A stretch of DNA of 64,000 nt from Puniceicoccaceae bacterium (GTDB lineage Bacteria; Verrucomicrobiota; Verrucomicrobiia; Opitutales; JAFGAQ01). The stretch is taken from assembly GCA_028285755.1 (NCBI GenBank), contig JANQOQ010000010.1, positions 1-64,000 of the forward strand, read 5' to 3'. Position 1 is the first letter of the stretch. Every line of letters starts with the position of its first letter. The position numbers and the translations under genes were made by a program. The notes below the pieces were generated by a model, which saw only the letters and a list, made by a program, of their open reading frames with translations, searched no databases and was not told where the DNA came from. Below are positions 1 to 64,000 of the stretch, piece by piece.

Positions 1-358
<358 letters not shown>

Positions 359-424
359 TATATATCTTACCAAATCTCCATTGTAGATTGTAAGGGGCTT
401 TATTACCCAAAGATTTGACGTTAG

Positions 425-460
425 GCTGGATTTTCCCGCATAAAAAGTGCGATATCCGGC
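425..460 (+). other. 23S-5S spacer hairpin
   Basis: GCTGGAT (425-431) can pair with ATCCGGC (454-460), and inside it CGCA can pair with TGCG. It sits midway between 23S and 5S, where rRNA processing stems usually lie. A processing role is inference. No tRNA is visible in this spacer. Confidence 0.4.
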
Positions 461-502
461 AACAGACTCTACTATAAATAAATAGTATCGCACCAGGGCA
501 GA

Positions 503-620
503 CACTCTGGTGATCATAGGTGGGGGGAAACACTCGTTCCCATTCCGAACACGCTCGTTAAGCCCCTAACCGCCAATGGTAGTTGGGTATTAACCCTGTG
601 AGAGTAGGTCGTTGCCAGTT
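503..620 (+). rRNA. 5S rRNA
   Basis: The stretch has the bacterial 5S layout: an opening CTCTGGTGATCATAGG arm, the conserved CCCATTCCGAAC loop at about 538-549, CGCCAATGGTAGT, and GAGAGTAGGTCGTTGCCAG closing against the 5' arm. Ends are estimated from terminal-stem pairing and may shift by a few bases. A rho-independent terminator follows directly. Confidence 0.9.
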
Positions 621-624
621 TTAT

Positions 625-662
625 AGGCCGCAGTTCCCTAAAGGAGCTGTGGCCTTTTTTTG
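625..662 (+). terminator. rrn operon terminator
   Basis: A 13-bp stem (625-637 with 643-655, two G-U pairs) closes a CTAAA loop and is followed by a run of T. It ends the rRNA operon and lies just before the stop codon of the convergent AraC-type gene. Confidence 0.85.
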
Positions 663-673
663 TTTTACTATTT

Positions 674-1531
674 CTAAACCGTCCGAAAACTCCGCCGGTA
701 TTCGAGAGGGGTCATGTGCATGAGTATCTTAAATACACGATTGAAGTAGCTGGAGCTGTTGAATCCGCAGGAAAAAGCGATTTCGGTCACATTCAGGTGG
801 CTGCCCTTAAGCAAGGCCAAAGATCGGTTCACGCGTTCTTTTAAGATATAGTCCTGCAGGCTGAGGCCGAATACTTCGCGGAATCTCAGGCAAAATTGGG
901 ATTTTGACAGACCCGCCATTGAATATAGCTGCGAATACTCAATCGGTTCAGCAAGATCGCTTTTGATTTTATCAATTACTTTGTGGAACTTTTGTACTTC
1001 GGCTATGCTTCGAGTGTATACTGGAGTCTCTACTCGTTGTTCATAATGCTTGGATATCAGCGATAATAAATGACTTAAAATGGCCTGGCAGTAGTGCATG
1101 CTGTGGGGGCTCTCGCTTCTGAATTCCTGGTTTAGATTGATTATTAGCGCTTCGATTTCCGGTTGAGAGCCCAAGCGATTAATTTTAAATTGACTGGCGT
1201 TCAGAAAGTAGGGTGCCCAGGGTTGGCAGTAGCTGTCGGGGCCCAGAAAATCGGGGGTAAAATAAATAACGATGGCGCCCGGGTTATCCAGTGTATCGTA
1301 GATGGGCTGGTGATACTCGTTGCCATTTACAATAAAAACATCCCCGGCAGAGATCGTGTATTCGGTATCATTAATAAAGTATTTACCACGGTCCCCCCTG
1401 CAGTAGCAGATCTCCCATTCCTTGTGGCGGTGGATGTAGGAGTATTTTTCGTCGAAGTAGTAGAAGTCTTTTATGAAAAAATCAAATTTCTGAGACTTTC
1501 GCGGTATTTCTACATCAAACAAACTGTCCAC
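674..1531 (-). CDS. AraC-family transcriptional regulator
   Basis: Encodes 285 residues. The N-terminal part (about 15-130) looks like an AraC-type cupin effector domain, with a HRHKEWEICY stretch near 35-44 and IYTISAGD-like beta strands. The C-terminal 100 residues are a double helix-turn-helix: SMAGLSKSQFCLRFREVF, then TEIAFSCGFNSSSYFNRVFK and the P-x-E-YRRS ending typical of AraC/XylS. The start is GTG at 1531 with an in-frame TGA five codons upstream, so no longer start is possible. It is divergent from the small secreted protein at 1624 with about 90 bases between them, so that gene is a possible target. The ligand is unknown; the fold suggests a sugar or sugar acid. Confidence 0.9.
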   Translation of the reverse strand: MDSLFDVEIPRKSQKFDFFIKDFYYFDEKYSYIHRHKEWEICYCRGDRGKYFINDTEYTISAGDVFIVNGNEYHQPIYDTLDNPGAIVIYFTPDFLGPDSYCQPWAPYFLNASQFKINRLGSQPEIEALIINLNQEFRSESPHSMHYCQAILSHLLSLISKHYEQRVETPVYTRSIAEVQKFHKVIDKIKSDLAEPIEYSQLYSMAGLSKSQFCLRFREVFGLSLQDYILKERVNRSLALLKGSHLNVTEIAFSCGFNSSSYFNRVFKILMHMTPLEYRRSFRTV

Positions 1532-1623
1532 ATTATAGTAAACTCATGCGGGGCGGAAAATAATGCAATTTTTTCGGATCAGGCTGAATGTAATTACGTT
1601 GTGCGCTATGATATATTGGCTCC

Positions 1624-2352
1624 ATGTTTACTTTTTCTAAGCATACTCTATTGCTAGTGTTAATATTTACTGCGTGTGCGATTGTTCGTGCGGATGTTAT
1701 ATACTTTGATCAGGCGCATGGGCAACGACCCAATTCAAAACCGGCCAAGGAAATCACCGCTGCGCTCAACCATGAGGTCTACGAGTCTACTGAGGCGATC
1801 ACTAAGGAGAAGCTGGATGGTGTCTCAATGTTGTATTTGAGGGCTCCGACAGAGGGCTTTACGCAAGCTGAAGTGAAGGCCGTTATCGAATATGTGAGGG
1901 CAGGAGGCTCATTATTGCTGGTGCTGGATCAGGAGCGTCGCCAAAGCCTAGCCAAAGTTAATGTCAATGAAATGATCATTCCATTTGGAATGATGCTGAC
2001 CCAGGACACGCCCTATCTGCATAATACTGGTGCTATCGCACCGGCAGGGGAGATTAGTCCTAAGCTAAGGGAAGTCCCCTACAGCGGTGGACGTGCAGTA
2101 GCCGGTGGAAATGCCTTTGCCTATCAGCTGGATAAGCAGGGGAATCCGGGCCTGCCCTTCGCTGCCTGGAAAAAGGTTGAAGGGGGTGGAAAGATCATCG
2201 TGATGGCAGATGCCATGGCCACTCTCTTTATGGGAGTAGAGGGTGCAGAGCGCCTGAGCGGTGTGCCCGGTAACCCTCGCGAAACGACTTACTGGGGGCC
2301 AGATAGTTACGCATTTATGAAAGATGTTTTTACCTGGCTTGTGAAACTTTGA
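1624..2352 (+). CDS. secreted protein, GATase-like/DUF4350-like fold
   Basis: 242 residues with a signal peptide (hydrophobic 9-20, likely cut after the ALA-like site near residue 23, VRA). The body resembles a class I glutamine-amidotransferase-like flavodoxin fold as in DUF4350/ThuA proteins: IYFDQAHGQ at the start, YVRAGGSLLLVLD in the middle and KIIVMADAMATLF near the end. No catalytic Cys-His-Glu triad is obvious, so it may bind rather than cut something. It is divergent from the AraC regulator and stands alone. Function is not established; the fold call is from pattern only. Confidence 0.65.
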   Translation: MFTFSKHTLLLVLIFTACAIVRADVIYFDQAHGQRPNSKPAKEITAALNHEVYESTEAITKEKLDGVSMLYLRAPTEGFTQAEVKAVIEYVRAGGSLLLVLDQERRQSLAKVNVNEMIIPFGMMLTQDTPYLHNTGAIAPAGEISPKLREVPYSGGRAVAGGNAFAYQLDKQGNPGLPFAAWKKVEGGGKIIVMADAMATLFMGVEGAERLSGVPGNPRETTYWGPDSYAFMKDVFTWLVKL

Positions 2353-2383
2353 GTCTTAAGAAGCTCAATATAAATAGCAATAT

Positions 2384-2421
2384 AAGGGTCGTAGTGTATA
2401 GTAGCGCTGCGGCCCTTTCTT
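2384..2421. terminator. terminator between convergent genes
   Basis: AAGGGTCGTAG (2384-2394) pairs with CTGCGGCCCTT (2407-2417, with G-U pairs) and is followed by TTCTT. It sits between the plus-strand gene ending at 2352 and the minus-strand gene ending at 2426. The T tract is short, so efficiency is uncertain. Confidence 0.5.
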
Positions 2422-2425
2422 GGTT

Positions 2426-4363
2426 TTAGGGTAATGCCTGGAAGGTGGATTCGTGGATGGGGAGGAGACGCCAGTGTTGGGTGTCAGCACCGGTGTAGGC
2501 TTGTAGGCGAGTGTTGAGATGTGAGTCTTCGTCGTCAGGCATTCGCGTTAGCGCGAGGTCACTCAGGTTGCTGATGATTTTGAAGTTTTGGCTGTCTACC
2601 GGGATGATGGACCAGTGTTGGTTCGGGGTGCCTAAATATTCGAATTGCTGTAGCACCGCACCCGCTTCTGAGGAGGAGCCTTGGACGTCCAGCACTTTGA
2701 GGCTATAAAGATTGACTATCACGTAATGGGTGCCGTCGCGGTTTTCGATGGCCCAATCCTGAAAAGAAACCGTTATTTGTGTGCCGGTTGTTATTTCAGT
2801 GCCGTTATCGTTCGACAGAGTGCTGGTTTGCAGGTGCTCGCCGTTGGTGACGGATTCGATATTGTATAGGCCGATGAAGTTGCGGGTCTGCCGCAAGTTC
2901 CAGTTGTAGTTGATACCTTCTATTTCGCCCGCAGTTGCGCAAATGTCCTGGCCCTCGAGGCCTGTGTAGCCGAGGAGTTTGCCGTCCCGGCTGGTAATGC
3001 CGTAGGTGCCGTCTTCCTGTTGGGTGAGCATCCACTGCTGGTTATCAGCGAGTGTTTGGGCTTCAGCAAATACAGAGTATTTATTGGGGTTGGTAAGATC
3101 CTGCAGGATACCTGCGCTCAGGACTGTGCCAAAATCGCGACTGGTGAGCAGGTGGTAGCCGTCCGTAGTCGGGACAATGCGCCAGGGCTCCTGTATGGGG
3201 TCAACTAGATCAGGAGCTGGGTAATCAATGGGCAGGCCGAGCACGTCCAGGTCTTCCGTGAGGCCGATCTCCACGCCGAGGATGCGGTTCTCGTGGTAAA
3301 TCTGGTAGTTGCCGAAGAAGATGGGCACTTGAGAGAATTTCTCGAGGATCCAGCGCTGATTATCCGCATCGGCAGCATCCGAAATGAATATATTAGGTGA
3401 GGCGGAGTCTAGTGTTTCATCTATGGTGATGCGCTGGCCGTTGGCCTTACTGGTAAACTGATAGCCGCCTGCATCGCTGGCGCTGACCTGCCAGAGCTGC
3501 TCATCCACCTCCAGTGGGTCCGCAAGCAGGAGATTCGTACCGTTGTGGATTTGCAGGTTTTTGCCGCTATTGGTATTGCGGATGTAAATGTAGGGGCTGT
3601 CCGCTTCGAGCTCAATGAGCTGCCAGATTTGGTTGGCATGCGCCCAGTATTTACCGCCCTGGGCATTCGTAGCGGCGGTGCGCTCCGCATTGAATGCCTC
3701 GATGGCGTGGTCCGTGGCAATTGATCGCATCCCGTAAATGCAGCTTAAATCAAGAATCGTATTTGCTGCCGGCGGGGGCGGCGGAGGTGTTGGAGCTGGA
3801 GGCGCAACCATTGGGGGTGAATGATCAATGGGCGGAGGTTCTCCAGGATATTTGGAAACCGGTATGAATTCCCAAACCCATGTTGAGTAGAAATTTTTAT
3901 CTGGATTATATTTTAGATAATTAAAATCAACTGGGCTAACTCCATTATGCCAGGAATCCGAATACTCACTTCTATATGCAAATGCACCATCCGGATAAAA
4001 TGTATGCATAACTATTAATTCAAAGTTTGAATTATCCCAATAATTTGTTCTCCAGTACCATTGAGAAGTTCTATATTTTGTACTAAATGTTTCATAATCG
4101 AGATAATGAGCATTAACGATTTTATCAGTCGATTTATTGTGCCAGTGCGTATAGATCCCGTCTCTGCCTCCCAAATTCCATTTTTGTGAATCTGAACCTG
4201 TCCAAGGGCTCATTTTGAAAGGAGTCTCATCATTAGCTTGGTTTGTATTAGCGAAATCTACATCAAGGTAGAGCCCAGTTCCCACATGTCGGATGTATTC
4301 CCATTCGGCATTGATGGGAGATATCGCTAGAATCAGCAGGAGTGCGCTAATGAGGAATTTCAT
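2426..4363 (-). CDS. secreted ricin-repeat (beta-trefoil) protein, type B head
   Basis: 645 residues. A signal peptide (hydrophobic 4-15) probably ends at PINA/EW near residue 19. An N-terminal trefoil-like head (about 20-170) begins YIRHVGTGLYLD and has a QKW. A proline-rich linker follows (about 175-200, runs of PPPPPP). The core (200-640) starts at IYGMRS and carries repeated Q-x-W motifs: QIW, QLW, QRW, QQW, QDW, QHW, QHW. Q-x-W repeats define the ricin-type lectin fold (RicinB_lectin_2, CBM13-like), so carbohydrate binding outside the cell is likely. No catalytic domain is visible. It is the last gene of the minus-strand paralog run. The head DNA is AT-rich (18-21 G+C in two 60-base samples) while a core sample has 37 of 60. 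The core closely matches the protein at 11166-13145. Confidence 0.85.
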   Translation of the reverse strand: MKFLISALLLILAISPINAEWEYIRHVGTGLYLDVDFANTNQANDETPFKMSPWTGSDSQKWNLGGRDGIYTHWHNKSTDKIVNAHYLDYETFSTKYRTSQWYWRTNYWDNSNFELIVMHTFYPDGAFAYRSEYSDSWHNGVSPVDFNYLKYNPDKNFYSTWVWEFIPVSKYPGEPPPIDHSPPMVAPPAPTPPPPPPAANTILDLSCIYGMRSIATDHAIEAFNAERTAATNAQGGKYWAHANQIWQLIELEADSPYIYIRNTNSGKNLQIHNGTNLLLADPLEVDEQLWQVSASDAGGYQFTSKANGQRITIDETLDSASPNIFISDAADADNQRWILEKFSQVPIFFGNYQIYHENRILGVEIGLTEDLDVLGLPIDYPAPDLVDPIQEPWRIVPTTDGYHLLTSRDFGTVLSAGILQDLTNPNKYSVFAEAQTLADNQQWMLTQQEDGTYGITSRDGKLLGYTGLEGQDICATAGEIEGINYNWNLRQTRNFIGLYNIESVTNGEHLQTSTLSNDNGTEITTGTQITVSFQDWAIENRDGTHYVIVNLYSLKVLDVQGSSSEAGAVLQQFEYLGTPNQHWSIIPVDSQNFKIISNLSDLALTRMPDDEDSHLNTRLQAYTGADTQHWRLLPIHESTFQALP

Positions 4364-4494
4364 GTGAGGAATGATTTAATTATACTGCAATAATTTTGTA
4401 TAAGATTTACTTATTGTAAAGCTATAAAGCACTTGCCGCTTGCCTAAAAAGATAGGTTTTTCGCTTTAATAAATACTGCTCATCACCAGTTTAA

Positions 4495-6321
4495 TTATTC
4501 CTGCAAGCTCTCAAACACGGGCTCGAGGCGCCATTTTTGGGAGGGGAGGTCCTGCCAGGTGCTTTGCACGAGGGTGCCGTTCGGGTTGAGGGTGAGCACG
4601 TAGTCGCTGCCGAGGTTTACGATCCTGAAGGTGCCGATATCGAGGTGAACGACTGCCCAGTGCTGGCTTGCGGTGCCTATGTATTGCTGGGGACCGATCG
4701 CGTTGCTCAGTTCTGCGCCGAGTGAAAACCTACTGGATTCATTAAGGAGCTGGTAGACAGATCCATTTACAGATATGAAGATGAATCCCTGGCTGGGGTC
4801 GTCGTTGATCTCCTGCATTTCGAGGATTGGGTTTTCCGGATCCGTAATGTTGATGGCGATGGTTTCATCGCTGGCTTGATTCACGATATTGATTGTAGAA
4901 ACAAATTTGGGCAGTTGGCGTATCGTCCAGAATCGGTTGTAGCCTTCGCGTGCACCGATGATTCCGTAAGTGCCCTCATCCTCAGATACTTCATTGTGTG
5001 CGATTGAAAATCCATCGACCGATACAAACTCGAACACCTTCTTATCTTCAAACGGTGAGGAGTAAACCCATAGCTGGTCATTGCGGTATTCCATTTCGTC
5101 AAGTGTCAGTGAGATGAGGGTTTCTTCAATATCCGCAGCTTTACTTAATACTTTTCCATATTTACGGGACTTGATCTTAAACATATTATCAACCTTTGGG
5201 TTGATCATCCAGATATCTGCAGCATCAAACAGGGCAATAAAGGCTTCTGCGCTGACCACTCCATAATTTCCGTTTTGATCGCGGGTTGCGAACAGCTTTT
5301 TTTGAGCAGTTGCTATCTCGTAGTTGCCCGTGAACATGAAAACCTGATCGAACTTTTCGAGCCACCACCTTTGCCGCACGCTACCGGTATAATTATCGGT
5401 GACGATATCCGGATATCCGTTTTGGTTGATTTCTTTGAGTGTGAGCGCCAGTCCATTTTCACTTGAGATGAAGGAGTAGGTGCCATCGGGATGGTTGATA
5501 TAAAGCCACGCAGTAGATGTCCCGAGTCTGTAGGACCTATTTAAACTCTTTACGCTGGATACACCAATAGTATTAAAGCCGATGGGCAGAGCTGAATTCA
5601 GGTTCTCGATGGTGACTGTGTTAGCCTCATTCTGTTTAAAAGTCCAAAGCTGGCTTTGGGTAGCCCAGTAAGTGCCGGCCTGGATGTTTGTTTCGGGGGC
5701 AGTCTCTGCATTGAAGGGTTCGAGGGCCCAACCGGAGACGAGTGCTGAGCGAATGCCATAGATACTGTTGGTATCGATGAGTTCAGAGATAGGCTCAGTA
5801 CTGGTGTCAGGAAGACCGATATCCACCAACTCGATCCGCCATTGATAACGTGCCGTTAGGCCTTCATCCCAGCCGTTTACACGATCGGCATCCACCAAAA
5901 ACCCACCATGTGTTTCTGCAGTTATATTGCTCGCCAAATATTCTATGCGTCCGCCAGTGGTAATTTGAATCGTGTAGATGCTCTCGCCGCCAATAAGTGG
6001 CACAAGCTTCCATTGTTGATTTTGGTGATCATTGAGCTCGAACAAACCAACCGTATTGGGAATGTTTTGATAAAGATCCAAGACGTCACTCTCGCTTCGG
6101 GACTGGATGTTAAAGTATCCTCCATTGCTCGAAGGCGTAAAAGTCCACTGTTGATTCAAATTACCATTCGGGAAATGAGTTCCAACCTGACCCTCGAAAT
6201 CGCCGTTTTGGTAGGCATCGAGCACTTGGTCGGTGGCGAGGTTGGTGATTCGGTAGTAAGCCTGGCCGTATAGGTTTGATATGACAATAATGAAGAGACT
6301 AAGGAGGAGTATTGGTTTCAT
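4495..6321 (-). CDS. secreted ricin-repeat (beta-trefoil) protein, type A head
   Basis: 608 residues. The signal peptide probably ends at LYG/QA near residue 19. The head (20-165) contains YYRITNLATDQVLDAYQ, NQQW twice and RYQWRIEL, and resembles the head of the neighbour at 6342-8201. A short linker without a proline run leads into a core starting at IYGIRSA. The core has the same GNYEI, QRWWLE and IGAREGYNRFWTIRQL blocks as the other paralogs but is the most diverged. Q-x-W motifs recur to the end (QHW, QKW). Only 20 bases separate it from the upstream gene, so they are probably co-transcribed. No enzyme motif was seen. Likely a secreted glycan-binding protein; ligand unknown. Confidence 0.85.
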   Translation of the reverse strand: MKPILLLSLFIIVISNLYGQAYYRITNLATDQVLDAYQNGDFEGQVGTHFPNGNLNQQWTFTPSSNGGYFNIQSRSESDVLDLYQNIPNTVGLFELNDHQNQQWKLVPLIGGESIYTIQITTGGRIEYLASNITAETHGGFLVDADRVNGWDEGLTARYQWRIELVDIGLPDTSTEPISELIDTNSIYGIRSALVSGWALEPFNAETAPETNIQAGTYWATQSQLWTFKQNEANTVTIENLNSALPIGFNTIGVSSVKSLNRSYRLGTSTAWLYINHPDGTYSFISSENGLALTLKEINQNGYPDIVTDNYTGSVRQRWWLEKFDQVFMFTGNYEIATAQKKLFATRDQNGNYGVVSAEAFIALFDAADIWMINPKVDNMFKIKSRKYGKVLSKAADIEETLISLTLDEMEYRNDQLWVYSSPFEDKKVFEFVSVDGFSIAHNEVSEDEGTYGIIGAREGYNRFWTIRQLPKFVSTINIVNQASDETIAINITDPENPILEMQEINDDPSQGFIFISVNGSVYQLLNESSRFSLGAELSNAIGPQQYIGTASQHWAVVHLDIGTFRIVNLGSDYVLTLNPNGTLVQSTWQDLPSQKWRLEPVFESLQE

Positions 6322-6341
6322 AGTGCTGATTTTTTTAAATA

Positions 6342-8201
6342 TTATTCTGGGTCGCCAGTATTCGGCAGTATAAAGATGTCGTAATTGACGCCTTCGATGC
6401 GCCAGAGTTGAGTGTCCAAATCTTCATCTGTAGTTTGGTAAACTTGTATGCCGGTCTGCGGATTTTCCTCGTCGGCAGTAAGGGCAAGAAGACTGATACG
6501 ATTGGTAATTTTAAAATGTTGAGAATCGACATAGCGAAGATCCCAGCCCTGATCAACACGTCCTAAAAACGGTTGTTGCTCAGCCAATGTGCCGAGATTT
6601 ACAGAGCTATTCACCAGGCTGATGACCTGTTCGCTGTTGTAATTCCTAATGAGGTAACTATCAACCCCAAGGCTCTCGATACTCCATACCTGATCGTAAA
6701 AATTATCGTAGTGCTCAACTTGGAGTATAGCACCCGCTTCTTCACTGGTACCCGGGAGGCTGAGTGCTTTGCCTGAAGCTTTATTCACTATGCGGTAGTA
6801 GCCTGTGAACTGCTGGGCCTGCCGGATATTCCAGTCATAATTTAGACCGTCTCGCTGACCATTGGTCGCATAAATATCCCTGCCTTCTAGCCCCGTAAAG
6901 CCTAGGAATTGACCATCGAAGTTAACGAGTTTGATCGTGCCATCTGTGTTGTTAATAATACGCCAGTTCTGATTTGTTAAATTGGTCGGAGGACCTGTTC
7001 TCAATGGAAACAATCCATCTTCTGAGTTAAATTCAACGGAAAGTGCACCTCCTGTAATGCGGGAAAAAATGGTCAAAAATCCAAATGGATTTGGAACGAG
7101 CTGCCAAGTATGCTCGCTGGGATCTATGAGCTCCGAATCCAGATAGGGGATGGGTTGTGCACCAACTGCGATACTCAAAGGTGGCCCTATGCTTACGCCA
7201 AACATTCGGTTATCATGATATATTTGATAGTTACCGAAGTAGATAGGGGTAGTTTCGAACGTTTCCAAAAACCAAAACTGATTAGGTGCCTGGGAGTCAG
7301 GCATTTGCAGCACATTAAACTTTTGGTTTGAGATCGTGTCTAAAGTCAAAACCTCACCATTGACCTTGTTTATAAATTGATAGGTGCCATTTTTCTGGCG
7401 AACAATTCGCCATCGTTGAGAATCAAAGCTGTTTTCTGAGCGCAAAACCAGATTACCACTCCCGAGTGGAGGGTTGGTTATCCCCATGAATAAGCCTGAG
7501 TTAGCATGTTGAATGCGATGAAAGCTACTGTCGTCCTCTATTGGTACAAAGCGCCAAAGCTGATTTTGAGTAGCCCAATATTTGCCGGTTTTTATGTTAT
7601 TGAATTCACGTGGGTCGCTATTGAAAACTTCGACTCCAAACTCTGAATTCCAAAATGAGCGAATCCCATAGAGTTTATCAGTGTCTATGATAGGCAATGC
7701 AGGTTGGTTAGGTGTTATGGATTCAACCAGCTCTACACGCCATCGTTGCCGACTGCTGCCAAAGGAGCCTGCCCTAGGGTCAATATCAATAAGCCTTCCC
7801 CCATGGTTTTGAGGAAAGCTATCTGCACTTAAGTATTGGTTGTGTGCGCGTGAAAGCACTAAAAAATCGTTACCCGAGAAATTCGTTAGTTGCCATTGCT
7901 GATTGGGTGCACCGGTTACTAAAAATAGCCCGACTGTGTTGTTATTGGCCTGATAAACATCCAATGCCTTATCAGGTGCATGCTTGGGCGTAATAATGTA
8001 ATAGCCATCACTGTTTTGGGTGAGTGACCATTTTTGATTGTCATTGCCATTCCAGGGGTAAGTGCCGACCTGATCCGGAACTCCCGTGGTTTGATAAGCA
8101 TCCAGCACTTGGCCATTCGCGGCATTAATAAACCGATAATAATTTTGAGCGGATAGGGATAGGCCTAAGAATGCACTGAGAAGAAAGAGGAGTGGCTTCA
8201 T
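6342..8201 (-). CDS. secreted ricin-repeat (beta-trefoil) protein, type A head
   Basis: 619 residues from the ATG at 8201. An upstream ATG at 8240 is in frame but would put 13 extra residues before a textbook signal peptide (MKPLLFLLSAFLGLSLSA), so 8201 is preferred. The head has YYRFINAANGQVLDAYQ, NQKW, NQQW and RQRWRVELVE. The core starts at LYGIRSF and has QLW, QRW, GNYQIYHDNR, GFTGLEGRDIYAT, YDWNIRQAQQF and QLW. The GLEGRDIYAT block matches GLEGQDICAT in the 2426 and 11166 proteins, showing a shared core. It lies 83 bases downstream of the glycosyltransferase gene on the same strand. Predicted extracellular lectin-like protein. Confidence 0.85.
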   Translation of the reverse strand: MKPLLFLLSAFLGLSLSAQNYYRFINAANGQVLDAYQTTGVPDQVGTYPWNGNDNQKWSLTQNSDGYYIITPKHAPDKALDVYQANNNTVGLFLVTGAPNQQWQLTNFSGNDFLVLSRAHNQYLSADSFPQNHGGRLIDIDPRAGSFGSSRQRWRVELVESITPNQPALPIIDTDKLYGIRSFWNSEFGVEVFNSDPREFNNIKTGKYWATQNQLWRFVPIEDDSSFHRIQHANSGLFMGITNPPLGSGNLVLRSENSFDSQRWRIVRQKNGTYQFINKVNGEVLTLDTISNQKFNVLQMPDSQAPNQFWFLETFETTPIYFGNYQIYHDNRMFGVSIGPPLSIAVGAQPIPYLDSELIDPSEHTWQLVPNPFGFLTIFSRITGGALSVEFNSEDGLFPLRTGPPTNLTNQNWRIINNTDGTIKLVNFDGQFLGFTGLEGRDIYATNGQRDGLNYDWNIRQAQQFTGYYRIVNKASGKALSLPGTSEEAGAILQVEHYDNFYDQVWSIESLGVDSYLIRNYNSEQVISLVNSSVNLGTLAEQQPFLGRVDQGWDLRYVDSQHFKITNRISLLALTADEENPQTGIQVYQTTDEDLDTQLWRIEGVNYDIFILPNTGDPE

Positions 8202-8284
8202 AACTAGTAATGAAATTAATGAAACTCGATGAAGCGACAATGTTAATCCGCTCCTGCCGATCGCTGACGAAGGAAGTTATTAGC

Positions 8285-9385
8285 TCAGCTTAAAGCCGCT
8301 TCGTAAAGGCTAATAACCTGCTGGAGAATGGTCTGTGGAGAAAGGGTGGTGGTGACGGTCGTTTTTGCGTTTTGGGTGAGGGTGGCAGCGAGTTTTGAGT
8401 CGTTGAGCAGGTGGGTTATTTGAGCGGCGAGGTCCAAGGGGTTTTCATTTTCGAAGAGCAGCGCGTTTTTACTGTGATGGAGTACTTCGGGGATACCACC
8501 CACGTGGCTGGCAACCAGGGGGGTGCCCATGTGCATACCTTCGATGAGGGTAAGCGGCAGGATATCGTAGCGCGAGGGCACACAATTGATATCGCATGCG
8601 CGGATGATGTTACCGACATCCCGCCGGAAGCCGGTAAAGTGGATGTAGTTTTCGAGTCCTTTTTCTTTTACCAGGGTTCGGAGCTCATTCTCCTTTTTAC
8701 TGCCGCTTTTCGCTTTTCCTACCATGAGGATATGAGTGTCCGGGTGAACCTCCAAAACAGCGGGTATGGCCTCGATAAGCACATCCTGTCCCTTACCATC
8801 GGAGAGGCGACCCACCATGGCGATGACTTTCGAGTCTTCGGGGAGTGAAAATTCGGCATTCAGCCACTTACGAAGTTCTGATTTGGGCTTATCTTCGAGT
8901 TCGCTTTTGGGGATGATCGAGATATTGTGAACGATGGGAATCTTTTCATGGGGTATGCCATATTTGCCAATGTAAAAGTCTGCAATAAACTGGCATACGG
9001 CGATCAGTGAGCCACGGTGCCCGAGCTCCGAAAATACGGGATGCTCCCGGGTGACCAGCAAATGCGCAAATGCAGGTAGACCACATTTTTTATGAAGTTT
9101 GTTTGCGATCCGGGCACCGCCGGTCAGGTAACTGTGGACAATATCGATATGCTGCTCCTTAACAAACTTCGCCAGCTTGGATGCGGCAAAGGGCGCTACG
9201 AGATCGACCGGTACAACTTTGAAGCCGCGTTCCTTGCACAACTGGTTTAAAATGCGCCCATAAGAGGTGGCGATAAACACCTCATGCCCGGCATCCTTGA
9301 GTAGCTCGCAGAGCGTGAGCATAGTCTGCTCGGAACCTGCATAGTTCTTGGACTTAACAAGGTGCAATATCCGCATGCAGGCCAT
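8285..9385 (-). CDS. GT4-type glycosyltransferase
   Basis: 366 residues with the GT-B fold of family GT4. The N-terminal Rossmann half begins RILHLVKSKNYAGSEQTM. The C-terminal donor half has VAMVGRLSDGKGQD (the Arg/Lys donor-phosphate pair) and the E-x7-E signature in EGMHMGTPLVASHVGGIPE. There is no signal peptide, so it should act in the cytoplasm on a membrane-linked acceptor. The start may be the ATG at 9376, giving MRILHL, since neither start has a clear Shine-Dalgarno. It sits inside a run of secreted ricin-repeat genes, 34 bases after one and 83 bases before the next. Whether it glycosylates them, builds a surface glycan they bind, or is an unrelated insert cannot be told from sequence. 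Confidence 0.85.
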   Translation of the reverse strand: MACMRILHLVKSKNYAGSEQTMLTLCELLKDAGHEVFIATSYGRILNQLCKERGFKVVPVDLVAPFAASKLAKFVKEQHIDIVHSYLTGGARIANKLHKKCGLPAFAHLLVTREHPVFSELGHRGSLIAVCQFIADFYIGKYGIPHEKIPIVHNISIIPKSELEDKPKSELRKWLNAEFSLPEDSKVIAMVGRLSDGKGQDVLIEAIPAVLEVHPDTHILMVGKAKSGSKKENELRTLVKEKGLENYIHFTGFRRDVGNIIRACDINCVPSRYDILPLTLIEGMHMGTPLVASHVGGIPEVLHHSKNALLFENENPLDLAAQITHLLNDSKLAATLTQNAKTTVTTTLSPQTILQQVISLYEAALS

Positions 9386-9419
9386 TGAGACTCAATGACC
9401 TGAAAAGCTCAACGCAAAT

Positions 9420-10763
9420 CTAGGGCCTGCCTACCCTGTAATCGGGCATTACTTTCCAGATTTGGGAGTCAAGGTTTTGAAAGGGTTCTTGTTTGATAAT
9501 AAAGTGTGGCGAATTCTCATCGCTGATCGTTGCGGCAAGTCCGCTGAACACTGAGATGATTTTGAAGGTATCCAGTGTTAGCGGCACGATTGACCATTCC
9601 TGACTGGGTAACCCATTTCGGGCGAATACTTGTAGGGGCACTCCTGCATCAAGTAAGGCTCCATGGATATCCAGAGCGTGTTCAGAAAGGGTATGGATGG
9701 TGTAATTTCTGCCATTATAGTTGCTAAACACCCAATCACTGGCAAACTGGGAGCGTGTTAGCACATGTAAGTTTTCATGCATGTGCATTTGCTCGCCGGA
9801 AGCGGGATTATACAGCGTGTATCCTGCAAAGAAGTGCCGGGTTTGTTTAATAATCCAGTTGTAATTGATATCCGGGTGCATCTCAAGGGTGGCCTCCCCG
9901 TGTGTGTAAATCCCCTCTCCAAATCCGAAATAAAATCCACTTTTACTCTGGAGTGTGATGGTGCCATCCTCGTTGGGAATGATTTTCCAAAGTTGGTCAT
10001 CACTATATTCAAGTCGATGGATGGTTACACTGTATAAGTCGCTCGAAGTACTTTGCACGACCGTAAATATAGGCCCCCGGGTATATCTCCTGGATTCGAT
10101 GAGGTAGTAGCCATCACCTGCTGGTCGGAAGTTCCAGCCATGATCCGGGCTTACTTCATTGGGAGCAGTCGCCAGCAGCTCTTGTGCACCAAATATATGA
10201 TAGTTGCCCAGGTAAACGGGAACGTGGTCGAAGGCTTCCAGGTGCCAGAGCTGGTTAGTAGCGTTTGTAAAAGCCTCATCGATAGCACGTGGGGCAAACT
10301 GGCTATCCGGGTTTTCCAGGGCGAGGGCCTGTCCGGTGGCTTTATTTTCAAAGCTGTATTGGCCAGCCTCATTTATGGAGATCAACCAGAGTTGATTATC
10401 TGCACCGGTGTAAGTTTCGGAGATGACACGGGGCTCCGCCTCAGTGTGCAGCAAGTGGGCTACAAGCCCGCTGTTTGCATTTTCCAGGTAGACGTAGGAG
10501 CTGCCTGCCTCGTATTCCCGGATGTACCAGAGCTGGTTGTGCGTGGCAAAGTATTTACCGCCCTGGGCATTGATGCCTGCTGTGCGTTCGCTGTTAAAGA
10601 TCTCCAGTGCCAGATCGCTGTCATGCACTGAACGGATACCGTAGAGCTTCGAATCATCTACTGATGTATTTGCTAAGTTATGCGTTTCAAGGGGTGACGA
10701 GTGAACGTAGTAAGCAAGTGAGCTTATTAAGAGGACTATGCAAATAATATACTTATTTTTCAT
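9420..10763 (-). CDS. secreted ricin-repeat protein lacking the N-terminal head
   Basis: 447 residues, about 160-210 fewer than its paralogs. After a signal peptide (hydrophobic 6-19, then SSPLETHN) it goes almost at once into the core: LYGIRSVHDSDLALEIFN, QLWYIREYEAGS, QLWLISI, QLWHLEAF, VYLGNYHIFG, QLWKIIP, NYNWIIKQTRHFFAGY, QEWSIVPL and QIWKVM. The head trefoil and proline linker are absent. It keeps its own signal peptide, so it is probably a working short form rather than a truncation. A broken head fragment lies upstream (10957-11163), separated by a 193-base stretch in which I see no gene. Likely a secreted glycan-binding protein. Confidence 0.85.
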   Translation of the reverse strand: MKNKYIICIVLLISSLAYYVHSSPLETHNLANTSVDDSKLYGIRSVHDSDLALEIFNSERTAGINAQGGKYFATHNQLWYIREYEAGSSYVYLENANSGLVAHLLHTEAEPRVISETYTGADNQLWLISINEAGQYSFENKATGQALALENPDSQFAPRAIDEAFTNATNQLWHLEAFDHVPVYLGNYHIFGAQELLATAPNEVSPDHGWNFRPAGDGYYLIESRRYTRGPIFTVVQSTSSDLYSVTIHRLEYSDDQLWKIIPNEDGTITLQSKSGFYFGFGEGIYTHGEATLEMHPDINYNWIIKQTRHFFAGYTLYNPASGEQMHMHENLHVLTRSQFASDWVFSNYNGRNYTIHTLSEHALDIHGALLDAGVPLQVFARNGLPSQEWSIVPLTLDTFKIISVFSGLAATISDENSPHFIIKQEPFQNLDSQIWKVMPDYRVGRP

Positions 10764-10956
10764 AATGATTGAAGGTTTAGGAGTTCATTATTAGGAAGCG
10801 AAACGGGCGTTACCACCCTTTGACTGTCATTGTTCAAAACACACTTAAACTAGGCTATTAATATAGAGCAGCTTATTGAGGAAGGGTTCAAAATTAAGCG
10901 CGAATCAACTCATATAATAGCTTGGATTATAACACCCATAAATGATTGTATGGTTG

Positions 10957-11163
10957 CTATCGTTGATCATAATTAAACAGCGTCCAGTGCTGTATCGAGC
11001 CCTTCCAAGGCTTTAAGTTAAAGAACTCTCTATCGTCACTGATAGAGTTAAAGTAATATAGATCGAGGTATAGCCCTGTCCCCACATTTTTAATATAATA
11101 CCATGTTCCGAATGCGTAGTTTGAGGCTAGTAATATTGTTAAATATCCTACTACTCATTTCAT
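10957..11163 (-). pseudogene. orphan ricin-repeat head, broken at codon 3
   Basis: Reading the minus strand from the ATG at 11163 gives M-K-stop, then without another stop for 65 codons a hydrophobic signal-like segment (VVGYLTILLASNYAFG) followed by TWYYIKNVGTGLYLD, LKPWKGSIQHW and a TAG at 10957. This aligns with the start of the type B head at 4363 (YIRHVGTGLYLD, MSPWTGSDSQKW). Codon 3 is TGA and no ATG, GTG or TTG restores the frame before the signal segment, so it is best called a relic. It begins 2 bases after the stop of the gene at 11166-13145. It could be a detached head of the headless gene downstream. It is too short for most gene callers. A single misread base at 11155-11157 would make it an intact 68-residue secreted protein. 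Confidence 0.7.
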
Positions 11164-11165
11164 GG

Positions 11166-13145
11166 CTATTCTCTTGCGAAAAAGACGGGTTGGTAAACGG
11201 GAATTAGGCGCCAGTGCTGGGTTTCGTCGCCCGTATAGTTGCGCTGGGTGATGGGGTTGCTCGGCAGTTCATCATCGCGATCGACAGTGAGTGCGAGATT
11301 ACTGAGCTTTGAAATAATTTTGTAAGTTTCGTGGTCGACAGGCATGACCGCCCATTGCTGATTCGGCGTTCCCATTGAGTCGAATTGCTGCACCGGGGTG
11401 CCTTCCTCGATACTCGCGCCCCGTAGGTCCAACGCCTTGAGGCTGAAGAGGTTGATGAGGGTATAATCACTGCCGTTGCGGTTTTCGATGGCCCACTGTT
11501 GATTGACTGCATCAAAGTCCGGCCAGGCGATGACATCCAGGCCGTTTTCATCACTGTTGAACGAGAGTGCCATGTGGCGACCAGTGGCGACATTTACAAT
11601 TTCATAAAGCCCGATGAAGTGGCGCGTCTGGCAGATTGTCCAGTTGTAGGAAACCCCGGTGATCTCGCCTTGCGTTGCGCAGATGTCCTGTCCTTCGAGG
11701 CCGGTGTAACCGAGCAATTTCCCATCCCGACTGGTAATGCGGTAGGTGCCATCCTCCTGCCGGTCAAATTTCCATTGCTGATGGTCTGCGAGGGTCTGCG
11801 GCTCTGAGATTACTTCGAATTTGCCCGGAGCTTCGGGGTCGACGACAGTATCTACGGCAAGCAGCTCGCCAAAGTCCCGCCCGATGATCACATGGTAGCC
11901 ATCCGTAGTCGGGATGATTCGCCAGGGTTCCTGGATGGGGTCGACCAAATCGGGTGCCGGATAATTGATGGGGACCCCACGCACATCCAGTCCATCGGCA
12001 GGTCCGTTTTCTACCCCGAGGATGCGGTTCGCATGGTAGATCTGGTAGTTGCCAAAGAATACGGGCACTTGCTCAAAAGGTTCCATTATGAAGGCTTGGG
12101 TAAGGTCGCCATTGGGAGCACTTGTAATCAAATTGGGGGTGAAACCCTCCGCCGAGGAATCGAGTGAGAGAAGTTGACCATTCGCTTTATTAGTAAACTG
12201 AAAACTCCCGCCCTCACTCGCTTCGACTTGCCACAGTTGTTCATCAAGTCCTGCCTGATTCGCCTGGATAATGTTACCGGCAGTGTGTGCCTGGAGCACC
12301 AGGCTGCTGTTGGCATTTTGGATGTAAATGTAGGGGCTATCGGCTTCGTATTCGACGAGCTGCCAGATTTGATTTGCCGGGGCAAAATACTTTCCCCCTT
12401 GAACATTGGTTGCGGCCGCCTTTTCACTGTTGAAAATCTCTAAAGCATAGTCGCCGGATGTTGCGCGTATGCCATAAAAGGATGTTAAATCTATGATCGT
12501 ATTTGCGGCTGGGGGTGGTGGGGGAGGAGTAGGCTGAGGAGTGGGAGTGGGGCCGGGTGCCGGATCCACATCAGTAAACACAGCTTCTATGTACCAACGA
12601 TACATATCAGGGTGTGCGAATATCCCTGGATTAACCATGCTATACATTGCGGGAAAATCGTCCGGTCTGCTGAAGCCATTCAGGCTAACATCTACATGGG
12701 TTAAATATACATTTAGCGGAATATGATTCGTCATCAGGATGGCATTACTTTCTGCGTTGAAAGGATCGATCTGCCATGCACTGGTTTCATCAATGTTGCT
12801 AGAACTAGCTACCATCACTCCCAAACCTGCGAGGTTGCCATTTGAAGATCGATTAATGATGATGTAGCTGCCCGAATAGCTTCCAGACTCGATACGCTCA
12901 AACCGCCAGAGCTGGTCAGAACTTCCATCATAAGACTGCATAGTTAGTGCATTAGTGATGTATCCAAAAAAATACATGCCCGTTCTATCTAAGACCAGTC
13001 CTGTATGGTGATTTCGGATGCGATACCAAGTATAGGCATCCGACATGGAAACGATAAAAAAGCTTAGTATTCCAAGAACACAGAATCTTTTAAGTGTTAT
13101 TAGGTTCAACTTGAGGAAAAGTTTTAGGCATCTTCTAAAATGCAT
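11166..13145 (-). CDS. secreted ricin-repeat (beta-trefoil) protein, type C head
   Basis: 659 residues. A long positively charged n-region precedes a hydrophobic segment (about 22-34) with a likely cut near SDA/YTW (residue 37). The head (38-190) has WYRIRNHHTGLVLD, QLWRFE and WYIEAVF. It differs from the type A and B heads. A linker rich in P and T ends in PPPPPPAANTI. From there the core (215-655) is strikingly like that of the 2426-4363 protein: FYGIRA, GGKYFAPANQIWQL, GNYQIYHANRILGV, QEPWRIIPTTDGYH, GLEGQDICAT, NQQWAIENRNGS, TQHWRLIP. It is the first gene of the minus-strand run, facing the XylR-like regulators across a 0.45-kb gap. Predicted extracellular carbohydrate-binding protein with no visible enzyme domain. 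Confidence 0.85.
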   Translation of the reverse strand: MHFRRCLKLFLKLNLITLKRFCVLGILSFFIVSMSDAYTWYRIRNHHTGLVLDRTGMYFFGYITNALTMQSYDGSSDQLWRFERIESGSYSGSYIIINRSSNGNLAGLGVMVASSSNIDETSAWQIDPFNAESNAILMTNHIPLNVYLTHVDVSLNGFSRPDDFPAMYSMVNPGIFAHPDMYRWYIEAVFTDVDPAPGPTPTPQPTPPPPPPAANTIIDLTSFYGIRATSGDYALEIFNSEKAAATNVQGGKYFAPANQIWQLVEYEADSPYIYIQNANSSLVLQAHTAGNIIQANQAGLDEQLWQVEASEGGSFQFTNKANGQLLSLDSSAEGFTPNLITSAPNGDLTQAFIMEPFEQVPVFFGNYQIYHANRILGVENGPADGLDVRGVPINYPAPDLVDPIQEPWRIIPTTDGYHVIIGRDFGELLAVDTVVDPEAPGKFEVISEPQTLADHQQWKFDRQEDGTYRITSRDGKLLGYTGLEGQDICATQGEITGVSYNWTICQTRHFIGLYEIVNVATGRHMALSFNSDENGLDVIAWPDFDAVNQQWAIENRNGSDYTLINLFSLKALDLRGASIEEGTPVQQFDSMGTPNQQWAVMPVDHETYKIISKLSNLALTVDRDDELPSNPITQRNYTGDETQHWRLIPVYQPVFFARE

Positions 13146-13260
13146 GTTATGATTTTTGTAAGACGGAATTGATTAGCGAGGATTCGTTTCTGGATAGTTA
13201 GTGTAAATCAGAGAGGGCCATGTTCAAGATTGTTGTTACTCAGCAGAGCTTTATTAGTGT

Positions 13261-13295
13261 GCATCGTTATTTTAATTAGTGATGCTTAATTGCAT
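13261..13295. promoter_or_regulatory. GATGC-type operator candidate
   Basis: GCATC (13261-13265) and GATGC (13281-13285) form an inverted pair, and GTGATGCTTAATTGCAT (13279-13295) is an imperfect palindrome. The 11-mer GTGATGCTTAA recurs exactly at 14882-14892 in front of the second XylR-like regulator. A shared regulator site is inferred. Confidence 0.35.
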
Positions 13296-13549
13296 TAATT
13301 AACATTTTCTAATCGAATGCGTTTGTGTCTTTACGTCTTTTTTACAAATGACGTTGCAGTGACTTTGGCCTCGGTCGTATTGAACTATTAGCTATTTAGG
13401 GATTTTTAACGAAAATCGTCTGCTTAAACTTTGGGGGACAATGAATTAATTAACCAACTTATAGATTTAGAGTAGCAGAAATGATCGAATTGAGCCCCAA
13501 GATAAAAGTAATTGATTCAAGGGATAGTACGTAAATGCTTGTGCTCGAT

Positions 13550-13573
13550 GAGTGTATTATAGCTGTTACACTC
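13550..13573. promoter_or_regulatory. inverted repeat before the first XylR-like gene
   Basis: GAGTGTA (13550-13556) and TACACTC (13567-13573) are perfect 7-base arms around a 10-base centre, 17 bases before the ATG at 13591. The position suits autoregulation. This also argues that translation does not begin as far upstream as 13552. Confidence 0.35.
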
Positions 13574-13590
13574 TATACGGATTAGTTATA

Positions 13591-14784
13591 ATGGAGAATA
13601 TTACGAATAACGACCCTATTACTGAAAAAAAGTCGATTGCAGTCATTGCGCCTTTCCAGGGGGTTGGGGAAAAGGTGTTAATTGGAATCGCTGATTTTTT
13701 TCAGAAAAATACGAATTACATCATGCGACCCATCCACATCGATTCATTGGATGAACTCAATGAATATATGAGCTGGGATTTCGCTGGATTGATACTTGTC
13801 GGGCAGAACGATAATCTGCCTGAAGCCATTACCCAAGGGAATATTCCCACTATACGGGTTTTTGACCTCGATGAGGATGTTAATGACAATGCAGTCAGTG
13901 TCGATAATGCTGAAATTGGAGCGCTTGCAGCCCAACACCTGTACGGGCGGGGCTTCAAGCATTTTGCTTTCGTCGGCGGCATTGATTTGCTGGATTCCAA
14001 GGCGCGCTATCATGCCTACAAAAAGTTTCTGGACAATAAGCAATCTCACTTGCACTTATTTTCAGAATCCTTTCCCCAGAAAATCGTGGGTAGCATTGAA
14101 GATCGGCGTAACCGGGGTTTTTACGATCGCTTGAAAACCTGGCTGGACGCACTGCCGAAGCCGGTCGGTATCTTTGCCAGTGATGATTGGAAGGCATTCG
14201 AAACTCATTTGGCGGCGCGCTCTATTAATATAAAAATACCGGACGAAATTGCGATTGTGGGGGTTAATGATGACGAGTTGGCCTGCCAGATATCCATGCC
14301 ATTGCTTTCGAGCATACGGTTGCCCTATGAGCGAGTGGGGTATGAGGCGGCCAGTGCGATCATTCAGCTAATTGAGACGGGCAAACCTGTAAATGTGAAA
14401 ACCCTTAAGCCGATCGGCCTTGTTACTCGGGAATCTACGAATTCATTTGCAGTGACCGATCAGGTGGTTGAGCAGGCACTTCAGTTTATGCAGCGTGAAA
14501 ACACGAAGCCCATACGAGTGGAGGAAGTGCTGAAACATGTGGGGGTATCCCGATCCTTACTCGAACGGCGCTTCCGTACAGCAATCGGGCGCACACCCCT
14601 GGTGGAAATGCGTCGTCAGCGTGTCGAGCGCGCACGCGCATTGCTCGCAGATACAGATCTGGCCATCAACCGGATTGCGGAAATGTGCGGGTTTGCCAGC
14701 AACATACGGTTTACAACCGTATTTCGTGAGCAGGTGGGTATCACACCGACTGAGTTTCGCGCGCAAATGCGTAGTCTGGCATAG
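13591..14784 (+). CDS. XylR-like transcriptional regulator (LacI-type sensor + AraC-type HTH)
   Basis: 397 residues from the ATG at 13591; an in-frame start at 13552 would add a meaningless 13-residue hydrophobic lead. Residues about 15-270 form a periplasmic-binding-protein-like sugar sensor (NNAEIGALAAQHLYGRGF, PVGIFASDDWKAFE, IAIVGVNDDELACQ, SSIRLPYERVGYEAA). Residues about 295-395 form an AraC-type double HTH (EEVLKHVGVSRSLLERRF, INRIAEMCGFASNIRFTTVF, TPTEFRAQM). This architecture is that of the xylose regulator XylR, but paralogs in Verrucomicrobiota respond to many sugars, so the ligand is open. It is divergent from the ricin-repeat run and is followed by a close paralog. A terminator ends it. 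Confidence 0.9.
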   Translation: MENITNNDPITEKKSIAVIAPFQGVGEKVLIGIADFFQKNTNYIMRPIHIDSLDELNEYMSWDFAGLILVGQNDNLPEAITQGNIPTIRVFDLDEDVNDNAVSVDNAEIGALAAQHLYGRGFKHFAFVGGIDLLDSKARYHAYKKFLDNKQSHLHLFSESFPQKIVGSIEDRRNRGFYDRLKTWLDALPKPVGIFASDDWKAFETHLAARSINIKIPDEIAIVGVNDDELACQISMPLLSSIRLPYERVGYEAASAIIQLIETGKPVNVKTLKPIGLVTRESTNSFAVTDQVVEQALQFMQRENTKPIRVEEVLKHVGVSRSLLERRFRTAIGRTPLVEMRRQRVERARALLADTDLAINRIAEMCGFASNIRFTTVFREQVGITPTEFRAQMRSLA

Positions 14785-14818
14785 GACGCCCGATTTGTAA
14801 GAATTTGGTATAATAAAG

Positions 14819-14846
14819 ACCCGGGCTTGTAAGTCCGGGTTTTTTG
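14819..14846 (+). terminator. rho-independent terminator
   Basis: ACCCGG (14819-14824) pairs with CCGGGT (14835-14840) and is followed by a T run. It separates the two XylR-like genes into different transcripts. Confidence 0.8.
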
Positions 14847-14883
14847 TTATAAATTTATAAATTAATCTCCATTTAAGCTCTGT

Positions 14884-14897
14884 GATGCTTAAGCATC
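14884..14897. promoter_or_regulatory. perfect 14-bp palindrome before the second XylR-like gene
   Basis: GATGCTTAAGCATC is fully self-complementary and ends 19 bases before the ATG at 14917. It shares GTGATGCTTAA with 13279-13289. It looks like an operator for a dimeric regulator, possibly this gene's own product. Confidence 0.5.
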
Positions 14898-14916
14898 GAA
14901 CAGAAGCGGTCGTTTG

Positions 14917-16134
14917 ATGAAACCAATATTAACAGACGTAGTGATTGATCTGAAGAATGTTTCATTGGCTGTAGTCGGTCCTTTGAGTGGTCCTACTAAG
15001 CGCATTATTTTGGGGGCATCCTCTTACTTGAAGGAGAAAGCCGCTCTAACCATACGCCCCTACACCGAGCTTAATTTTGAATACAAGCGAGACATCCGTG
15101 AAGGTCAGTGTGTTGCCCAGCTCATTATCGAGTCTGAAAAAGATGATTGGCAGGAGTATGAAGACCAGATTGCTACCGTTTCCCTGATAGATGGCCAAAT
15201 ACGGGGCAAACAAAGCGCCATCTTCATAGATGATACCCTGGTCGGTAAGATGGCTGCAGAATCGTTGTTGGCACGTGGTTTCAAATGCGTTGCATTTGTG
15301 GGGAATAAGCATAATCCGGCATTGTTACAAAGGTATCAAAGTTTTAATGATCGCTTAATGAAGTCGGGGGTCATCCCCTTCTTGTTTTATTACCCGTTGG
15401 ATAGCTATGGTCGATTCGACTTAGGGGATGAGGGACGATCCTACTACTTCGACAAGATGGGAGAGTGGCTCGAAAACCTTCCCAAGCCTATCGGGATTTT
15501 TACAGAGAATGACTGGATTGGGTTTGAGATCTCAATTGCTGCAAAACTCAAAAATATAGCCATCCCGCAGGACCTCGCAATAGTGGGTGTGGATGACGAT
15601 GATTTTGTTTGCAAGATAGCCAAGCCCAATCTCGCCAGCATTCGAATCCCTTACGAACGTATGGGCTACTATGCAGCATTGCTTATCGTGAATCAGTTGG
15701 CGAACCGCGAGGTTTCCACTGAGCTCATATTGGAGCCTACTGGCTTAATTGAGCGGGACTCCCTGAAAGTTACCGTGGTCGAGGATGAGGTCGTTCGTCA
15801 GGCGATGGAGTATATTCGTGAAAATCTTCGAAAACCTATCAACGTAGAAGATGTGCTCAATCATCTGGGTGTCAGCCGATCGTTGCTGGAAAGACGTTTC
15901 CGCGAAGAGATTGGCACCACTCCGCTTGTGGAGCTTCGTCGTCAACGGGTGGAACGCGCCAGAGAATTACTCGTGGATTCCCACCTCTCGGTAAATGAAA
16001 TCGGTGAGAGATGTGGCTTCGCCAGTGCAATTCGCTTTACAACAGTTTTTAAAGAGCAGGAAGGTGTTACGCCAACTGAGTTTCGCAATAGCATGATCAG
16101 CGACGGAGCAAATCAGGAAGAGCTTCAATGTTGA
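14917..16134 (+). CDS. XylR-like transcriptional regulator, paralog of the preceding gene
   Basis: 405 residues from the ATG at 14917; a TTG directly before it is the only longer start. It has the same two-part layout: a LacI/PBP-like sensor (about 15-280, with DTLVGKMAAESLLARGFK, PIGIFTENDWIGFE, LAIVGVDDDDFVCK, ASIRIPYERMGYYAA) and an AraC HTH (about 305-400, with VEDVLNHLGVSRSLLERRF, NEIGERCGFASAIRFTTVF, VTPTEFRNSM). The HTH recognition regions of the two paralogs are nearly the same, so they may compete for the same sites. The sensors differ more, suggesting different ligands. A perfect palindrome lies just upstream. The DUF1573 gene follows 32 bases later. Confidence 0.9.
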   Translation: MKPILTDVVIDLKNVSLAVVGPLSGPTKRIILGASSYLKEKAALTIRPYTELNFEYKRDIREGQCVAQLIIESEKDDWQEYEDQIATVSLIDGQIRGKQSAIFIDDTLVGKMAAESLLARGFKCVAFVGNKHNPALLQRYQSFNDRLMKSGVIPFLFYYPLDSYGRFDLGDEGRSYYFDKMGEWLENLPKPIGIFTENDWIGFEISIAAKLKNIAIPQDLAIVGVDDDDFVCKIAKPNLASIRIPYERMGYYAALLIVNQLANREVSTELILEPTGLIERDSLKVTVVEDEVVRQAMEYIRENLRKPINVEDVLNHLGVSRSLLERRFREEIGTTPLVELRRQRVERARELLVDSHLSVNEIGERCGFASAIRFTTVFKEQEGVTPTEFRNSMISDGANQEELQC

Positions 16135-16166
16135 TTTTTTGAATTAATCTGTTTCATAAATAAGTT

Positions 16167-16847
16167 ATGAGAGTTCGATCGATTTTGACTATTGGGGGAT
16201 TATTCGCGGGCAGTTTCATGGCATTTGCAACTGCCGTATGGGATAGTCAAGTCATGGAGACGCGAACAGTAATCGGGCAAAAAACGGCGGATGTTGAGTT
16301 TCGCTTCCAGGTTGAAGATCGACCCTTTGAGATCTTATCGATAAGTAGTTCGTGCGGGTGTACCACTGCGAAACTGGATAAAATGAAATACTATCCGGGA
16401 GAAGAGGGGGTAATTCAGGTCTCGCTGGACTTAAAGAATCGCTGGGGTCCCCAAAAGAAGTTTATTCGCCTGCAAACCAATGATCCGAATAATTCACCGG
16501 TGCAATTGGAGTTTCGTGTGGATATACCCTTTGTCGTACGTTTGGAACCACGCTTTGTGTATTGGGACATGCAAACCAAGGATTTTAGTGACCAGAGCAT
16601 CAAGATGAAGTTCGATACAGATGCCGATATACGCATTGTATCCGCGAAATCGGATCAGGAACAGATTGAAGTCGCTGTAGAGCCCAGCAGGGAATGGGAT
16701 GGTTATGAGTTATTTTTAAAACCGAGGGATGTTGAGGATTTTGGTGATTTCTTCAGGGCTGTCATTGAGATTGAAGTTGAGTCCGACGCACCGATTCCGC
16801 AGAAGAAATTTTTTGCCTACGCGTTTATGAAAAACGTGCATGGTTAA
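16167..16847 (+). CDS. secreted DUF1573 protein
   Basis: 226 residues with an N-terminal signal segment (about 5-22, cut near ATA/VW). The middle is a DUF1573 immunoglobulin-like domain with the typical SSCGCTTA cysteine pair (C63, C65) followed by PGEEGVIQVSLDLKNR and IRLQTNDPNN. DUF1573 proteins are exported and their role is unsettled; the CxC suggests metal or redox involvement. It overlaps the start of the rhodanese gene by 8 bases, so the two are translationally coupled, and it heads a three-gene operon. Confidence 0.85.
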   Translation: MRVRSILTIGGLFAGSFMAFATAVWDSQVMETRTVIGQKTADVEFRFQVEDRPFEILSISSSCGCTTAKLDKMKYYPGEEGVIQVSLDLKNRWGPQKKFIRLQTNDPNNSPVQLEFRVDIPFVVRLEPRFVYWDMQTKDFSDQSIKMKFDTDADIRIVSAKSDQEQIEVAVEPSREWDGYELFLKPRDVEDFGDFFRAVIEIEVESDAPIPQKKFFAYAFMKNVHG

Positions 16848-17283
16848 AAGCATTAGCTGCCGAATGAAGAATACCTTCTTACAATTTGGCTTTATCCTAT
16901 TGTTGAGTGTAGTCGTGTCCACCGTGCTGGCTTGGGTGCATCCATGGGATCGGGCAGAGCTCCAAGTCTACGAAGGTGAGAATGCGCTCGAGATACAGGA
17001 AGTTCTCAGTTTTGATGAAACGCCCCTGTGGGTGGATGCACGTGAGCAAACCATGTATGACCAGGGAACGATTCCCGGCGCCATTCATTTGAATCACGAT
17101 AACTTTGAGCAGAACATTTTATTCTTGCTCGAAAAGTGGCAACCGGGCAGCCGAATCGTTGTTTTTTGTGATACGCTCATTTGCGATAAAAGCCGGGAAA
17201 TTGCAGATCGTCTGGAACAGGAGATGGGCCTGACAGATGTGTACGTACTCAAGGGGGGCTGGGAGTCCTGGAAAAGACGATGA
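16840..17283 (+). CDS. membrane-anchored rhodanese-like protein
   Basis: 147 residues. A transmembrane or signal segment at about 14-32 is followed by a single rhodanese domain (50-147): LWVDAREQTMYDQGTIPGA, IVVFCDTLICDKSREIA, VYVLKGGWESWKRR. C110 sits at the catalytic position of the loop. The domain should face the periplasm. Rhodaneses carry sulfane sulfur on this cysteine; with DUF1573 and MauE as partners a periplasmic thiol or sulfur relay is plausible but inferred. It overlaps the next gene by 4 bases (ATGA). Confidence 0.85.
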   Translation: MVKSISCRMKNTFLQFGFILLLSVVVSTVLAWVHPWDRAELQVYEGENALEIQEVLSFDETPLWVDAREQTMYDQGTIPGAIHLNHDNFEQNILFLLEKWQPGSRIVVFCDTLICDKSREIADRLEQEMGLTDVYVLKGGWESWKRR

Positions 17284-17681
17284 AATACGTAGAGATTATT
17301 CTTCGTGTGCTTTTAGGCGCACTCTTCGTGCTGGCAGCCTGCTTTAAATTATTGGATCTGGGAAATTTCTATAAATCCATCACTTACTATCAATTACTCC
17401 CCCTGGCTCTGGTGTTGCCCATGACTTACTTCTTGCCGGTCTGGGAACTCACTTCCGGTTTACTGCTTATGCTGGGCAAGCTGACCCGGGGCGCGCTATT
17501 GAGTATCAGCATTATGCTCCTGGTATTTATTGGTGCACTGGTAGCTGCTTGGGTGCGTGGCCTCGATATTAGCTGCGGGTGCTTTGGCTCTATCGATGCG
17601 GGAGCAACCGTCATTGATGCAATCATTCGGGATATTGTAATGCTTGCAGTTGCTATTTTTCTTTTTACAAGAAAGTTGTAA
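17280..17681 (+). CDS. MauE/DoxX-family membrane protein
   Basis: 133 residues with four hydrophobic segments (about 5-22, 38-57, 72-92, 112-130), as in MauE/DoxX proteins. The LDISCGCFGSID block (C99, C101) after the third segment matches the MauE CGCFG signature. MauE helps disulfide formation of methylamine dehydrogenase in methylotrophs; here the role must be general electron or thiol transfer across the membrane. The 4-base overlap with the rhodanese gene marks one operon. Confidence 0.85.
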   Translation: MKYVEIILRVLLGALFVLAACFKLLDLGNFYKSITYYQLLPLALVLPMTYFLPVWELTSGLLLMLGKLTRGALLSISIMLLVFIGALVAAWVRGLDISCGCFGSIDAGATVIDAIIRDIVMLAVAIFLFTRKL

Positions 17682-17745
17682 CAGGTTTGAGATTAGCCAT
17701 TGCGGTTGCTTACAACCAACATCGTTAATTTGATTTACTTAAAAT

Positions 17746-18762
17746 ATGTCCAGCCAACCTGTTAGTCGTGAAAAATTTGATGAAGCGACGTATATTCTGA
17801 ATAATCCGGATATTCCTGCAGCGGTCGCCTCAGGTGCATTTACGGATGCTTACGATCACTATGTTAAGCATGGTTTTGAGGAAGAGTGCCTTGCCAAAAG
17901 ACCCTTTACTCCGCCGTTGGGTTGGGAGCCCGAGCCCCAACTTACCCATACGCCTGATTTCGAGGAGCTCAGCGAGCGTTTTCCGGATGATGAAGTTCCC
18001 TTTCTGGATAAAAGTGAAATCGACGAAAGCCAACTCACCCCCGAGCAAAAATTCTGGCGTGATAATGGATACCTGATCGTGGAAAATGCGATACCCGAGG
18101 ATGTTATGGATCGCTATATTGCGCTGAAGCAGCAACATCCCGTTGAGCATGTGTTTCCGGGCACTACCGATTATATGCGGATTAAGGAAGTGCGTGATTT
18201 ATGTTTGCATGAGAACCTGAGTAAGGCAATGGAGTCCCTGATCGGTTCCAGGATGGCGCTTCATTTTGTATTGAGCCCGTGGCTCAGCACGGAGCGGAAT
18301 TGGCATCAGGATGATTACCTGAATCCTCCGTTTATAAAGAGCTGGTACCTTGCCGTATGGATCGCTCTTGGAGATATTGAGCCTGATTGTGGACCATTTG
18401 AGTATATTCCCGGCTCTCATAAATGGCCGGTGCTGCGCAATGAAAAGGTAAAGCGCTTCCTCTCGGAAGAAGAACGTCAAAACCCCGGATGGCCTAAAAT
18501 CGCTGAGCGGGTTACCGATCCTGCGGTGTTTAAGTATATTGAGCAACAGGACCAACCCTCAGAGACTTTCCTTGGCAAAAAGGGTGATCTGCTAATATGG
18601 CATGGCAGCCTGATGCACCGGGGAACCGTAGCACAAACCCCTGGTAAGTTGCGACCCACCATCATTGCCCACTATACCGCAGAAGCCAAGAAAGACATTA
18701 TCTACGAAACTGCTTACACTGAGGGCGGTTGGCCCTATTTTCTGCACAAAAAAGAACTCTAG
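17746..18762 (+). CDS. phytanoyl-CoA dioxygenase (PhyH) family protein
   Basis: 338 residues, no signal peptide. The Fe(II)/2-oxoglutarate facial triad is visible: H187-x-D189 (NWHQDDYLNPP), H291 (LMHRGT) and R303 as the likely 2-oxoglutarate ligand. IPGSHKWP is the usual PhyH turn. Residues 7-45 (YILNNPDIPAAVASG, YDHYVKHGFEE) form a short repeat of a kind I know from the ends of glycosyltransferases, suggesting a tie to cell-surface glycan. The substrate is unknown; PhyH enzymes hydroxylate lipids, secondary metabolites or sugars. It is 64 bases downstream of the MauE gene and may be a separate unit. Confidence 0.85.
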   Translation: MSSQPVSREKFDEATYILNNPDIPAAVASGAFTDAYDHYVKHGFEEECLAKRPFTPPLGWEPEPQLTHTPDFEELSERFPDDEVPFLDKSEIDESQLTPEQKFWRDNGYLIVENAIPEDVMDRYIALKQQHPVEHVFPGTTDYMRIKEVRDLCLHENLSKAMESLIGSRMALHFVLSPWLSTERNWHQDDYLNPPFIKSWYLAVWIALGDIEPDCGPFEYIPGSHKWPVLRNEKVKRFLSEEERQNPGWPKIAERVTDPAVFKYIEQQDQPSETFLGKKGDLLIWHGSLMHRGTVAQTPGKLRPTIIAHYTAEAKKDIIYETAYTEGGWPYFLHKKEL

Positions 18763-19124
18763 GCAAACGCATTCAGCATTGGCCCAGTCACTCTTAATGG
18801 TGTCCTGTGGTGACTATTCCTTAGTGGAATTTACGAATTACTCTTTAGCAGAGAAATCGTTTTCACGAAATATTTGATCGAGCACACGTTTACCCCAATT
18901 GGACTCCATTAAATTATTTGAAAACACGATTAAGCTAACTTCTGCAATCCGATGAAGGCAGCTTGACAGTGTTCTCAAAACTGGATTTGGAGAACTCATA
19001 CTATTAGTATAGATTTTTTTGACCTCATGGCAATACATTTATTATCGGTCTTGGATTCTCGGTCTAAAGTTTTTGGTGAATTTTTGCATTGCGGCGTCAC
19101 CTTTTCTTGCATTGCGTGAGCGAT
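18763..19124. other. intergenic gap before proS
   Basis: About 360 bases without a supported gene. A weak compound stem (GTTCTC 18971-18976 with GAGAAC 18990-18995, then ATACTATTAGTAT at 18998-19010) precedes AGATTTTTTT and could end the upstream transcript. A 66-codon minus-strand reading frame (18838-19038) exists but has no Shine-Dalgarno or recognisable domain, so it is not called. The proS promoter should lie in the last 100 bases. Confidence 0.4.
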
Positions 19125-20624
19125 ATGGCAGCGAATGCAAAGACCGCGATTCAACCCACTCGTGAGGCAGATTTTCCGCAATGGTATCAGCAAGTCATCA
19201 AAGCGGCTGACCTGGCAGAGAACTCACCCGTACGGGGGTGCATGGTGATCAAACCCTGGGGATATACGCTCTGGGAAAATATGCAGCGCATCCTGGATGC
19301 GGAATTTAAACGCACTGGGCATGAAAATGCGTACTTTCCGCTCTTTATTCCCAAAAGCTACATCGAAAAGGAAGCAAAGCATGTAGAGGGATTTGCCAAA
19401 GAATGTGCGGTGGTTACCCACTCGCGCCTTGTATCCGATGGAGAGGGAGGGTTGAAACCAGGCAGTGAGCTTGAAGAGCCACTCATAGTAAGACCGACCT
19501 CGGAAACGATTATTGGCGAGGTCTATTCCAATTGGGTGCAGTCATACCGGGACTTGCCCATCCTGATTAACCAGTGGGCCAACGTAGTGCGCTGGGAGAT
19601 GCGCACACGTATGTTTCTGCGCACGGCGGAGTTCCTCTGGCAGGAAGGCCATACCGTACATGGCACCGCTCAGGAAGCGATCGAGGAGACCTTGCAAATG
19701 ATACGTGTCTATGCTGACTTTGCCGAGAATACCATGGCAATGCCTGTGCATGTGGGGGAAAAGACTGAGGGCGAACGTTTCCCGGGGGCTGTCAATACCT
19801 ACAGTATTGAAGCCATGATGCAGGATGGTAAGGCGCTTCAGGCGGGTACCTCTCACTTTCTGGGGCAAAATTTTGCAAAATCATCCGGCATTCAATTCAC
19901 CAGTCAGGAGGGCGTGGAAGAGTTTGCATGGACCACCTCCTGGGGAGTCAGCACACGATTGGTAGGCGGGTTGATCATGACACACTCAGACGATGATGGT
20001 CTCGTGCTACCCCCCAAGCTTGCACCCAAGCAAATCGTCATCATCCCGGTAATCCCCAATGAGGATAACCGCAGCTCCGTGTTGGAATACTGTGAGCAGC
20101 TCAAGCGGGAGCTCGAGGAGCATCGCTACCAGGACGCTCCACTAAAAGTGCAACTGGATAGCCGGGATATGCGTGGGGGCGAAAAGGCCTGGCATTGGGT
20201 CAAAAAGGGCGTGCCTGTGCGACTGGAGGTAGGCCCACGTGATGTGGCTGCCGGTAAAGTAGTGCTCTATCGGCGGGATAAAGGTCCGAAGGATAAACAA
20301 TTTCTCGAGCGTGCGGAAATGTTGGGTACGATTGTGGAAACCCTGAGTTCCATCCAGAATGCACTTTTTGAGAAGGCATCGAGCTATCGTACAGATCAAA
20401 CCCGGGAAATCTCGGATGTTGGAGAATTTGAGAGCTTTTTCAAAGGGGAGGGTGCAGGTTTTGCAGTTGCCTATTGGGCAGGCGATTCTACCTTGGAAGA
20501 TGAGTTGTCCAAATCTCATAAAACGACGGTGCGCTGTTTACTGATGGACGATTTTGAGGAGGGCCAATGCGTATTTACCGGCAAGAAAACTCGCAAAAAA
20601 GCGATCCTGGCAAAAGCGTATTGA
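19125..20624 (+). CDS. proS: proline--tRNA ligase (archaeal/eukaryotic-like type)
   Basis: 499 residues from the ATG at 19125, which gives the standard N-terminus before TREADFPQWYQQVI; the ATG at 19089 would add 12 unrelated residues. Class II motifs are clear: GYTLWENMQRILDAEFK, FIPKSYIEKEAKHVEGF (motif 1 region), RPTSETIIGEVY and RTAEFLWQEGHT (motif 2), and STRLVGGLIMTHSDDDGLVLPPKLAP (motif 3). The anticodon-binding domain follows. It lacks the editing insertion of the E. coli type. It charges tRNA-Pro in the cytoplasm. The methyltransferase gene starts 17 bases later. Confidence 0.95.
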   Translation: MAANAKTAIQPTREADFPQWYQQVIKAADLAENSPVRGCMVIKPWGYTLWENMQRILDAEFKRTGHENAYFPLFIPKSYIEKEAKHVEGFAKECAVVTHSRLVSDGEGGLKPGSELEEPLIVRPTSETIIGEVYSNWVQSYRDLPILINQWANVVRWEMRTRMFLRTAEFLWQEGHTVHGTAQEAIEETLQMIRVYADFAENTMAMPVHVGEKTEGERFPGAVNTYSIEAMMQDGKALQAGTSHFLGQNFAKSSGIQFTSQEGVEEFAWTTSWGVSTRLVGGLIMTHSDDDGLVLPPKLAPKQIVIIPVIPNEDNRSSVLEYCEQLKRELEEHRYQDAPLKVQLDSRDMRGGEKAWHWVKKGVPVRLEVGPRDVAAGKVVLYRRDKGPKDKQFLERAEMLGTIVETLSSIQNALFEKASSYRTDQTREISDVGEFESFFKGEGAGFAVAYWAGDSTLEDELSKSHKTTVRCLLMDDFEEGQCVFTGKKTRKKAILAKAY

Positions 20625-20641
20625 GCTTCCAATGAAATAGT

Positions 20642-21487
20642 ATGAACCCCGCTTTTGAGGCGTATTATTCGGCAATATGGGGGGATCGTTTTGATGGGCT
20701 GGTAACGGCGCTCCTTAAGGAAAAAAGGCAGGTAGCCCTATCCGTAAAGAATAGTCAAAGCAAACCGTTGCCGGATAAACTGCTCATAAGCGAGTTGCCG
20801 AATGTTTATGGGTATGAAGACGCCCGGAGCCTGGATTATCCTTTTTTCTACTATTTGGACTTGGCTTCCCTGTATGCAGCTGCACAGATCAATAGGAAAG
20901 GTCAAAAACACATCTGGGATATGTGTGCAGCACCGGGCGGTAAGTCGCTATACATGTATAATGGTTTATCTGATGAATCCAAATTGTTGCTTACAGATCT
21001 CTCGCGGGATCGCTATTTCCGGCTTAAGCGTAATTTTGAGCAATGTACGCTGGGTGAATATCAGCAAAATACCGATATCGTAATGACCGATGCGCTTCAG
21101 TGGGGGTACAAACATCCGGAGCTATATGATCAGGTATTGCTCGATGCTCCCTGCTCAAGCGAGCAACACGTGCTTGAAAATGAAGGTGCCATGAACGCTT
21201 GGAAACCAAGTCGGCCCAAATCCCTGGCGAAGCGTCAATACGGTTTGTTATGTTCAGGCATGCTCGCATTGAAATCGGGAGGGTGTCTGGTCTATTCAAC
21301 CTGTTCAATAAATCCGGCAGAAAACGATGGGGTGATTGAAAGGTTTCTGCAAAAAAAGGGAGAGATCGCCGATTGGGCCCGCTGCGATATTCCCATTGGC
21401 GAGTCCACTGAATTCGGGCAATGGATATTGCCTGATCACTCCGAAGGGTGTGGCCCTATCTATATAAGCAAATTGGTTAAGCGGTAA
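20642..21487 (+). CDS. RsmB/NOP2-family RNA (cytosine-5) methyltransferase
   Basis: 281 residues. The SAM motif I is DMCAAPGGKSLYM (94-106); motif IV is LLDAPCSSEQHVLE with C171; motif VI is YSTCSINPAENDG with the catalytic C221. Both cysteines of m5C RNA methyltransferases are present. It is shorter than RsmB (about 430) because the N-terminal NusB-like and PUA parts are missing, so the target (rRNA or tRNA) cannot be named. It follows proS closely and probably shares its transcript. Its stop codon directly abuts the stop codon of the convergent small gene. Confidence 0.9.
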   Translation: MNPAFEAYYSAIWGDRFDGLVTALLKEKRQVALSVKNSQSKPLPDKLLISELPNVYGYEDARSLDYPFFYYLDLASLYAAAQINRKGQKHIWDMCAAPGGKSLYMYNGLSDESKLLLTDLSRDRYFRLKRNFEQCTLGEYQQNTDIVMTDALQWGYKHPELYDQVLLDAPCSSEQHVLENEGAMNAWKPSRPKSLAKRQYGLLCSGMLALKSGGCLVYSTCSINPAENDGVIERFLQKKGEIADWARCDIPIGESTEFGQWILPDHSEGCGPIYISKLVKR

Positions 21488-21826
21488 TCAGTTGACCTTT
21501 CTCAACTCCGCTTCGTCATTAAACTGAGTTTCAGATTTTTCTATTTTGCGAATCAGAGAGCGACTTAGGCGCGAGTCTACATTTTGGAATTCGTTGAGCT
21601 TCTGTTTGATCTCATACGAGCTTAAATTCCCCATCTTGTATTCAAGGTAGAGATGGAAGATTTTGGCCCTGGGAGAAAAGAAGAGTGTTTTGGAAAACCA
21701 AAATACGCGATGCGCGATATGGTATTTTGCATTATTCAGGTTCTGAAGCCCGATATGAAATAGTACACGACCCGTAAGTAGCCACACCAAAGGGATCAGT
21801 ATAATCAGTGACCAGATTAAGTTCAT
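21488..21826 (-). CDS. small single-pass membrane protein
   Basis: 112 residues, not a family I recognise. A transmembrane helix at about 3-20 (LIWSLIILIPLVWLL) is followed by a basic, helical cytoplasmic-type tail rich in K, R, N and aromatic residues (AKYHIAHRVFWFSKTLFF), then a charged segment that may form a coiled coil (IKQKLNEFQNVDSRLSRSL). It is convergent with the methyltransferase with no space between stops. Its start codon lies next to an inverted repeat. Confidence 0.65.
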   Translation of the reverse strand: MNLIWSLIILIPLVWLLTGRVLFHIGLQNLNNAKYHIAHRVFWFSKTLFFSPRAKIFHLYLEYKMGNLSSYEIKQKLNEFQNVDSRLSRSLIRKIEKSETQFNDEAELRKVN

Positions 21827-21939
21827 CGTTGGAAATTTCTAGATTGGCGGATTTGTAAATTATCTGCTAAAAATTCCAACGAGTAAACAATTCTGCCTTT
21901 TGTGATGAATTTGTAACAATTATATGACGACAATTGTTA
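21827..21939 (-). promoter_or_regulatory. leader with two inverted repeats before the small membrane protein
   Basis: CGTTGGAA (21827-21834) and TTCCAACG (21874-21881) are perfect arms; in the minus-strand transcript the second arm touches the AUG at 21826. Further upstream TAACAATT (21914-21921) and AATTGTTA (21932-21939) are perfect arms around 10 bases, operator-like. No Shine-Dalgarno was seen. Confidence 0.4.
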
Positions 21940-22020
21940 TGCTAGCTAATAAATACGTAGATATTTTCACTGAATTGCATCTAACAGTTAGCTGCCGGGC
22001 TTTGGGGTGACTGCCTGTTT

Positions 22021-23265
22021 TTAAAACTTAAATTGGTATTTATTCAATCGGGCGGCAATTTCATCCGTTACACGGCGTTCATTTTCTTCGCCATGTGCTT
22101 CGAAAGTTACCGAAAAACGAACGAATGCACCATGGTCATCCCAGGGAACTGTACTGATTAATTCATTTCTGATCAACCATTGGCTGAATGCTTCACCGGA
22201 ATCAAATACCTCGGTTTGGCCTTCAAATTCTACAGAACCCGGGCTTTTCACATAGAGAAAGAAACTCCCTTTGGGCTTAATCGCACTAAATCCTGCAGAT
22301 TCCAGGGCCTTGATGAGCAAGTCCATACGGCGCGAATATTTGCCGGCGATTCTCTCGGTGATCCATGGATTCTCCAACGCCACTTCTGCAGCTGTTTGAA
22401 TTGCAAGAAACTGACCGGAATCCGAATTATCCTTAACGGCAGCATACGCTTTTACGATACCGGGACAGCCCACGACAAAGCCGATTCGCCATCCGGTCAT
22501 ATTAAATGCCTTGGAGAGTGAATGCAGCTCGACTGCCACATCCTTGGCACCTTCGACGGATAATATAGACAAAGGCTCCCCTTCAAATATGAGCGATGAG
22601 TAAGCTGCGTCCTGTAAAATGATCAGCTCATGCTTCTTTGCAAATGCGACTGCTTTTTCATAAAATTCACGAGTCGCAGATGCACCCGTTGGATTATTCG
22701 GATAGTTGAGCACCATCACCTTTGCCTTTTTAAGCACTTTCTTGGGAATACTGTCCAAATCAGGCAAAAACTGGTTTTCGGCGAGCAACGGCATATTGTA
22801 AACCTTGCCTTCCAGGTATTGGCTGTGTGTGCCAAAAACCGGATAACCGGGAGTTGTCATTAAAACGTAGTCCCCGGGATTTATAAAGCACAGTGGTATA
22901 AGCGAGAGTGCAGTTTTGGAGCCAATGGAATGGATGATATCCGTAGTTGGATTGATGCCGGTGACACCAAACACATTTTCCATATACTTCGCAGCAACTT
23001 CCTTAAAGGAGTCTGAGCCATTGTCCGCATAGCCGCGATTTTCCGGCTTCGTGGCTGCATCCTGCAGAGCTTGTACGACTTCCGGAAACGCCATTTCGTC
23101 GGGTTCGCCCACGCCCATGTCAATGAGCGCGACATCCGGTTTTTCGGCTGCGGCTGCTCGTTTAGCGCGCTTGATTTTCTCAAACTTATAGATTTGCGTA
23201 TCTTTGCCGAAACCGGATCCCCCAATCCGCTCGGCATACATATCTTGAATATATGATGCGGTCAT
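22021..23265 (-). CDS. dapL: LL-diaminopimelate aminotransferase
   Basis: 414 residues, the usual DapL length. It is a class I/II PLP aminotransferase: IDMGVGEPDEMAFP near the start, NYPNNPTGA (189-195), DAAYSSLIFEG with the PLP-ring Asp, and LHSLSKAFNMTGWRIGF with K252 as the Schiff-base lysine. DapL converts tetrahydrodipicolinate directly to LL-diaminopimelate with glutamate as donor, a lysine and peptidoglycan route known in Verrucomicrobia, Chlamydiae and plants. The start is fixed by an AAGGAGGG ribosome binding site just before ATG 23265. It is a single-gene unit by spacing. Confidence 0.9.
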   Translation of the reverse strand: MTASYIQDMYAERIGGSGFGKDTQIYKFEKIKRAKRAAAAEKPDVALIDMGVGEPDEMAFPEVVQALQDAATKPENRGYADNGSDSFKEVAAKYMENVFGVTGINPTTDIIHSIGSKTALSLIPLCFINPGDYVLMTTPGYPVFGTHSQYLEGKVYNMPLLAENQFLPDLDSIPKKVLKKAKVMVLNYPNNPTGASATREFYEKAVAFAKKHELIILQDAAYSSLIFEGEPLSILSVEGAKDVAVELHSLSKAFNMTGWRIGFVVGCPGIVKAYAAVKDNSDSGQFLAIQTAAEVALENPWITERIAGKYSRRMDLLIKALESAGFSAIKPKGSFFLYVKSPGSVEFEGQTEVFDSGEAFSQWLIRNELISTVPWDDHGAFVRFSVTFEAHGEENERRVTDEIAARLNKYQFKF

Positions 23266-23417
23266 TACCCTCCTTTATCGTTAATTTGTAGTTGCCGACA
23301 CTTATCAAAGTACGATGGCCGACTTGATTTCAAGTGCCGTTTTTAAAAAATAATTGAAATCCGACGATTATAAGAGAGGAGGGAAATCAATGACCTTATT
23401 AGTAGCGCTAATCAATT

Positions 23418-24959
23418 TCATTCGTATTGGGCCACCCAATTGAGTAATTGGGATTTTAAATCGGCGACGATGTCAGGATGTTCTTTTGCGAGATTTCGAG
23501 TTTCACTTCGATCCTTTTGCATATCAAAAAGTTCCCATTCGGTACTGTCGAGCGTCACGAGCTTCCAATGATCGTCTCGAATGGCCATACCCTTTTGCCA
23601 ATTCCAAAACAGAGGCTCTTGACGGTCCAAGGGCTTCCCTTTTAGCGCATCGACCAGGCTGATCCCGCGCATGGGTGCGATGTCCTCACCATTGTGTGTT
23701 TTGGGGTATTTGGCTCCTGTAAGCTCTATTAAGGTAGGCATTATATCAATAAAATGCATGGCGTCATGGTTTATTTGGCCGGGATGGATCTTTCCGGGCC
23801 AATATGCAATGAAAGGAGTGTTAATCCCGCCTTGATGGCTATTGTTTTTATGGTGGCGCATGGGGGTGTTGCTGACATTCGCCCAATGGATGCGTTGGGA
23901 TTCCCAGCGTGCGAGACCGCCGATTTCGGCAGTTGGATCATTGGTTGCCAGTGACCGGGAGCCCACGACCTCAGCAGATGCACCATTATCCGACATAAAC
24001 AGGATCAGCGTATTCTCATGGCGCCCCGTCTCTTTGAGCTTGTCTAGGAGACGGCCGATGTTGCGATCCAGATGGTCGATCATGGCCGCATAGACCTGCA
24101 TGCGCCGGATCTCCGTACTACGTTCTTCGGGCGAGAGTGCATCCCAATTCTGATACACGGGCTCACTTAGAGGGAAGCTCTCATCGATCAGGCCGATTGC
24201 TTTCTGCTTTTCGTAGCGCTGTTTGCGAATCGTCTCGTAGCCCACATCGTACACGCCTTCATACTTGGCAATGTCTTCAGGCCAGGCCATGAGGGGATCA
24301 TGAGGTGCCGTGTATGCCATGTAAAGGAGGATGGGGGCATCGTCATCTTTATAGTCCTCGAGCCATTGCAGTGCATAATCGGTAAACGTGTCGGTTGTAT
24401 GAAACTTACGATCTTCAGGAGTGTAGGGCTCGATAATCTCATCGTCAAAAATCCAGGGCCTGAGCGTGTGTTTGCGTGCGGGCGCGGGTTCACCTTCTCT
24501 TTGTCGGCCCGGATTAAAGTGGTTGCTGGCCCCATGGCGCAAGCCCGAGTAATGGGTAAAACCCCGATCATAAGGATTATCTACCCCGTGGTGCTTGCCG
24601 GACCAGAGAGTGATGTAACCTGCTGACTGTAAAACCTCGCCAAAAGTGACAGCATTCCTGAGTGGATACCGATAGGTAGTATGATAGCCACTGTCCTGTG
24701 CATAGACTCCGGTAATTAATGCAGCTCGGGATGGAAAGCATTTGGCGGTATTATGCATCTGTGTAAACCGCATTCCTTCGGTCGCCAGGCGGTCCAGCAC
24801 CGGGGTGGAAATTTCGCTACCATAGCTCCCCAGGTCAGACCAACCCATATCATCAACCAGGATGATTAGAAAATTGGGTCTCTCCTTGGGTTTGGCAATT
24901 GCTTGGATAATCGAGCAAAAGGGGATTAGGGAAATAAGTAATAATTTAGCTAACATCAT
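23418..24959 (-). CDS. secreted S1-family sulfatase
   Basis: 513 residues with a signal peptide (about 3-21, cut near AIA/KP). The sulfatase signature C-x-P-S-R is at C74 (KCFPSRAALITG); this Cys would become formylglycine. D36-D37 (LVDDMGWSDLG) and FMSDNGASAE provide calcium ligands. WSGKHHGVDNPYDRGFTHY and HHKNNSHQGGINTPFIAYWPG are typical of arylsulfatases acting on sulfated polysaccharides. It is divergent from two tandem sulfatases with 80 bases between. No maturation enzyme is encoded in the window. Exact substrate unknown. Confidence 0.9.
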   Translation of the reverse strand: MMLAKLLLISLIPFCSIIQAIAKPKERPNFLIILVDDMGWSDLGSYGSEISTPVLDRLATEGMRFTQMHNTAKCFPSRAALITGVYAQDSGYHTTYRYPLRNAVTFGEVLQSAGYITLWSGKHHGVDNPYDRGFTHYSGLRHGASNHFNPGRQREGEPAPARKHTLRPWIFDDEIIEPYTPEDRKFHTTDTFTDYALQWLEDYKDDDAPILLYMAYTAPHDPLMAWPEDIAKYEGVYDVGYETIRKQRYEKQKAIGLIDESFPLSEPVYQNWDALSPEERSTEIRRMQVYAAMIDHLDRNIGRLLDKLKETGRHENTLILFMSDNGASAEVVGSRSLATNDPTAEIGGLARWESQRIHWANVSNTPMRHHKNNSHQGGINTPFIAYWPGKIHPGQINHDAMHFIDIMPTLIELTGAKYPKTHNGEDIAPMRGISLVDALKGKPLDRQEPLFWNWQKGMAIRDDHWKLVTLDSTEWELFDMQKDRSETRNLAKEHPDIVADLKSQLLNWVAQYE

Positions 24960-25039
24960 ATCAATCAGGATACCGTCTAACTATTTGAAAGGATTTACCA
25001 ATTGCAAATAATTGAATTATTAATCTCCTTTAATTCATT

Positions 25040-26425
25040 ATGATCCAATTGAATCGATTTACCCTTATTTCTCTAATTTTTACTTTTGGCTTCACATGCC
25101 TATTGAAGGTTTCAGCTTCAGATTCGAAGCCGAATATTGTCATCATTTTTTTGGATGATGCGGGTTACTCGGATTTTCAGCCTTTTGATGGAGCGGAGCT
25201 GGAGACCCCGCATGTTGCTCAATTGGCTGCAGAGGGTAAGGTATTTGAACGTTTTTATGTGCCGCAGGCGGTGTGTTCCGCTTCACGTGCTGCCTTGATG
25301 ACCGGTTCCTATCCGGGTCGAACCAAGGTATTTGGGGCGCACCCCCCATTAGCGCGGGGGTTAGAGCCCGAATTTCCTGTGATGAGTGAGGTTTTTAAGG
25401 CCGCAGGCTACAATACTGCTTTTTTCGGAAAGTGGCATCTTGGCGATCAGGAGGGTACCCGACCGCATGATCGCGGATTTGATGAAAGCGCAGGCCTTAT
25501 GTTCAGCAATGATATGTGGAAGCACCATCCACAGAATCCTGACTATTGGGGTCAGTTTGTCATCAAATATTGGCAAAACGGTGAGGTGATTATCGAGGAT
25601 GTAGGTAACGAAGAGCAGAAGCTACTGACGAAGTGGTATACTGAGAAGGCTGTGGACTTCATCAATCGCCAGAAGGCGAATGAACCATTCCTGCTTTACG
25701 TTCCCCATACCCAGCCGCATGTGCCATTATTTGTTAGCGAAGAATTTGAGGGGAAATCCGGCCTGGGGCTCTACGCGGATGTAATACTGGAGCTGGACTG
25801 GTCGGTCGGGCAGATTCACCAGGCGATCAAGGATAATGGCTTTGAGGACAATACATTGATCCTCTTCAGTTCAGATAACGGACCGTGGATACATTATGGC
25901 AATCATGCAGGAGTGACGCCATTTCGTGAAGCTAAGGCCACTTCGTTTGACGGGGGGACACGCTCACCGTGTATCATTAAATATCCGCCTCTGTTTGCGG
26001 GAGGTGAGACCTCCTCTGCGGCCTTTGTAAGCATTGATGTGTTACCCACACTTGCGAATCTGGCGGGCGTTCCAATGCCCGAAAATGAAATCGATGGTAA
26101 CGATGTGATCGACCTATTAAAGGGCGCCGAAGGTGCTACCACCGGGCATGATTATTATGCGTTTTCTACCAGTACTCGTTTTGAAGCCGTGATGAGCGGT
26201 GATGGAAAATGGAAGCTTCACTTGCCCCATAATTACCGCAGGGTGATAACTCCGGGTTTGGACGGAATGCCCGGTAAAGGCTCGCAGGATTTTATTGAAC
26301 TCTCGCTCTATAACCTGGAGCAGGATCCTTATGAAACAATCAACATGATTGAAGATTATCCCGAAGTGGCGATAGAGCTCATGACCCACGCGATCGCTCA
26401 TCTCAAGACTTTTTATGTAGAGTAA
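25040..26425 (+). CDS. secreted S1-family sulfatase
   Basis: 461 residues. Signal peptide about 8-26 (cut near VSA/SD). The signature is C-S-A-S-R at C79 (VCSASRAALMTG). Metal ligands D39-D40 (FLDDAGYSDF) and FSSDNGPWIHYG are present, and FFGKWHLGDQ is the second sulfatase signature. The C-terminal sub-domain ends in DPYETINMIEDYPEVA. It is likely exported to the periplasm and removes sulfate esters from oligosaccharides. The next sulfatase begins 22 bases later, so they form an operon. Confidence 0.9.
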   Translation: MIQLNRFTLISLIFTFGFTCLLKVSASDSKPNIVIIFLDDAGYSDFQPFDGAELETPHVAQLAAEGKVFERFYVPQAVCSASRAALMTGSYPGRTKVFGAHPPLARGLEPEFPVMSEVFKAAGYNTAFFGKWHLGDQEGTRPHDRGFDESAGLMFSNDMWKHHPQNPDYWGQFVIKYWQNGEVIIEDVGNEEQKLLTKWYTEKAVDFINRQKANEPFLLYVPHTQPHVPLFVSEEFEGKSGLGLYADVILELDWSVGQIHQAIKDNGFEDNTLILFSSDNGPWIHYGNHAGVTPFREAKATSFDGGTRSPCIIKYPPLFAGGETSSAAFVSIDVLPTLANLAGVPMPENEIDGNDVIDLLKGAEGATTGHDYYAFSTSTRFEAVMSGDGKWKLHLPHNYRRVITPGLDGMPGKGSQDFIELSLYNLEQDPYETINMIEDYPEVAIELMTHAIAHLKTFYVE

Positions 26426-26447
26426 TCGGGCTGGTCTTGACTCATAC

Positions 26448-27959
26448 ATGAACCCATTTAGCAATAGAATGATGCGTATACATCTGTTACCTTTATTGAT
26501 TACCTTTTTGATCGCGAGCTTCTTAAGTGCAAAAGAGCAGGAGCATCGCAATGTGATTGTATTCCTAGTGGATGACTGGGGATGGACAGATGCTGCCGTC
26601 CTAGGCAGTGATTTATTTGAAACCCCTAATATTGATCGCCTTGCAAATGAAGGTGCGCGCTTTACCGACGCCTATGCGGCTTGCACGGTGTGCTCGCCAA
26701 CCCGTGCGGCTATGATGACGGGTATGTATCCTGCCCGTTTGAATGTGACCGACTGGATCGCCGGTCATACGACCCGGTTTGAAAACACCCCGATGGATGA
26801 GCCGGACTGGACGCAATACCTCGACCACAACCTCACCACGGTAGCTGAAGCGCTCAACGCTGCTGGCTACAAGACCGCAAACATCGGTAAATGGCACCTC
26901 ACACCAAAGGGTGAGCCCGGAGCGATCCGCGTGCGTGAGTACTATCCTGAGCATCACGGGTTTGACATTAATATAGGTGGCAATCAATACGGTGCTCCGG
27001 GTAGTTACTTTTTTCCCGGATGGCATAATACGCGCTGGAATATGCCGATTGGCCGAGAGGGTGATTACCTGACGGATCGACTTACCGATGAAGCCCTAGT
27101 CGTGCTCGAGGCCTGGAAGGATGAGCCTTTCTTTATCTACATGCCCTATTATACAGTGCACACCCCCATTCAGGGTAAGCAGGAGTATACGGATTATTAT
27201 GCTGCCAAGATCAAGGAGGGCATGCGCCATACGAATCCAACCTACGCAGCGATGGTGCAAAGCCTCGACGAGAGCATTGGCCGCATTACCCAGTATCTGG
27301 AAGAAAATGGCTTGATGGATAATACGCTTATTATCCTTACGGGAGACAACGGTGGGTTGGACCCCAACGACAGCGGCAGCATCACCGATAATGCACCCCT
27401 GAGAAATGGAAAAGGTTCGATTTATGAAGGAGGTACCCGTGTGCCCGGTATTGTACATTTGCCCGGTGCGCCTGATGGACTGGTGATTGAAACTCCCATC
27501 ATCACCATGGATTTTTACCCCACAATTCTAAACTGGGCCGGCGTTGAAGGGCACCCCCACCATAATCAGGATGTGGACGGGGTAGATATTTTACCGCTCC
27601 TTCATGGCCAGGATATGCCTGATTATGAGCGGGATTTATTCTGGCATTATCCCCATTACCACACCCAGGGGGCGAGACCTTACACCGCAATTCGATCTGC
27701 TGAGGGCTACAAACTCATCCAATATCATAAGGATGGCACCGAGGAGCTCTACCATTTGCCGACCGATATCGGCGAAAAAGAGGATTTGGTGGATATGCTG
27801 CCTGAGAAGGTCTTTGAGCTTAGACAGCGCATGAATCAGTGGCGGGATGCGATGCAGGCACAGATGGCAATTCCCAATCCGGATTACGACGCCTCTAAGC
27901 CTACTTTACCCCCAGGGTATGCAAGGCGTAATAATCCCACCTTTGATGTAGGAAACTAA
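26448..27959 (+). CDS. secreted S1-family sulfatase
   Basis: 503 residues; ATG codons at 26469 and 26472 are equally possible starts and would tighten the signal peptide (hydrophobic about 11-27). The signature is C-S-P-T-R at C82 (VCSPTRAAMMTG). Metal ligands are D42-D43 (LVDDWGWTDA) and LTGDNGGLDP, and ANIGKWHLTPKGE is the second signature. The C-terminus has HYPHYHTQGARPYTAIRS, close to the block in the sulfatase at 43944. It is the second gene of a two-sulfatase operon and is convergent with a TonB-dependent receptor gene. Confidence 0.9.
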   Translation: MNPFSNRMMRIHLLPLLITFLIASFLSAKEQEHRNVIVFLVDDWGWTDAAVLGSDLFETPNIDRLANEGARFTDAYAACTVCSPTRAAMMTGMYPARLNVTDWIAGHTTRFENTPMDEPDWTQYLDHNLTTVAEALNAAGYKTANIGKWHLTPKGEPGAIRVREYYPEHHGFDINIGGNQYGAPGSYFFPGWHNTRWNMPIGREGDYLTDRLTDEALVVLEAWKDEPFFIYMPYYTVHTPIQGKQEYTDYYAAKIKEGMRHTNPTYAAMVQSLDESIGRITQYLEENGLMDNTLIILTGDNGGLDPNDSGSITDNAPLRNGKGSIYEGGTRVPGIVHLPGAPDGLVIETPIITMDFYPTILNWAGVEGHPHHNQDVDGVDILPLLHGQDMPDYERDLFWHYPHYHTQGARPYTAIRSAEGYKLIQYHKDGTEELYHLPTDIGEKEDLVDMLPEKVFELRQRMNQWRDAMQAQMAIPNPDYDASKPTLPPGYARRNNPTFDVGN

Positions 27960-27993
27960 AAAAGAGAACCGATAAAAGCTAACTTTCGTTTGA

Positions 27994-30900
27994 TTAAAAA
28001 CGGAAGGTGTTAGTGATGAAGAGCGATTGTTCGGGTGGGGTACGAATTACAGCTAAAGTACCATCGGGATTAACGGCTACCGGGATGTCCTCATCATCCC
28101 GGATGGCATTACGGATGTTCAGTTGGATTCGCCAATCAATACGATTTTCAAATATTTGACGTCTGTAAGAGAACCAAAGGTCACCGTTAAAAGTGTCTTC
28201 TCCTAAGAACGGGTTATCAATGTCCGGGATCTGGTTTCCCTGTTCATCAAGCAGGAAAGGGTAGCCGATGGCTGCCTTATCCTGCCATCTCAAAGCTCCT
28301 CCCATTCCAAATCCCTCCAAGGGTCCCTCACTAAAAGTGTAGTTGGTCACCAGATTCGCGCGCCACTTACGTTGTTCCTGAGACAGGCTTCCATCTTGGG
28401 CGAGCTCACCCCGCAGGGATGAAAGTCCGCCATCTCCCTGGATTCTACCGAGAAAATTGGTTTGCTCACCTAATGAGGGTGAATCCCGGACGTTGTCGAG
28501 ACCCGCATCGATGATGTTCTGTTCGAGTTGGAAGGCGACATCTCGGAGTAGGGGAGCAGTATTCAGGCGAACGGTTTCCTGTTTTGCGACATTTAGTGCA
28601 ATAGACCAATTGGGCATGATCGAGCCGACCAGTTCAATTTCCATCCCATCGGATATAAAATCGAAAGTGGATGCGAGCCCCTCGATATTGGTTTGGTCGA
28701 CGATGCCGCTTTCATCGATACTTATGTTTCTCAAAGAGCGCGTGGGCTCGGGTAATAACCCTTCTATGAGACGGAACATCTCCTCATAGCTATTAAGCCC
28801 GATGAGAGGGCCATCGGTATCAGAAAAGGGGATGCCCACGTCCTTTGCTTCCTGCCATCGGTTCAACCAGTTTACAATCCAGTTGGTGACCCCATTCAAG
28901 GAGCCTCCAGCGCCCGTAGAGTTATTCGTGTTTTGGGTTTCATAGATATTGACACGCAGTGATAAACGACGTTCCAAAAGCTCCAGCGTGAAACCGTACT
29001 CAGTGCTTTCACCCACCGGCGGGTCGATGGGGGTGCCGATAATGGATTGGCGTAAACCTGAAGGCAAGAAGCTCTCGGCTTCGTAGTAATGAAAACTCAG
29101 GTCTGCACCCAAGGGGAGATCAAAGAGGTATTTTTCGGGGAAAAATGCAACAATGCTTGTCGTAAAGGTCTCATCACCCTCTTCACTATTGGGATTGTTT
29201 TGCAGTATCAAATTCGCTGGATCAATGTTGCCATCCGGCAGCCGGTCATTCTCAAATCCTCCGTTTAAGCGATCCCCAAATTCAGTTTCATCATCCCGCC
29301 TCCAGGCGAGAATGGTGACGACATGCTCATCCAGGAAATTGCTCTTGAGCGCCCAAGCCTCTGAGTTGAGCTCAGTGCGCTCAACATTCGCGTTTCTCAG
29401 ATTTTCATTTATAAAAAACTCATCCTCCAGGCGTTGTTGCTGGGTATTATCCCAGTATATCACATTGTGTCTCGAACCCACTTCGGGATACGTGAAATTG
29501 ACAACGTCCGTGATGCGAACGTCATTGAAATCTGTCATGCCAGCAACGGAGGGTCCGATGTATGTGAGTGTATTAACATTGCGGCGGAAGTTATCACCCT
29601 GTCCGTTAAAAATAGCATTGCTACTGACATCGATGCTATCGCTGTCCCAAATGAGTGTAGTGGTTCTGTTATCGATATCGGATACGAGTGATTCAAAGAG
29701 TGCAGTCAGTGAATGCCGCCCCAACCATTTGCCGAGCTTTTCGCTAGCTTTATTAAAGTCAAACTGAGCAAAAGCGGTGAGCCGGAGGGTTTCTTGCTCG
29801 AATCTATTTCTATCGGTGTTGAGAATACCTGAACGCACAGCGGGTCGCAGAAAATTCGGATTGGGTAGATCATTCGAAGCGGTTTCTGAAATATCCAGAT
29901 AGATTTCCTTATTGGTTCCGGCATTTAAAGGGGTCCTGAACAAGCGGTCTATGCTCTGGCGATTATAATTGAACTCGATCCCTGCTGAACCATCCAGAAA
30001 AGATTGATCCAGGGTGAACTGTTGAACGTTGAATTGATTGGTCGTGAGATTACTATCCCCTTGTAGCAGGCGATTGTGATAGTCGAATATATCGCGGTTT
30101 TGAATCACGAGACTGGTAAAACCAGGCAGAGGCTGGATGCGATTGCCCGTGAAATAATGATCCTGTCGTTGCCTGCCGCTGGCACCTCTAAAGCGGTTTC
30201 GGCCCATAATGCCTGATAGACCGGCAAAGCTTGTATCTGCGTATCCCGGATCTACCTGGCTGCCGCTTTCGTAGGTGAGCGGTATCTGTATAAAAAATGG
30301 GATACGGGTAGCTGTGGTTCCAAAACCTTCCCTTGTGATCGTATTAATAGAGGCAAAAGGCACAAAGTTAGCCGCTTTGTCCGAACCGGCTGGAATATCG
30401 CTGGGAATCAAGCTATTGGATGTAAGAGTATCGATCGTGATACCGGGCACATTCAGCAAACTGTCGACCAGTGGACCGTATCCATTAAACCAATAACGAA
30501 AACTGTCCGCGGGTGGAATGACATCGGGAAGATTGGCTTCAATATCACCAAATTCAAAGTGTCCCCGGAGCATCATTTTACCCAGGAATTTATTATTTTT
30601 GTTTTCAAACAGTATTGCCTTAAAAGCCGTGTATAATCGCTGATCCCTTTCAAAAGCAGGCTCTTGTTGGAATTGTGTATCATCGTAAAGGCCAGCAACC
30701 CGTACACTCAGCCGCTCATTCAGGATTACCCGGTTGAAGTCGAATGAGCTCCGATGACTACCCCGATTATTGAAGCGGAAGTCGATGCGATTAAAATCGC
30801 GCGCGAGAATCGCCTGCTTGAGGGAGTGATCGATAACCCCACCCGGAACTCCTACTCCAAATAATACCGAATTGGGACCCCGGTTGATCGTTACTCGGGA

Positions 30901-31815
30901 TGTGTTGTATTGGTCGAAAGGGATGGGTGTTCTGAAGAAGTCTCTGGTTAGCTCTGCCCTGGTTAAACCTCTTATTCGCTGCCCATTCTGGGGTTGGCGT
31001 CTTTGATTTTGAGTGTTAAATCGGCTCCCCTCACCGCCACCGGCTGAGTAATTGCCTAACGCACCGCCTACTTCGGTGTTTGCCGTATAAGTAAGCAATG
31101 AAAATACATCGGTAGCCCCAGTATCTTCCAGGAACTGCTCAGTTAAGATAGTAATGGAGGATGCGATTTCACGCACCTCCGTACGGATGCGTGTGCCCGC
31201 CAATGTGCTCTGCGCAGTATAGCCGGCATCTTCGGAAGCATCGATGACGAAAGGGGTGAGTAGAAATACGCTCTTGTCGACGTTATCCCCGTTCGAAAAT
31301 TGATTTCTGGCCATGCTATTGCCCACCAATCGGTCCAGAAAATTGCCGAACAGATTTCGGTTGGTTCGTTTTTCGTTTTCAGAACTCACAGATGAAGTGC
31401 TCGAAGGTTTCAATGGTGATGTGGAACGAACAATCGCAAATGAAACATCTGAATAATCGTTACTTACTCGAATGACCTCGCAGGGGGTGTCAGCTACCAT
31501 CAAGCTTAATGCTTCAAATGCAGTATAGGTACCCTCTATGGAATTGGAATAGAGATCCTCCACAACCTGTTCTTCAAATAATATTTCTACCTCTGCGACG
31601 AAGGAAGCCGCCTTGAGGGTTTCACTCATAAGGCCACGATCAATTGAGAAAAAGTGCAAATGCGCATCATGCTGACCGCTCGTACTTGCATTGCTAAAGG
31701 GACTTAATAAACCGGTACAAGCTGCCATGACGGCAATGCTGATTGGCAATACCGTCTTGTAAAATACACATAGCAGGGGTAGCTGAGTATAGCCTATTAA
31801 TAGGTATACCTTCAT
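27994..31815 (-). CDS. STN-domain TonB-dependent receptor
   Basis: 1273 residues. After a signal segment (about 22-38) comes an STN-like domain (about 50-125: LHFFSIDRGLMSETL, EGTYTAFEALSLMV) that would meet the FecR C-terminus. A polar linker follows (about 130-180). The plug begins after FLLTPFVIDAS, with RTEVREIASSITILTEQFLEDTG, and includes VTINRGPNSVLFGVGVPGG. The 22-strand barrel runs to a terminal FITNTFRF with aromatic last residue, as outer-membrane barrels need. It imports large ligands using TonB energy. Together with the FecR and sigma genes upstream on the same strand it forms a surface-signalling triplet. Unlike its two relatives here, the linker has no hydrophobic second signal peptide. 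Confidence 0.9.
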   Translation of the reverse strand: MKVYLLIGYTQLPLLCVFYKTVLPISIAVMAACTGLLSPFSNASTSGQHDAHLHFFSIDRGLMSETLKAASFVAEVEILFEEQVVEDLYSNSIEGTYTAFEALSLMVADTPCEVIRVSNDYSDVSFAIVRSTSPLKPSSTSSVSSENEKRTNRNLFGNFLDRLVGNSMARNQFSNGDNVDKSVFLLTPFVIDASEDAGYTAQSTLAGTRIRTEVREIASSITILTEQFLEDTGATDVFSLLTYTANTEVGGALGNYSAGGGEGSRFNTQNQRRQPQNGQRIRGLTRAELTRDFFRTPIPFDQYNTSRVTINRGPNSVLFGVGVPGGVIDHSLKQAILARDFNRIDFRFNNRGSHRSSFDFNRVILNERLSVRVAGLYDDTQFQQEPAFERDQRLYTAFKAILFENKNNKFLGKMMLRGHFEFGDIEANLPDVIPPADSFRYWFNGYGPLVDSLLNVPGITIDTLTSNSLIPSDIPAGSDKAANFVPFASINTITREGFGTTATRIPFFIQIPLTYESGSQVDPGYADTSFAGLSGIMGRNRFRGASGRQRQDHYFTGNRIQPLPGFTSLVIQNRDIFDYHNRLLQGDSNLTTNQFNVQQFTLDQSFLDGSAGIEFNYNRQSIDRLFRTPLNAGTNKEIYLDISETASNDLPNPNFLRPAVRSGILNTDRNRFEQETLRLTAFAQFDFNKASEKLGKWLGRHSLTALFESLVSDIDNRTTTLIWDSDSIDVSSNAIFNGQGDNFRRNVNTLTYIGPSVAGMTDFNDVRITDVVNFTYPEVGSRHNVIYWDNTQQQRLEDEFFINENLRNANVERTELNSEAWALKSNFLDEHVVTILAWRRDDETEFGDRLNGGFENDRLPDGNIDPANLILQNNPNSEEGDETFTTSIVAFFPEKYLFDLPLGADLSFHYYEAESFLPSGLRQSIIGTPIDPPVGESTEYGFTLELLERRLSLRVNIYETQNTNNSTGAGGSLNGVTNWIVNWLNRWQEAKDVGIPFSDTDGPLIGLNSYEEMFRLIEGLLPEPTRSLRNISIDESGIVDQTNIEGLASTFDFISDGMEIELVGSIMPNWSIALNVAKQETVRLNTAPLLRDVAFQLEQNIIDAGLDNVRDSPSLGEQTNFLGRIQGDGGLSSLRGELAQDGSLSQEQRKWRANLVTNYTFSEGPLEGFGMGGALRWQDKAAIGYPFLLDEQGNQIPDIDNPFLGEDTFNGDLWFSYRRQIFENRIDWRIQLNIRNAIRDDEDIPVAVNPDGTLAVIRTPPEQSLFITNTFRF

Positions 31816-31834
31816 GTTACATTTGAATACCTAT
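31800..31834 (-). promoter_or_regulatory. inverted repeat spanning the TBDT start codon
   Basis: ATAGGTAT (31800-31807) and ATACCTAT (31827-31834) are perfect 8-base arms; the ATG of the receptor (31815-31813) lies in the 19-base loop. In RNA this would present or mask the start codon. Similar repeats occur at the starts of the two other STN receptors. Confidence 0.4.
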
Positions 31835-31977
31835 CATTAAATCGATTAATGCGTAAAGTTAAAGAGGTTAATGCAAAAAAGTGTAATATGAAGAGATATG
31901 GGTAGGGCAAATAAGCTTGGCCTGAGTAATGGTGCTGCTTAAGCACTACTGCAATCTCACTAGTTACTGCTAAGGTG

Positions 31978-33042
31978 TCACTCTATACTTTCGAAGAGAA
32001 GTATCTTTGAGTCCCCCTGATACACTACATTGATACCCATTGCTACATCCAGCAATTGAATAAATCCCTGTAGATTATTGGGCCTTAAAGTTGCCGTAAT
32101 GCTACGCGCTCCAATCGTTTCATCCATGATGATGATTTGTGTGTGATTGCGGCGATTGTAGGCAAGTATCACTTCGGACAATGGGGTATTTGTAAATTCC
32201 AAGACTTCGCTTTTCCAGGAGAGCCGTGAGTTGAGCTCGGCCTCCTCGAGTGATAGTATTTCCAGGGGTTCAGCTTCCAGAGTATTTACGATAGAGCGCT
32301 GGCCGGCGCTCAGTTCAATCGCAAGTTGCGGATTCTCTGCCTGATCTGTGATGAGTTCATTGTCGTAGTTTTCACGCGCATCCAGCCATACACGGCCCTC
32401 GGTTACAAATACTTCCACATTATCCTGAGAAATGCTGACATTAAATGCGGTACCAAGAGCTTTAATTTGGGTATCTCCGGCTCGTACAACAAAGGGTCGT
32501 TTGCTGTCCTTTTTAACAGTGAAGTGTGCTTCGCCAGAGTAAAGTGCGATCAAACGTGCGCTATTGGTAAAGTTTACAGATGCCTGCGCACCCCGGTTGA
32601 GCTCAACGATAGAGCCATCGCTCAATAAATTGCGCTGATAAGCGAGAGCAACCTCTCCCTCTGCAAGCATCGTAGGAGTATGCTCACCCTTATTATCCTG
32701 ATAAATCCAAAGACTGAGCGAAAAAATGAGCATGGCAGCTGCGGCGAGCCATGGTTTCAGCAGATTACCGCGTTGGATCGCTTTCACCGGTTTTGCAAGT
32801 AGATCCGGGTTGGGTTCCGAGCTATGCGTCGGCTTCCATTGCTCCATAAGATCGAGTTCCTTCCAAACATCGAGCCGGTGCTCAAAGTACTCTCCATGCC
32901 TGGGATCTTCTGCCAACCATTCAAAGAATTCCTCCGTTTGCTCCGAGCTTAGCCCGCAATCATGCCGGGTCACCCATTCTGCTGCTTCCCTTTTGATTTC
33001 AGCAATGGTTTTCTCCCCTGTATATTCCCCTTTTTCGTTCAT
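31978..33042 (-). CDS. FecR-like anti-sigma/sensor protein
   Basis: 354 residues. The N-terminal cytoplasmic FecR_N/DUF4880 part (about 15-70: AAEWVTRHDCGLSSEQ, FFEWLAEDPRHGEYF) should bind the sigma factor. One transmembrane helix is at about 97-113 (WLAAAAMLIFSLSLW). The periplasmic FecR domain (about 130-240) has GSIVELNRGAQASVNF, GEAHFTVKKDSKRPFVV and ALGTAFNVSISQDNVEVFVTEG. The C-terminal part (about 290-350) is STN-like and would receive the signal from the receptor. Its start overlaps the sigma gene stop (ATGA), and the receptor gene follows downstream. Confidence 0.9.
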   Translation of the reverse strand: MNEKGEYTGEKTIAEIKREAAEWVTRHDCGLSSEQTEEFFEWLAEDPRHGEYFEHRLDVWKELDLMEQWKPTHSSEPNPDLLAKPVKAIQRGNLLKPWLAAAAMLIFSLSLWIYQDNKGEHTPTMLAEGEVALAYQRNLLSDGSIVELNRGAQASVNFTNSARLIALYSGEAHFTVKKDSKRPFVVRAGDTQIKALGTAFNVSISQDNVEVFVTEGRVWLDARENYDNELITDQAENPQLAIELSAGQRSIVNTLEAEPLEILSLEEAELNSRLSWKSEVLEFTNTPLSEVILAYNRRNHTQIIIMDETIGARSITATLRPNNLQGFIQLLDVAMGINVVYQGDSKILLFESIE

Positions 33043-33575
33043 GATTGATTTTCCGATTTATAGCGCTCTACGTATTCTGCACATTTATTCAATCCTAATG
33101 CAGTCTGCGCATAAACGGTATGAATGGACAGGCCGAGCTTTTTGGCGATTTCCTGTTGAGACATACCGTATACTTTTCGAAGTGTAAATATCTGGCGACA
33201 GCGTTCCGGCAGGGATTGAATGGCATTGGTAAGCAATTCTATCTCCTGATTGCGGGTTATGGCTTCAAACGCGGTCATACTGTTGTCTATGACATCTGAC
33301 TCATCCATTTCCACTACAACATTCTCGCATCTTACCTTCGAATGTCGCAGTGCGTTAATCGTCAGGTTGCGTGCGGTTGCGTAAAGGAAGGATTTGGGGG
33401 ATCTGATTTCGTGCTGATTATAAGCTTTGAGCACTTTAAAATAAGCTTCCTGGATAATATCATCAATATCACGAACATTAGGGAAGCGATGGAGCAGCCA
33501 AGATCTTAATTTGGCCTCATGGGGGAGCAATTGCTCTTGGAACCAAAGGTCCTCTTCGGTTTGTTTCTGGGGCAT
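33039..33575 (-). CDS. ECF sigma factor, FecI type
   Basis: 178 residues from the ATG at 33575; an in-frame upstream start at 33608 adds 11 residues absent from the paralogs. Region 2 shows FPNVRDIDDIIQEAYFKVLKAY and PKSFLYATARNLTINALRHSK. Region 4 shows LPERCRQIFTLRKVYGMSQQEIAKKLGLS. It should direct RNA polymerase to the receptor promoter when released by the FecR partner. It is the first gene of a minus-strand triplet and is divergent from a second FecI-type gene only 139 bases away. Confidence 0.9.
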   Translation of the reverse strand: MPQKQTEEDLWFQEQLLPHEAKLRSWLLHRFPNVRDIDDIIQEAYFKVLKAYNQHEIRSPKSFLYATARNLTINALRHSKVRCENVVVEMDESDVIDNSMTAFEAITRNQEIELLTNAIQSLPERCRQIFTLRKVYGMSQQEIAKKLGLSIHTVYAQTALGLNKCAEYVERYKSENQS

Positions 33576-33659
33576 AATGGGATATAACCTATATTGACCC
33601 CCAAACACTAATTGTAAAGACCGAAAAGCTATTCATCGATGGGCCTGTAAACTTAAAGA

Positions 33660-33689
33660 TTGTCAAAGATTAAACGCAATTTGTATACT
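33660..33689 (+). promoter_or_regulatory. sigma-70-type promoter for the plus-strand sigma gene
   Basis: TTGTCA (33660-33665) and TATACT (33684-33689) match the -35 and -10 consensus at 5 of 6 each, with an 18-base spacer. Transcription would start about 20 bases before the ATG at 33715. Housekeeping expression of the sigma gene is implied. Confidence 0.6.
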
Positions 33690-33714
33690 TATGTCTAAGT
33701 GTTAACCCGATATT

Positions 33715-34263
33715 ATGCCTGAATTTAACCGACTCGAATGGTTTCAGAAGGAGGTCCAACCCCATGAACCTCTGTTGCGATCTTATTTGATCAAAAAATT
33801 CCCTACATTGGATGACGTGGATGATGTGATTCAGGAGGCTTATGCCCGGCTTTTTAAAAGTTGTCAGGAGTCTGAGATACGTCAGCCGAAAGCATTTCTT
33901 TTCTCAATATCGCGCAATTTAGTCTATGATAAGTTTCGGCGCAGTAATATCGTACAGTTTGAAAGTTTAGCCAGTTTTTCGGAATCATTCGTCTCAGATA
34001 GTAGGTCTGATGTAAGCGAATCGGTTAGCAGGCGGGATGAGGTTAATTTAATTATGGAGGCGGTACAATCATTACCCAAACGGTGTCGGCAGATTATGAC
34101 TCTGCGCGTGATTTATGGGCTTTCGTATAAGGAGATTGCCGCAAAAATGGAAATTTCGAATCACACGGTAAAGGCGCAAATATCCCGGGGGATCAGAAAA
34201 GTCAGTAAATACCTCGCAAAGCATGAAGTTACCGCAGAGACGCTTAAACATTTCGGAGGCTAA
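33715..34263 (+). CDS. ECF sigma factor, FecI type
   Basis: 182 residues. Region 2: FPTLDDVDDVIQEAYARLFKSC, then PKAFLFSISRNLVYDKFRRSN. Region 4: LPKRCRQIMTLRVIYGLSYKEIAAKMEISNHTVKAQI. It is a paralog of the divergent sigma factor at 33039. It has a good sigma-70-type promoter upstream and is followed 9 bases later by its FecR partner and then a receptor, a standard surface-signalling triplet. The two divergent promoters share a 139-base gap. Confidence 0.9.
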   Translation: MPEFNRLEWFQKEVQPHEPLLRSYLIKKFPTLDDVDDVIQEAYARLFKSCQESEIRQPKAFLFSISRNLVYDKFRRSNIVQFESLASFSESFVSDSRSDVSESVSRRDEVNLIMEAVQSLPKRCRQIMTLRVIYGLSYKEIAAKMEISNHTVKAQISRGIRKVSKYLAKHEVTAETLKHFGG

Positions 34264-34272
34264 GGGGGAGTA

Positions 34273-35307
34273 ATGATTTTTAAAGAACAGCGCATACGCA
34301 AAAAGGCGGGTGAGTGGCTTGTTGAGAAAGATGATGGTTTGAGCGAAGAACAAGAGCTGGAATTAAATCAATGGCTTCAGGCAGATGAGAGACATGCGCG
34401 CATATATGCTGAACTTGAGGAGTCCTGGATTCGCATGCATCAACTCAGACGGGCAATCGCACTCGCTGATGCTGAGCCTGATGCTGATGTGCTTATGGGT
34501 GAGCCTGTCATGCATAAACAGCCCATGAAGCGTGTTTTTGTTAAGTATGGCTCTTTCGCGGCTGCACTGCTGATTGGATTTGTATTCATAATCTGGCAAG
34601 TTTCCGAGCCATCTGTTGTATATCAACAAGAGACTCACATAACCGGCTTCAATGACTTTAAGCGAATAATCTTGCCGGATGAAACGATTCTGGAGCTGAA
34701 TCAAAATACCGAAGCACTCGTATATTACGATGAAGCGGTGAGACGTGTTTTACTGACGCGCGGTGAGGCTCATTTTCAGGTGATTAAGGATTTTGAGAGG
34801 CCCTTTTTAGTAGATGTGGGAGAAGTCAATGTGGTCGCCCTGGGTACAGCATTTAATGTGAAGTATGTAGATGATTATGTTGAGGTTTTGGTAACGGAAG
34901 GAAAGGTTGCGGTGACACAGAATCAGGATATGGGCCAAGCCGAAATGCCTGAAGCGATCGATGGACCTCATTTAACTGCAGGTGATCAGGCAATCATTGG
35001 TATGGATGAGTCAGTGGATGCTCTGGAGCTAAAGCGGTTAAACAGTGCGGAGTATGAACAGGTTCTGGCGTGGAAAGGTCCCCGGTTTTTCTTTGAAAAT
35101 ACACCCTTGTATGAAGCCATTGCGGAATTTAATCACCACAATGAACTGAAGATTATCATTGAAGATGAGGAAATCCGCAATCTTAGCATCGGAGGTAGTT
35201 TTCTGCTCGAAGATGTGGAAGCTTTTATTCGCCTGCTTTCTACAGACAGTGAAATAAGTATTTATCGAAAAGATGCTTCTACCATTTATTTGAGGAAGAC
35301 TGAATAA
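34273..35307 (+). CDS. FecR-like anti-sigma/sensor protein
   Basis: 344 residues with a clear ribosome binding site (GGGGGAG, 4 bases before ATG). The N-terminal domain (7-60) has AGEWLVEKDDGLSEEQ and LNQWLQADERHARIY. One transmembrane helix lies at about 94-111 (FAAALLIGFVFIIW). The FecR domain (about 120-220) has ETILELNQNTEALVYY, GEAHFQVIKDFERPFLV and ALGTAFNVKYVDDYVEVLVTEG. The C-terminal region (about 270-340) has LYEAIAEFNHHNELKIII and VEAFIRLLSTDSEISIY, an STN-like ending. It should hold the adjacent sigma factor until the receptor at 35387 signals. Confidence 0.9.
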   Translation: MIFKEQRIRKKAGEWLVEKDDGLSEEQELELNQWLQADERHARIYAELEESWIRMHQLRRAIALADAEPDADVLMGEPVMHKQPMKRVFVKYGSFAAALLIGFVFIIWQVSEPSVVYQQETHITGFNDFKRIILPDETILELNQNTEALVYYDEAVRRVLLTRGEAHFQVIKDFERPFLVDVGEVNVVALGTAFNVKYVDDYVEVLVTEGKVAVTQNQDMGQAEMPEAIDGPHLTAGDQAIIGMDESVDALELKRLNSAEYEQVLAWKGPRFFFENTPLYEAIAEFNHHNELKIIIEDEEIRNLSIGGSFLLEDVEAFIRLLSTDSEISIYRKDASTIYLRKTE

Positions 35308-35359
35308 TGGTAATTGTATAATTTTGTAACCCCAAACTATTTAGTAGATCGTCTTCATC

Positions 35360-35384
35360 GGGTATCTGACGCTGTTGAATACCC
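35360..35384 (+). promoter_or_regulatory. inverted repeat directly before a TBDT start
   Basis: GGGTAT (35360-35365) and ATACCC (35379-35384) are perfect arms around 13 bases and end 2 bases before the ATG at 35387. The in-frame TTG at 35375 lies in the loop. The GGTAT/ATACC core is the same as in the repeat at 31800-31834. Confidence 0.35.
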
Positions 35385-35386
35385 TA

Positions 35387-38122
35387 ATGGAGGCATTAAA
35401 TCTCATAGAACCACTCACTTCTGCTTTGGTGCAAGTTCCCTTATATCCATTGATATTGCTATTGGTCGCATTGCTTTTTTCTGTGCAGCCTTTGCACGGG
35501 CAGGACCCAAAGTATTATGAGATAGCTGCCGGAGATGCGAAAGATACGCTTCAGGAGTTTGCGCGGATTTCCGGTGAGCAAATTCTCTATCTCGTGAGTC
35601 GAGTTGAAGGCTATCAAACATCGGCGATCAAAGGCAGTTATAGTAGTAAAGAAGCGCTTGAGCGTATGTTAGGTGAAAGCGGTTTAAACTACATAGTGGA
35701 TGAGGAGACCCATGCATTCATGATCCGGGTGATCAACAAACAGTCAGAGCAAGTAAATTCAGCGAAGGAGGTTAGTCCCCCGGATGCTGTTACCACTAAA
35801 CCCAAAATAGAAAAAGAAATGACTGTTAGAAAATCAACCCTACGCCGGGTGCTCCTGGCATTTGGCCTTCTTGGAGGTGTTACTGCCTCTACGGTTGCTC
35901 AAGATGCGGATGGAGATGTGCTCATCTTTGATCCATTTGTTGTAGATACATCGAGTGATACCGGGGTGGTAGGCACCCAGGCAACCACCGGTTCATTAAT
36001 TGCAATGGATATTAAGGACTCTCCTTTTTCCATCAATGTAATCAATGCCGAGCTCATCGAGACTCTCCAGTTGAGTAACTGGGAAGAAATTGGCCGCTAC
36101 TCATCCGTAAATACCAGTAATACCCAAGCGACTGGCAATAATATTGCGTTTGCACGGGGATTTCAGATGCAGAATCTCATAAACGGTTATGCGCCCGGCG
36201 GCCGTACTTTTGTGACGGCGAATGTGGAACGTGTGGAAGTGCTCAAGGGCCCTAACTCGGTTTTGTACGGCCTGGCAAATCCGGGCGGGGGTATTAACTA
36301 TATCACCAAGAAGCCATTGTTCTACTCTCAGAATAAGCTGACGCTGACCCTGGGATCGTACGATCTATATCGCGCATTATTCGACAGTACGGGTGCGATT
36401 GTAGAAGATAAGCTCGCTTACCGTGTAGTAGCCAGCTTTCAGGATGCAGGCGGGGATCGTGATCATGAGAGTGATGAGTATACGGTTTTTGCACCTTCCA
36501 TCACATTCCGCCCTATTGATACGCTCTCCATCACTGCGTCCTACGAATATCTGGACAGAATCTGGAATCGCCTGGTCGGCGTGCCCGCTCCTACCATAAA
36601 TGGTCAGAGCGTATATCGACCAAATGAGTTTGGGTTTGATCGTGATGGCTATAACCCCAATGGCCCCGATGCGATTTTCGAGAATGAGCAGCATGCTTAC
36701 AATATCGATGTAAAGTTTACGCCAACCGATTTTCTGGCGTTCCGTTACCAATATAATGCTACTGAGCGTCATAATCCTATCACACAAGGCCTATGGGGTA
36801 CCACAAGTGGTAATTATCGTGCGCAGATAAATGATGCCAGCAATGACGTGGATGGTCACATAGCTGACATGTTGCTTAGTTGGGAGCTTTCGGATTGGGG
36901 TATCAATGGTGATTTCCTGGTCGGTCTGGAAACGAACTCTAATTACTTCGAAACGCCCATTTATCGATTTACGCAGTCCCAAACGCCTATATTTGGGTCT
37001 GAAAATCCAGGTGGTCGAGGCCCTCTCTTTTTGGATACAGAATTTTCCAGCCGCTTCGATATTCCAACGGATCGTATAAGAATCTTCGATACTTCAGTGC
37101 CGCAATCCGGGGGTAACTATCCATTAGCGACCCGGGAAGACCTTCTGCAGCCCGAAAACTTGCGCCAAATCAATGGTCAGACTACCAATGAGTTTACCAA
37201 CTTGCGTTTCCTGCATACATTGCGTGCGTTTGATGATCGTTTGACCGTTGTTACCGGTTATTCATTCGCCGAAGCAAAGACTATCAGTCCAACAGGGCCC
37301 CGTGATCCGGTGACACTGCGTTCTGCTGATACTGTAACACGTGAGCAGGAAGATGAGCCTTACCAAGTAGGCATCGGTTACAACTTCTTCAATAATAACG
37401 ATGTGATCGATTACCTTACGGTATATGGTCAAACAGCAACCAGCTTCCGCAATCAGTTTGGTTTGGATGCGTTCTTCAATCCGATAGATCCTGTTCGTGG
37501 CACTATCGATGAAGTCGGGCTTAAGTTCTCCTCCCACAAGGGTAAGTTCAGTGGCTGGGTAGCATTGTTTAACATGACCAATTCTAACCTTATTAAGCGT
37601 TTGCCACTTGAAGATGTGGATGATCCGAATACGCCTGCGGATGAGACCAGTGATGCAATCACCGCAGCTTCCGGTAAGGAAGAGTCTGAGGGGATTGATT
37701 TCTTTCTCTCATACCAACCCACGGACGATTGGTTTTTCTCTCTCGAAGGTACTTTTTTCGATGGTGAAGTGGTGAGTGACGTTCAAACTCCTGCCCGTGA
37801 GGGGCTTGAACTGCAAAGGGCGCCAGAAGAATCTTTGGTATTCATCGGTTCTCATGATATTGGTAATTTCACTGCAGGTGTTGCCGTTACTTATGTAAGC
37901 GACGCAATCGCATTGAATAACAATATTCGCAACAGTACCCGCCGTACAGATGAGCGAACCCTGGTAGACCTATTTTTCTCCTATGATTCTACTATCAGGG
38001 ATTTGCCTATTACCTATAACCTGAAGATCGACAATATTACCAATGAGGAAAACTACATCGACTTTAACGGGTCCTGGGGCGAGCCTATCAACGCCCGACT
38101 CTCAGCAACGATTACTTTCTAA
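35387..38122 (+). CDS. STN-domain TonB-dependent receptor with internal signal-peptide-like segment
   Basis: 911 residues from the ATG at 35387; a TTG at 35375 is the alternative start. A first signal segment (about 18-36) ends near LHG/QD. An STN domain (about 43-115) includes AAGDAKDTLQEFARISGEQI. After a polar linker comes a second signal-peptide-like stretch (Met at 35819: TVRKSTLRRVLLAFGLLGG, ending TVAQDA). LIFDPFVVDTS follows, then the plug (VERVEVLKGPNSVLYGLANPGGG) and the barrel, ending NARLSATITF with a terminal Phe. The barrel is about 300 residues shorter than in the other two STN receptors. It is the third gene of a sigma-FecR-receptor triplet and is closed by a strong terminator. 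Confidence 0.9.
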   Translation: MEALNLIEPLTSALVQVPLYPLILLLVALLFSVQPLHGQDPKYYEIAAGDAKDTLQEFARISGEQILYLVSRVEGYQTSAIKGSYSSKEALERMLGESGLNYIVDEETHAFMIRVINKQSEQVNSAKEVSPPDAVTTKPKIEKEMTVRKSTLRRVLLAFGLLGGVTASTVAQDADGDVLIFDPFVVDTSSDTGVVGTQATTGSLIAMDIKDSPFSINVINAELIETLQLSNWEEIGRYSSVNTSNTQATGNNIAFARGFQMQNLINGYAPGGRTFVTANVERVEVLKGPNSVLYGLANPGGGINYITKKPLFYSQNKLTLTLGSYDLYRALFDSTGAIVEDKLAYRVVASFQDAGGDRDHESDEYTVFAPSITFRPIDTLSITASYEYLDRIWNRLVGVPAPTINGQSVYRPNEFGFDRDGYNPNGPDAIFENEQHAYNIDVKFTPTDFLAFRYQYNATERHNPITQGLWGTTSGNYRAQINDASNDVDGHIADMLLSWELSDWGINGDFLVGLETNSNYFETPIYRFTQSQTPIFGSENPGGRGPLFLDTEFSSRFDIPTDRIRIFDTSVPQSGGNYPLATREDLLQPENLRQINGQTTNEFTNLRFLHTLRAFDDRLTVVTGYSFAEAKTISPTGPRDPVTLRSADTVTREQEDEPYQVGIGYNFFNNNDVIDYLTVYGQTATSFRNQFGLDAFFNPIDPVRGTIDEVGLKFSSHKGKFSGWVALFNMTNSNLIKRLPLEDVDDPNTPADETSDAITAASGKEESEGIDFFLSYQPTDDWFFSLEGTFFDGEVVSDVQTPAREGLELQRAPEESLVFIGSHDIGNFTAGVAVTYVSDAIALNNNIRNSTRRTDERTLVDLFFSYDSTIRDLPITYNLKIDNITNEENYIDFNGSWGEPINARLSATITF

Positions 38123-38155
38123 GATAATTTAGATATCCTTAGAGGTTTATTTATG

Positions 38156-38183
38156 CCCACGGTAGCAATACCGTGGGTTTTTT
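38156..38183 (+). terminator. rho-independent terminator after TBDT
   Basis: A perfect 9-bp stem (CCCACGGTA 38156-38164 with TACCGTGGG 38169-38177), a GCAA loop and six T. It ends the plus-strand sigma-FecR-receptor transcript. Confidence 0.9.
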
Positions 38184-38249
38184 GATGGGTATAGGATAGA
38201 TAGAACTTCTAACTAAAGTACTTACTTCGGATCTTTCAGATAACTGTAA

Positions 38250-40073
38250 TTATGCGGTAGCTTCAGAAGCAATGGAGGGCTCCAATACACCCTTGCTTCT
38301 GCCCCATGCCTGGATGGCTTCGTAGATGATCCAGATTTCCAATACCAGAGTAGCGAAACCAATGAATACGAGATGCCATTGTTGTTTGGCAACCCAGCCG
38401 CCTTCCTGGAAGAGCTCCACACTCATCGCGAAGCCAGGTAAGATTAGCATGAAGATGGTCGGGATGATCACGAAATAAGTGGGCAGATTTCGCCGGCGTA
38501 ACCAGAAAAGAATGACGCAGAATGCCAAGCCGCCAAGCAGTTGGTTCGTAGCGCCGAATAGTGGCCAGAGAATGAGCCCACCGCTACCCGCGGTTTGTAA
38601 GGACCATGGCGTACCGGGGAGGGGGAGTGCGGCGATTCCCGCAGCAATCAATATCGCAAAGATGGTCGCGCTGTGCTTGCCCTGGAGGGGCTTGATGTTG
38701 ATTGCGCCAGCGAGTTCCTGAGTAACGTAACGCTGCAGGCGGCATGCGGTATCCAGGGTGGTTGCAGCAAATGAAGCTACGAATACACCCATCAACGCAA
38801 CCGCAAACCCGGCAGGTATGCCGATCGCTTTCAGGAAATTAGCCGAGCCGTCGACAAAGGCGCCTACTTTGGCGCTCAGCCCTTGTGCGCCCGACCAGGT
38901 TTCATAGCGGGCGAGGTAGGCGGCTTCTCCGGTTACGAGGGGTGAATTCGGGTTGCCCGCCAGCGCATTGATGCCCAGGCCCAGGCCCGCTACGCACGCA
39001 AGAATGACCAGGGTTGCCAGGAAACCCTCGGTGAGCATAGCGCCATAACCTACGGATTGAGCATCGGTTTCATTGCGAAGTTGTTTAGAAGAGGTGCCTG
39101 AGGATACGAGGCAGTGAAATCCTGAAATGGCCCCACAGGCGATGGTAACAAAGAGAAAAGGGAATATCCAGGGCGCGCCCTCCACAGACAGTCGGAACGC
39201 GGGGGCAGCGAGGGCGAGCTCGGGGCGCTCGCCTCCTTCCATGAGGGGTGCGCCACCGAAGAAGGCGGCAAAGATCAGGCCTATCAAGACCAGAGCGAGT
39301 GCGCTAAGCAGTTGCAGGCTATTGATAAAGTCACGGGGTTGCAGAAGCGTCCAAACGGGCAACACTGAAGCTACGTATGAATATCCAAGCAGCAAAGCTA
39401 CCCAGGTGATCGTACTGAGGGAGGTCATAAAGGTGTTAAATTGCCCGAGAAGTCCCACATCTCCGTAGTAAACGGTCAGATACATGATCACGAGTGCGAT
39501 GATACTTGGTAACAAGAGGCTCATGCCTTTGCGGTGGAGGTAAAGCCCGATGATGATCGCGAGCGGAATCTGCACGAGGCAGGGGAAAATCGCAGAAGGG
39601 TAGGTGCGGAAGACTGCAGCAATCACAAGCCCGAAAATGGCGAGCACGATTGTTAATGCGAGAAACAGGATGCTCAGAAAAAGTAAGCGTGCACGCTTGG
39701 TGAGCACGCGACCCGCTATGTCTCCAACGGTTTGACCTTTATTACGCAGGGAAATCACGAGAGAGCCCAGATCATGAACCGCTCCAATGAAAATAGACCC
39801 AAAGAGCACCCAAAGCAATGCGGGCACCCACCCCCAAATGACTGCAAGGGCTGGCCCCACAATCGGTCCGGTTCCTGCAATGGATGTAAAGTGGTGACCA
39901 AAGACGATGCCCCGCTTGGTCGGCACAAAGTCCTTACCGTCCTCCAGCTCATAGCAGGGAACCTTTGCATCAGCGTCCAATTTGAAAATTTTACGTGCTA
40001 GCCATTTGCCGTAGGTATTATAAGCAATCAGGTAGAGCACCAGCGCGCCCAGAGCGATCAATAAAGTAGACAT
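38250..40073 (-). CDS. cstA: CstA-family carbon starvation/peptide-pyruvate transporter
   Basis: 607 residues with about 16 hydrophobic segments. The CstA signature is present: GIVFGHHFTSIAGTGPIVGP (55-74) followed by ALAVIWGWVPALLWVLFGS, then GAVHDLGSLVISLRNKG. ISGFHCLVSSGTSSKQL and ATTLDTACRLQRYVTQEL are other conserved loops. Family members import peptides or pyruvate when carbon is scarce. It stands alone, divergent from the isomerase-like gene at 40201 and facing the TBDT terminator. The length is near that of short CstA forms (E. coli CstA is about 700). Confidence 0.9.
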   Translation of the reverse strand: MSTLLIALGALVLYLIAYNTYGKWLARKIFKLDADAKVPCYELEDGKDFVPTKRGIVFGHHFTSIAGTGPIVGPALAVIWGWVPALLWVLFGSIFIGAVHDLGSLVISLRNKGQTVGDIAGRVLTKRARLLFLSILFLALTIVLAIFGLVIAAVFRTYPSAIFPCLVQIPLAIIIGLYLHRKGMSLLLPSIIALVIMYLTVYYGDVGLLGQFNTFMTSLSTITWVALLLGYSYVASVLPVWTLLQPRDFINSLQLLSALALVLIGLIFAAFFGGAPLMEGGERPELALAAPAFRLSVEGAPWIFPFLFVTIACGAISGFHCLVSSGTSSKQLRNETDAQSVGYGAMLTEGFLATLVILACVAGLGLGINALAGNPNSPLVTGEAAYLARYETWSGAQGLSAKVGAFVDGSANFLKAIGIPAGFAVALMGVFVASFAATTLDTACRLQRYVTQELAGAINIKPLQGKHSATIFAILIAAGIAALPLPGTPWSLQTAGSGGLILWPLFGATNQLLGGLAFCVILFWLRRRNLPTYFVIIPTIFMLILPGFAMSVELFQEGGWVAKQQWHLVFIGFATLVLEIWIIYEAIQAWGRSKGVLEPSIASEATA

Positions 40074-40200
40074 AGTTGTTGAGCCTGCACCATTTTCAAG
40101 AAGCTTTCAAGAGGGGATTCCATAGGATAACATATCACTTTTTAGCCATTTACTATGAGTTCAATTTGCATGCAAAAGCTTTAAATTTATTTTTGGTGTT

Positions 40201-41079
40201 ATGAAAACTCCGATATCCCGCCGTGATGCCCTAAAAACCATCGGCTGTAGCTTGGCTGCTACAGCTGCCTATATTCCTTTCACCAACTCACTTTCCGCGA
40301 ATCCGAAGAAAACTTTTAAAATAGGAGCATGCGATTGGTCGATCGGGCACCGTTATTCCCTGGGAGCGATGGCATTGGCTAAGGAGCTTGGGCTGGACGG
40401 GGTGCAGGTCAGTTTTGGACAACCGGGATCCGCAAATGATTTGCGGGATGCCCGTAATCGGAAAGCGTATTATGAGGTTTCCCAAAAATATGGGGTGGAG
40501 GTTGCATCATTGGCGATGGGCCTATTGAACGATTTTCCCTACGCTTCTTATCCCGACGCGGAGGCCTGGGCACATGAATGCCTGGATGTGATGAAGCAGA
40601 TGAACCAAAAGATCGTGCTACTGGCGTTCTTTGGAAAGGGAGATATCAAGAATGAGCCCGAGCTCCAAAAAGCGGTGATTCGTAAACTCAAGGTGTTGGC
40701 TCCCAAGGCAGAGAAAGCTGGAATGATCATCGGGCTTGAAACCTGGCTCAGTGCGGATGAGCACCTTTATATCATTGATGCAGTAGGATCACCAGCGGTG
40801 CAGGTCTACTATGATACTGCGAATTCCAATAAAATGGGTTACGATATCTATGAGGAGATTGAGCGATTGGGCACTGAGCACATATGCGAAATCCACATGA
40901 AGGAAAACGGTGCATTGCTAGGGCAGGGGATTATCGATTTTGAGCGTGTGCGGGACATCCTTGAAGACGTAGGATATCACGATTGGCTTATCATCGAGGG
41001 CGCGCGACCCAAGGGTGCAGAGATTAAAGAGAGCTACCTGCACAATCGTGAATATTTGCAGGCAGTCTTTAATGCGTGA
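40201..41079 (+). CDS. Tat-exported sugar isomerase/epimerase-like TIM-barrel protein
   Basis: 292 residues. A twin-arginine signal (SRRDALKTIGCSLAATAAY) is at 5-25. The rest is a xylose-isomerase-like/AP-endonuclease-2 barrel: KIGACDWSIGHRYSLGAMALAK, LGLDGVQVSFG, GMIIGLETWLSAD with the metal Glu, VYYDTANSNKMG, ICEIHMKENG and WLIIEGARPKG. Members isomerise, epimerise or dehydrate sugars using a divalent metal. Export is common in Planctomycetes/Verrucomicrobia sets. Its stop is 2 bases from the stop of the convergent GH2 gene. Confidence 0.85.
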   Translation: MKTPISRRDALKTIGCSLAATAAYIPFTNSLSANPKKTFKIGACDWSIGHRYSLGAMALAKELGLDGVQVSFGQPGSANDLRDARNRKAYYEVSQKYGVEVASLAMGLLNDFPYASYPDAEAWAHECLDVMKQMNQKIVLLAFFGKGDIKNEPELQKAVIRKLKVLAPKAEKAGMIIGLETWLSADEHLYIIDAVGSPAVQVYYDTANSNKMGYDIYEEIERLGTEHICEIHMKENGALLGQGIIDFERVRDILEDVGYHDWLIIEGARPKGAEIKESYLHNREYLQAVFNA

Positions 41080-41081
41080 TT

Positions 41082-43880
41082 TTACTCAACTGCAAAATCG
41101 AAATAGAGCTGAATATTGAATGGATCGGTCTTGGAGGGTGCACCCGTGAACTGATTGCCTTGTCCCTGGAAACCGAATCGATCCGCAGGCATAAACTTAG
41201 TGCCGATTGGGGGGATGGCGTGTAAGAATGAGATGTCTGCTTTCGGGAATTCAACCTGAGTGTAGCGGGGATCGTCATCGGGGGTCCCGGGTGTAAACAG
41301 GCGCAGGAATAAATCCTCGGTTGCCGTGTAGACCTTGAAGGGATGTAGCTCTGACTGAATTTCTGCCCAGTAAAACTCGGAGTAGAAACCCTTGAATTCC
41401 GGATAATCCCAGGTTTGTCCGGTGATGGTATTGTTGTAGGGCTTATCCCAGACGGCGAGTTTGGGGCCTTTCATGCGATTTTTCCATACGCGGTAGGGGC
41501 CATTGGCGAGCATTTTGACGCCGGTGACTGTCTCCTCCGGGAAGTGAAAGTTGATGCCCATGGAATCAAAAGTGCCCCGGTTCATGTAGCTGCATTCGAG
41601 CTTGGCAGTGCCATCTGCAAAGATCGTCCACTCGGTGAAATCAAACCCTTGTTCGTATTCCATTCGGATGACATATGTGCCGTGTTGCTCGGAGTGAGAG
41701 AGGCCTTTGAAAACCGCTTCATGATGCTCCAGTAACGGCCCCCGCAGCATGAAGGGGGTGCCCTGATTATTGGTCACTGAGGCGAGTATACCATTGCGGG
41801 TATCGAAGGCATATTGGATATCGTTGACCGCGATGAATAGGTTACGCTCGTTATTGCTGATCGCAAAATCACCTCCGGGCGATAAATCGATGAGGGACCC
41901 GGTCAATGTTTCGGGGTTTTGCAGTGCCCAGCTCCACTTTGTTGTGACATTGCCATGCGGATCATACGCTTTAAGATAGAGCGCATGGTAATCGGTAAAG
42001 TTTTCGGGGAGCTCCAGGTAGAGAGTGCCGATCGACTGGGGTGGAATGGAACCTGTGGTCGAGGTGCCGGATCGGGCGACAGTATAGCCGGTGTCGGTGG
42101 ATTCCGGAGCGGGAAAGTTGACGAGCTCCCACTCGAATTTGCAGGCTGACAGATCGGTAAAGTAATACTCGTTTTCAACTCGCAGCTCTCCGTTAAATTC
42201 TGGAGTAATACTACGTTGCCGGATAATCACAGGTGACCAAATATCCTTAATCGCATAGTAGCTGCCCTCTTTTTCGCGATAGGGACCCACGATGCCATCC
42301 GGGGCATGGTTGCCGTCCGTATCCAGGATGCCGTCCAGGTCGGTGCGCTTGACTGCTTCATCCGAAAATACCCAAAGGAAGCCACCGGCAGAGAGCGGGT
42401 TGCTGACCATGCGACCCCAGTAATCTTCGAGACCTGCTCCGTGCCCTCCATCGTAAAGGCCATGAAGGAACTCAGTGGGGAAGAAGATGTCGCGCCCGCT
42501 AAAGAACGTGCGGATGCCGTAGTTAACCGATTTGTAGTGTTGAGTGTCCAGGCCATTCCATACACGCCAGCTGTGCATCACCGAACGTTTCTGGGGATCA
42601 TAGATGTGAAAATCGTCGTCCAGCTCAGCATTGGAGCCGCCTTCATTGCCGTTTGACCAGAGGATGATGGAGGGGTGGTTCACATCGCGCTGCACCATCT
42701 GGCGAACGAGGATTTCGCCCACCTCAGTATCGTACCAGGGGGCCTGCCAGCCTGCGAGCTCGTTAATTACGAAGAGCCCCAGTTCATCGCAGGTTTCCAG
42801 AAAGTGTTTATCGGGCGGATAGTGGGACATGCGCACGGCATTCATATTCATGCCCTTCATGAGTTTCACATCCTCGATACTCATTGTGCGGCTGGTCGTG
42901 CGACCGGAATCCGGATGGAAGCTGTGGCGATTAACCCCCTTGAAACGGATTTTCTGCCCGTTTACGTAGATGCCGTCACGCTGGCGGACCTCGATCGTGC
43001 GGAATCCGAAACGCTCGGTCTTTTCGTGGATGATCTCATCCCCATCCTGAACTTTGAGCACTACCTTGTAAAGGTGGGGGGACTCCGGGTTCCAGGTGTC
43101 GGGTTCGTCGATTTGGGACGTGAGCGTTACTTTGGTGTCATTGATGTTCGTTTCGAAGGGTTCGCCAACATTTTGTCCGTCGAGCGTTTGGATCTGTGCA
43201 ACAACTTTATCTGCGCCTGAGGTTTCATTGAGGTAAACGTGGATCAAAAAATTACCATCCGCTTTTGCATCAATGGCCGTCCAGTCAATGCTGGTTTGAG
43301 GTTTGATCTCGAGATAGACCGGGCGAAAGATGCCGCCGAAGATCCAGTAGTCGGCTTTGCGTTCGGCCATGTTAACCGATTCGTTTGCCGAGTGTTTGGA
43401 GACTTTTACCTCGAGGAGATTTTCCTCACCATGCTTGAGCAGTTCTGAAATATCGTAGGAAAACTGGTAGAAGGATCCTTGCTGAATGGGGCCGGCTACT
43501 TTGCCATTGATTTTGACCTCGGTATCCGTCATGGACCCTTCGAAAACGATTTCAACCCGTTCTCCTTCCCAAGACTCTTCGGCTTGAAAGCGGTGCTTAT
43601 AGTGGCCGACTTCGTAGCCGCGCTCTTCCCAAAGATCATGCCCGTAGTTGTAAGTGCCAAAGCCCTGGAGCTCCCAGTTGGAGGGAACGGGGATAGTCGT
43701 CCACTCTCCGGATTGACGACCCCCGCTAACTTTGAAGTCCCAGTTTACCGTGTCGTCAGCACCGGTTCCCGACAGGTAAACGGTCTGGGTGGTTGTTGCT
43801 GATAATGAACGGATTAAAAAAAAGGAAAGAAACGCAAACAGCGCGAAGTTACGAAATGGGCGGATTTTAATTGAGATCAT
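41082..43880 (-). CDS. secreted GH2 beta-galactosidase-type glycoside hydrolase
   Basis: 932 residues. Signal peptide about 10-28 (cut near LSA/TT). The N-terminal sugar-binding jelly roll (35-195) has VPSNWELQGFGTYNYG and ADYWIFGGIFRPVYLE. An immunoglobulin-like domain follows (195-300). The TIM barrel (300-600) has GVNRHSFHPDSGRT, MNMNAVRMSHYPPDKHFLE, the acid/base N412-E413 (WSNGNEGG) and the nucleophile E470 (FFPTEFLHG). Further beta domains form the C-terminus. It likely removes beta-linked galactose or a related sugar in the periplasm or outside. It is the last gene of the long minus-strand glycan locus, downstream of a sulfatase, so a desulfated galactan fragment is a plausible substrate. 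Confidence 0.9.
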   Translation of the reverse strand: MISIKIRPFRNFALFAFLSFFLIRSLSATTTQTVYLSGTGADDTVNWDFKVSGGRQSGEWTTIPVPSNWELQGFGTYNYGHDLWEERGYEVGHYKHRFQAEESWEGERVEIVFEGSMTDTEVKINGKVAGPIQQGSFYQFSYDISELLKHGEENLLEVKVSKHSANESVNMAERKADYWIFGGIFRPVYLEIKPQTSIDWTAIDAKADGNFLIHVYLNETSGADKVVAQIQTLDGQNVGEPFETNINDTKVTLTSQIDEPDTWNPESPHLYKVVLKVQDGDEIIHEKTERFGFRTIEVRQRDGIYVNGQKIRFKGVNRHSFHPDSGRTTSRTMSIEDVKLMKGMNMNAVRMSHYPPDKHFLETCDELGLFVINELAGWQAPWYDTEVGEILVRQMVQRDVNHPSIILWSNGNEGGSNAELDDDFHIYDPQKRSVMHSWRVWNGLDTQHYKSVNYGIRTFFSGRDIFFPTEFLHGLYDGGHGAGLEDYWGRMVSNPLSAGGFLWVFSDEAVKRTDLDGILDTDGNHAPDGIVGPYREKEGSYYAIKDIWSPVIIRQRSITPEFNGELRVENEYYFTDLSACKFEWELVNFPAPESTDTGYTVARSGTSTTGSIPPQSIGTLYLELPENFTDYHALYLKAYDPHGNVTTKWSWALQNPETLTGSLIDLSPGGDFAISNNERNLFIAVNDIQYAFDTRNGILASVTNNQGTPFMLRGPLLEHHEAVFKGLSHSEQHGTYVIRMEYEQGFDFTEWTIFADGTAKLECSYMNRGTFDSMGINFHFPEETVTGVKMLANGPYRVWKNRMKGPKLAVWDKPYNNTITGQTWDYPEFKGFYSEFYWAEIQSELHPFKVYTATEDLFLRLFTPGTPDDDPRYTQVEFPKADISFLHAIPPIGTKFMPADRFGFQGQGNQFTGAPSKTDPFNIQLYFDFAVE

Positions 43881-43943
43881 GAATGAAAATAAAGGATTAG
43901 CTCAAAGGTTTGAGTAAAAGGAGATAGCAGTTGATTGCAAGTT

Positions 43944-45290
43944 TTATTGAAGCGGTTGTGCGTTTAGGCGAGTGCGCCAAAGATCCAGTTTTTCTGCAAG
44001 TTGTTTTGTTTGTTCAGGCATTTGGTCTGAAAGATCATTTGCTTCGCCCGGGTCTTGGAAAAGGTCATAAAGCTCAAGGCGTTTTTCCTTATTACTGAAT
44101 TTCGGGTCGTACCATTCGATGAGTTTATAATTACCCTGGCGGATCGCACCGGATGGGCCTTCGCCTGAAGGGTGAAAATGAGGGAAATGCCAGTAGAGGG
44201 TATCGCGATCCAAGTCTTTTTTGCCCTTGAGAACGGGCAGAAAACTCAGGCCATCGATGTCTTTGGAGTCTGCTCCGGAAATTTCTGAAAACGTAGGGAA
44301 TAGGTCGTTACTGGTAATGAGTTCGTCTGATTCACCACCAGCGGCAACCTTTCCCGGCCAGTGAGCGATGAGGGGTACACGGATGCCCCCTTCGTAGAGC
44401 GAAGCCTTGCCACTGCGCAGGGGCGTTTGCTTATTCACCCGAGCGAGCCCACCATTATCGGAGTAAAATACGACGAGTGTATTTTCAGCTAATCCCAGGT
44501 CTTGAACTCTATTCAATACTCTGCCCACACTGGCATCGAGAGTTTCCATCATGGCTGCGATGATCGGATTATTTTCGGGGAGCTCATGACCCGGTTTTTG
44601 CGAGTATTTTTTAATGAGTGTGGCTTTGTCCTTTAAGGGGGTGTGAATGGAATTGTGCGATAGCATCAGGAAGAAGGGAACGGATTGATGACGTTCTATA
44701 AAGTCGAGCCCCATGCGGGTAATCACATAGACATTATGGGGGTCGTTTTCGGCGTCCTGCCAGGGTTTGCCCATACCGTCACCGGGTTTGTAGGTGACAA
44801 AAGATTCGTCGTAACCCTGCTCATCCGGATTATGACTAAGGCTGCCGGGGGGTGTCTTTTCCTTGCTCAGGTGCCATTTACCGAAGTGAGCAGTTGCATA
44901 GCCTTGGGTTTTTAAGGCTTCGGCGATCGTGGTTTCATTCAAAGGTAGGTATTTCCTCCAATCGGGGACTTCAAAATGTGCGGTGTCAGCGGTTCCATTT
45001 CCAGGTATAAAATTCGTGAGATGTAGCCCGGCGGGGTGCTTGCCGGTCTGGATACTGGCGCGTACGGGCGAGCAAACCGGTGCTGCAGTGTAGGCCTGCG
45101 TAAAGCGCATACCCTCTGCCGCCATGCGGTCGAGGTTCGGAGTTTCGTAGTAGTCACTCCCATAGCAACCCAACTGATTGATGCCGAGGTCGTCCGCCAG
45201 GATTAGAATGATATTGGGAGATTTAGAATTACCGGCACAGGCGGCGGAATAGGCAATTATCAGGATAATCAGGCAGAGAATCGCTTTCAT
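43944..45290 (-). CDS. secreted S1-family sulfatase
   Basis: 448 residues. Signal peptide about 3-18. The signature is C-S-P-V-R at C73 (VCSPVRASIQTG). D33-D34 (LADDLGINQLGCYGSDYYETP) and FYSDNGGLAR are metal ligands; AHFGKWHLSKE is the second signature. It ends with GEANDLSDQMPEQ. Only 4 bases separate it from the upstream Tat protein gene and 63 from the GH2 gene downstream, so it is probably part of one long transcript. Substrate unknown; the neighbouring GH2 suggests a sulfated galactoside. Confidence 0.9.
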   Translation of the reverse strand: MKAILCLIILIIAYSAACAGNSKSPNIILILADDLGINQLGCYGSDYYETPNLDRMAAEGMRFTQAYTAAPVCSPVRASIQTGKHPAGLHLTNFIPGNGTADTAHFEVPDWRKYLPLNETTIAEALKTQGYATAHFGKWHLSKEKTPPGSLSHNPDEQGYDESFVTYKPGDGMGKPWQDAENDPHNVYVITRMGLDFIERHQSVPFFLMLSHNSIHTPLKDKATLIKKYSQKPGHELPENNPIIAAMMETLDASVGRVLNRVQDLGLAENTLVVFYSDNGGLARVNKQTPLRSGKASLYEGGIRVPLIAHWPGKVAAGGESDELITSNDLFPTFSEISGADSKDIDGLSFLPVLKGKKDLDRDTLYWHFPHFHPSGEGPSGAIRQGNYKLIEWYDPKFSNKEKRLELYDLFQDPGEANDLSDQMPEQTKQLAEKLDLWRTRLNAQPLQ

Positions 45291-45294
45291 GCTT

Positions 45295-47265
45295 TTATGT
45301 CTGAATTTTGTAATGATTGGCAGGGATCGTTATCCCTTCCAGAGTGACTGCCTGATTGCTGAAATTGCAGGTGATGGATTGGCCCGTTGACCATTCAGTG
45401 CGCTCCACTTGCATATCGTCGGTCAGGAAACTGTGGTTGGTCATTTCAGCAGCGGCAATTTGCTCGTGCCATTGGTCTGCGACCATCGATTCCTGAAAGT
45501 ATTCTTTTTTTGGAGAATTCTTGCCAATAAAGAAGTGCATCATGTAGCCCCAAAGCATATTTTGCATGTAGCGGGGATAGCTTAAGTCCTTATCCGGGTT
45601 ACTGCGGTAGGTGGATGTCAGCACCGATTCGTGGTGCACCAGGGACCAGAGGGGTATGGACTCTCCCTGGATGCGCTCGTGGCGGGTTTCCAGCCAATCC
45701 AGGTAGGGCACGCCAAAATCCGCATTTTCCTCTCCACCTACCAGCATACCCTGTTTTTTGAAAAACTGCATGGTTTTTTGCTTGTAGTGCAGATCTTCTG
45801 CACGGGTCATGGTATTACCGGGTTCAAATGACTGGAAGAGACCCATGGCAGTGATGGTATCCGGGAAGAGTGCAGCAGGTTCCAATTGTTTCATCTTCTG
45901 CCAATTACGCTTTGCGTATTCGATGCTCTTTTTATAGTGCATGATGAAGGCCTGCCCGCCGCCCCATACACCTCCAAACATGTAGGAGCCGTCTGCATTG
46001 TGCACAATACCTTCGGGATAACTGGGCGTTTGCTCATAGATATCCATGTAATTATCATGCAAGGCCATGACAAAGTCCTCCCCGGATGCCAGAAGCTCCT
46101 TCAGCTCTGCTATAGAACCGAGTGAAGGCTCCGGCGGCCAGATATCGGGGTGCGAATAATCATATCCACCATTGATCCAACCGGCTACTTTGTAGAGTCC
46201 TTTGGTCGCCCCGAGGCTGCGCAGTTCCTTCAGTTTTTGTATGGAGTCCTGATAGGTTTGCTCCACGATGGGCTTATCAGCAACGCGCCTCAGCATGTTT
46301 GCATCCTGATACAGACCGTTTTCACGGATTTTTTGCTGCAGGGGCGCGTGTGAGTGATGCACCCAGTAAGTGCGTCCACCAAAGAGATTGCGCAATGATG
46401 GGGTCTGCTCAGCCTTTTCATTGAGAGTAAGGGTGGGTTGGCGTTTTTGAAACCACTTACGATAATATTTGGCAAGCTGCACATAATTGCCTTCTAAAAA
46501 AGCGTATCGAACTTCCCGTGAGGGCGTCCATTTATCCAGGGACTTCATCCAGACCGGGGAGGCCTGACGGTTTCCTGCCCAGGCAGCTGCATTTTCCAGA
46601 CCCTCATCGAAGAGGCAAATCCAGGCATGGTTTTCCTTAATACCGCCAAACCAGGGCATCGTGAGCTTACCATACATCTGCCATATCTTACGGTCGTATA
46701 TGGAGCCCTGAGGCATGTTCTCCTCATGGTACCATTTACCCTCTTTGAGTGGTATAATCAGGCTGTCGCAAGTAACGGGTTGCGGGAAAATTAAGCTGGG
46801 GATGCGCTCATCTATATGCTCAATGCGGTAAACTAATTCACTCCCCTCTATATTGATCGCGCAAATGAATTGCCCCATAACCCGATCTCCCCACTGCAGC
46901 ATAGTGAATTGTATTTTGCCGTTTGAGAGCTTTTCTCCAATGAAGCGGGCGGGATATTCTTCCATATGGGTTCTGCCAGAGCGCATCCAGACGTGACCTT
47001 CCTCGATAGGGCCTCTTTCCTGAACGGCAACGGGTCCCATGAACCATTCCATTTGATTCACTTTATCATAAATCTGTGTGGATGCATCGCTGTAGAGTTT
47101 GTATGATAAATATTCGTTCTCGCTGTGCTGGAGCAGCTCAATATCTTTGGAAGTATTCTGATACTGGCGTAATACGCTTTCTTCTTCAGCACGTGAATAA
47201 TTATGCGGAAGACCGGCCAATACACTGCCGATTACGGAGGATTTCAGAAAGTCTCTACGTTTCAT
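45295..47265 (-). CDS. Tat-exported protein, possible glycoside hydrolase barrel
   Basis: 656 residues. A twin-arginine signal (KRRDFLKSSVIGSVLAG) is at 2-18. Residues 40-280 look beta-rich. About 320-600 read like a TIM barrel: DSIQKLKELRSLGATKGLYKV, WINGGYDYSHPDIWPPE, EDFVMALHDNYMD, ALFPDTITAMGL, FKKQGMLVGGEENADFGVPYLDW. The pattern recalls DUF5696-type or clan D alpha-glycosidases, and Asp of FPDTIT plus Glu of GGEENAD are catalytic candidates. I cannot assign a CAZy family. It lies directly upstream of a sulfatase (4 bases) and downstream of a transporter, within the glycan locus. Confidence 0.6.
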   Translation of the reverse strand: MKRRDFLKSSVIGSVLAGLPHNYSRAEEESVLRQYQNTSKDIELLQHSENEYLSYKLYSDASTQIYDKVNQMEWFMGPVAVQERGPIEEGHVWMRSGRTHMEEYPARFIGEKLSNGKIQFTMLQWGDRVMGQFICAINIEGSELVYRIEHIDERIPSLIFPQPVTCDSLIIPLKEGKWYHEENMPQGSIYDRKIWQMYGKLTMPWFGGIKENHAWICLFDEGLENAAAWAGNRQASPVWMKSLDKWTPSREVRYAFLEGNYVQLAKYYRKWFQKRQPTLTLNEKAEQTPSLRNLFGGRTYWVHHSHAPLQQKIRENGLYQDANMLRRVADKPIVEQTYQDSIQKLKELRSLGATKGLYKVAGWINGGYDYSHPDIWPPEPSLGSIAELKELLASGEDFVMALHDNYMDIYEQTPSYPEGIVHNADGSYMFGGVWGGGQAFIMHYKKSIEYAKRNWQKMKQLEPAALFPDTITAMGLFQSFEPGNTMTRAEDLHYKQKTMQFFKKQGMLVGGEENADFGVPYLDWLETRHERIQGESIPLWSLVHHESVLTSTYRSNPDKDLSYPRYMQNMLWGYMMHFFIGKNSPKKEYFQESMVADQWHEQIAAAEMTNHSFLTDDMQVERTEWSTGQSITCNFSNQAVTLEGITIPANHYKIQT

Positions 47266-47295
47266 GATAAGGGTAAGACAGTTCCTGGGGATTAA

Positions 47296-48642
47296 TTAAA
47301 GAAATTGGCGAATCAGTTGATAGATACCCAGTCCGGTTATCAGGGACGCGGATATCCAGATCAATATCAATGATAGAGTTCGGGGTTTATGCAGAGCCGG
47401 GGTATCTTTGTATAAATAGTACAGGGCAGTGAGACACAGGAAGGGCAGCATCATTGCCTGGGCGATCGCCCCGATCGTAACCAGGGTTACCGGGCGACTG
47501 GCTGCGATGTATATGACGCAATAGATGGTCGGGAAAACCACGCAGAAAATACGGATCGTCTTGAGGCTCAATGCTTCGCGGGCTTCTTCGCTTTTATGTG
47601 GATTGAGCAGTCGTAGAAAATCTGCAGCGAGCCTGGAATTGGAAGCAGTCGCGATAAAAATTGTGGAGTAGAGCACGATGAATGCGCCGACAAGAAAGAT
47701 TACTAACCCGGTTGCTCCAAAGGAGGTGCTGTAGAGATTCGAGAGTGCAACCATCAGATTGTCATCCTCAACTGCGATTCCACCTCCATGCAAGACAGCG
47801 GCTCCGAGCAGATAAAACGCAATCGTAGCTCCCGTGTAGATGATGAAAGATACCCATGCATCGTATTTGAGCACACGTATCCAGCCGGTTGCCCGCTCAT
47901 TCCAGGCGTCACTGCCGTCATTCGGGCCTACGTATTTGGCATACCCTTTTTCGATACACCAGTAGGGATAATAGATCAGCTCAGTGGCGCCTACGCCGAT
48001 AATGCCGAACGCGGCGATAGCGATTATCCATTCGGCGGGGAGCTGGAAGCTCAGGCCCTCCTGTAGTTGAGCGAAGGTGATCCCGTAGTCCGTCCAATAA
48101 AGGGAGAAGACCGCAAAGATCGTGAAGATCGTGAATAGCACAATCATCGAGGTGGATGCTTTTTCGATGACCTTATAGCGGCCCAGATAGAGTAAAACTG
48201 TGTAGGAAATGGTTACCAGAATTGCTAAAATGGCATTGTTTAATTGGGGCCCGGCATCTTCAAAGCCAAAGCCGGCGAGCCCCAGTATTTGGACGACACC
48301 CCCAATCATCCCGGAAAACTGGAAGAAGGTTGCTAAGAACATGAGCACCCACACCCAGACCAGCCACGATACCCAGAGCCGGGGTCCAGGCATTTGGTTA
48401 AAACTTTGTAGGGTGGTTTTGCCGGAGAGAATCGCGTAGCGGCCGATCTCGATCTGCAGGAATACCTTTACCAGGCAGCCGAGAATTATGAACCAGAGCA
48501 GGGTAAAGCCTACATCTGCACCGAGCTTGGTGGTCACAATGAGCTCACCGGAGCCGACAACGTTTGCCGTTATAATCAGGCCGGGGCCAATGCGTTTGAG
48601 CGTCGCGAAGAACGACTGGGGGGGATCTTGGGTATCAGGCAT
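47296..48642 (-). CDS. NRAMP-like transporter
   Basis: 448 residues from the ATG at 48642. An in-frame ATG at 48693 lies inside the toxin gene and adds 17 residues without a match, so 48642 is preferred. About eleven hydrophobic segments are seen. GPGLIITANVVGSGELIVTTKLG is the NRAMP first helix, but the classical DPGN metal-site motif reads ANVVGSGE, so the substrate may not be Mn/Fe. FGIIGVGATELIYYPYWCIEKGY covers the helix-6 region without the MPH motif. Such divergent members are common in sugar loci of this phylum. Its start overlaps the VapC stop by 8 bases (ATGCCTGA). Confidence 0.75.
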   Translation of the reverse strand: MPDTQDPPQSFFATLKRIGPGLIITANVVGSGELIVTTKLGADVGFTLLWFIILGCLVKVFLQIEIGRYAILSGKTTLQSFNQMPGPRLWVSWLVWVWVLMFLATFFQFSGMIGGVVQILGLAGFGFEDAGPQLNNAILAILVTISYTVLLYLGRYKVIEKASTSMIVLFTIFTIFAVFSLYWTDYGITFAQLQEGLSFQLPAEWIIAIAAFGIIGVGATELIYYPYWCIEKGYAKYVGPNDGSDAWNERATGWIRVLKYDAWVSFIIYTGATIAFYLLGAAVLHGGGIAVEDDNLMVALSNLYSTSFGATGLVIFLVGAFIVLYSTIFIATASNSRLAADFLRLLNPHKSEEAREALSLKTIRIFCVVFPTIYCVIYIAASRPVTLVTIGAIAQAMMLPFLCLTALYYLYKDTPALHKPRTLSLILIWISASLITGLGIYQLIRQFL

Positions 48643-49027
48643 AAAGGGGTATGGAATACTTATCGAACATTTTGTCGTAAGTGACAATACCACATTTAAG
48701 TTCTATGGCCTGAGCAATAATGATGCGGTCAAACGGATCGTTGTGATGATCGGGAAGCTGTACCGCAGAGTAAAAGGCTTCCGCACTTATACTCAAAACT
48801 TCTGCATTCAGTTTATCGATGGTAGCATTCCAAAGTGTAATGGGTGTATAACCACCGGATAAAGCCAAATTTCCTTTTTTATACTTTTGAGCGATTTCAA
48901 AAAGGCTGCAGCTGGAAACAAACACATTTCTGCAGTTTTGAATCAAAGTTTGTGTATCTTTATTGATCCGTCTTGATCCGCTACCTGCAATGGAAATAAT
49001 CGCACAAGTATCTAATACTAAATCCAT
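48635..49027 (-). CDS. PIN-domain toxin (VapC family)
   Basis: 130 residues, a normal VapC length. Acidic PIN residues are D6 (LVLDTCAI), E44 (SLFEIAQK), D97/D100 (HHNDPFDRIIIAQA) and D118 (VTYDKMF), all present, so it should be an active Mg-dependent ribonuclease. It follows its Phd-type antitoxin with a 10-base overlap and a weak ribosome binding site inside that gene. Its own stop overlaps the start of the transporter gene, which is unusual for a mobile toxin-antitoxin pair and could couple their translation. Confidence 0.9.
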   Translation of the reverse strand: MDLVLDTCAIISIAGSGSRRINKDTQTLIQNCRNVFVSSCSLFEIAQKYKKGNLALSGGYTPITLWNATIDKLNAEVLSISAEAFYSAVQLPDHHNDPFDRIIIAQAIELKCGIVTYDKMFDKYSIPLYA

Positions 49028-49248
49028 CCCTCTAGGTCTTCGGGATCAAGGGGAGCTACTGCTTCTTCTTCACTTATCGTTGGAGTAATGCCTGGTAATG
49101 GAGATAGGTCTCGTTTCGTTTTCTGAACAATAGGACTCAGTGCACACCAGTCCTTACCATTTTTAGTCACGATGATTTCTTCGCCTTGTTGGGCAAGATC
49201 GCCATATTTGCTGAAATTGGCTTTGGCTTCTCTGACACTGATTTTCAT
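49018..49248 (-). CDS. Phd/YefM-type antitoxin
   Basis: 76 residues from the ATG at 49248, which has an AAGGG site upstream and gives the standard MKISVREAKANFSKYGDLA start; an in-frame ATG at 49287 would run through the operator. The DNA-binding half has GEEIIVTKNGKDWCALSP, the Phd signature. The acidic, flexible C-terminus (EEEAVAPLDPEDLEGWI) is the part that neutralises the toxin. Paired with the VapC gene downstream. A perfect palindrome in the leader is the likely autoregulatory site. Confidence 0.9.
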   Translation of the reverse strand: MKISVREAKANFSKYGDLAQQGEEIIVTKNGKDWCALSPIVQKTKRDLSPLPGITPTISEEEAVAPLDPEDLEGWI

Positions 49249-49260
49249 AGTGCCCTTAAA

Positions 49261-49279
49261 TGTAGTCACTGTGACTACA
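49261..49279. promoter_or_regulatory. operator palindrome of the Phd-VapC module
   Basis: TGTAGTCACTGTGACTACA is a perfect 9+1+9 palindrome ending 12 bases before the antitoxin start. Phd/YefM proteins repress their own operons at such sites. A weak -35 (TTGCAC, minus strand, 49281-49286) would place the operator in the promoter spacer. Confidence 0.75.
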
Positions 49280-49299
49280 TTGTGCAAGATAAAATAGGA

Positions 49300-50616
49300 T
49301 TATCCGACTACCGAGGAGATATCGATCCAATACATTTGGCGTCTTTCACCATTGTGGGTAGAGTCAAAGAAAACACGCTTTCCTGCCTGGTCGCAACGCG
49401 GGTGGAGGTCGCACCGCCATTCCCCCTTAAAGACGGGAGGGGAGTGGAATGCGCCCAGATCGACGCGCCGATTGCTGGGGACGTGATACAGGTAGAGGTC
49501 CTGTAGGCGCTTCGACGTCCGTGGGTAGGTGTCATTGAGTATCCACTCGTAATTGGTGCCCGGGACGTAGGTATTGTGCCCGTTGGCGGGCATGGCCTCA
49601 CGGCTGAGCATCGTGTAATCCTTGGTTTTGTCCGGAAATTCGTAGAAAGCTGCTTTCCGGGTATCTTCAGCGGCCGCCCATGCAGTGATCACATCGTCGC
49701 CCTTCCAGATGAAATGCGAGAAGTTGCCGCTGTCGTTGAGTGCATATAGATCGCTACCATCCACATTTGCAGTAATTGCGCGGGTTACATATTGGCTACC
49801 GAAGCCAGGCATTCGCCAATCCGGATTTTCTTTTACGAAGTCACGCATTTCATCGGGGGAAGGTACCGGGCGTGAGCGGTTCAGGAAAATAAAGCGTGTG
49901 GAACTAGGATTGACTAAAAGGTGGTTAAACCAATGGTAATACTCCGAAACGTCGGTGGGAAAGCCCGGTAGCTTTGAGATCGTATCGTAGGATAAGATCA
50001 TCTCGGATTTACCTGTCTTAAGATCCATTTTGTAGATTCCCTGGTCTTCGGGCGAAGCGATCGTGAAGTCCGCAGGTTTTTTAGTAGGATAACCGTAGCC
50101 GGGGCGGTAGAATTGGAGCCGGTCAAAATCTACACAGAGCGCGAATTTACCATCGGGGCTCAGCGTGTAGATGGCGCGGGGGAGTGTGCGGGTTTTACCG
50201 GTGTTAATATTATAGACCTTACTCAGGAAGCCATTGCCAGCGTTATGGTCGTTCCAGATAACTTCCTCGGAAGAACCAGGTATAAACTGCAACATGCAGC
50301 CCTGTTGCCACCCCCATGCAGTAGAGGTGCCAATGGTTTTCCACTTATTGTCATCCTCGAGGTCGATAAGGCCGATTTTGAGCGTGTCCTGGGCTGAGGG
50401 TGAGCGAAAAATCATATCCACCTGATTCCCCACGGCGTAACGGCCGGTAAGATCCGTTTGCCATTTATCGTAATAGCCCATCCAGTGTTGTTTTTCACCT
50501 TCTGTGAATTGATGAACTTTAAATTCTTTGTGATGACCGGCCTTAAGGATGTTAAAGGTGGGTAGCACAGCTGCCGCTGCAGCCGTGGTTTTGATGAATT
50601 CTCTACGATCGAGCAT
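49300..50616 (-). CDS. Tat-exported beta-propeller protein, oligogalacturonate-lyase-like
   Basis: 438 residues from the ATG at 50616; an upstream in-frame ATG (50673) adds 19 residues before a textbook twin-arginine signal (DRREFIKTTAAAAAVLP). The mature part reads as WD40-like propeller blades: KWQTDLTGRYAVGNQVDM, WGWQQGCMLQFIPG, YTLSPDGKFALCVDF, GIYKMDLKTGKSEMI and HPRCDQAGKRVFFDSTHNG. This recalls the PL22 oligogalacturonate lyase fold, but I cannot confirm its catalytic histidines. The upstream GH2 gene stop is 34 bases before its start. It may act on uronic-acid-containing oligosaccharides; function uncertain. Confidence 0.6.
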   Translation of the reverse strand: MLDRREFIKTTAAAAAVLPTFNILKAGHHKEFKVHQFTEGEKQHWMGYYDKWQTDLTGRYAVGNQVDMIFRSPSAQDTLKIGLIDLEDDNKWKTIGTSTAWGWQQGCMLQFIPGSSEEVIWNDHNAGNGFLSKVYNINTGKTRTLPRAIYTLSPDGKFALCVDFDRLQFYRPGYGYPTKKPADFTIASPEDQGIYKMDLKTGKSEMILSYDTISKLPGFPTDVSEYYHWFNHLLVNPSSTRFIFLNRSRPVPSPDEMRDFVKENPDWRMPGFGSQYVTRAITANVDGSDLYALNDSGNFSHFIWKGDDVITAWAAAEDTRKAAFYEFPDKTKDYTMLSREAMPANGHNTYVPGTNYEWILNDTYPRTSKRLQDLYLYHVPSNRRVDLGAFHSPPVFKGEWRCDLHPRCDQAGKRVFFDSTHNGERRQMYWIDISSVVG

Positions 50617-50650
50617 GGTGGGTAAGGGGGTTGATATTTGTAAATTAGAC

Positions 50651-53600
50651 TTATTTCTCAAGATGGTATTCAATTAAGTAATAGCCTTTTTCGGGATAGT
50701 TGGGTTTAAAAGGTTTCAATGGTGTAGCTGAGCGGCCCCCTTCAAGTTCGATATTGCTGTATTCCTCCGTGTGGATGACATCGCCTTCCAGGTTTTTTAC
50801 CAGCACGATCAGGTTCTTGCGGCTTTCATCTCCGAGGTGCATGATGATAGGGGCTATCTGATCTTCCGGCCCGTAAACGGTGTCTACATCTGCACTGCCG
50901 GCTACTGTGTTCTGGAAGACCATTTTATTGGTATGCCAGGCAATCTTTGCGTATCCCAGAAAGTCGATCAATGGTTTTTTGTAGGTCACGGAATTTGCGC
51001 CGCCATGGAGGCAACACCAGGAAAAGCCATCGTAATCGAGAAAACGCATTTTTTTCATGGCCTCCCACGCGCTGAACCCCTGCCATGCCTGGCTTGCTTC
51101 CCATTCATCTGCGGTGAGTTTACGACCAATGGAGCCATCATCATATCGCCATTCGTAGGACTGCATACGGTACCAGGGTTTGCCGCGTACGAGGTTCCAG
51201 TTGGGCTGGCCGATAGATTCCTGGTGCTCAAAGTTGAAATAAGCGCGCTCCTGGCTGTCGAGCATGCTCTGGCGATAGCGATTTGGGAAATCACGCAATT
51301 GTCCCCAGTGCTTGCCATAGCCGGTATTGCTGTCCTGATTACCGCGGGTGACCCTTGGGGCCGTCCATGCCCATGAGGCTTTAATAGGGTTGCCCTGGTG
51401 GTCGATGGTGCCCTCATCGTTGGCAAACTGAAAGTGCCAGATGAATGAGTTGTAGGAGATGATGCGACTGGGGTCTACCGGGTAGATAGTGTTATAGACC
51501 TGCTCCATATAGAGGTTGGATTCCTTTACATCAATTTTCTTGAAGCTCTGGGTGTGGTTCGCCGCTTCCCACATGACGATGCTGGGATGATTACGAACCT
51601 GTTTCAGATTTTCGGGCAGCGCGTCAAAGTCGACATCTCCCCAGCCACGACCCGTGCGAATCCACGCTGTGGGACACCAGAGCAGCATGATGCCGAGCTG
51701 ATCTGCGCATTCAGCGTAGCGTGGATCATTGATGCCCCGGGCCGGGAACTCCCATCCATGCACGTGGATGCGTAACAGATTGCCGTTCATGCGCTTGATT
51801 TGCATGATTTCCTTGGCGACCCAGTGATCCGGTGCTGCACGGCTGTCTTTCAGCATGGTTTCCAGCGGTGCGCGATACCCAAAGATCTGAGCTCCGTTGA
51901 GCATGGAGATCTTGCCATTCAGGCGGAAGGAGCCGCCAATCTGATCCACCGTGCGAATTCCTATGGTTTCTACGTAATCATCGACGATATTGCCATTCGC
52001 GTCTTTGAGGCCCACGCGCAATTTGTAAAGGGTAGGGGTTTCGGGCGTCCACAGCATCGGATTTTCAACTATGAGCTTTTCCTGTTGGCTTTGGATGCCT
52101 TTGCCGAGGGTTACCGGATAAGAAGCAGTGGCCACCGGAGTTTCTGACTCGCTGGGGAACCAGGGCGTAAGTTCGGCAAATGCTTCGCCCCGGAAGGAGA
52201 GATAGTATTGATTATTGAAAGCCAACTCCAGATTTAGTGTGGCTTCATCATCGCCCAGGGTTTCAGTGTAGGCGAAGACATCCTCTACAAATGTCTGACC
52301 TACGAGATCCAGGGACATACGGCCTGCAAACCAGCCAATATTGAAGTCGAGTGAGGAGTGTGGCATCATTTCGCCGTCATGCTCATTCAGGTAAAAGGAG
52401 TTTACCTTGACTGCGATTATGTTCTCTTCGCCCGGTTTTAAGTATCGCGTGATTTCGATGCGCTGGTGTTCCCGCACATTAATCGCATCTACGAGGGACC
52501 CGTTCACCCAGACAGCACCTCCGGGGTCGAGTGTCTCAATATTCAGATAAGCTTTTTCATAATTACTATCGATATTCAGGACCTTACGCAGGTAGAGATC
52601 TTCGCCGGTGAAACGTTCTCCCCCATGCGCGATGGGTAGTGTATCGGTTTGCCAGCCGATATCGTCATAACCGAGGGTTTCCCAACCCTGTATTCCCGGG
52701 TGGCCTTCAAAGGAATCATCGATAAACGTTTCAGTGGTATAGGGGTAGCTTTCTCGCCCGGTTAAATGGTGGCCCAGCCCCCAGACATTATCAATTACCA
52801 GGCCCTTGATGCCTTTGACGGTGAAGGTATTGTAAAACGGTATGGAAGTAAAGTTTCCGGCGTAACCGATGTTGTATCGGGTATTGACTCGCTCCATGGG
52901 GACATAATCGGCGATCAGCTCGCCATTGATGTAGAGGTTGTAGCGTACCAAATCTTCCTTGCGTTTGAATGCCGCAAAATCGAACTCGATTTTAAATGTG
53001 TAGAGGGTGTCGGCTTCGTAGGGAGCAGCCTTGACGACCTCTGCGTTTGCTGTGGTGTAATAAAAATGGGCATCTTCGCCAAAGCCGAGGCGCGCCGCGT
53101 ATAGGATCTCCTTATCGGAAAATTCGAAAGCCACTTTTTGATCCGTTGATGGAGTCTTGGCCTGCCAGGTAATGGAAGAGCGCCAGCTCTGCGAATGGAA
53201 TTTCCAAGAAATATCAGTGTGCTCCGTAAAAAGCAGTGAACCTTGCTCGACAGTGACCCCTTCGGTTTTTTTCCAATAATTCAGGCGTTTGGAGGCTTGT
53301 TTATCCTTACCCTTGCGATAGCCTAACCATTGCCATTCATTGAGCGGAATTTGCTGGCGCACGGTTGGGAGAGGTTGGGGCTTTATGTTTTTTGCAATCT
53401 CTGCAGATTCCTCATCGCTGATTACTTCATGGGCGAGCTCGGCATCATCAAAAAAAGCTTTGGATGCCTGCGCGTAGTGATCAAGGAACTCAACCCGCTG
53501 CTCAGTATCCATATATTCGGTGGGACCCTTAAAATCGGTTTCGCCATTAGCAGCGGGGTCGTCGGTTATATATCTTAACTCAAAGGATTGAGAAGTGGCC

Positions 53601-53665
53601 CAAATAAAAGTGAATGGCAATTGGGCGACTAATAATAGAGTACAGAGGCGAATTTTGTTTTTCAT
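50651..53665 (-). CDS. secreted GH2-like protein with altered acid/base site
   Basis: 1004 residues. Signal peptide about 5-23. Residues 130-300 look like a concanavalin-type jelly roll (LNYWKKTEGVTVEQGSLLF, YNLYINGELIADY), an addition not usual in GH2. GH2 domains follow: sugar-binding (310-460, with LRKVLNID and PGGAVWVNGSLVDA), immunoglobulin-like (460-575), and barrel (575-900, with MNGNLLRIHVHGWEF). At the acid/base site the usual N-E reads N703-H704 (HPSIVMWEAANHTQS). The nucleophile candidate is E813 or E816 (FNFEHQESIGQP). So it may use another acid, have another specificity, or bind without cleaving. It is first in the minus-strand glycan locus. Confidence 0.75.
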   Translation of the reverse strand: MKNKIRLCTLLLVAQLPFTFIWATSQSFELRYITDDPAANGETDFKGPTEYMDTEQRVEFLDHYAQASKAFFDDAELAHEVISDEESAEIAKNIKPQPLPTVRQQIPLNEWQWLGYRKGKDKQASKRLNYWKKTEGVTVEQGSLLFTEHTDISWKFHSQSWRSSITWQAKTPSTDQKVAFEFSDKEILYAARLGFGEDAHFYYTTANAEVVKAAPYEADTLYTFKIEFDFAAFKRKEDLVRYNLYINGELIADYVPMERVNTRYNIGYAGNFTSIPFYNTFTVKGIKGLVIDNVWGLGHHLTGRESYPYTTETFIDDSFEGHPGIQGWETLGYDDIGWQTDTLPIAHGGERFTGEDLYLRKVLNIDSNYEKAYLNIETLDPGGAVWVNGSLVDAINVREHQRIEITRYLKPGEENIIAVKVNSFYLNEHDGEMMPHSSLDFNIGWFAGRMSLDLVGQTFVEDVFAYTETLGDDEATLNLELAFNNQYYLSFRGEAFAELTPWFPSESETPVATASYPVTLGKGIQSQQEKLIVENPMLWTPETPTLYKLRVGLKDANGNIVDDYVETIGIRTVDQIGGSFRLNGKISMLNGAQIFGYRAPLETMLKDSRAAPDHWVAKEIMQIKRMNGNLLRIHVHGWEFPARGINDPRYAECADQLGIMLLWCPTAWIRTGRGWGDVDFDALPENLKQVRNHPSIVMWEAANHTQSFKKIDVKESNLYMEQVYNTIYPVDPSRIISYNSFIWHFQFANDEGTIDHQGNPIKASWAWTAPRVTRGNQDSNTGYGKHWGQLRDFPNRYRQSMLDSQERAYFNFEHQESIGQPNWNLVRGKPWYRMQSYEWRYDDGSIGRKLTADEWEASQAWQGFSAWEAMKKMRFLDYDGFSWCCLHGGANSVTYKKPLIDFLGYAKIAWHTNKMVFQNTVAGSADVDTVYGPEDQIAPIIMHLGDESRKNLIVLVKNLEGDVIHTEEYSNIELEGGRSATPLKPFKPNYPEKGYYLIEYHLEK

Positions 53666-53730
53666 AAAGGTTATCTAACCAATAAGACGGGTATTTTGGA
53701 ATTTTCTATGAAAGCTTTTTTTAGAAAGTT

Positions 53731-54588
53731 TCAGGCCTTAACTCTTTTAGCTATCTGGTATTGTTCGCCCAAGGATTCAATTCCCAGGCGGATCGTGTCG
53801 CCAGGTTGAATATACTCACGGGGTCGCATGCCAAAGCCGACACCAGCGGGAGTGCCTGTGGATATGATATCCCCCGGCAGTAATGTCATGAAGCGGCTGA
53901 TGTAGGCGATGAGGAAAGGTATACCGAATATGAGGTTAGAGGTGGAGCTGTCCTGCTTGCGCACACCGTTAACATCCAACCATAGTTTTAGGTTATGGGG
54001 GTCGGCTATTTCGTCCGGGGTAATCAGATAAGGTCCGACTGGAGCAAAGGTGTCTGCAGATTTGCCTTTATTCCACTGGCCGCCGAGATGGAATTGCCAG
54101 TGACGTTCCGAGTAGTCACACATGATCGTGTAGCCTGCGAGATAGTCCATAGCCTCGGCTTCTTCAACGTTACTAGCACGCTTGCCAATGACGAGTGCGA
54201 GCTCGACTTCCCAGTCAGTCATGGTGGCATCCTTAGGAAGAATTAAATCATCATAGGGGCCGCAGCAGGCGGTGGTCGACTTAAAGAAGAGTACGGGTTC
54301 TTCCGGGGGTTCGCCACCCGTCTCCTTGGCGTGGTCGGCATAGTTCAGGCCGATGCAAACGAGTTTGCTGGGTCGGCTAACAGGCATGCCGAGGCGTTCA
54401 TCCCGGTCTAATTCAAGGGCCCCGGGATAGCCGTCTTGCTGCCAGTCTTTCAGTTTTTGCAGTCCGTCATTCTCGAAGAATGTTTCATTATAATCGCCGA
54501 ATTCGGATGGAATTTGCAGGCGTCTGCCGTCGGCAGTGAGCATTGCGGGGGTTTCTTTGCCCGAGGGGCCTACACGAATGAGTTTCAT
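53731..54588 (-). CDS. fumarylacetoacetate hydrolase (FAH) family protein
   Basis: 285 residues from the ATG at 54588 (MKLIRVGPSGKE); an upstream ATG at 54627 is in frame but adds 13 unconserved residues. FAH motifs: KLVCIGLNYADHAKETGGEPPEE, PVLFFKSTTACCGPYDDLILP, TDWEVELALVIGKRA with metal Glu residues, GYTIMCDYSERHWQ, and GDIISTGTPAGVGFG. Close relatives hydrolyse 2,4-diketo-3-deoxy acids from L-fucose or L-rhamnose in the cytoplasm. No other genes of that route are in the window, so the substrate is inferred. It lies 66 bases upstream of the GH2-like gene on the same strand and is divergent from the FG-GAP gene. Confidence 0.85.
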   Translation of the reverse strand: MKLIRVGPSGKETPAMLTADGRRLQIPSEFGDYNETFFENDGLQKLKDWQQDGYPGALELDRDERLGMPVSRPSKLVCIGLNYADHAKETGGEPPEEPVLFFKSTTACCGPYDDLILPKDATMTDWEVELALVIGKRASNVEEAEAMDYLAGYTIMCDYSERHWQFHLGGQWNKGKSADTFAPVGPYLITPDEIADPHNLKLWLDVNGVRKQDSSTSNLIFGIPFLIAYISRFMTLLPGDIISTGTPAGVGFGMRPREYIQPGDTIRLGIESLGEQYQIAKRVKA

Positions 54589-54714
54589 GTTGATTGCAAT
54601 GGTTGTGAGGGTGTTGTTAAACGTCAAAACAAATCAAGTTTTTTGATGCCCGGTTATCGTTATGATTTGGTTTACTTTAGAGGTGTGTTCGCTTTTCACT
54701 GTCTATAGTATATT

Positions 54715-56085
54715 ATGCAACACTCCTTATTTTATATTTTAGTTTTTTGTTACCCCTTTCTTAGTGCGTTGGGTGTCGATTGGGGTACGCGGCGGGATCC
54801 CATATCCGGTGAATGGCCGATGCATACGATTTATCTGGGTGATAAACTGTGCAATGGGCTGGACGGCCGCGATATAAACGGGGATGGGCTTACGGACTAT
54901 GTTACTAATTATGAGGATAACGGAAATATCGTTATCATGTTTCATCCGGGCCTTGATAAGGCGAAGGAGCCCTGGCCATCCATCCTGATCGGGAATTTTC
55001 CTACTGCGGAGAGTTGCTGCTTTGGGGATGTAGACGGGGATGGAAATGCGGACGTAATTGTTGCGCATGGGGATCAGCGGGTCAGTGATGTGTCGGGTCT
55101 GGCAGTGATATGGAATCCGGGTATTGAGAGAGTCGACAAAGTGGAGGCCTGGGAGTCGAGTCAGGGGATTGCAGGTAGTGTTGAAATAGGAAATTACCTC
55201 TATGTGCGGGTCGCTGATATCGATCTGGATGATGCGATGGATATCATAGCAGGTGGCCGTGCCGAAGGCAAGACCGCCGCTCCGGTAACTGAGGAGACCC
55301 CCATCGTGGGTATGATTTGGTGTAAGGCTCCTGAAGATCCCGCCGAGCGCCGGGATGTGTCAAAGTGGGTCACCTACGAGATTGATAGCGATATCATCAG
55401 CGGGCACGGATTTGATTACGGGGATATGGATAATGATGGGGATATCGATATCGTACTCGCCAATCATGACTGGGGACTGGATAAACACCCGAGTGACCAA
55501 AGGAAGGCTGTCCAATGGTATGAAAACCCCGGTAAGTCCTATGAGAATGAATGGGAAAGGCATGTATTGGTGGATAATGAGGATGACTTTTATACGAAAC
55601 CTTTTGCCGCTGTCGGAGATTTAAACGGCGATCAACTCAATGATTTTGTTACGCTGGTCAATGATCGCATCTTGTATTTTGAGAATAAAGCAGAGGCTCC
55701 GGGAGTATTTGATCGTTTGGATATTGCCAAACCTGATTATGCCGATTGGCGGGCGCGGCCGCTCAAAATCGAGGATGTGAACCTTGATGGGCAGGCAGAC
55801 ATTGTTGTAGGATCTATCCATCATGATGGGCTTTTGCCAAGCGAAGTTGCCGCAGTGTATTGGATGGAATTTTCAGGTGAAACACCTGCTGATGCAGACT
55901 GGATAACCCACGTTGTGAAGTGGGGGGATGGCTGGCACGGTGGCAGACGCCATAAGTTTACCGGCGAAAAATGGGATATCATAACGTTTGCTGATGTGGA
56001 TATGGATGGGGACCTCGACATTGTTGCCAACTGCGAGGAGTATAATCCTATAAACGTTGTTTGGTTTGAAAACCCTCAGCGTTGA
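54715..56085 (+). CDS. secreted FG-GAP/VCBS-repeat protein
   Basis: 456 residues. Signal peptide about 5-20 (cut near LG/VD). Seven EF-like D-x-[DN]-x-D-G/x-x-D calcium loops are spread evenly: DINGDGLTDYV, DVDGDGNADVIV, DIDLDDAMDII, DMDNDGDIDIVLA, DLNGDQLNDFV, DVNLDGQADIVVG and DVDMDGDLDIVAN. This gives a seven-bladed propeller. Such proteins bind or lyse polysaccharides (some are PL families) or mediate adhesion; no catalytic motif is recognised. It is divergent from the FAH-family gene and upstream of a sigma-FecR-receptor unit. Confidence 0.85.
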   Translation: MQHSLFYILVFCYPFLSALGVDWGTRRDPISGEWPMHTIYLGDKLCNGLDGRDINGDGLTDYVTNYEDNGNIVIMFHPGLDKAKEPWPSILIGNFPTAESCCFGDVDGDGNADVIVAHGDQRVSDVSGLAVIWNPGIERVDKVEAWESSQGIAGSVEIGNYLYVRVADIDLDDAMDIIAGGRAEGKTAAPVTEETPIVGMIWCKAPEDPAERRDVSKWVTYEIDSDIISGHGFDYGDMDNDGDIDIVLANHDWGLDKHPSDQRKAVQWYENPGKSYENEWERHVLVDNEDDFYTKPFAAVGDLNGDQLNDFVTLVNDRILYFENKAEAPGVFDRLDIAKPDYADWRARPLKIEDVNLDGQADIVVGSIHHDGLLPSEVAAVYWMEFSGETPADADWITHVVKWGDGWHGGRRHKFTGEKWDIITFADVDMDGDLDIVANCEEYNPINVVWFENPQR

Positions 56086-56243
56086 GAGGCTGAAGATTCT
56101 GCTAATCGCACCTGATGATCGGAGGGATCATCGGGTTATGATACGGTTGATATCTGGCGAGTGCATACCTGCTAATTATCAAAGCAAATCAATGCTTGTG
56201 ATTTTGGCTGATCGCTGGCACGTTTAAATATTACTTTGATTTT

Positions 56244-56804
56244 GTGAGCATGGATTCTGGTGAACATCGCAATATGGGTTACGATGATACTACTCATACC
56301 CAGTGGTATGAGGCGTATCTGAAACCGCATGAGCTGATCATCCGGAATTGGTTGAAAAGTCGATATAATAATCAGGTAGAAGTAGATGATATTATCCAGG
56401 ATGCGCTGATACGGGTAATGAAAGCGCGTGAGACATGTGAGCTCAAATCCCCCAAATCTTACTTTTTTGCAACCGCGCGTAATTTGGCGATTAACAGTCT
56501 GCGCAAGAAAAAGGCGGTCCTCTTCAGTGAACCGGAGGTGGATGTTGAGGCCATGAATTTGCTGGACGATGGTCAATCAGTGGATGAGACCGTAGCCCGC
56601 AATCACGAACTGGAGATTTTAACACGGGCTATACAAACCTTGCCCGACCGTTGTCGCAAAATTTTTACCTTAAGCAAGGTTTATGGAATGACGTATGAGG
56701 AAATAGCCAAAGAAATGGGTATTTCCTTTCACACCGTTTCCAGCCAAATTGCGATTGGTTTGGTAAAGTGCAGGGAGTATATGCGTCATCATGGTAGAGA
56801 TTAG
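56244..56804 (+). CDS. ECF sigma factor, FecI type
   Basis: 186 residues from GTG 56244; the ATG at 56250 is an equally good start. Region 2: VEVDDIIQDALIRVMKA and PKSYFFATARNLAINSLRKKK. Region 4: LPDRCRKIFTLSKVYGMTYEEIAKEMGIS. A weak promoter (TTGGCT, 17 bases, AATATT) ends about 12 bases before the GTG. It is the third FecI paralog in the window and heads a triplet with the FecR gene 7 bases downstream. Confidence 0.9.
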   Translation: MSMDSGEHRNMGYDDTTHTQWYEAYLKPHELIIRNWLKSRYNNQVEVDDIIQDALIRVMKARETCELKSPKSYFFATARNLAINSLRKKKAVLFSEPEVDVEAMNLLDDGQSVDETVARNHELEILTRAIQTLPDRCRKIFTLSKVYGMTYEEIAKEMGISFHTVSSQIAIGLVKCREYMRHHGRD

Positions 56805-56811
56805 GTTATAA

Positions 56812-57834
56812 ATGAAGCAGGAGAGTTCAGAAGAAAAGCGAATAGACCAGGAAGCTGCGGATTGGGTGGCCAAAAAGATTGGTGGCTTTAGTGCTGAAGA
56901 GCAGGATGCTTTTTTTGATTGGTTGGCTAAGGATCCGCGCCACAGTAATGCAATTTCTGAGCACGAACAATTGTGGAAGCAGATGGATCGCCTCGTGGAA
57001 TGGATGCCCGAGCACAGTGACAAGCCCAATGAGGATTTACTCAAGTACAAAAAGCGCGAGAGTTGGTATTACTGGCTAGGAGGAATTGCTGCAGCGCTAG
57101 TATTGGGTATCGTTACGCTGAGTTTCTTCAGTAATAGTTCCGAAATTACAGAATCTTACGTGAATCAGAGTTTTGTTGCCAATACCTACGAAAGCCACGA
57201 GCTTGCCGATGGTTCAGTAGTCGAGATGAATAGTGGGGCAGCGCTCAAAGTTAATTACACGGATATTGAGCGCCGAGTTGAGTTGGTATCCCGGGAAGCC
57301 CATTTCCGCGTAAGTAAAGATCCTCAACGACCTTTTGTAGTGAGTGCTGCGGGCTTTGAAATACGGGCAGTGGGCACTGCTTTTAATGTGAAGTTGGATC
57401 AGGATATTGTGGAGGTGATTGTTACGGAGGGGCGTGTACAGATCACTGGCGACAGCAATGTTGATAGCGAACAGGTCATAAAAGGGGATTTAGAGGTAGG
57501 GCAGCGATCGATTGTCACTCTGGCGAAACCGGAGACTTCACCGTCCATTCAAATTTACGATACGACGATCCAGGAAATGAATCAAAGGCTAGAGTGGAAA
57601 CCTGAGCTACTGGCATTTGATTCAGAGCCGCTTGCAGTGGTTGTAGAGGCATTTAATCGACTGAATACACTGCAGATTATCATAGCTGATGAAGCCCTGG
57701 CGGAAAAGGAAATCGTAGCCACATTCCGCTCCTCCAATGTGATGCATATGATCGAGCTGCTAAAATTAACGATGGATGTATCGGTGGAATTTACAGAGGA
57801 AAATACTGTCATTATCAATGATTTAGCCAATTAG
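56812..57834 (+). CDS. FecR-like anti-sigma/sensor protein
   Basis: 340 residues. N-terminal domain (10-60) with AADWVAKKIGGFSAEEQDAFFDWLAKDPRHSNA. One transmembrane helix at about 87-104 (GGIAAALVLGIVTLSFF). FecR domain (about 115-220): GSVVEMNSGAALKVNY, REAHFRVSKDPQRPFVV, AVGTAFNVKLDQDIVEVIVTEG. The STN-like C-terminus has EIVATFRSSNVMHMIELL. It lies between its sigma factor and the STN receptor at 57944 and is closest by motif to the FecR at 31978. Confidence 0.9.
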   Translation: MKQESSEEKRIDQEAADWVAKKIGGFSAEEQDAFFDWLAKDPRHSNAISEHEQLWKQMDRLVEWMPEHSDKPNEDLLKYKKRESWYYWLGGIAAALVLGIVTLSFFSNSSEITESYVNQSFVANTYESHELADGSVVEMNSGAALKVNYTDIERRVELVSREAHFRVSKDPQRPFVVSAAGFEIRAVGTAFNVKLDQDIVEVIVTEGRVQITGDSNVDSEQVIKGDLEVGQRSIVTLAKPETSPSIQIYDTTIQEMNQRLEWKPELLAFDSEPLAVVVEAFNRLNTLQIIIADEALAEKEIVATFRSSNVMHMIELLKLTMDVSVEFTEENTVIINDLAN

Positions 57835-57911
57835 CCTCCGTTGCCTATTTAATGGTTCTGAAAGAATTTTTATTTTTTTTTGGTTATATCGTTTTCTTGA
57901 AATTGTCACGA

Positions 57912-57929
57912 GGGTGTGAAGTCACACCC
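57912..57929 (+). promoter_or_regulatory. leader hairpin before STN receptor
   Basis: GGGTGTG (57912-57918) and CACACCC (57923-57929) form a perfect 7-bp stem with an AAGT loop, 14 bases before the ATG at 57944. No T run follows, so it is not a terminator; it may protect or gate the receptor mRNA. Confidence 0.45.
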
Positions 57930-57943
57930 CTATTCGAATTATA

Positions 57944-60900
57944 ATGAAACATGCCCCTCTATTCAGTGCATTATGGTGCAAAGTATATGGGCCGCTGTTT
58001 TTAATTTTTTTGGGAGTGTGCTTCACCAGCCAGCTGGTATCAGCAACTGTGGAGACACAGCCCAGGAGCTTCAGCATACCCAGAGGCGAAGCGCTCGTTA
58101 CTTTGCAAGCGTTAGCCCGTCAGGCAAGTGTGGATATATTCTACTCTGCCGAGGGGGTAGAGGGCGTCATGACTCCTTCTCTCATTGGAGTTTATACGCC
58201 TCAGGAGGCTTTCGATATCGTGCTGGCAGGAACTTCGCTGGCTGCATTCCAACATGAGGAATCCGGCGCATTTGTTATCCGTAGGGTAACCGATACAGCG
58301 AAAACAACTGAACCCAAAACAAACCAGACAGACGATATGACAAATCGAAGTTTTATGAAAACCTTCAGGCAGGCGCTTATTTCCATGGGCCTGGCCTTGA
58401 GTGCATCCGGTGCGATCGCGCAGGATGACACGGACGAAGACGTGTTGATTCTCTCTCCCTTTGTGATTCAGGGAGATGAGGAAGTAGGATATCAGGCAAC
58501 GCAGACTCTGGGTGGAACCCGCTTACGGGCTGACCTGCGCGATATTGGCTCGGCGATATCCGTAGTGACCGAGACCTTCCTTGAAGATACCGGATCCAAT
58601 GAACTCCAGGACTTTCTGGTATATACGACCAGTACGGAAGTAGGAGGTATTGGCGGTAATTTTGCCGGTGGGGGCGGCGATTTTAACAATGTGATCCGCA
58701 ATCCGCAAAATAGCACCCGTCTTCGCGGCCTTGGCTCTGCAGACCTTACGCGTAATTATTACCTGACGAATATCCCGATGGATACCTACAACACGACCCG
58801 GGTGGATATCCAGCGCGGACCTAATGCCATCCTGTTTGGTTTGGGGAGTCCTGCGGGTATTATCAATAATACCCTGGTGCGTGCGGAATTTACCACCTAT
58901 ACCGAGCTTGCCTTTATGGCGGACTCTTTCGGTGGGTATAGAGGCTCCTTCCGCATTAATCGTGAGGTGTTGGATGATCGGCTTGCGGTATTTATTGCGG
59001 GCTTAAATGAAGAGAAGAAGTTTGAGCAGGATGCGGCTTTTGATGATGATCGCCGTATTTACACTGCGATTAATCTCAAAATCACGGATTCTACGACGCT
59101 GACTGCGAATCTTGAAGTGGGTGACATCATTGCGAACCGTCCACGTCCCGGACCTCCGCTCGATTACATTACGCCCTGGTATACTTATGGCCGTCCAGTA
59201 TGGGATACTTTCGATACGAACCGCTTGCCTCCACCCGTTGGGCGCAATAATGGCTTGCATGGTACAACTGCAGATTTCCTGTTTGGTCCGGGTGAGTATT
59301 ATTTTGATCCGACATCTAGCACTCCTGATCCTCTTGGGGGTGAGGGTCTCGTGAATGGGCGTGTAACGCAGGGCGCCGGTCCGTTACTTTCAGGATCATT
59401 TTTGCCGATTGAGTTGCTCGCTCAGCGCTATGGCCGAAATGGCCCTTTAATTGAGGGAGTCCCGGCCTTTGGTCCGGATGCTGCGTTTTGGATCACACCG
59501 TCCATACTGGATGACCGTATCTTTGATTTTCGGGAAATCTTGGCAGAGGGGCCGAATTCCGGGCAGCGTGCGGAGTTTGAGGCTTACAATTTTACACTGG
59601 AGCAACAATTACTGGATGGGGACGCGGGTATCGAGTTGGCATTTGACAAGCAAACTTATACTACTGAAAATTTCAGTGGCATTTCAGGTGCCCGAAATTT
59701 TGGATTATACTTAGATTTTAATCGCCAATTATTGGACGGGCGTCCTAACCCCAACTTTGGGGGTATTGCTTCTTATTCCACCAATTTAGGCAATGACACT
59801 TATAATGAGCGTGAGGCGATCCGGGCAACCGCGTATTATGATCTGGATTTTGTGGAAAAGATGGGCGATTCGACGCTGACCAATATTCTGGGTAAGACCA
59901 TTTTTACGGCCCTTTACAATACGCAGACGGTTGATTCAGGATTTAATAATTACCGGGATACGCCAGATCCCATTGTAGGTGATATCCAGCCGAATATGTT
60001 TACCAATGGTAATTTATGGAATGCCTCGAACTACCGAGCATATCCGGTTTCCGGATTACCGGAGGGTCAGACCCTCGTCGACCTGGCGAGCGCAGCTGAC
60101 CTGGTTAATATTGATATCGGAGGTATCACAGCGCGTCAACCCAAGCGGGACGTAGGGACATTCAGTATGTGGAGCCAGGCGAATCAACAGTTTGAGACTT
60201 TTGAGATCCCCATTTATCATCAGTTCAACCGACCTGAATTGGCAGCACTTTCCGGAGATCGTAACCGCAATGTGATCGATTCCTATGCCGTGATCGCACA
60301 GAGCTATTTGTTCTGGGAAAACCTGGTTACAACGATTGGTTGGCGCAGGGATGAAGTAGAACAGTTTAATGCCGGTTCGGCTCCGAATAATCCGGATTTT
60401 GCGAATCGTCGGGTGAATATTGCCGACCCCAATTGGCGTTTGCCAGATGAGCCGGGTCTGGATTTGGCAGAGGAGGTTTGGAGCTATAGCGGCGTTTTCC
60501 ATATGCCTGACTTCATCATGGAGAATCTTCCCTGGAATTCTGAGCTGAGCTTCCACTACAGTGAATCCAGTAATTTTATTCCTCAGGGTCGTCGTATCGA
60601 TTTGGAAAACAATACCATTTCGCCGCCAACCGGAGAGACTACAGAATATGGGTTTACAGTATCGCTCTTCGATCGCAAACTCTACCTGAGAGTCAACTGG
60701 TATGAGACTTCACAGTTGAATGTGGGTGGATATGGCCCGAATGTAGCCAGCGTAACCACACGTATTCTACGTCAAGGTCTGGAGTCCTTTGCGGACAATG
60801 ATCCCGTGAATGCGGGCTTCCAAATCTCAGATATCCCTATACCCACAGGGCCCATTCTTGATATCCGAGGCTTCGAGTTTGATTTTGAAAATCTGACTGC

Positions 60901-61600
60901 CTTTGAATCCCCGGATACTGCGCTTTCCGGAACGAGCGACCTGGTATCTGAGGGAACGGAAATTGAGCTGAACTATAACCCGATTCCCAATTGGACGATG
61001 GTGCTGAATGTTTCTCAGACCAAAGCATCCCGGGATAACACATCCCCAAGTTTTGCGCGGTTCATCGATGAGTTTATGATTCCTGAATTCGTCAATTCAT
61101 CTTTCGGGGATTTTGTAATCACCGCGATTCCGAACAGACCTACTGTAAGAGAGTTGGCGCAGGCTGAAATAAATAACTTCCGTCTACGCCAGTTTCAGGA
61201 TGGCGGGCCTGTCGGTGAACTGAAGGAGTGGCAGTGGTCTTTCATTACCAACTATGAGTTCATCGAAGGTGATCTCGAAGGTTTTGGAGTGGGCGGTGCA
61301 ATGCGCTGGCAGGATGAGTCTTCCATTGGTTTCCGGGTAATCGAAGATCCTGAGTTGGGCTTTATTCAGGATGTAACCGATCCCTTCTTCGGCCCAACCG
61401 ACTTTAAGGTAGATGCCTGGGTTAGTTATAAAAAGAAGATTCTGGATGATAAGGTGGACTGGAGAATCCAGCTGAACGTTCGTAATCTGCTCAATGATGA
61501 CGACCTGATTCCGATCGCGGTGCAGCCGACGGGTGAAACGGCACGTGTGCTTATCCCTGAACCCTTGAAGTTTGAGCTGAGCACTAAGTTCAGTTTTTAA
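57944..61600 (+). CDS. STN-domain TonB-dependent receptor with internal signal-peptide-like segment
   Basis: 1218 residues. First signal segment about 16-34 (LVSA/TV). STN domain about 40-115 (RSFSIPRGEALVTLQALARQ, GVYTPQEAFDIVLAG). A polar linker leads to a second signal-peptide-like stretch at about 132-160 (Met at 58337; KTFRQALISMGLALSASG, ending AIAQ). Then LILSPFVIQGD, the plug (TRVDIQRGPNAILFGLGSPAG) and a long barrel ending ELSTKFSF with terminal Phe. Along its length it resembles the receptor at 27994 (YNTTRV.., FEGDLEGFGVGGAMRWQD-like blocks). It is the last gene of the third sigma-FecR-receptor triplet and is followed by a strong terminator. Confidence 0.9.
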   Translation: MKHAPLFSALWCKVYGPLFLIFLGVCFTSQLVSATVETQPRSFSIPRGEALVTLQALARQASVDIFYSAEGVEGVMTPSLIGVYTPQEAFDIVLAGTSLAAFQHEESGAFVIRRVTDTAKTTEPKTNQTDDMTNRSFMKTFRQALISMGLALSASGAIAQDDTDEDVLILSPFVIQGDEEVGYQATQTLGGTRLRADLRDIGSAISVVTETFLEDTGSNELQDFLVYTTSTEVGGIGGNFAGGGGDFNNVIRNPQNSTRLRGLGSADLTRNYYLTNIPMDTYNTTRVDIQRGPNAILFGLGSPAGIINNTLVRAEFTTYTELAFMADSFGGYRGSFRINREVLDDRLAVFIAGLNEEKKFEQDAAFDDDRRIYTAINLKITDSTTLTANLEVGDIIANRPRPGPPLDYITPWYTYGRPVWDTFDTNRLPPPVGRNNGLHGTTADFLFGPGEYYFDPTSSTPDPLGGEGLVNGRVTQGAGPLLSGSFLPIELLAQRYGRNGPLIEGVPAFGPDAAFWITPSILDDRIFDFREILAEGPNSGQRAEFEAYNFTLEQQLLDGDAGIELAFDKQTYTTENFSGISGARNFGLYLDFNRQLLDGRPNPNFGGIASYSTNLGNDTYNEREAIRATAYYDLDFVEKMGDSTLTNILGKTIFTALYNTQTVDSGFNNYRDTPDPIVGDIQPNMFTNGNLWNASNYRAYPVSGLPEGQTLVDLASAADLVNIDIGGITARQPKRDVGTFSMWSQANQQFETFEIPIYHQFNRPELAALSGDRNRNVIDSYAVIAQSYLFWENLVTTIGWRRDEVEQFNAGSAPNNPDFANRRVNIADPNWRLPDEPGLDLAEEVWSYSGVFHMPDFIMENLPWNSELSFHYSESSNFIPQGRRIDLENNTISPPTGETTEYGFTVSLFDRKLYLRVNWYETSQLNVGGYGPNVASVTTRILRQGLESFADNDPVNAGFQISDIPIPTGPILDIRGFEFDFENLTAFESPDTALSGTSDLVSEGTEIELNYNPIPNWTMVLNVSQTKASRDNTSPSFARFIDEFMIPEFVNSSFGDFVITAIPNRPTVRELAQAEINNFRLRQFQDGGPVGELKEWQWSFITNYEFIEGDLEGFGVGGAMRWQDESSIGFRVIEDPELGFIQDVTDPFFGPTDFKVDAWVSYKKKILDDKVDWRIQLNVRNLLNDDDLIPIAVQPTGETARVLIPEPLKFELSTKFSF

Positions 61601-61625
61601 TATTCAACTATTAGAGTGTATTAAG

Positions 61626-61653
61626 AAGGCGAGCTGGGGGGCTCGCCTTTTTT
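61626..61653 (+). terminator. rho-independent terminator after STN receptor
   Basis: AAGGCGAGC (61626-61634) pairs perfectly with GCTCGCCTT (61641-61649), loop of six, then a T run. It lies between two convergent receptor genes. Confidence 0.9.
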
Positions 61654-61675
61654 CATTTTGAACTGATTGTATGAA

Positions 61676-64000
61676 TTAAAAGCTCGTAGTCCATTTCAGG
61701 ATGAAGCGACGCGGTTCACCTCGACTCAGGTTACCGACGGTGAATTGCTCATCGGTCAGGTTCTTGAAGTTGAGGCTCACGCGGTGGTTCATCTTATTCA
61801 TCTTGAATCGATAGCCTACAAAACCTTCAACAATGCCATAGGCATCCTGGTAGAATAGTTGACGTCCGCCATCGTTGGTCGGGCGTGATTCGCTCGCATA
61901 GCGATAACCGAGTGCAAATTCCCAGCCTTTGAGATTGCCATCTACCGGGCGGAACCGAGTCATGATACCCAGGTTATGTTCAGGAGTCTGTGCCGGCGGC
62001 AGGCCTTCCAATATGGGAGCCGATGCGCGCACGATCTCAGCATCCACATAACCGTAGGCACCGGTGATTTGAAATGAGGGCGTCACCAGGTAGTTCATAT
62101 CCACTTCGAATCCGCTCGATTTTTCCTCACCATTGGCAGTATTAACGGTGATCTGCTGTTCTTCTCCCGGATTATCCGGATCGGGTATAAAGAAGGTTTC
62201 GGGGATCACTACGTTTTCCTTGGAAATATCGAAGTAGGTAATCGTTGAGAATAGCTTATCGTTGATCGAAGTCTTAATACCGACTTCCCAGCCTTTACCG
62301 GTTTCGTTATCAAAGAATTCAGGCTCTGCGAGCTGATCGCCCGTATTACGGTCCCGGTCATTAAACTCAGTCTGCCTCTGGAATGAAGTTGCATAGTTTG
62401 CGTAGACTCGCACCTTATCTGCGATTTCATAGTTAACACCGAGCGCATAGGTGATGTCGTCTACACTGAATTCCGTAACGGATTGCGAATAGCGGTTGCT
62501 GGTGCTTACCGAAGCGGCTTCCAGGGTAGAAGTGACTTCGTCGTAACGCATGTTACCGAAGAGCAGCAGCTTGCCGTCCTGAAGCTCCATGCGTTCGCTG
62601 ATGAATATGCCCATGACTTCGATATCATCGTAGTTATCCCGGTTTAGGCGCCCGGTACCGATAGTGCCTCCCCCGATGGCTGACCCATAGCGGGTGACAT
62701 CCGTGACAATGGGGATGTGGTCAAGGTCGAGGCCCGAGAAGTCAGGGTTTTCGATGCTGACGTTGCGCACATTGAGTGCGGGCACCCGACGCAGGTCACC
62801 ACTAGTAATCGGCTCTCCGATGCGGGATGAGAGCTCCGCGCGCTGATCACCGGTCAGGCGGCGATTATAGCGGTAGTCGAGGTCCACTTTCTCCTCACGC
62901 TGATAGTCGAAAGTAATGAGCAGTTTGTGGCGTATATCGCCGGTTTCAAACTGTGTGAGCAGGTCCGCCTGGATCGCTTCGCCCGCTTCAGCAATGTCTT
63001 TGAAGACGGGCTCCAGGAAAGGCATGGTGCCCTGCACACCCGCGTTTGATCCCTGGACGACAACCCGCGAGGGGAATGTAGTCCACTGGTTGTAACCCCT
63101 ATCAAAGAGGTTACCCGCTGCACGGAAACTGACGTTTTCGTTGATCTGGTGCTCCCAGGTGAGATTATAGGTTTTAATATCGCGGTCGTTAAACTCGTTG
63201 GGTCCGACGAAGCTTTTATCAAAGAGGTCGTAAGCGATTTCCAGATAACGGTCGGGTGCACCGGAGTTATCTTCGAAATTAAATAGCAACCTGCGCCCAC
63301 GATTTTGGTCTCTGCTGAGGTATTCCGCTTCAAATACAAGGCGGCTGTTTTCTCCGTAACGGTACTCGAGAACCCCTGAGTAGGTCTGCTCTTCGCGTCC
63401 CATGAAGGCGATTCCGTGCTCGAAATCGAGAAACGATGCGTCAAAGCGATAGAGCAGGTTTTTGTTGGCTCCGATGGGTCCGCTTGACGAGAACTGTGCG
63501 CGGTAATAATCGTTGGTGCCGACGGAAAGATCGACCCTGCCGGTCTGTTCTGTAGTCGGGCGTTTGGTAACAATATTAATGATACCGCCCGGATCGGTTC
63601 GACCGTAAATCGCAGCATTCGGTCCCTTGATGACTTCGGCGCGATCCATATTGGTTCTCGATACGAGTCCGATACGGGTAAATCCATTGCGGAGTTGATT
63701 GGTCTGCCGGAAACCGCGGAGCTGATAGGCGCCTTCCTGGGAACCATCGGGAGCAAATGCACTGACGTAGGCAAATTGATCTGCCAGATCTTCCGCGTTA
63801 AAGTCGTTGATGAATTCAACGGTGACTACATTCACTGCGAAGGGTAGATCCTGGATGAAAGTGGCTACACGGGTGCCGGTAATGGACTCCGAGGCTATGT
63901 AATCGTTAATATCTCCACTGGTCGATACTTCGAAAGGAGAGAGTAGCAAAATATTCTCTTCTTCTTGTGCGTTGGATACGGCTGTCGTTAAAGGTATAAT
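61676..64000 (-). CDS. TonB-dependent receptor, 5'-truncated by the window edge
   Basis: The frame stays open to the right edge, reading IPLTTAVSNAQEEENILLLSP, which is the end of a signal peptide (SNA/QE) and the mature start. The TTG at 63949 is therefore not the true start. At least 775 residues are present. LLLSPFEVSTSG begins the mature part, followed by the plug (MDRAEVIKGPNAAIYGRTDPGG, IINIVTKRP) and a barrel that ends PRRFILKWTTSF with terminal Phe. Unlike the other three receptors it has no STN domain next to the plug, and no sigma/FecR pair adjoins within the window. It is convergent with the STN receptor at 57944. Ligand unknown; FhuE/FpvA-like siderophore receptors and sugar receptors are both possible. 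Confidence 0.9.
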   Translation of the reverse strand: MIPLTTAVSNAQEEENILLLSPFEVSTSGDINDYIASESITGTRVATFIQDLPFAVNVVTVEFINDFNAEDLADQFAYVSAFAPDGSQEGAYQLRGFRQTNQLRNGFTRIGLVSRTNMDRAEVIKGPNAAIYGRTDPGGIINIVTKRPTTEQTGRVDLSVGTNDYYRAQFSSSGPIGANKNLLYRFDASFLDFEHGIAFMGREEQTYSGVLEYRYGENSRLVFEAEYLSRDQNRGRRLLFNFEDNSGAPDRYLEIAYDLFDKSFVGPNEFNDRDIKTYNLTWEHQINENVSFRAAGNLFDRGYNQWTTFPSRVVVQGSNAGVQGTMPFLEPVFKDIAEAGEAIQADLLTQFETGDIRHKLLITFDYQREEKVDLDYRYNRRLTGDQRAELSSRIGEPITSGDLRRVPALNVRNVSIENPDFSGLDLDHIPIVTDVTRYGSAIGGGTIGTGRLNRDNYDDIEVMGIFISERMELQDGKLLLFGNMRYDEVTSTLEAASVSTSNRYSQSVTEFSVDDITYALGVNYEIADKVRVYANYATSFQRQTEFNDRDRNTGDQLAEPEFFDNETGKGWEVGIKTSINDKLFSTITYFDISKENVVIPETFFIPDPDNPGEEQQITVNTANGEEKSSGFEVDMNYLVTPSFQITGAYGYVDAEIVRASAPILEGLPPAQTPEHNLGIMTRFRPVDGNLKGWEFALGYRYASESRPTNDGGRQLFYQDAYGIVEGFVGYRFKMNKMNHRVSLNFKNLTDEQFTVGNLSRGEPRRFILKWTTSF

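Follow-up and report, generated by a model that had tools for sequence, protein, structure and literature searches.

Inverted repeats at three receptor starts

The stretch of DNA analysed here (the window, 64,000 nt from a contig of a Puniceicoccaceae bacterium) contains short inverted repeats at or close to the start codons of three receptor genes, each linked to a fecR gene. The question that they raise is whether such repeats take part in the expression of the receptors and, if so, how; the initial annotation had suggested translational gating or a sigma/regulator site. The letters and coordinates that it gave for the three repeats (31800-31834, 35360-35384, and 57912-57929) were all correct. 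Pfam matches showed that genes for an ECF sigma factor and for FecR adjoin the receptor gene in all three sets. In the first, on the minus strand, the FecR gene (31978-33042) and the sigma factor gene (33039-33608) accompany a receptor at 27994-31815, while the second comprises the sigma factor and FecR genes at 33715-35307 and a receptor at 35387-38122, both on the plus strand. The third set, also on the plus strand, contains the sigma factor (56244-56804), FecR (56812-57834), and a TonB-dependent receptor of 1218 aa (57944-61600, first start ATG 57944). All three receptors have a Plug domain. The description of all of them as STN receptors held for the third, with a Pfam STN match above cut-off, and less clearly for the second, whose match was weak (22.9 bits). 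The first had no Pfam STN match, despite which it aligned with an STN receptor of the family over the STN region. A fourth FecR-receptor set spans the right edge of the window. At the other end, positions 1-620 hold the end of a 23S rRNA gene and a 5S rRNA gene, and the only gathering-score matches to known Rfam families in the window, leader families included, were to rRNA.

Repeat 1, ATAGGTAT/ATACCTAT, belongs to the minus-strand gene and has the ATG (31815-31813) in its loop. It is the only one of the three to enclose the start codon, yet it is the weakest of them: 18 of 200 shuffled sequences folded as well as this repeat alone. Repeat 2 (GGGTAT/ATACCC) ends 2 nt before the receptor ATG at 35387, and 12/200 shuffles were as good. 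Repeat 3, the hairpin GGGTGTG-aagt-CACACCC, lies 14 nt before ATG 57944 and has a predicted RNA folding energy of -11.9 kcal/mol, which was equalled in 2/200 shuffles. We also counted exact inverted repeats in the window and in five Markov resamples. The numbers were 25 versus 9-27 for 8-bp arms with spacers up to 19, 222 versus 135-204 for 6-bp arms with spacers up to 13, and 17 versus 7-10 for 7-bp arms with spacers up to 4. Because of these counts and of the folding of shuffles, repeat 1 is at chance level, repeat 2 borderline, and repeat 3 unusual. Taken singly, the three repeats are modest evidence and prove little. When the other gaps were read by eye, the GGTAT/ATACC core shared by the first two was not seen again as an element common to them. 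By eye we also noticed a weak 6-bp hairpin (CATTAA-tcgat-TTAATG, 31835-31851, minus strand) adjoining repeat 1 and preceded by a -10-like TACGCA (31855-31850).

Hairpins and a promoter-like motif across the genome

The FecR-receptor gaps were then considered in the whole genome (a 4.25-Mb assembly of 15 contigs, 97% complete). It yielded 40 FecR matches, of which 38 were kept and two dropped as weak matches to large proteins. An STN receptor was found downstream of 36 of the 38 FecR genes and none for L033 and L054. In 29 cases (class A) the receptor directly follows FecR; the other 7 of the 36 (class B) are preceded by an STN-only lipoprotein-like gene and served as a contrast. Relatives were taken from the order Opitutales with a profile built from receptors having the -1 ORF described below. 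From the hairpin-plus-ATG counts and the codon counts we excluded 19 of 43 STN-profile loci, from genomes with a GC content of at least 0.6, because chance alone gives long -1 frames there; six relatives (L110, L161, L166, L170, L159, and L163) were picked after an open -1 frame had been seen.

The best hairpins in class A gaps were better than those of shuffled gaps (p<0.05 in 9/29, combined p 3e-6). The corresponding figures were 7/39 for co-directional control gaps, which may include terminators, and 0/34 for divergent ones. The initial annotation had proposed to look for an enrichment of stems at other FecR-receptor starts of the genome, and this enrichment was found. When a hairpin and an ATG were scored together, 9/29 class A gaps reached p<0.05 and 7/29 p<0.01 (Fisher 1.3e-8, against shuffles), compared with 5/148 and 0/148 control gene starts. 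The relatives behaved similarly (11/30 and 7/30; Fisher 1.8e-8), while class B gave 1/7 and 0/7. In the clear cases the ATG stands within a few nucleotides 3' of the stem. Between near relatives the stem is kept while its letters change, as in L034 and L055 (GGGTAAC-GTTACCC and GGGCAAC-GTTGCTC); the GGAGCAGTA and GGAGTAGTA stems of two genomes provide a further instance. Such conservation is given as examples rather than as pair counts, MAFFT having placed the 5' arms wrongly, and the leader stems have too little sequence in common for a whole-genome search.

An unseeded motif search in the gaps returned a T-rich block with GG and, about 15 nt further along, CG. Seeded from this result, a search for two blocks in 29 gaps of the genome and six of relatives gave ATaTTTTTTAG.GGTatT, 10 nt, and T.CGTC. 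In the 36 nt after this motif, hairpins were better than shuffles in 13/35 gaps (p<0.05; Fisher combined p 1.7e-10). The motif search is blind to base pairing, yet hairpins were enriched just downstream of what it found. From the 35 gaps examined we infer an ECF-type promoter motif common to the fecR-receptor gaps, i.e. a predicted promoter. At the third receptor of the window, the motif (57873-57907, plus strand) consists of a T-rich -35 block at 57873-57890, 11 nt, and a -10-like ATTGTC at 57902-57907; the hairpin begins 4 nt past this hexamer and had a p of 0.010 within the 36 nt after the motif. The assignments within the window are doubtful, with a posterior of 0.58 at the third locus and a position within coding sequence chosen for the first. 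At the second, a -10-like GATCGTC (35347-35353) was seen by eye before the hairpin, while the EM procedure chose another place. ECF-dependent transcription starts about 6-7 nt past the -10 element, so the hairpin would begin at about +1, and with a -35/-10 motif just upstream it would be at the 5' end of the mRNA. As to the suggested sigma or regulator site, a sigma-type promoter motif is thus present, but it lies upstream of the hairpin and the repeat itself is not the site.

These data bear on two simple explanations. That the three repeats are chance occurrences, or hairpins that terminate the sigma-fecR operon, agrees with the near-chance level of repeat 1 and of the repeat counts in the window, and with the hairpins of co-directional control gaps. 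We find it improbable, because the position relative to the promoter motif and the ATG is kept across the set and recurs in other genera, and because divergent gaps and random starts do not have such hairpins. Furthermore, no T-run follows the third hairpin (the sequence there is CTATTCG), and the other leader hairpins are followed by an ATG. Alternatively, the hairpin could merely stabilize the 5' end of the mRNA, like the ompA leader, the ATG next to it being a by-product. The start of the hairpin a few nucleotides past a -10-like element and the combination of a variable sequence with a constant position would be expected in this case, but the adjacent ATG and the avoidance of stop codons in its frame would be left unexplained, and we regard mere stabilization as unlikely.

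The reading frame opened next to the hairpin

The ATG next to the hairpin (ATG1) is mostly not the start of the receptor. In 10 of 12 loci of the genome picked by hairpin plus ATG alone it is in frame -1 relative to the receptor, the other two picks (L042 and L044) being inside the coding sequence in another frame. The -1 frame is open over 55-89 codons from the STN start in 17/29 class A loci, and over 35 codons in L034 and 27 in L058. Synonymous shuffles of the loci with an open -1 frame had on average about 5-25 open codons, and the +1 frame was not systematically long across the class A loci. Roughly two in three receptors of class A have an ATG1 that opens a -1 frame without a stop through the STN domain; 10 of the 29, including two from the window, are without this ORF.

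A further indication came from codons ending in T, counted over a fixed span of the STN domain, since such a T closes the -1 frame if the next codon starts with AA, AG, or GA. In 10 loci of the genome, closing T-endings were found in 4/102 cases, as compared to 163/402 before other codons (41%; p 4e-15, for paralogs that are not independent of each other); downstream, the T-endings of the same loci amounted to 219/523. In 11 relatives flagged by hairpin plus ATG, the figures were 1/127 versus 131/434, and 1/105 versus 108/362 after removal of two that had been preselected on an open -1 frame. The 19 other relatives had 18/252 versus 228/715. Several relative gaps, among them L108, L111, L113, L120, L126, L154, and L172, were outside this count, and the -1 frames of L111, L126, L154, and L172 are short. 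No avoidance of T-endings was found in the 10 class A loci without the ORF (59/132) or in the seven class B loci (50/109). The STN domains are 24-46% identical to the reference row, a divergence at which third positions should long have been saturated, and the rarity of closing T-endings recurs in other genera. A chance open frame due to codon usage was ruled out by the synonymous shuffles and the T-ending counts. Judged by these counts, the -1 frame is kept stop-free over the STN domain by synonymous (wobble) choice, and this is replicated in the relatives. From the strong avoidance of closing T-endings we infer translation of the -1 frame, at present or in the recent past.

Among the three receptors of the window, the full predicted arrangement is found only in the third. 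Its -1 ORF (57916-58257, plus strand, 113 aa) is open across the STN domain and has 0/10 closing T-endings; it is opened by a GTG within the hairpin stem, not by an ATG 3' of the stem. The -1 frame is closed in the first receptor and also in the second, where the hairpin ends 2 nt before the receptor's own ATG. The earlier observation therefore led to the right place by signs that were partly accidental. Gating in the classical sense, with the start codon occluded by pairing in the stem, was rejected, since in the strong cases the candidate start codons are found on the 3' side of the hairpin; what stands of the suggestion is a translational role, for which the open frame beginning at that place and overlapping the receptor gene is indirect support.

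In a set of 41 loci chosen for having the -1 ORF, and hence all in frame -1 by construction, the receptor's own start (ATG2) is exactly 10 nt past ATG1 in 11 and further away in others; an in-frame ATG2 is missing in six. An open STN frame not preceded by an in-frame ATG was seen in L036, L041, L045, L049, L182, and L216, where TTG, CTG, ATA, or ATT would have to be the start. In other loci (class A L026, L040, L042, L044, L052, and L057; L108 and L120 of genome G004) the upstream start is in frame 0 rather than -1. By eye, these loci encode a hydrophilic extension of about 25-40 codons before the signal-peptide Met, often with acidic residues at its end.

A programmed +1 frameshift was attractive at first, and the missing ATG2 in 6/41 loci would fit it. 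Slippage of tRNA-Pro on CCC-C would join ATG1 to the receptor frame, and C-runs are indeed the top motif near the starts, with ATG-CCC at codon 2 in 7/41 loci. However, CCC within 60 nt of ATG1 is uniformly distributed over the three phases (26/30/28 in the 41 loci), on which ground we rejected this mechanism, which we hold to be very unlikely. In addition, the receptor frame opens only past the C-runs in L030 and L032, the ortholog L110 lacks a CCC codon in phase in the interval from one start to the other, and a shift would not need a -1 frame open over 100 codons.

The -1 ORF might also be a true overlapping gene, expressed from ATG1 and encoding a protein of 78-133 aa with a function of its own. 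A frame kept open by selection over about 100 codons is what such a gene would display, and the synonymous sites of the overlap are more constrained than those downstream: in five related pairs, 54/177 four-fold sites differed in the overlap versus 264/537 downstream. There is thus some added constraint in the overlap, and by our estimate more than stop avoidance alone requires; it would be consistent with coding by the -1 frame or with a constraint on the RNA. A conserved protein sequence, in contrast, was found neither in the pairs nor in an alignment of 25 -1 products, which by eye had no common pattern other than that apparently imposed by the STN codons. The -1 products were identical at 62-71 of 91-105 codons in four pairs and at 8 of 63 in the fifth, which by our estimate is roughly the level expected if the three codon positions change independently. 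The alignment thus led us to reject a conserved overlapping protein, and we hold an overlapping gene to be rather unlikely, if the least so of the alternatives to a control by start choice in the leader.

An internal ATG and a possible choice between receptor forms

All 36 receptors of the genome have an in-frame ATG after the STN domain and before a second signal-peptide-like stretch. CCC is found at -30 to -6 of this internal ATG in 30/36 cases, as compared to 11/66 for other Met codons. In the third receptor of the window, the internal ATG is at 58337 (and again at 58355), with the signal-peptide-like stretch MTNRSFMKTFRQALISMGLALSASGAIAQ (58337-58423, plus strand), and is preceded by aacccaaaac. 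An ACCC-type stretch was also seen by eye before the ATG in many of 24 inspected STN-less receptors, whose matches lie mostly past this point. A receptor form without STN, made from the internal ATG, is therefore probable on these sequence contexts, and the simplest account would be that a complete receptor gene gained an STN domain at its 5' side and retained its original start. Receptors lacking the -1 ORF preserve this context just as well, so the internal start and this ORF need not be linked. The -1 frame stops about 4 to 200 nt before the candidate internal ATGs, often far for re-initiation.

More generally, a C-rich ACCC(C) with an A-rich stretch precedes many start codons in this genome and in relatives, and no motif ranked higher near the starts of receptors. 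ACCC was present at -25 to -5 in 23/189 control starts and at -45 to -25 in 12/189. Shine-Dalgarno-like purine motifs are scarce (26/189 and 19/189 starts in the same two intervals). The ACCC(C) stretch is possibly a start signal or the target of a small RNA.

Our best explanation, to which we give an even chance, is that receptor mRNAs transcribed from ECF-type promoters have the element as their 5' leader, in which the choice of start sets the ratio of sensor to transporter. ECF-sigma promoters between fecR and the receptor gene would drive these mRNAs, RNA polymerase with the cognate sigma factor starting on, or close to, the base with which the hairpin begins. The stem-loop would protect the 5' end and position ribosomes on ATG1 or ATG2. 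Ribosomes on ATG2 would make the sensor-bearing (STN) receptor, whereas those on ATG1 would cross the STN region in a frame that otherwise has no meaning, so that less of the sensor-bearing form would be made; their passage would keep the message covered as far as the vicinity of the internal ATG, where synthesis of an STN-less, transport-only receptor could begin. Start-site choice would in this way set the sensor:transporter ratio and attenuate the positive feedback in cell-surface signalling. The more specific proposal of a translational frame switch, in which the hairpin steers ribosomes either to the sensor-bearing receptor or, via a sacrificial frame and the internal start, to the transport-only one, is more tentative. 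If it were true, the synonymous codons of a whole domain would have been shaped to keep a frame readable whose product is irrelevant.

An STN-only lipoprotein-like gene stands between fecR and the receptor gene in L039, L043, L048, L050, L051, L059, and L061 and, as seen by eye, in L104, L114, L118, L119, L123, L125, and L127 of G004. Its product could compete with the STN domain of the receptor for FecR.

Cell-surface signalling receptors are thought of as one protein that both senses and transports. If start choice operates as proposed, these bacteria would decide at translation how many of their receptors can signal, which looks like a new way of setting how much sensor is made. The overlap would also be a rare clean case of strong synonymous selection for an overlapping frame without a conserved product. 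In the Opitutales, some genomes hold dozens of such receptors. In the open literature on FecR, STN, and TonB, on Verrucomicrobia, and on overlapping frames and leaders, as far as it was covered, the arrangement is apparently undescribed; subscription papers and preprints were outside this scope.

Among the closest known systems is E. coli fec (FecI-FecR-FecA), which has the same gene order, with an ECF sigma factor, FecR, and an STN-bearing TonB receptor. According to a review (PMC9249621), the fecA promoter is FecI-dependent, deletion of the signalling domain of FecA abolishes regulation while transport is kept, and a surplus of the free domain inhibits induction. As FecA without its signalling domain transports but lacks regulation, start choice would set the number of signalling receptors. 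Unlike the Opitutales loci, E. coli fecA has no comparable hairpin plus ATG, its -1 frame has 0 open codons right of the STN start, and its closing T-endings (3/15 versus 9/43) are not comparably rare.

Stabilizing stem-loops at the 5' end of mRNAs are known, e.g. in the ompA leader, which resembles the receptor leaders in having a short stem at the (here predicted) 5' end; the receptor hairpins differ from it in that an ATG stands within a few nucleotides of them and opens a frame overlapping the receptor gene. Upstream ORFs with overlap are also known to control translation, likewise with an upstream start in another frame that overlaps the main start, but the ORF of the receptors is about 80-130 codons long, crosses a whole domain, and occurs in dozens of paralogs within a single receptor family. 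Finally, some genes have internal in-frame starts that give a shorter product, and share with the receptors a conserved internal ATG with a start context; unlike in these genes, the shorter receptor would lose its signalling domain and keep a full signal peptide.
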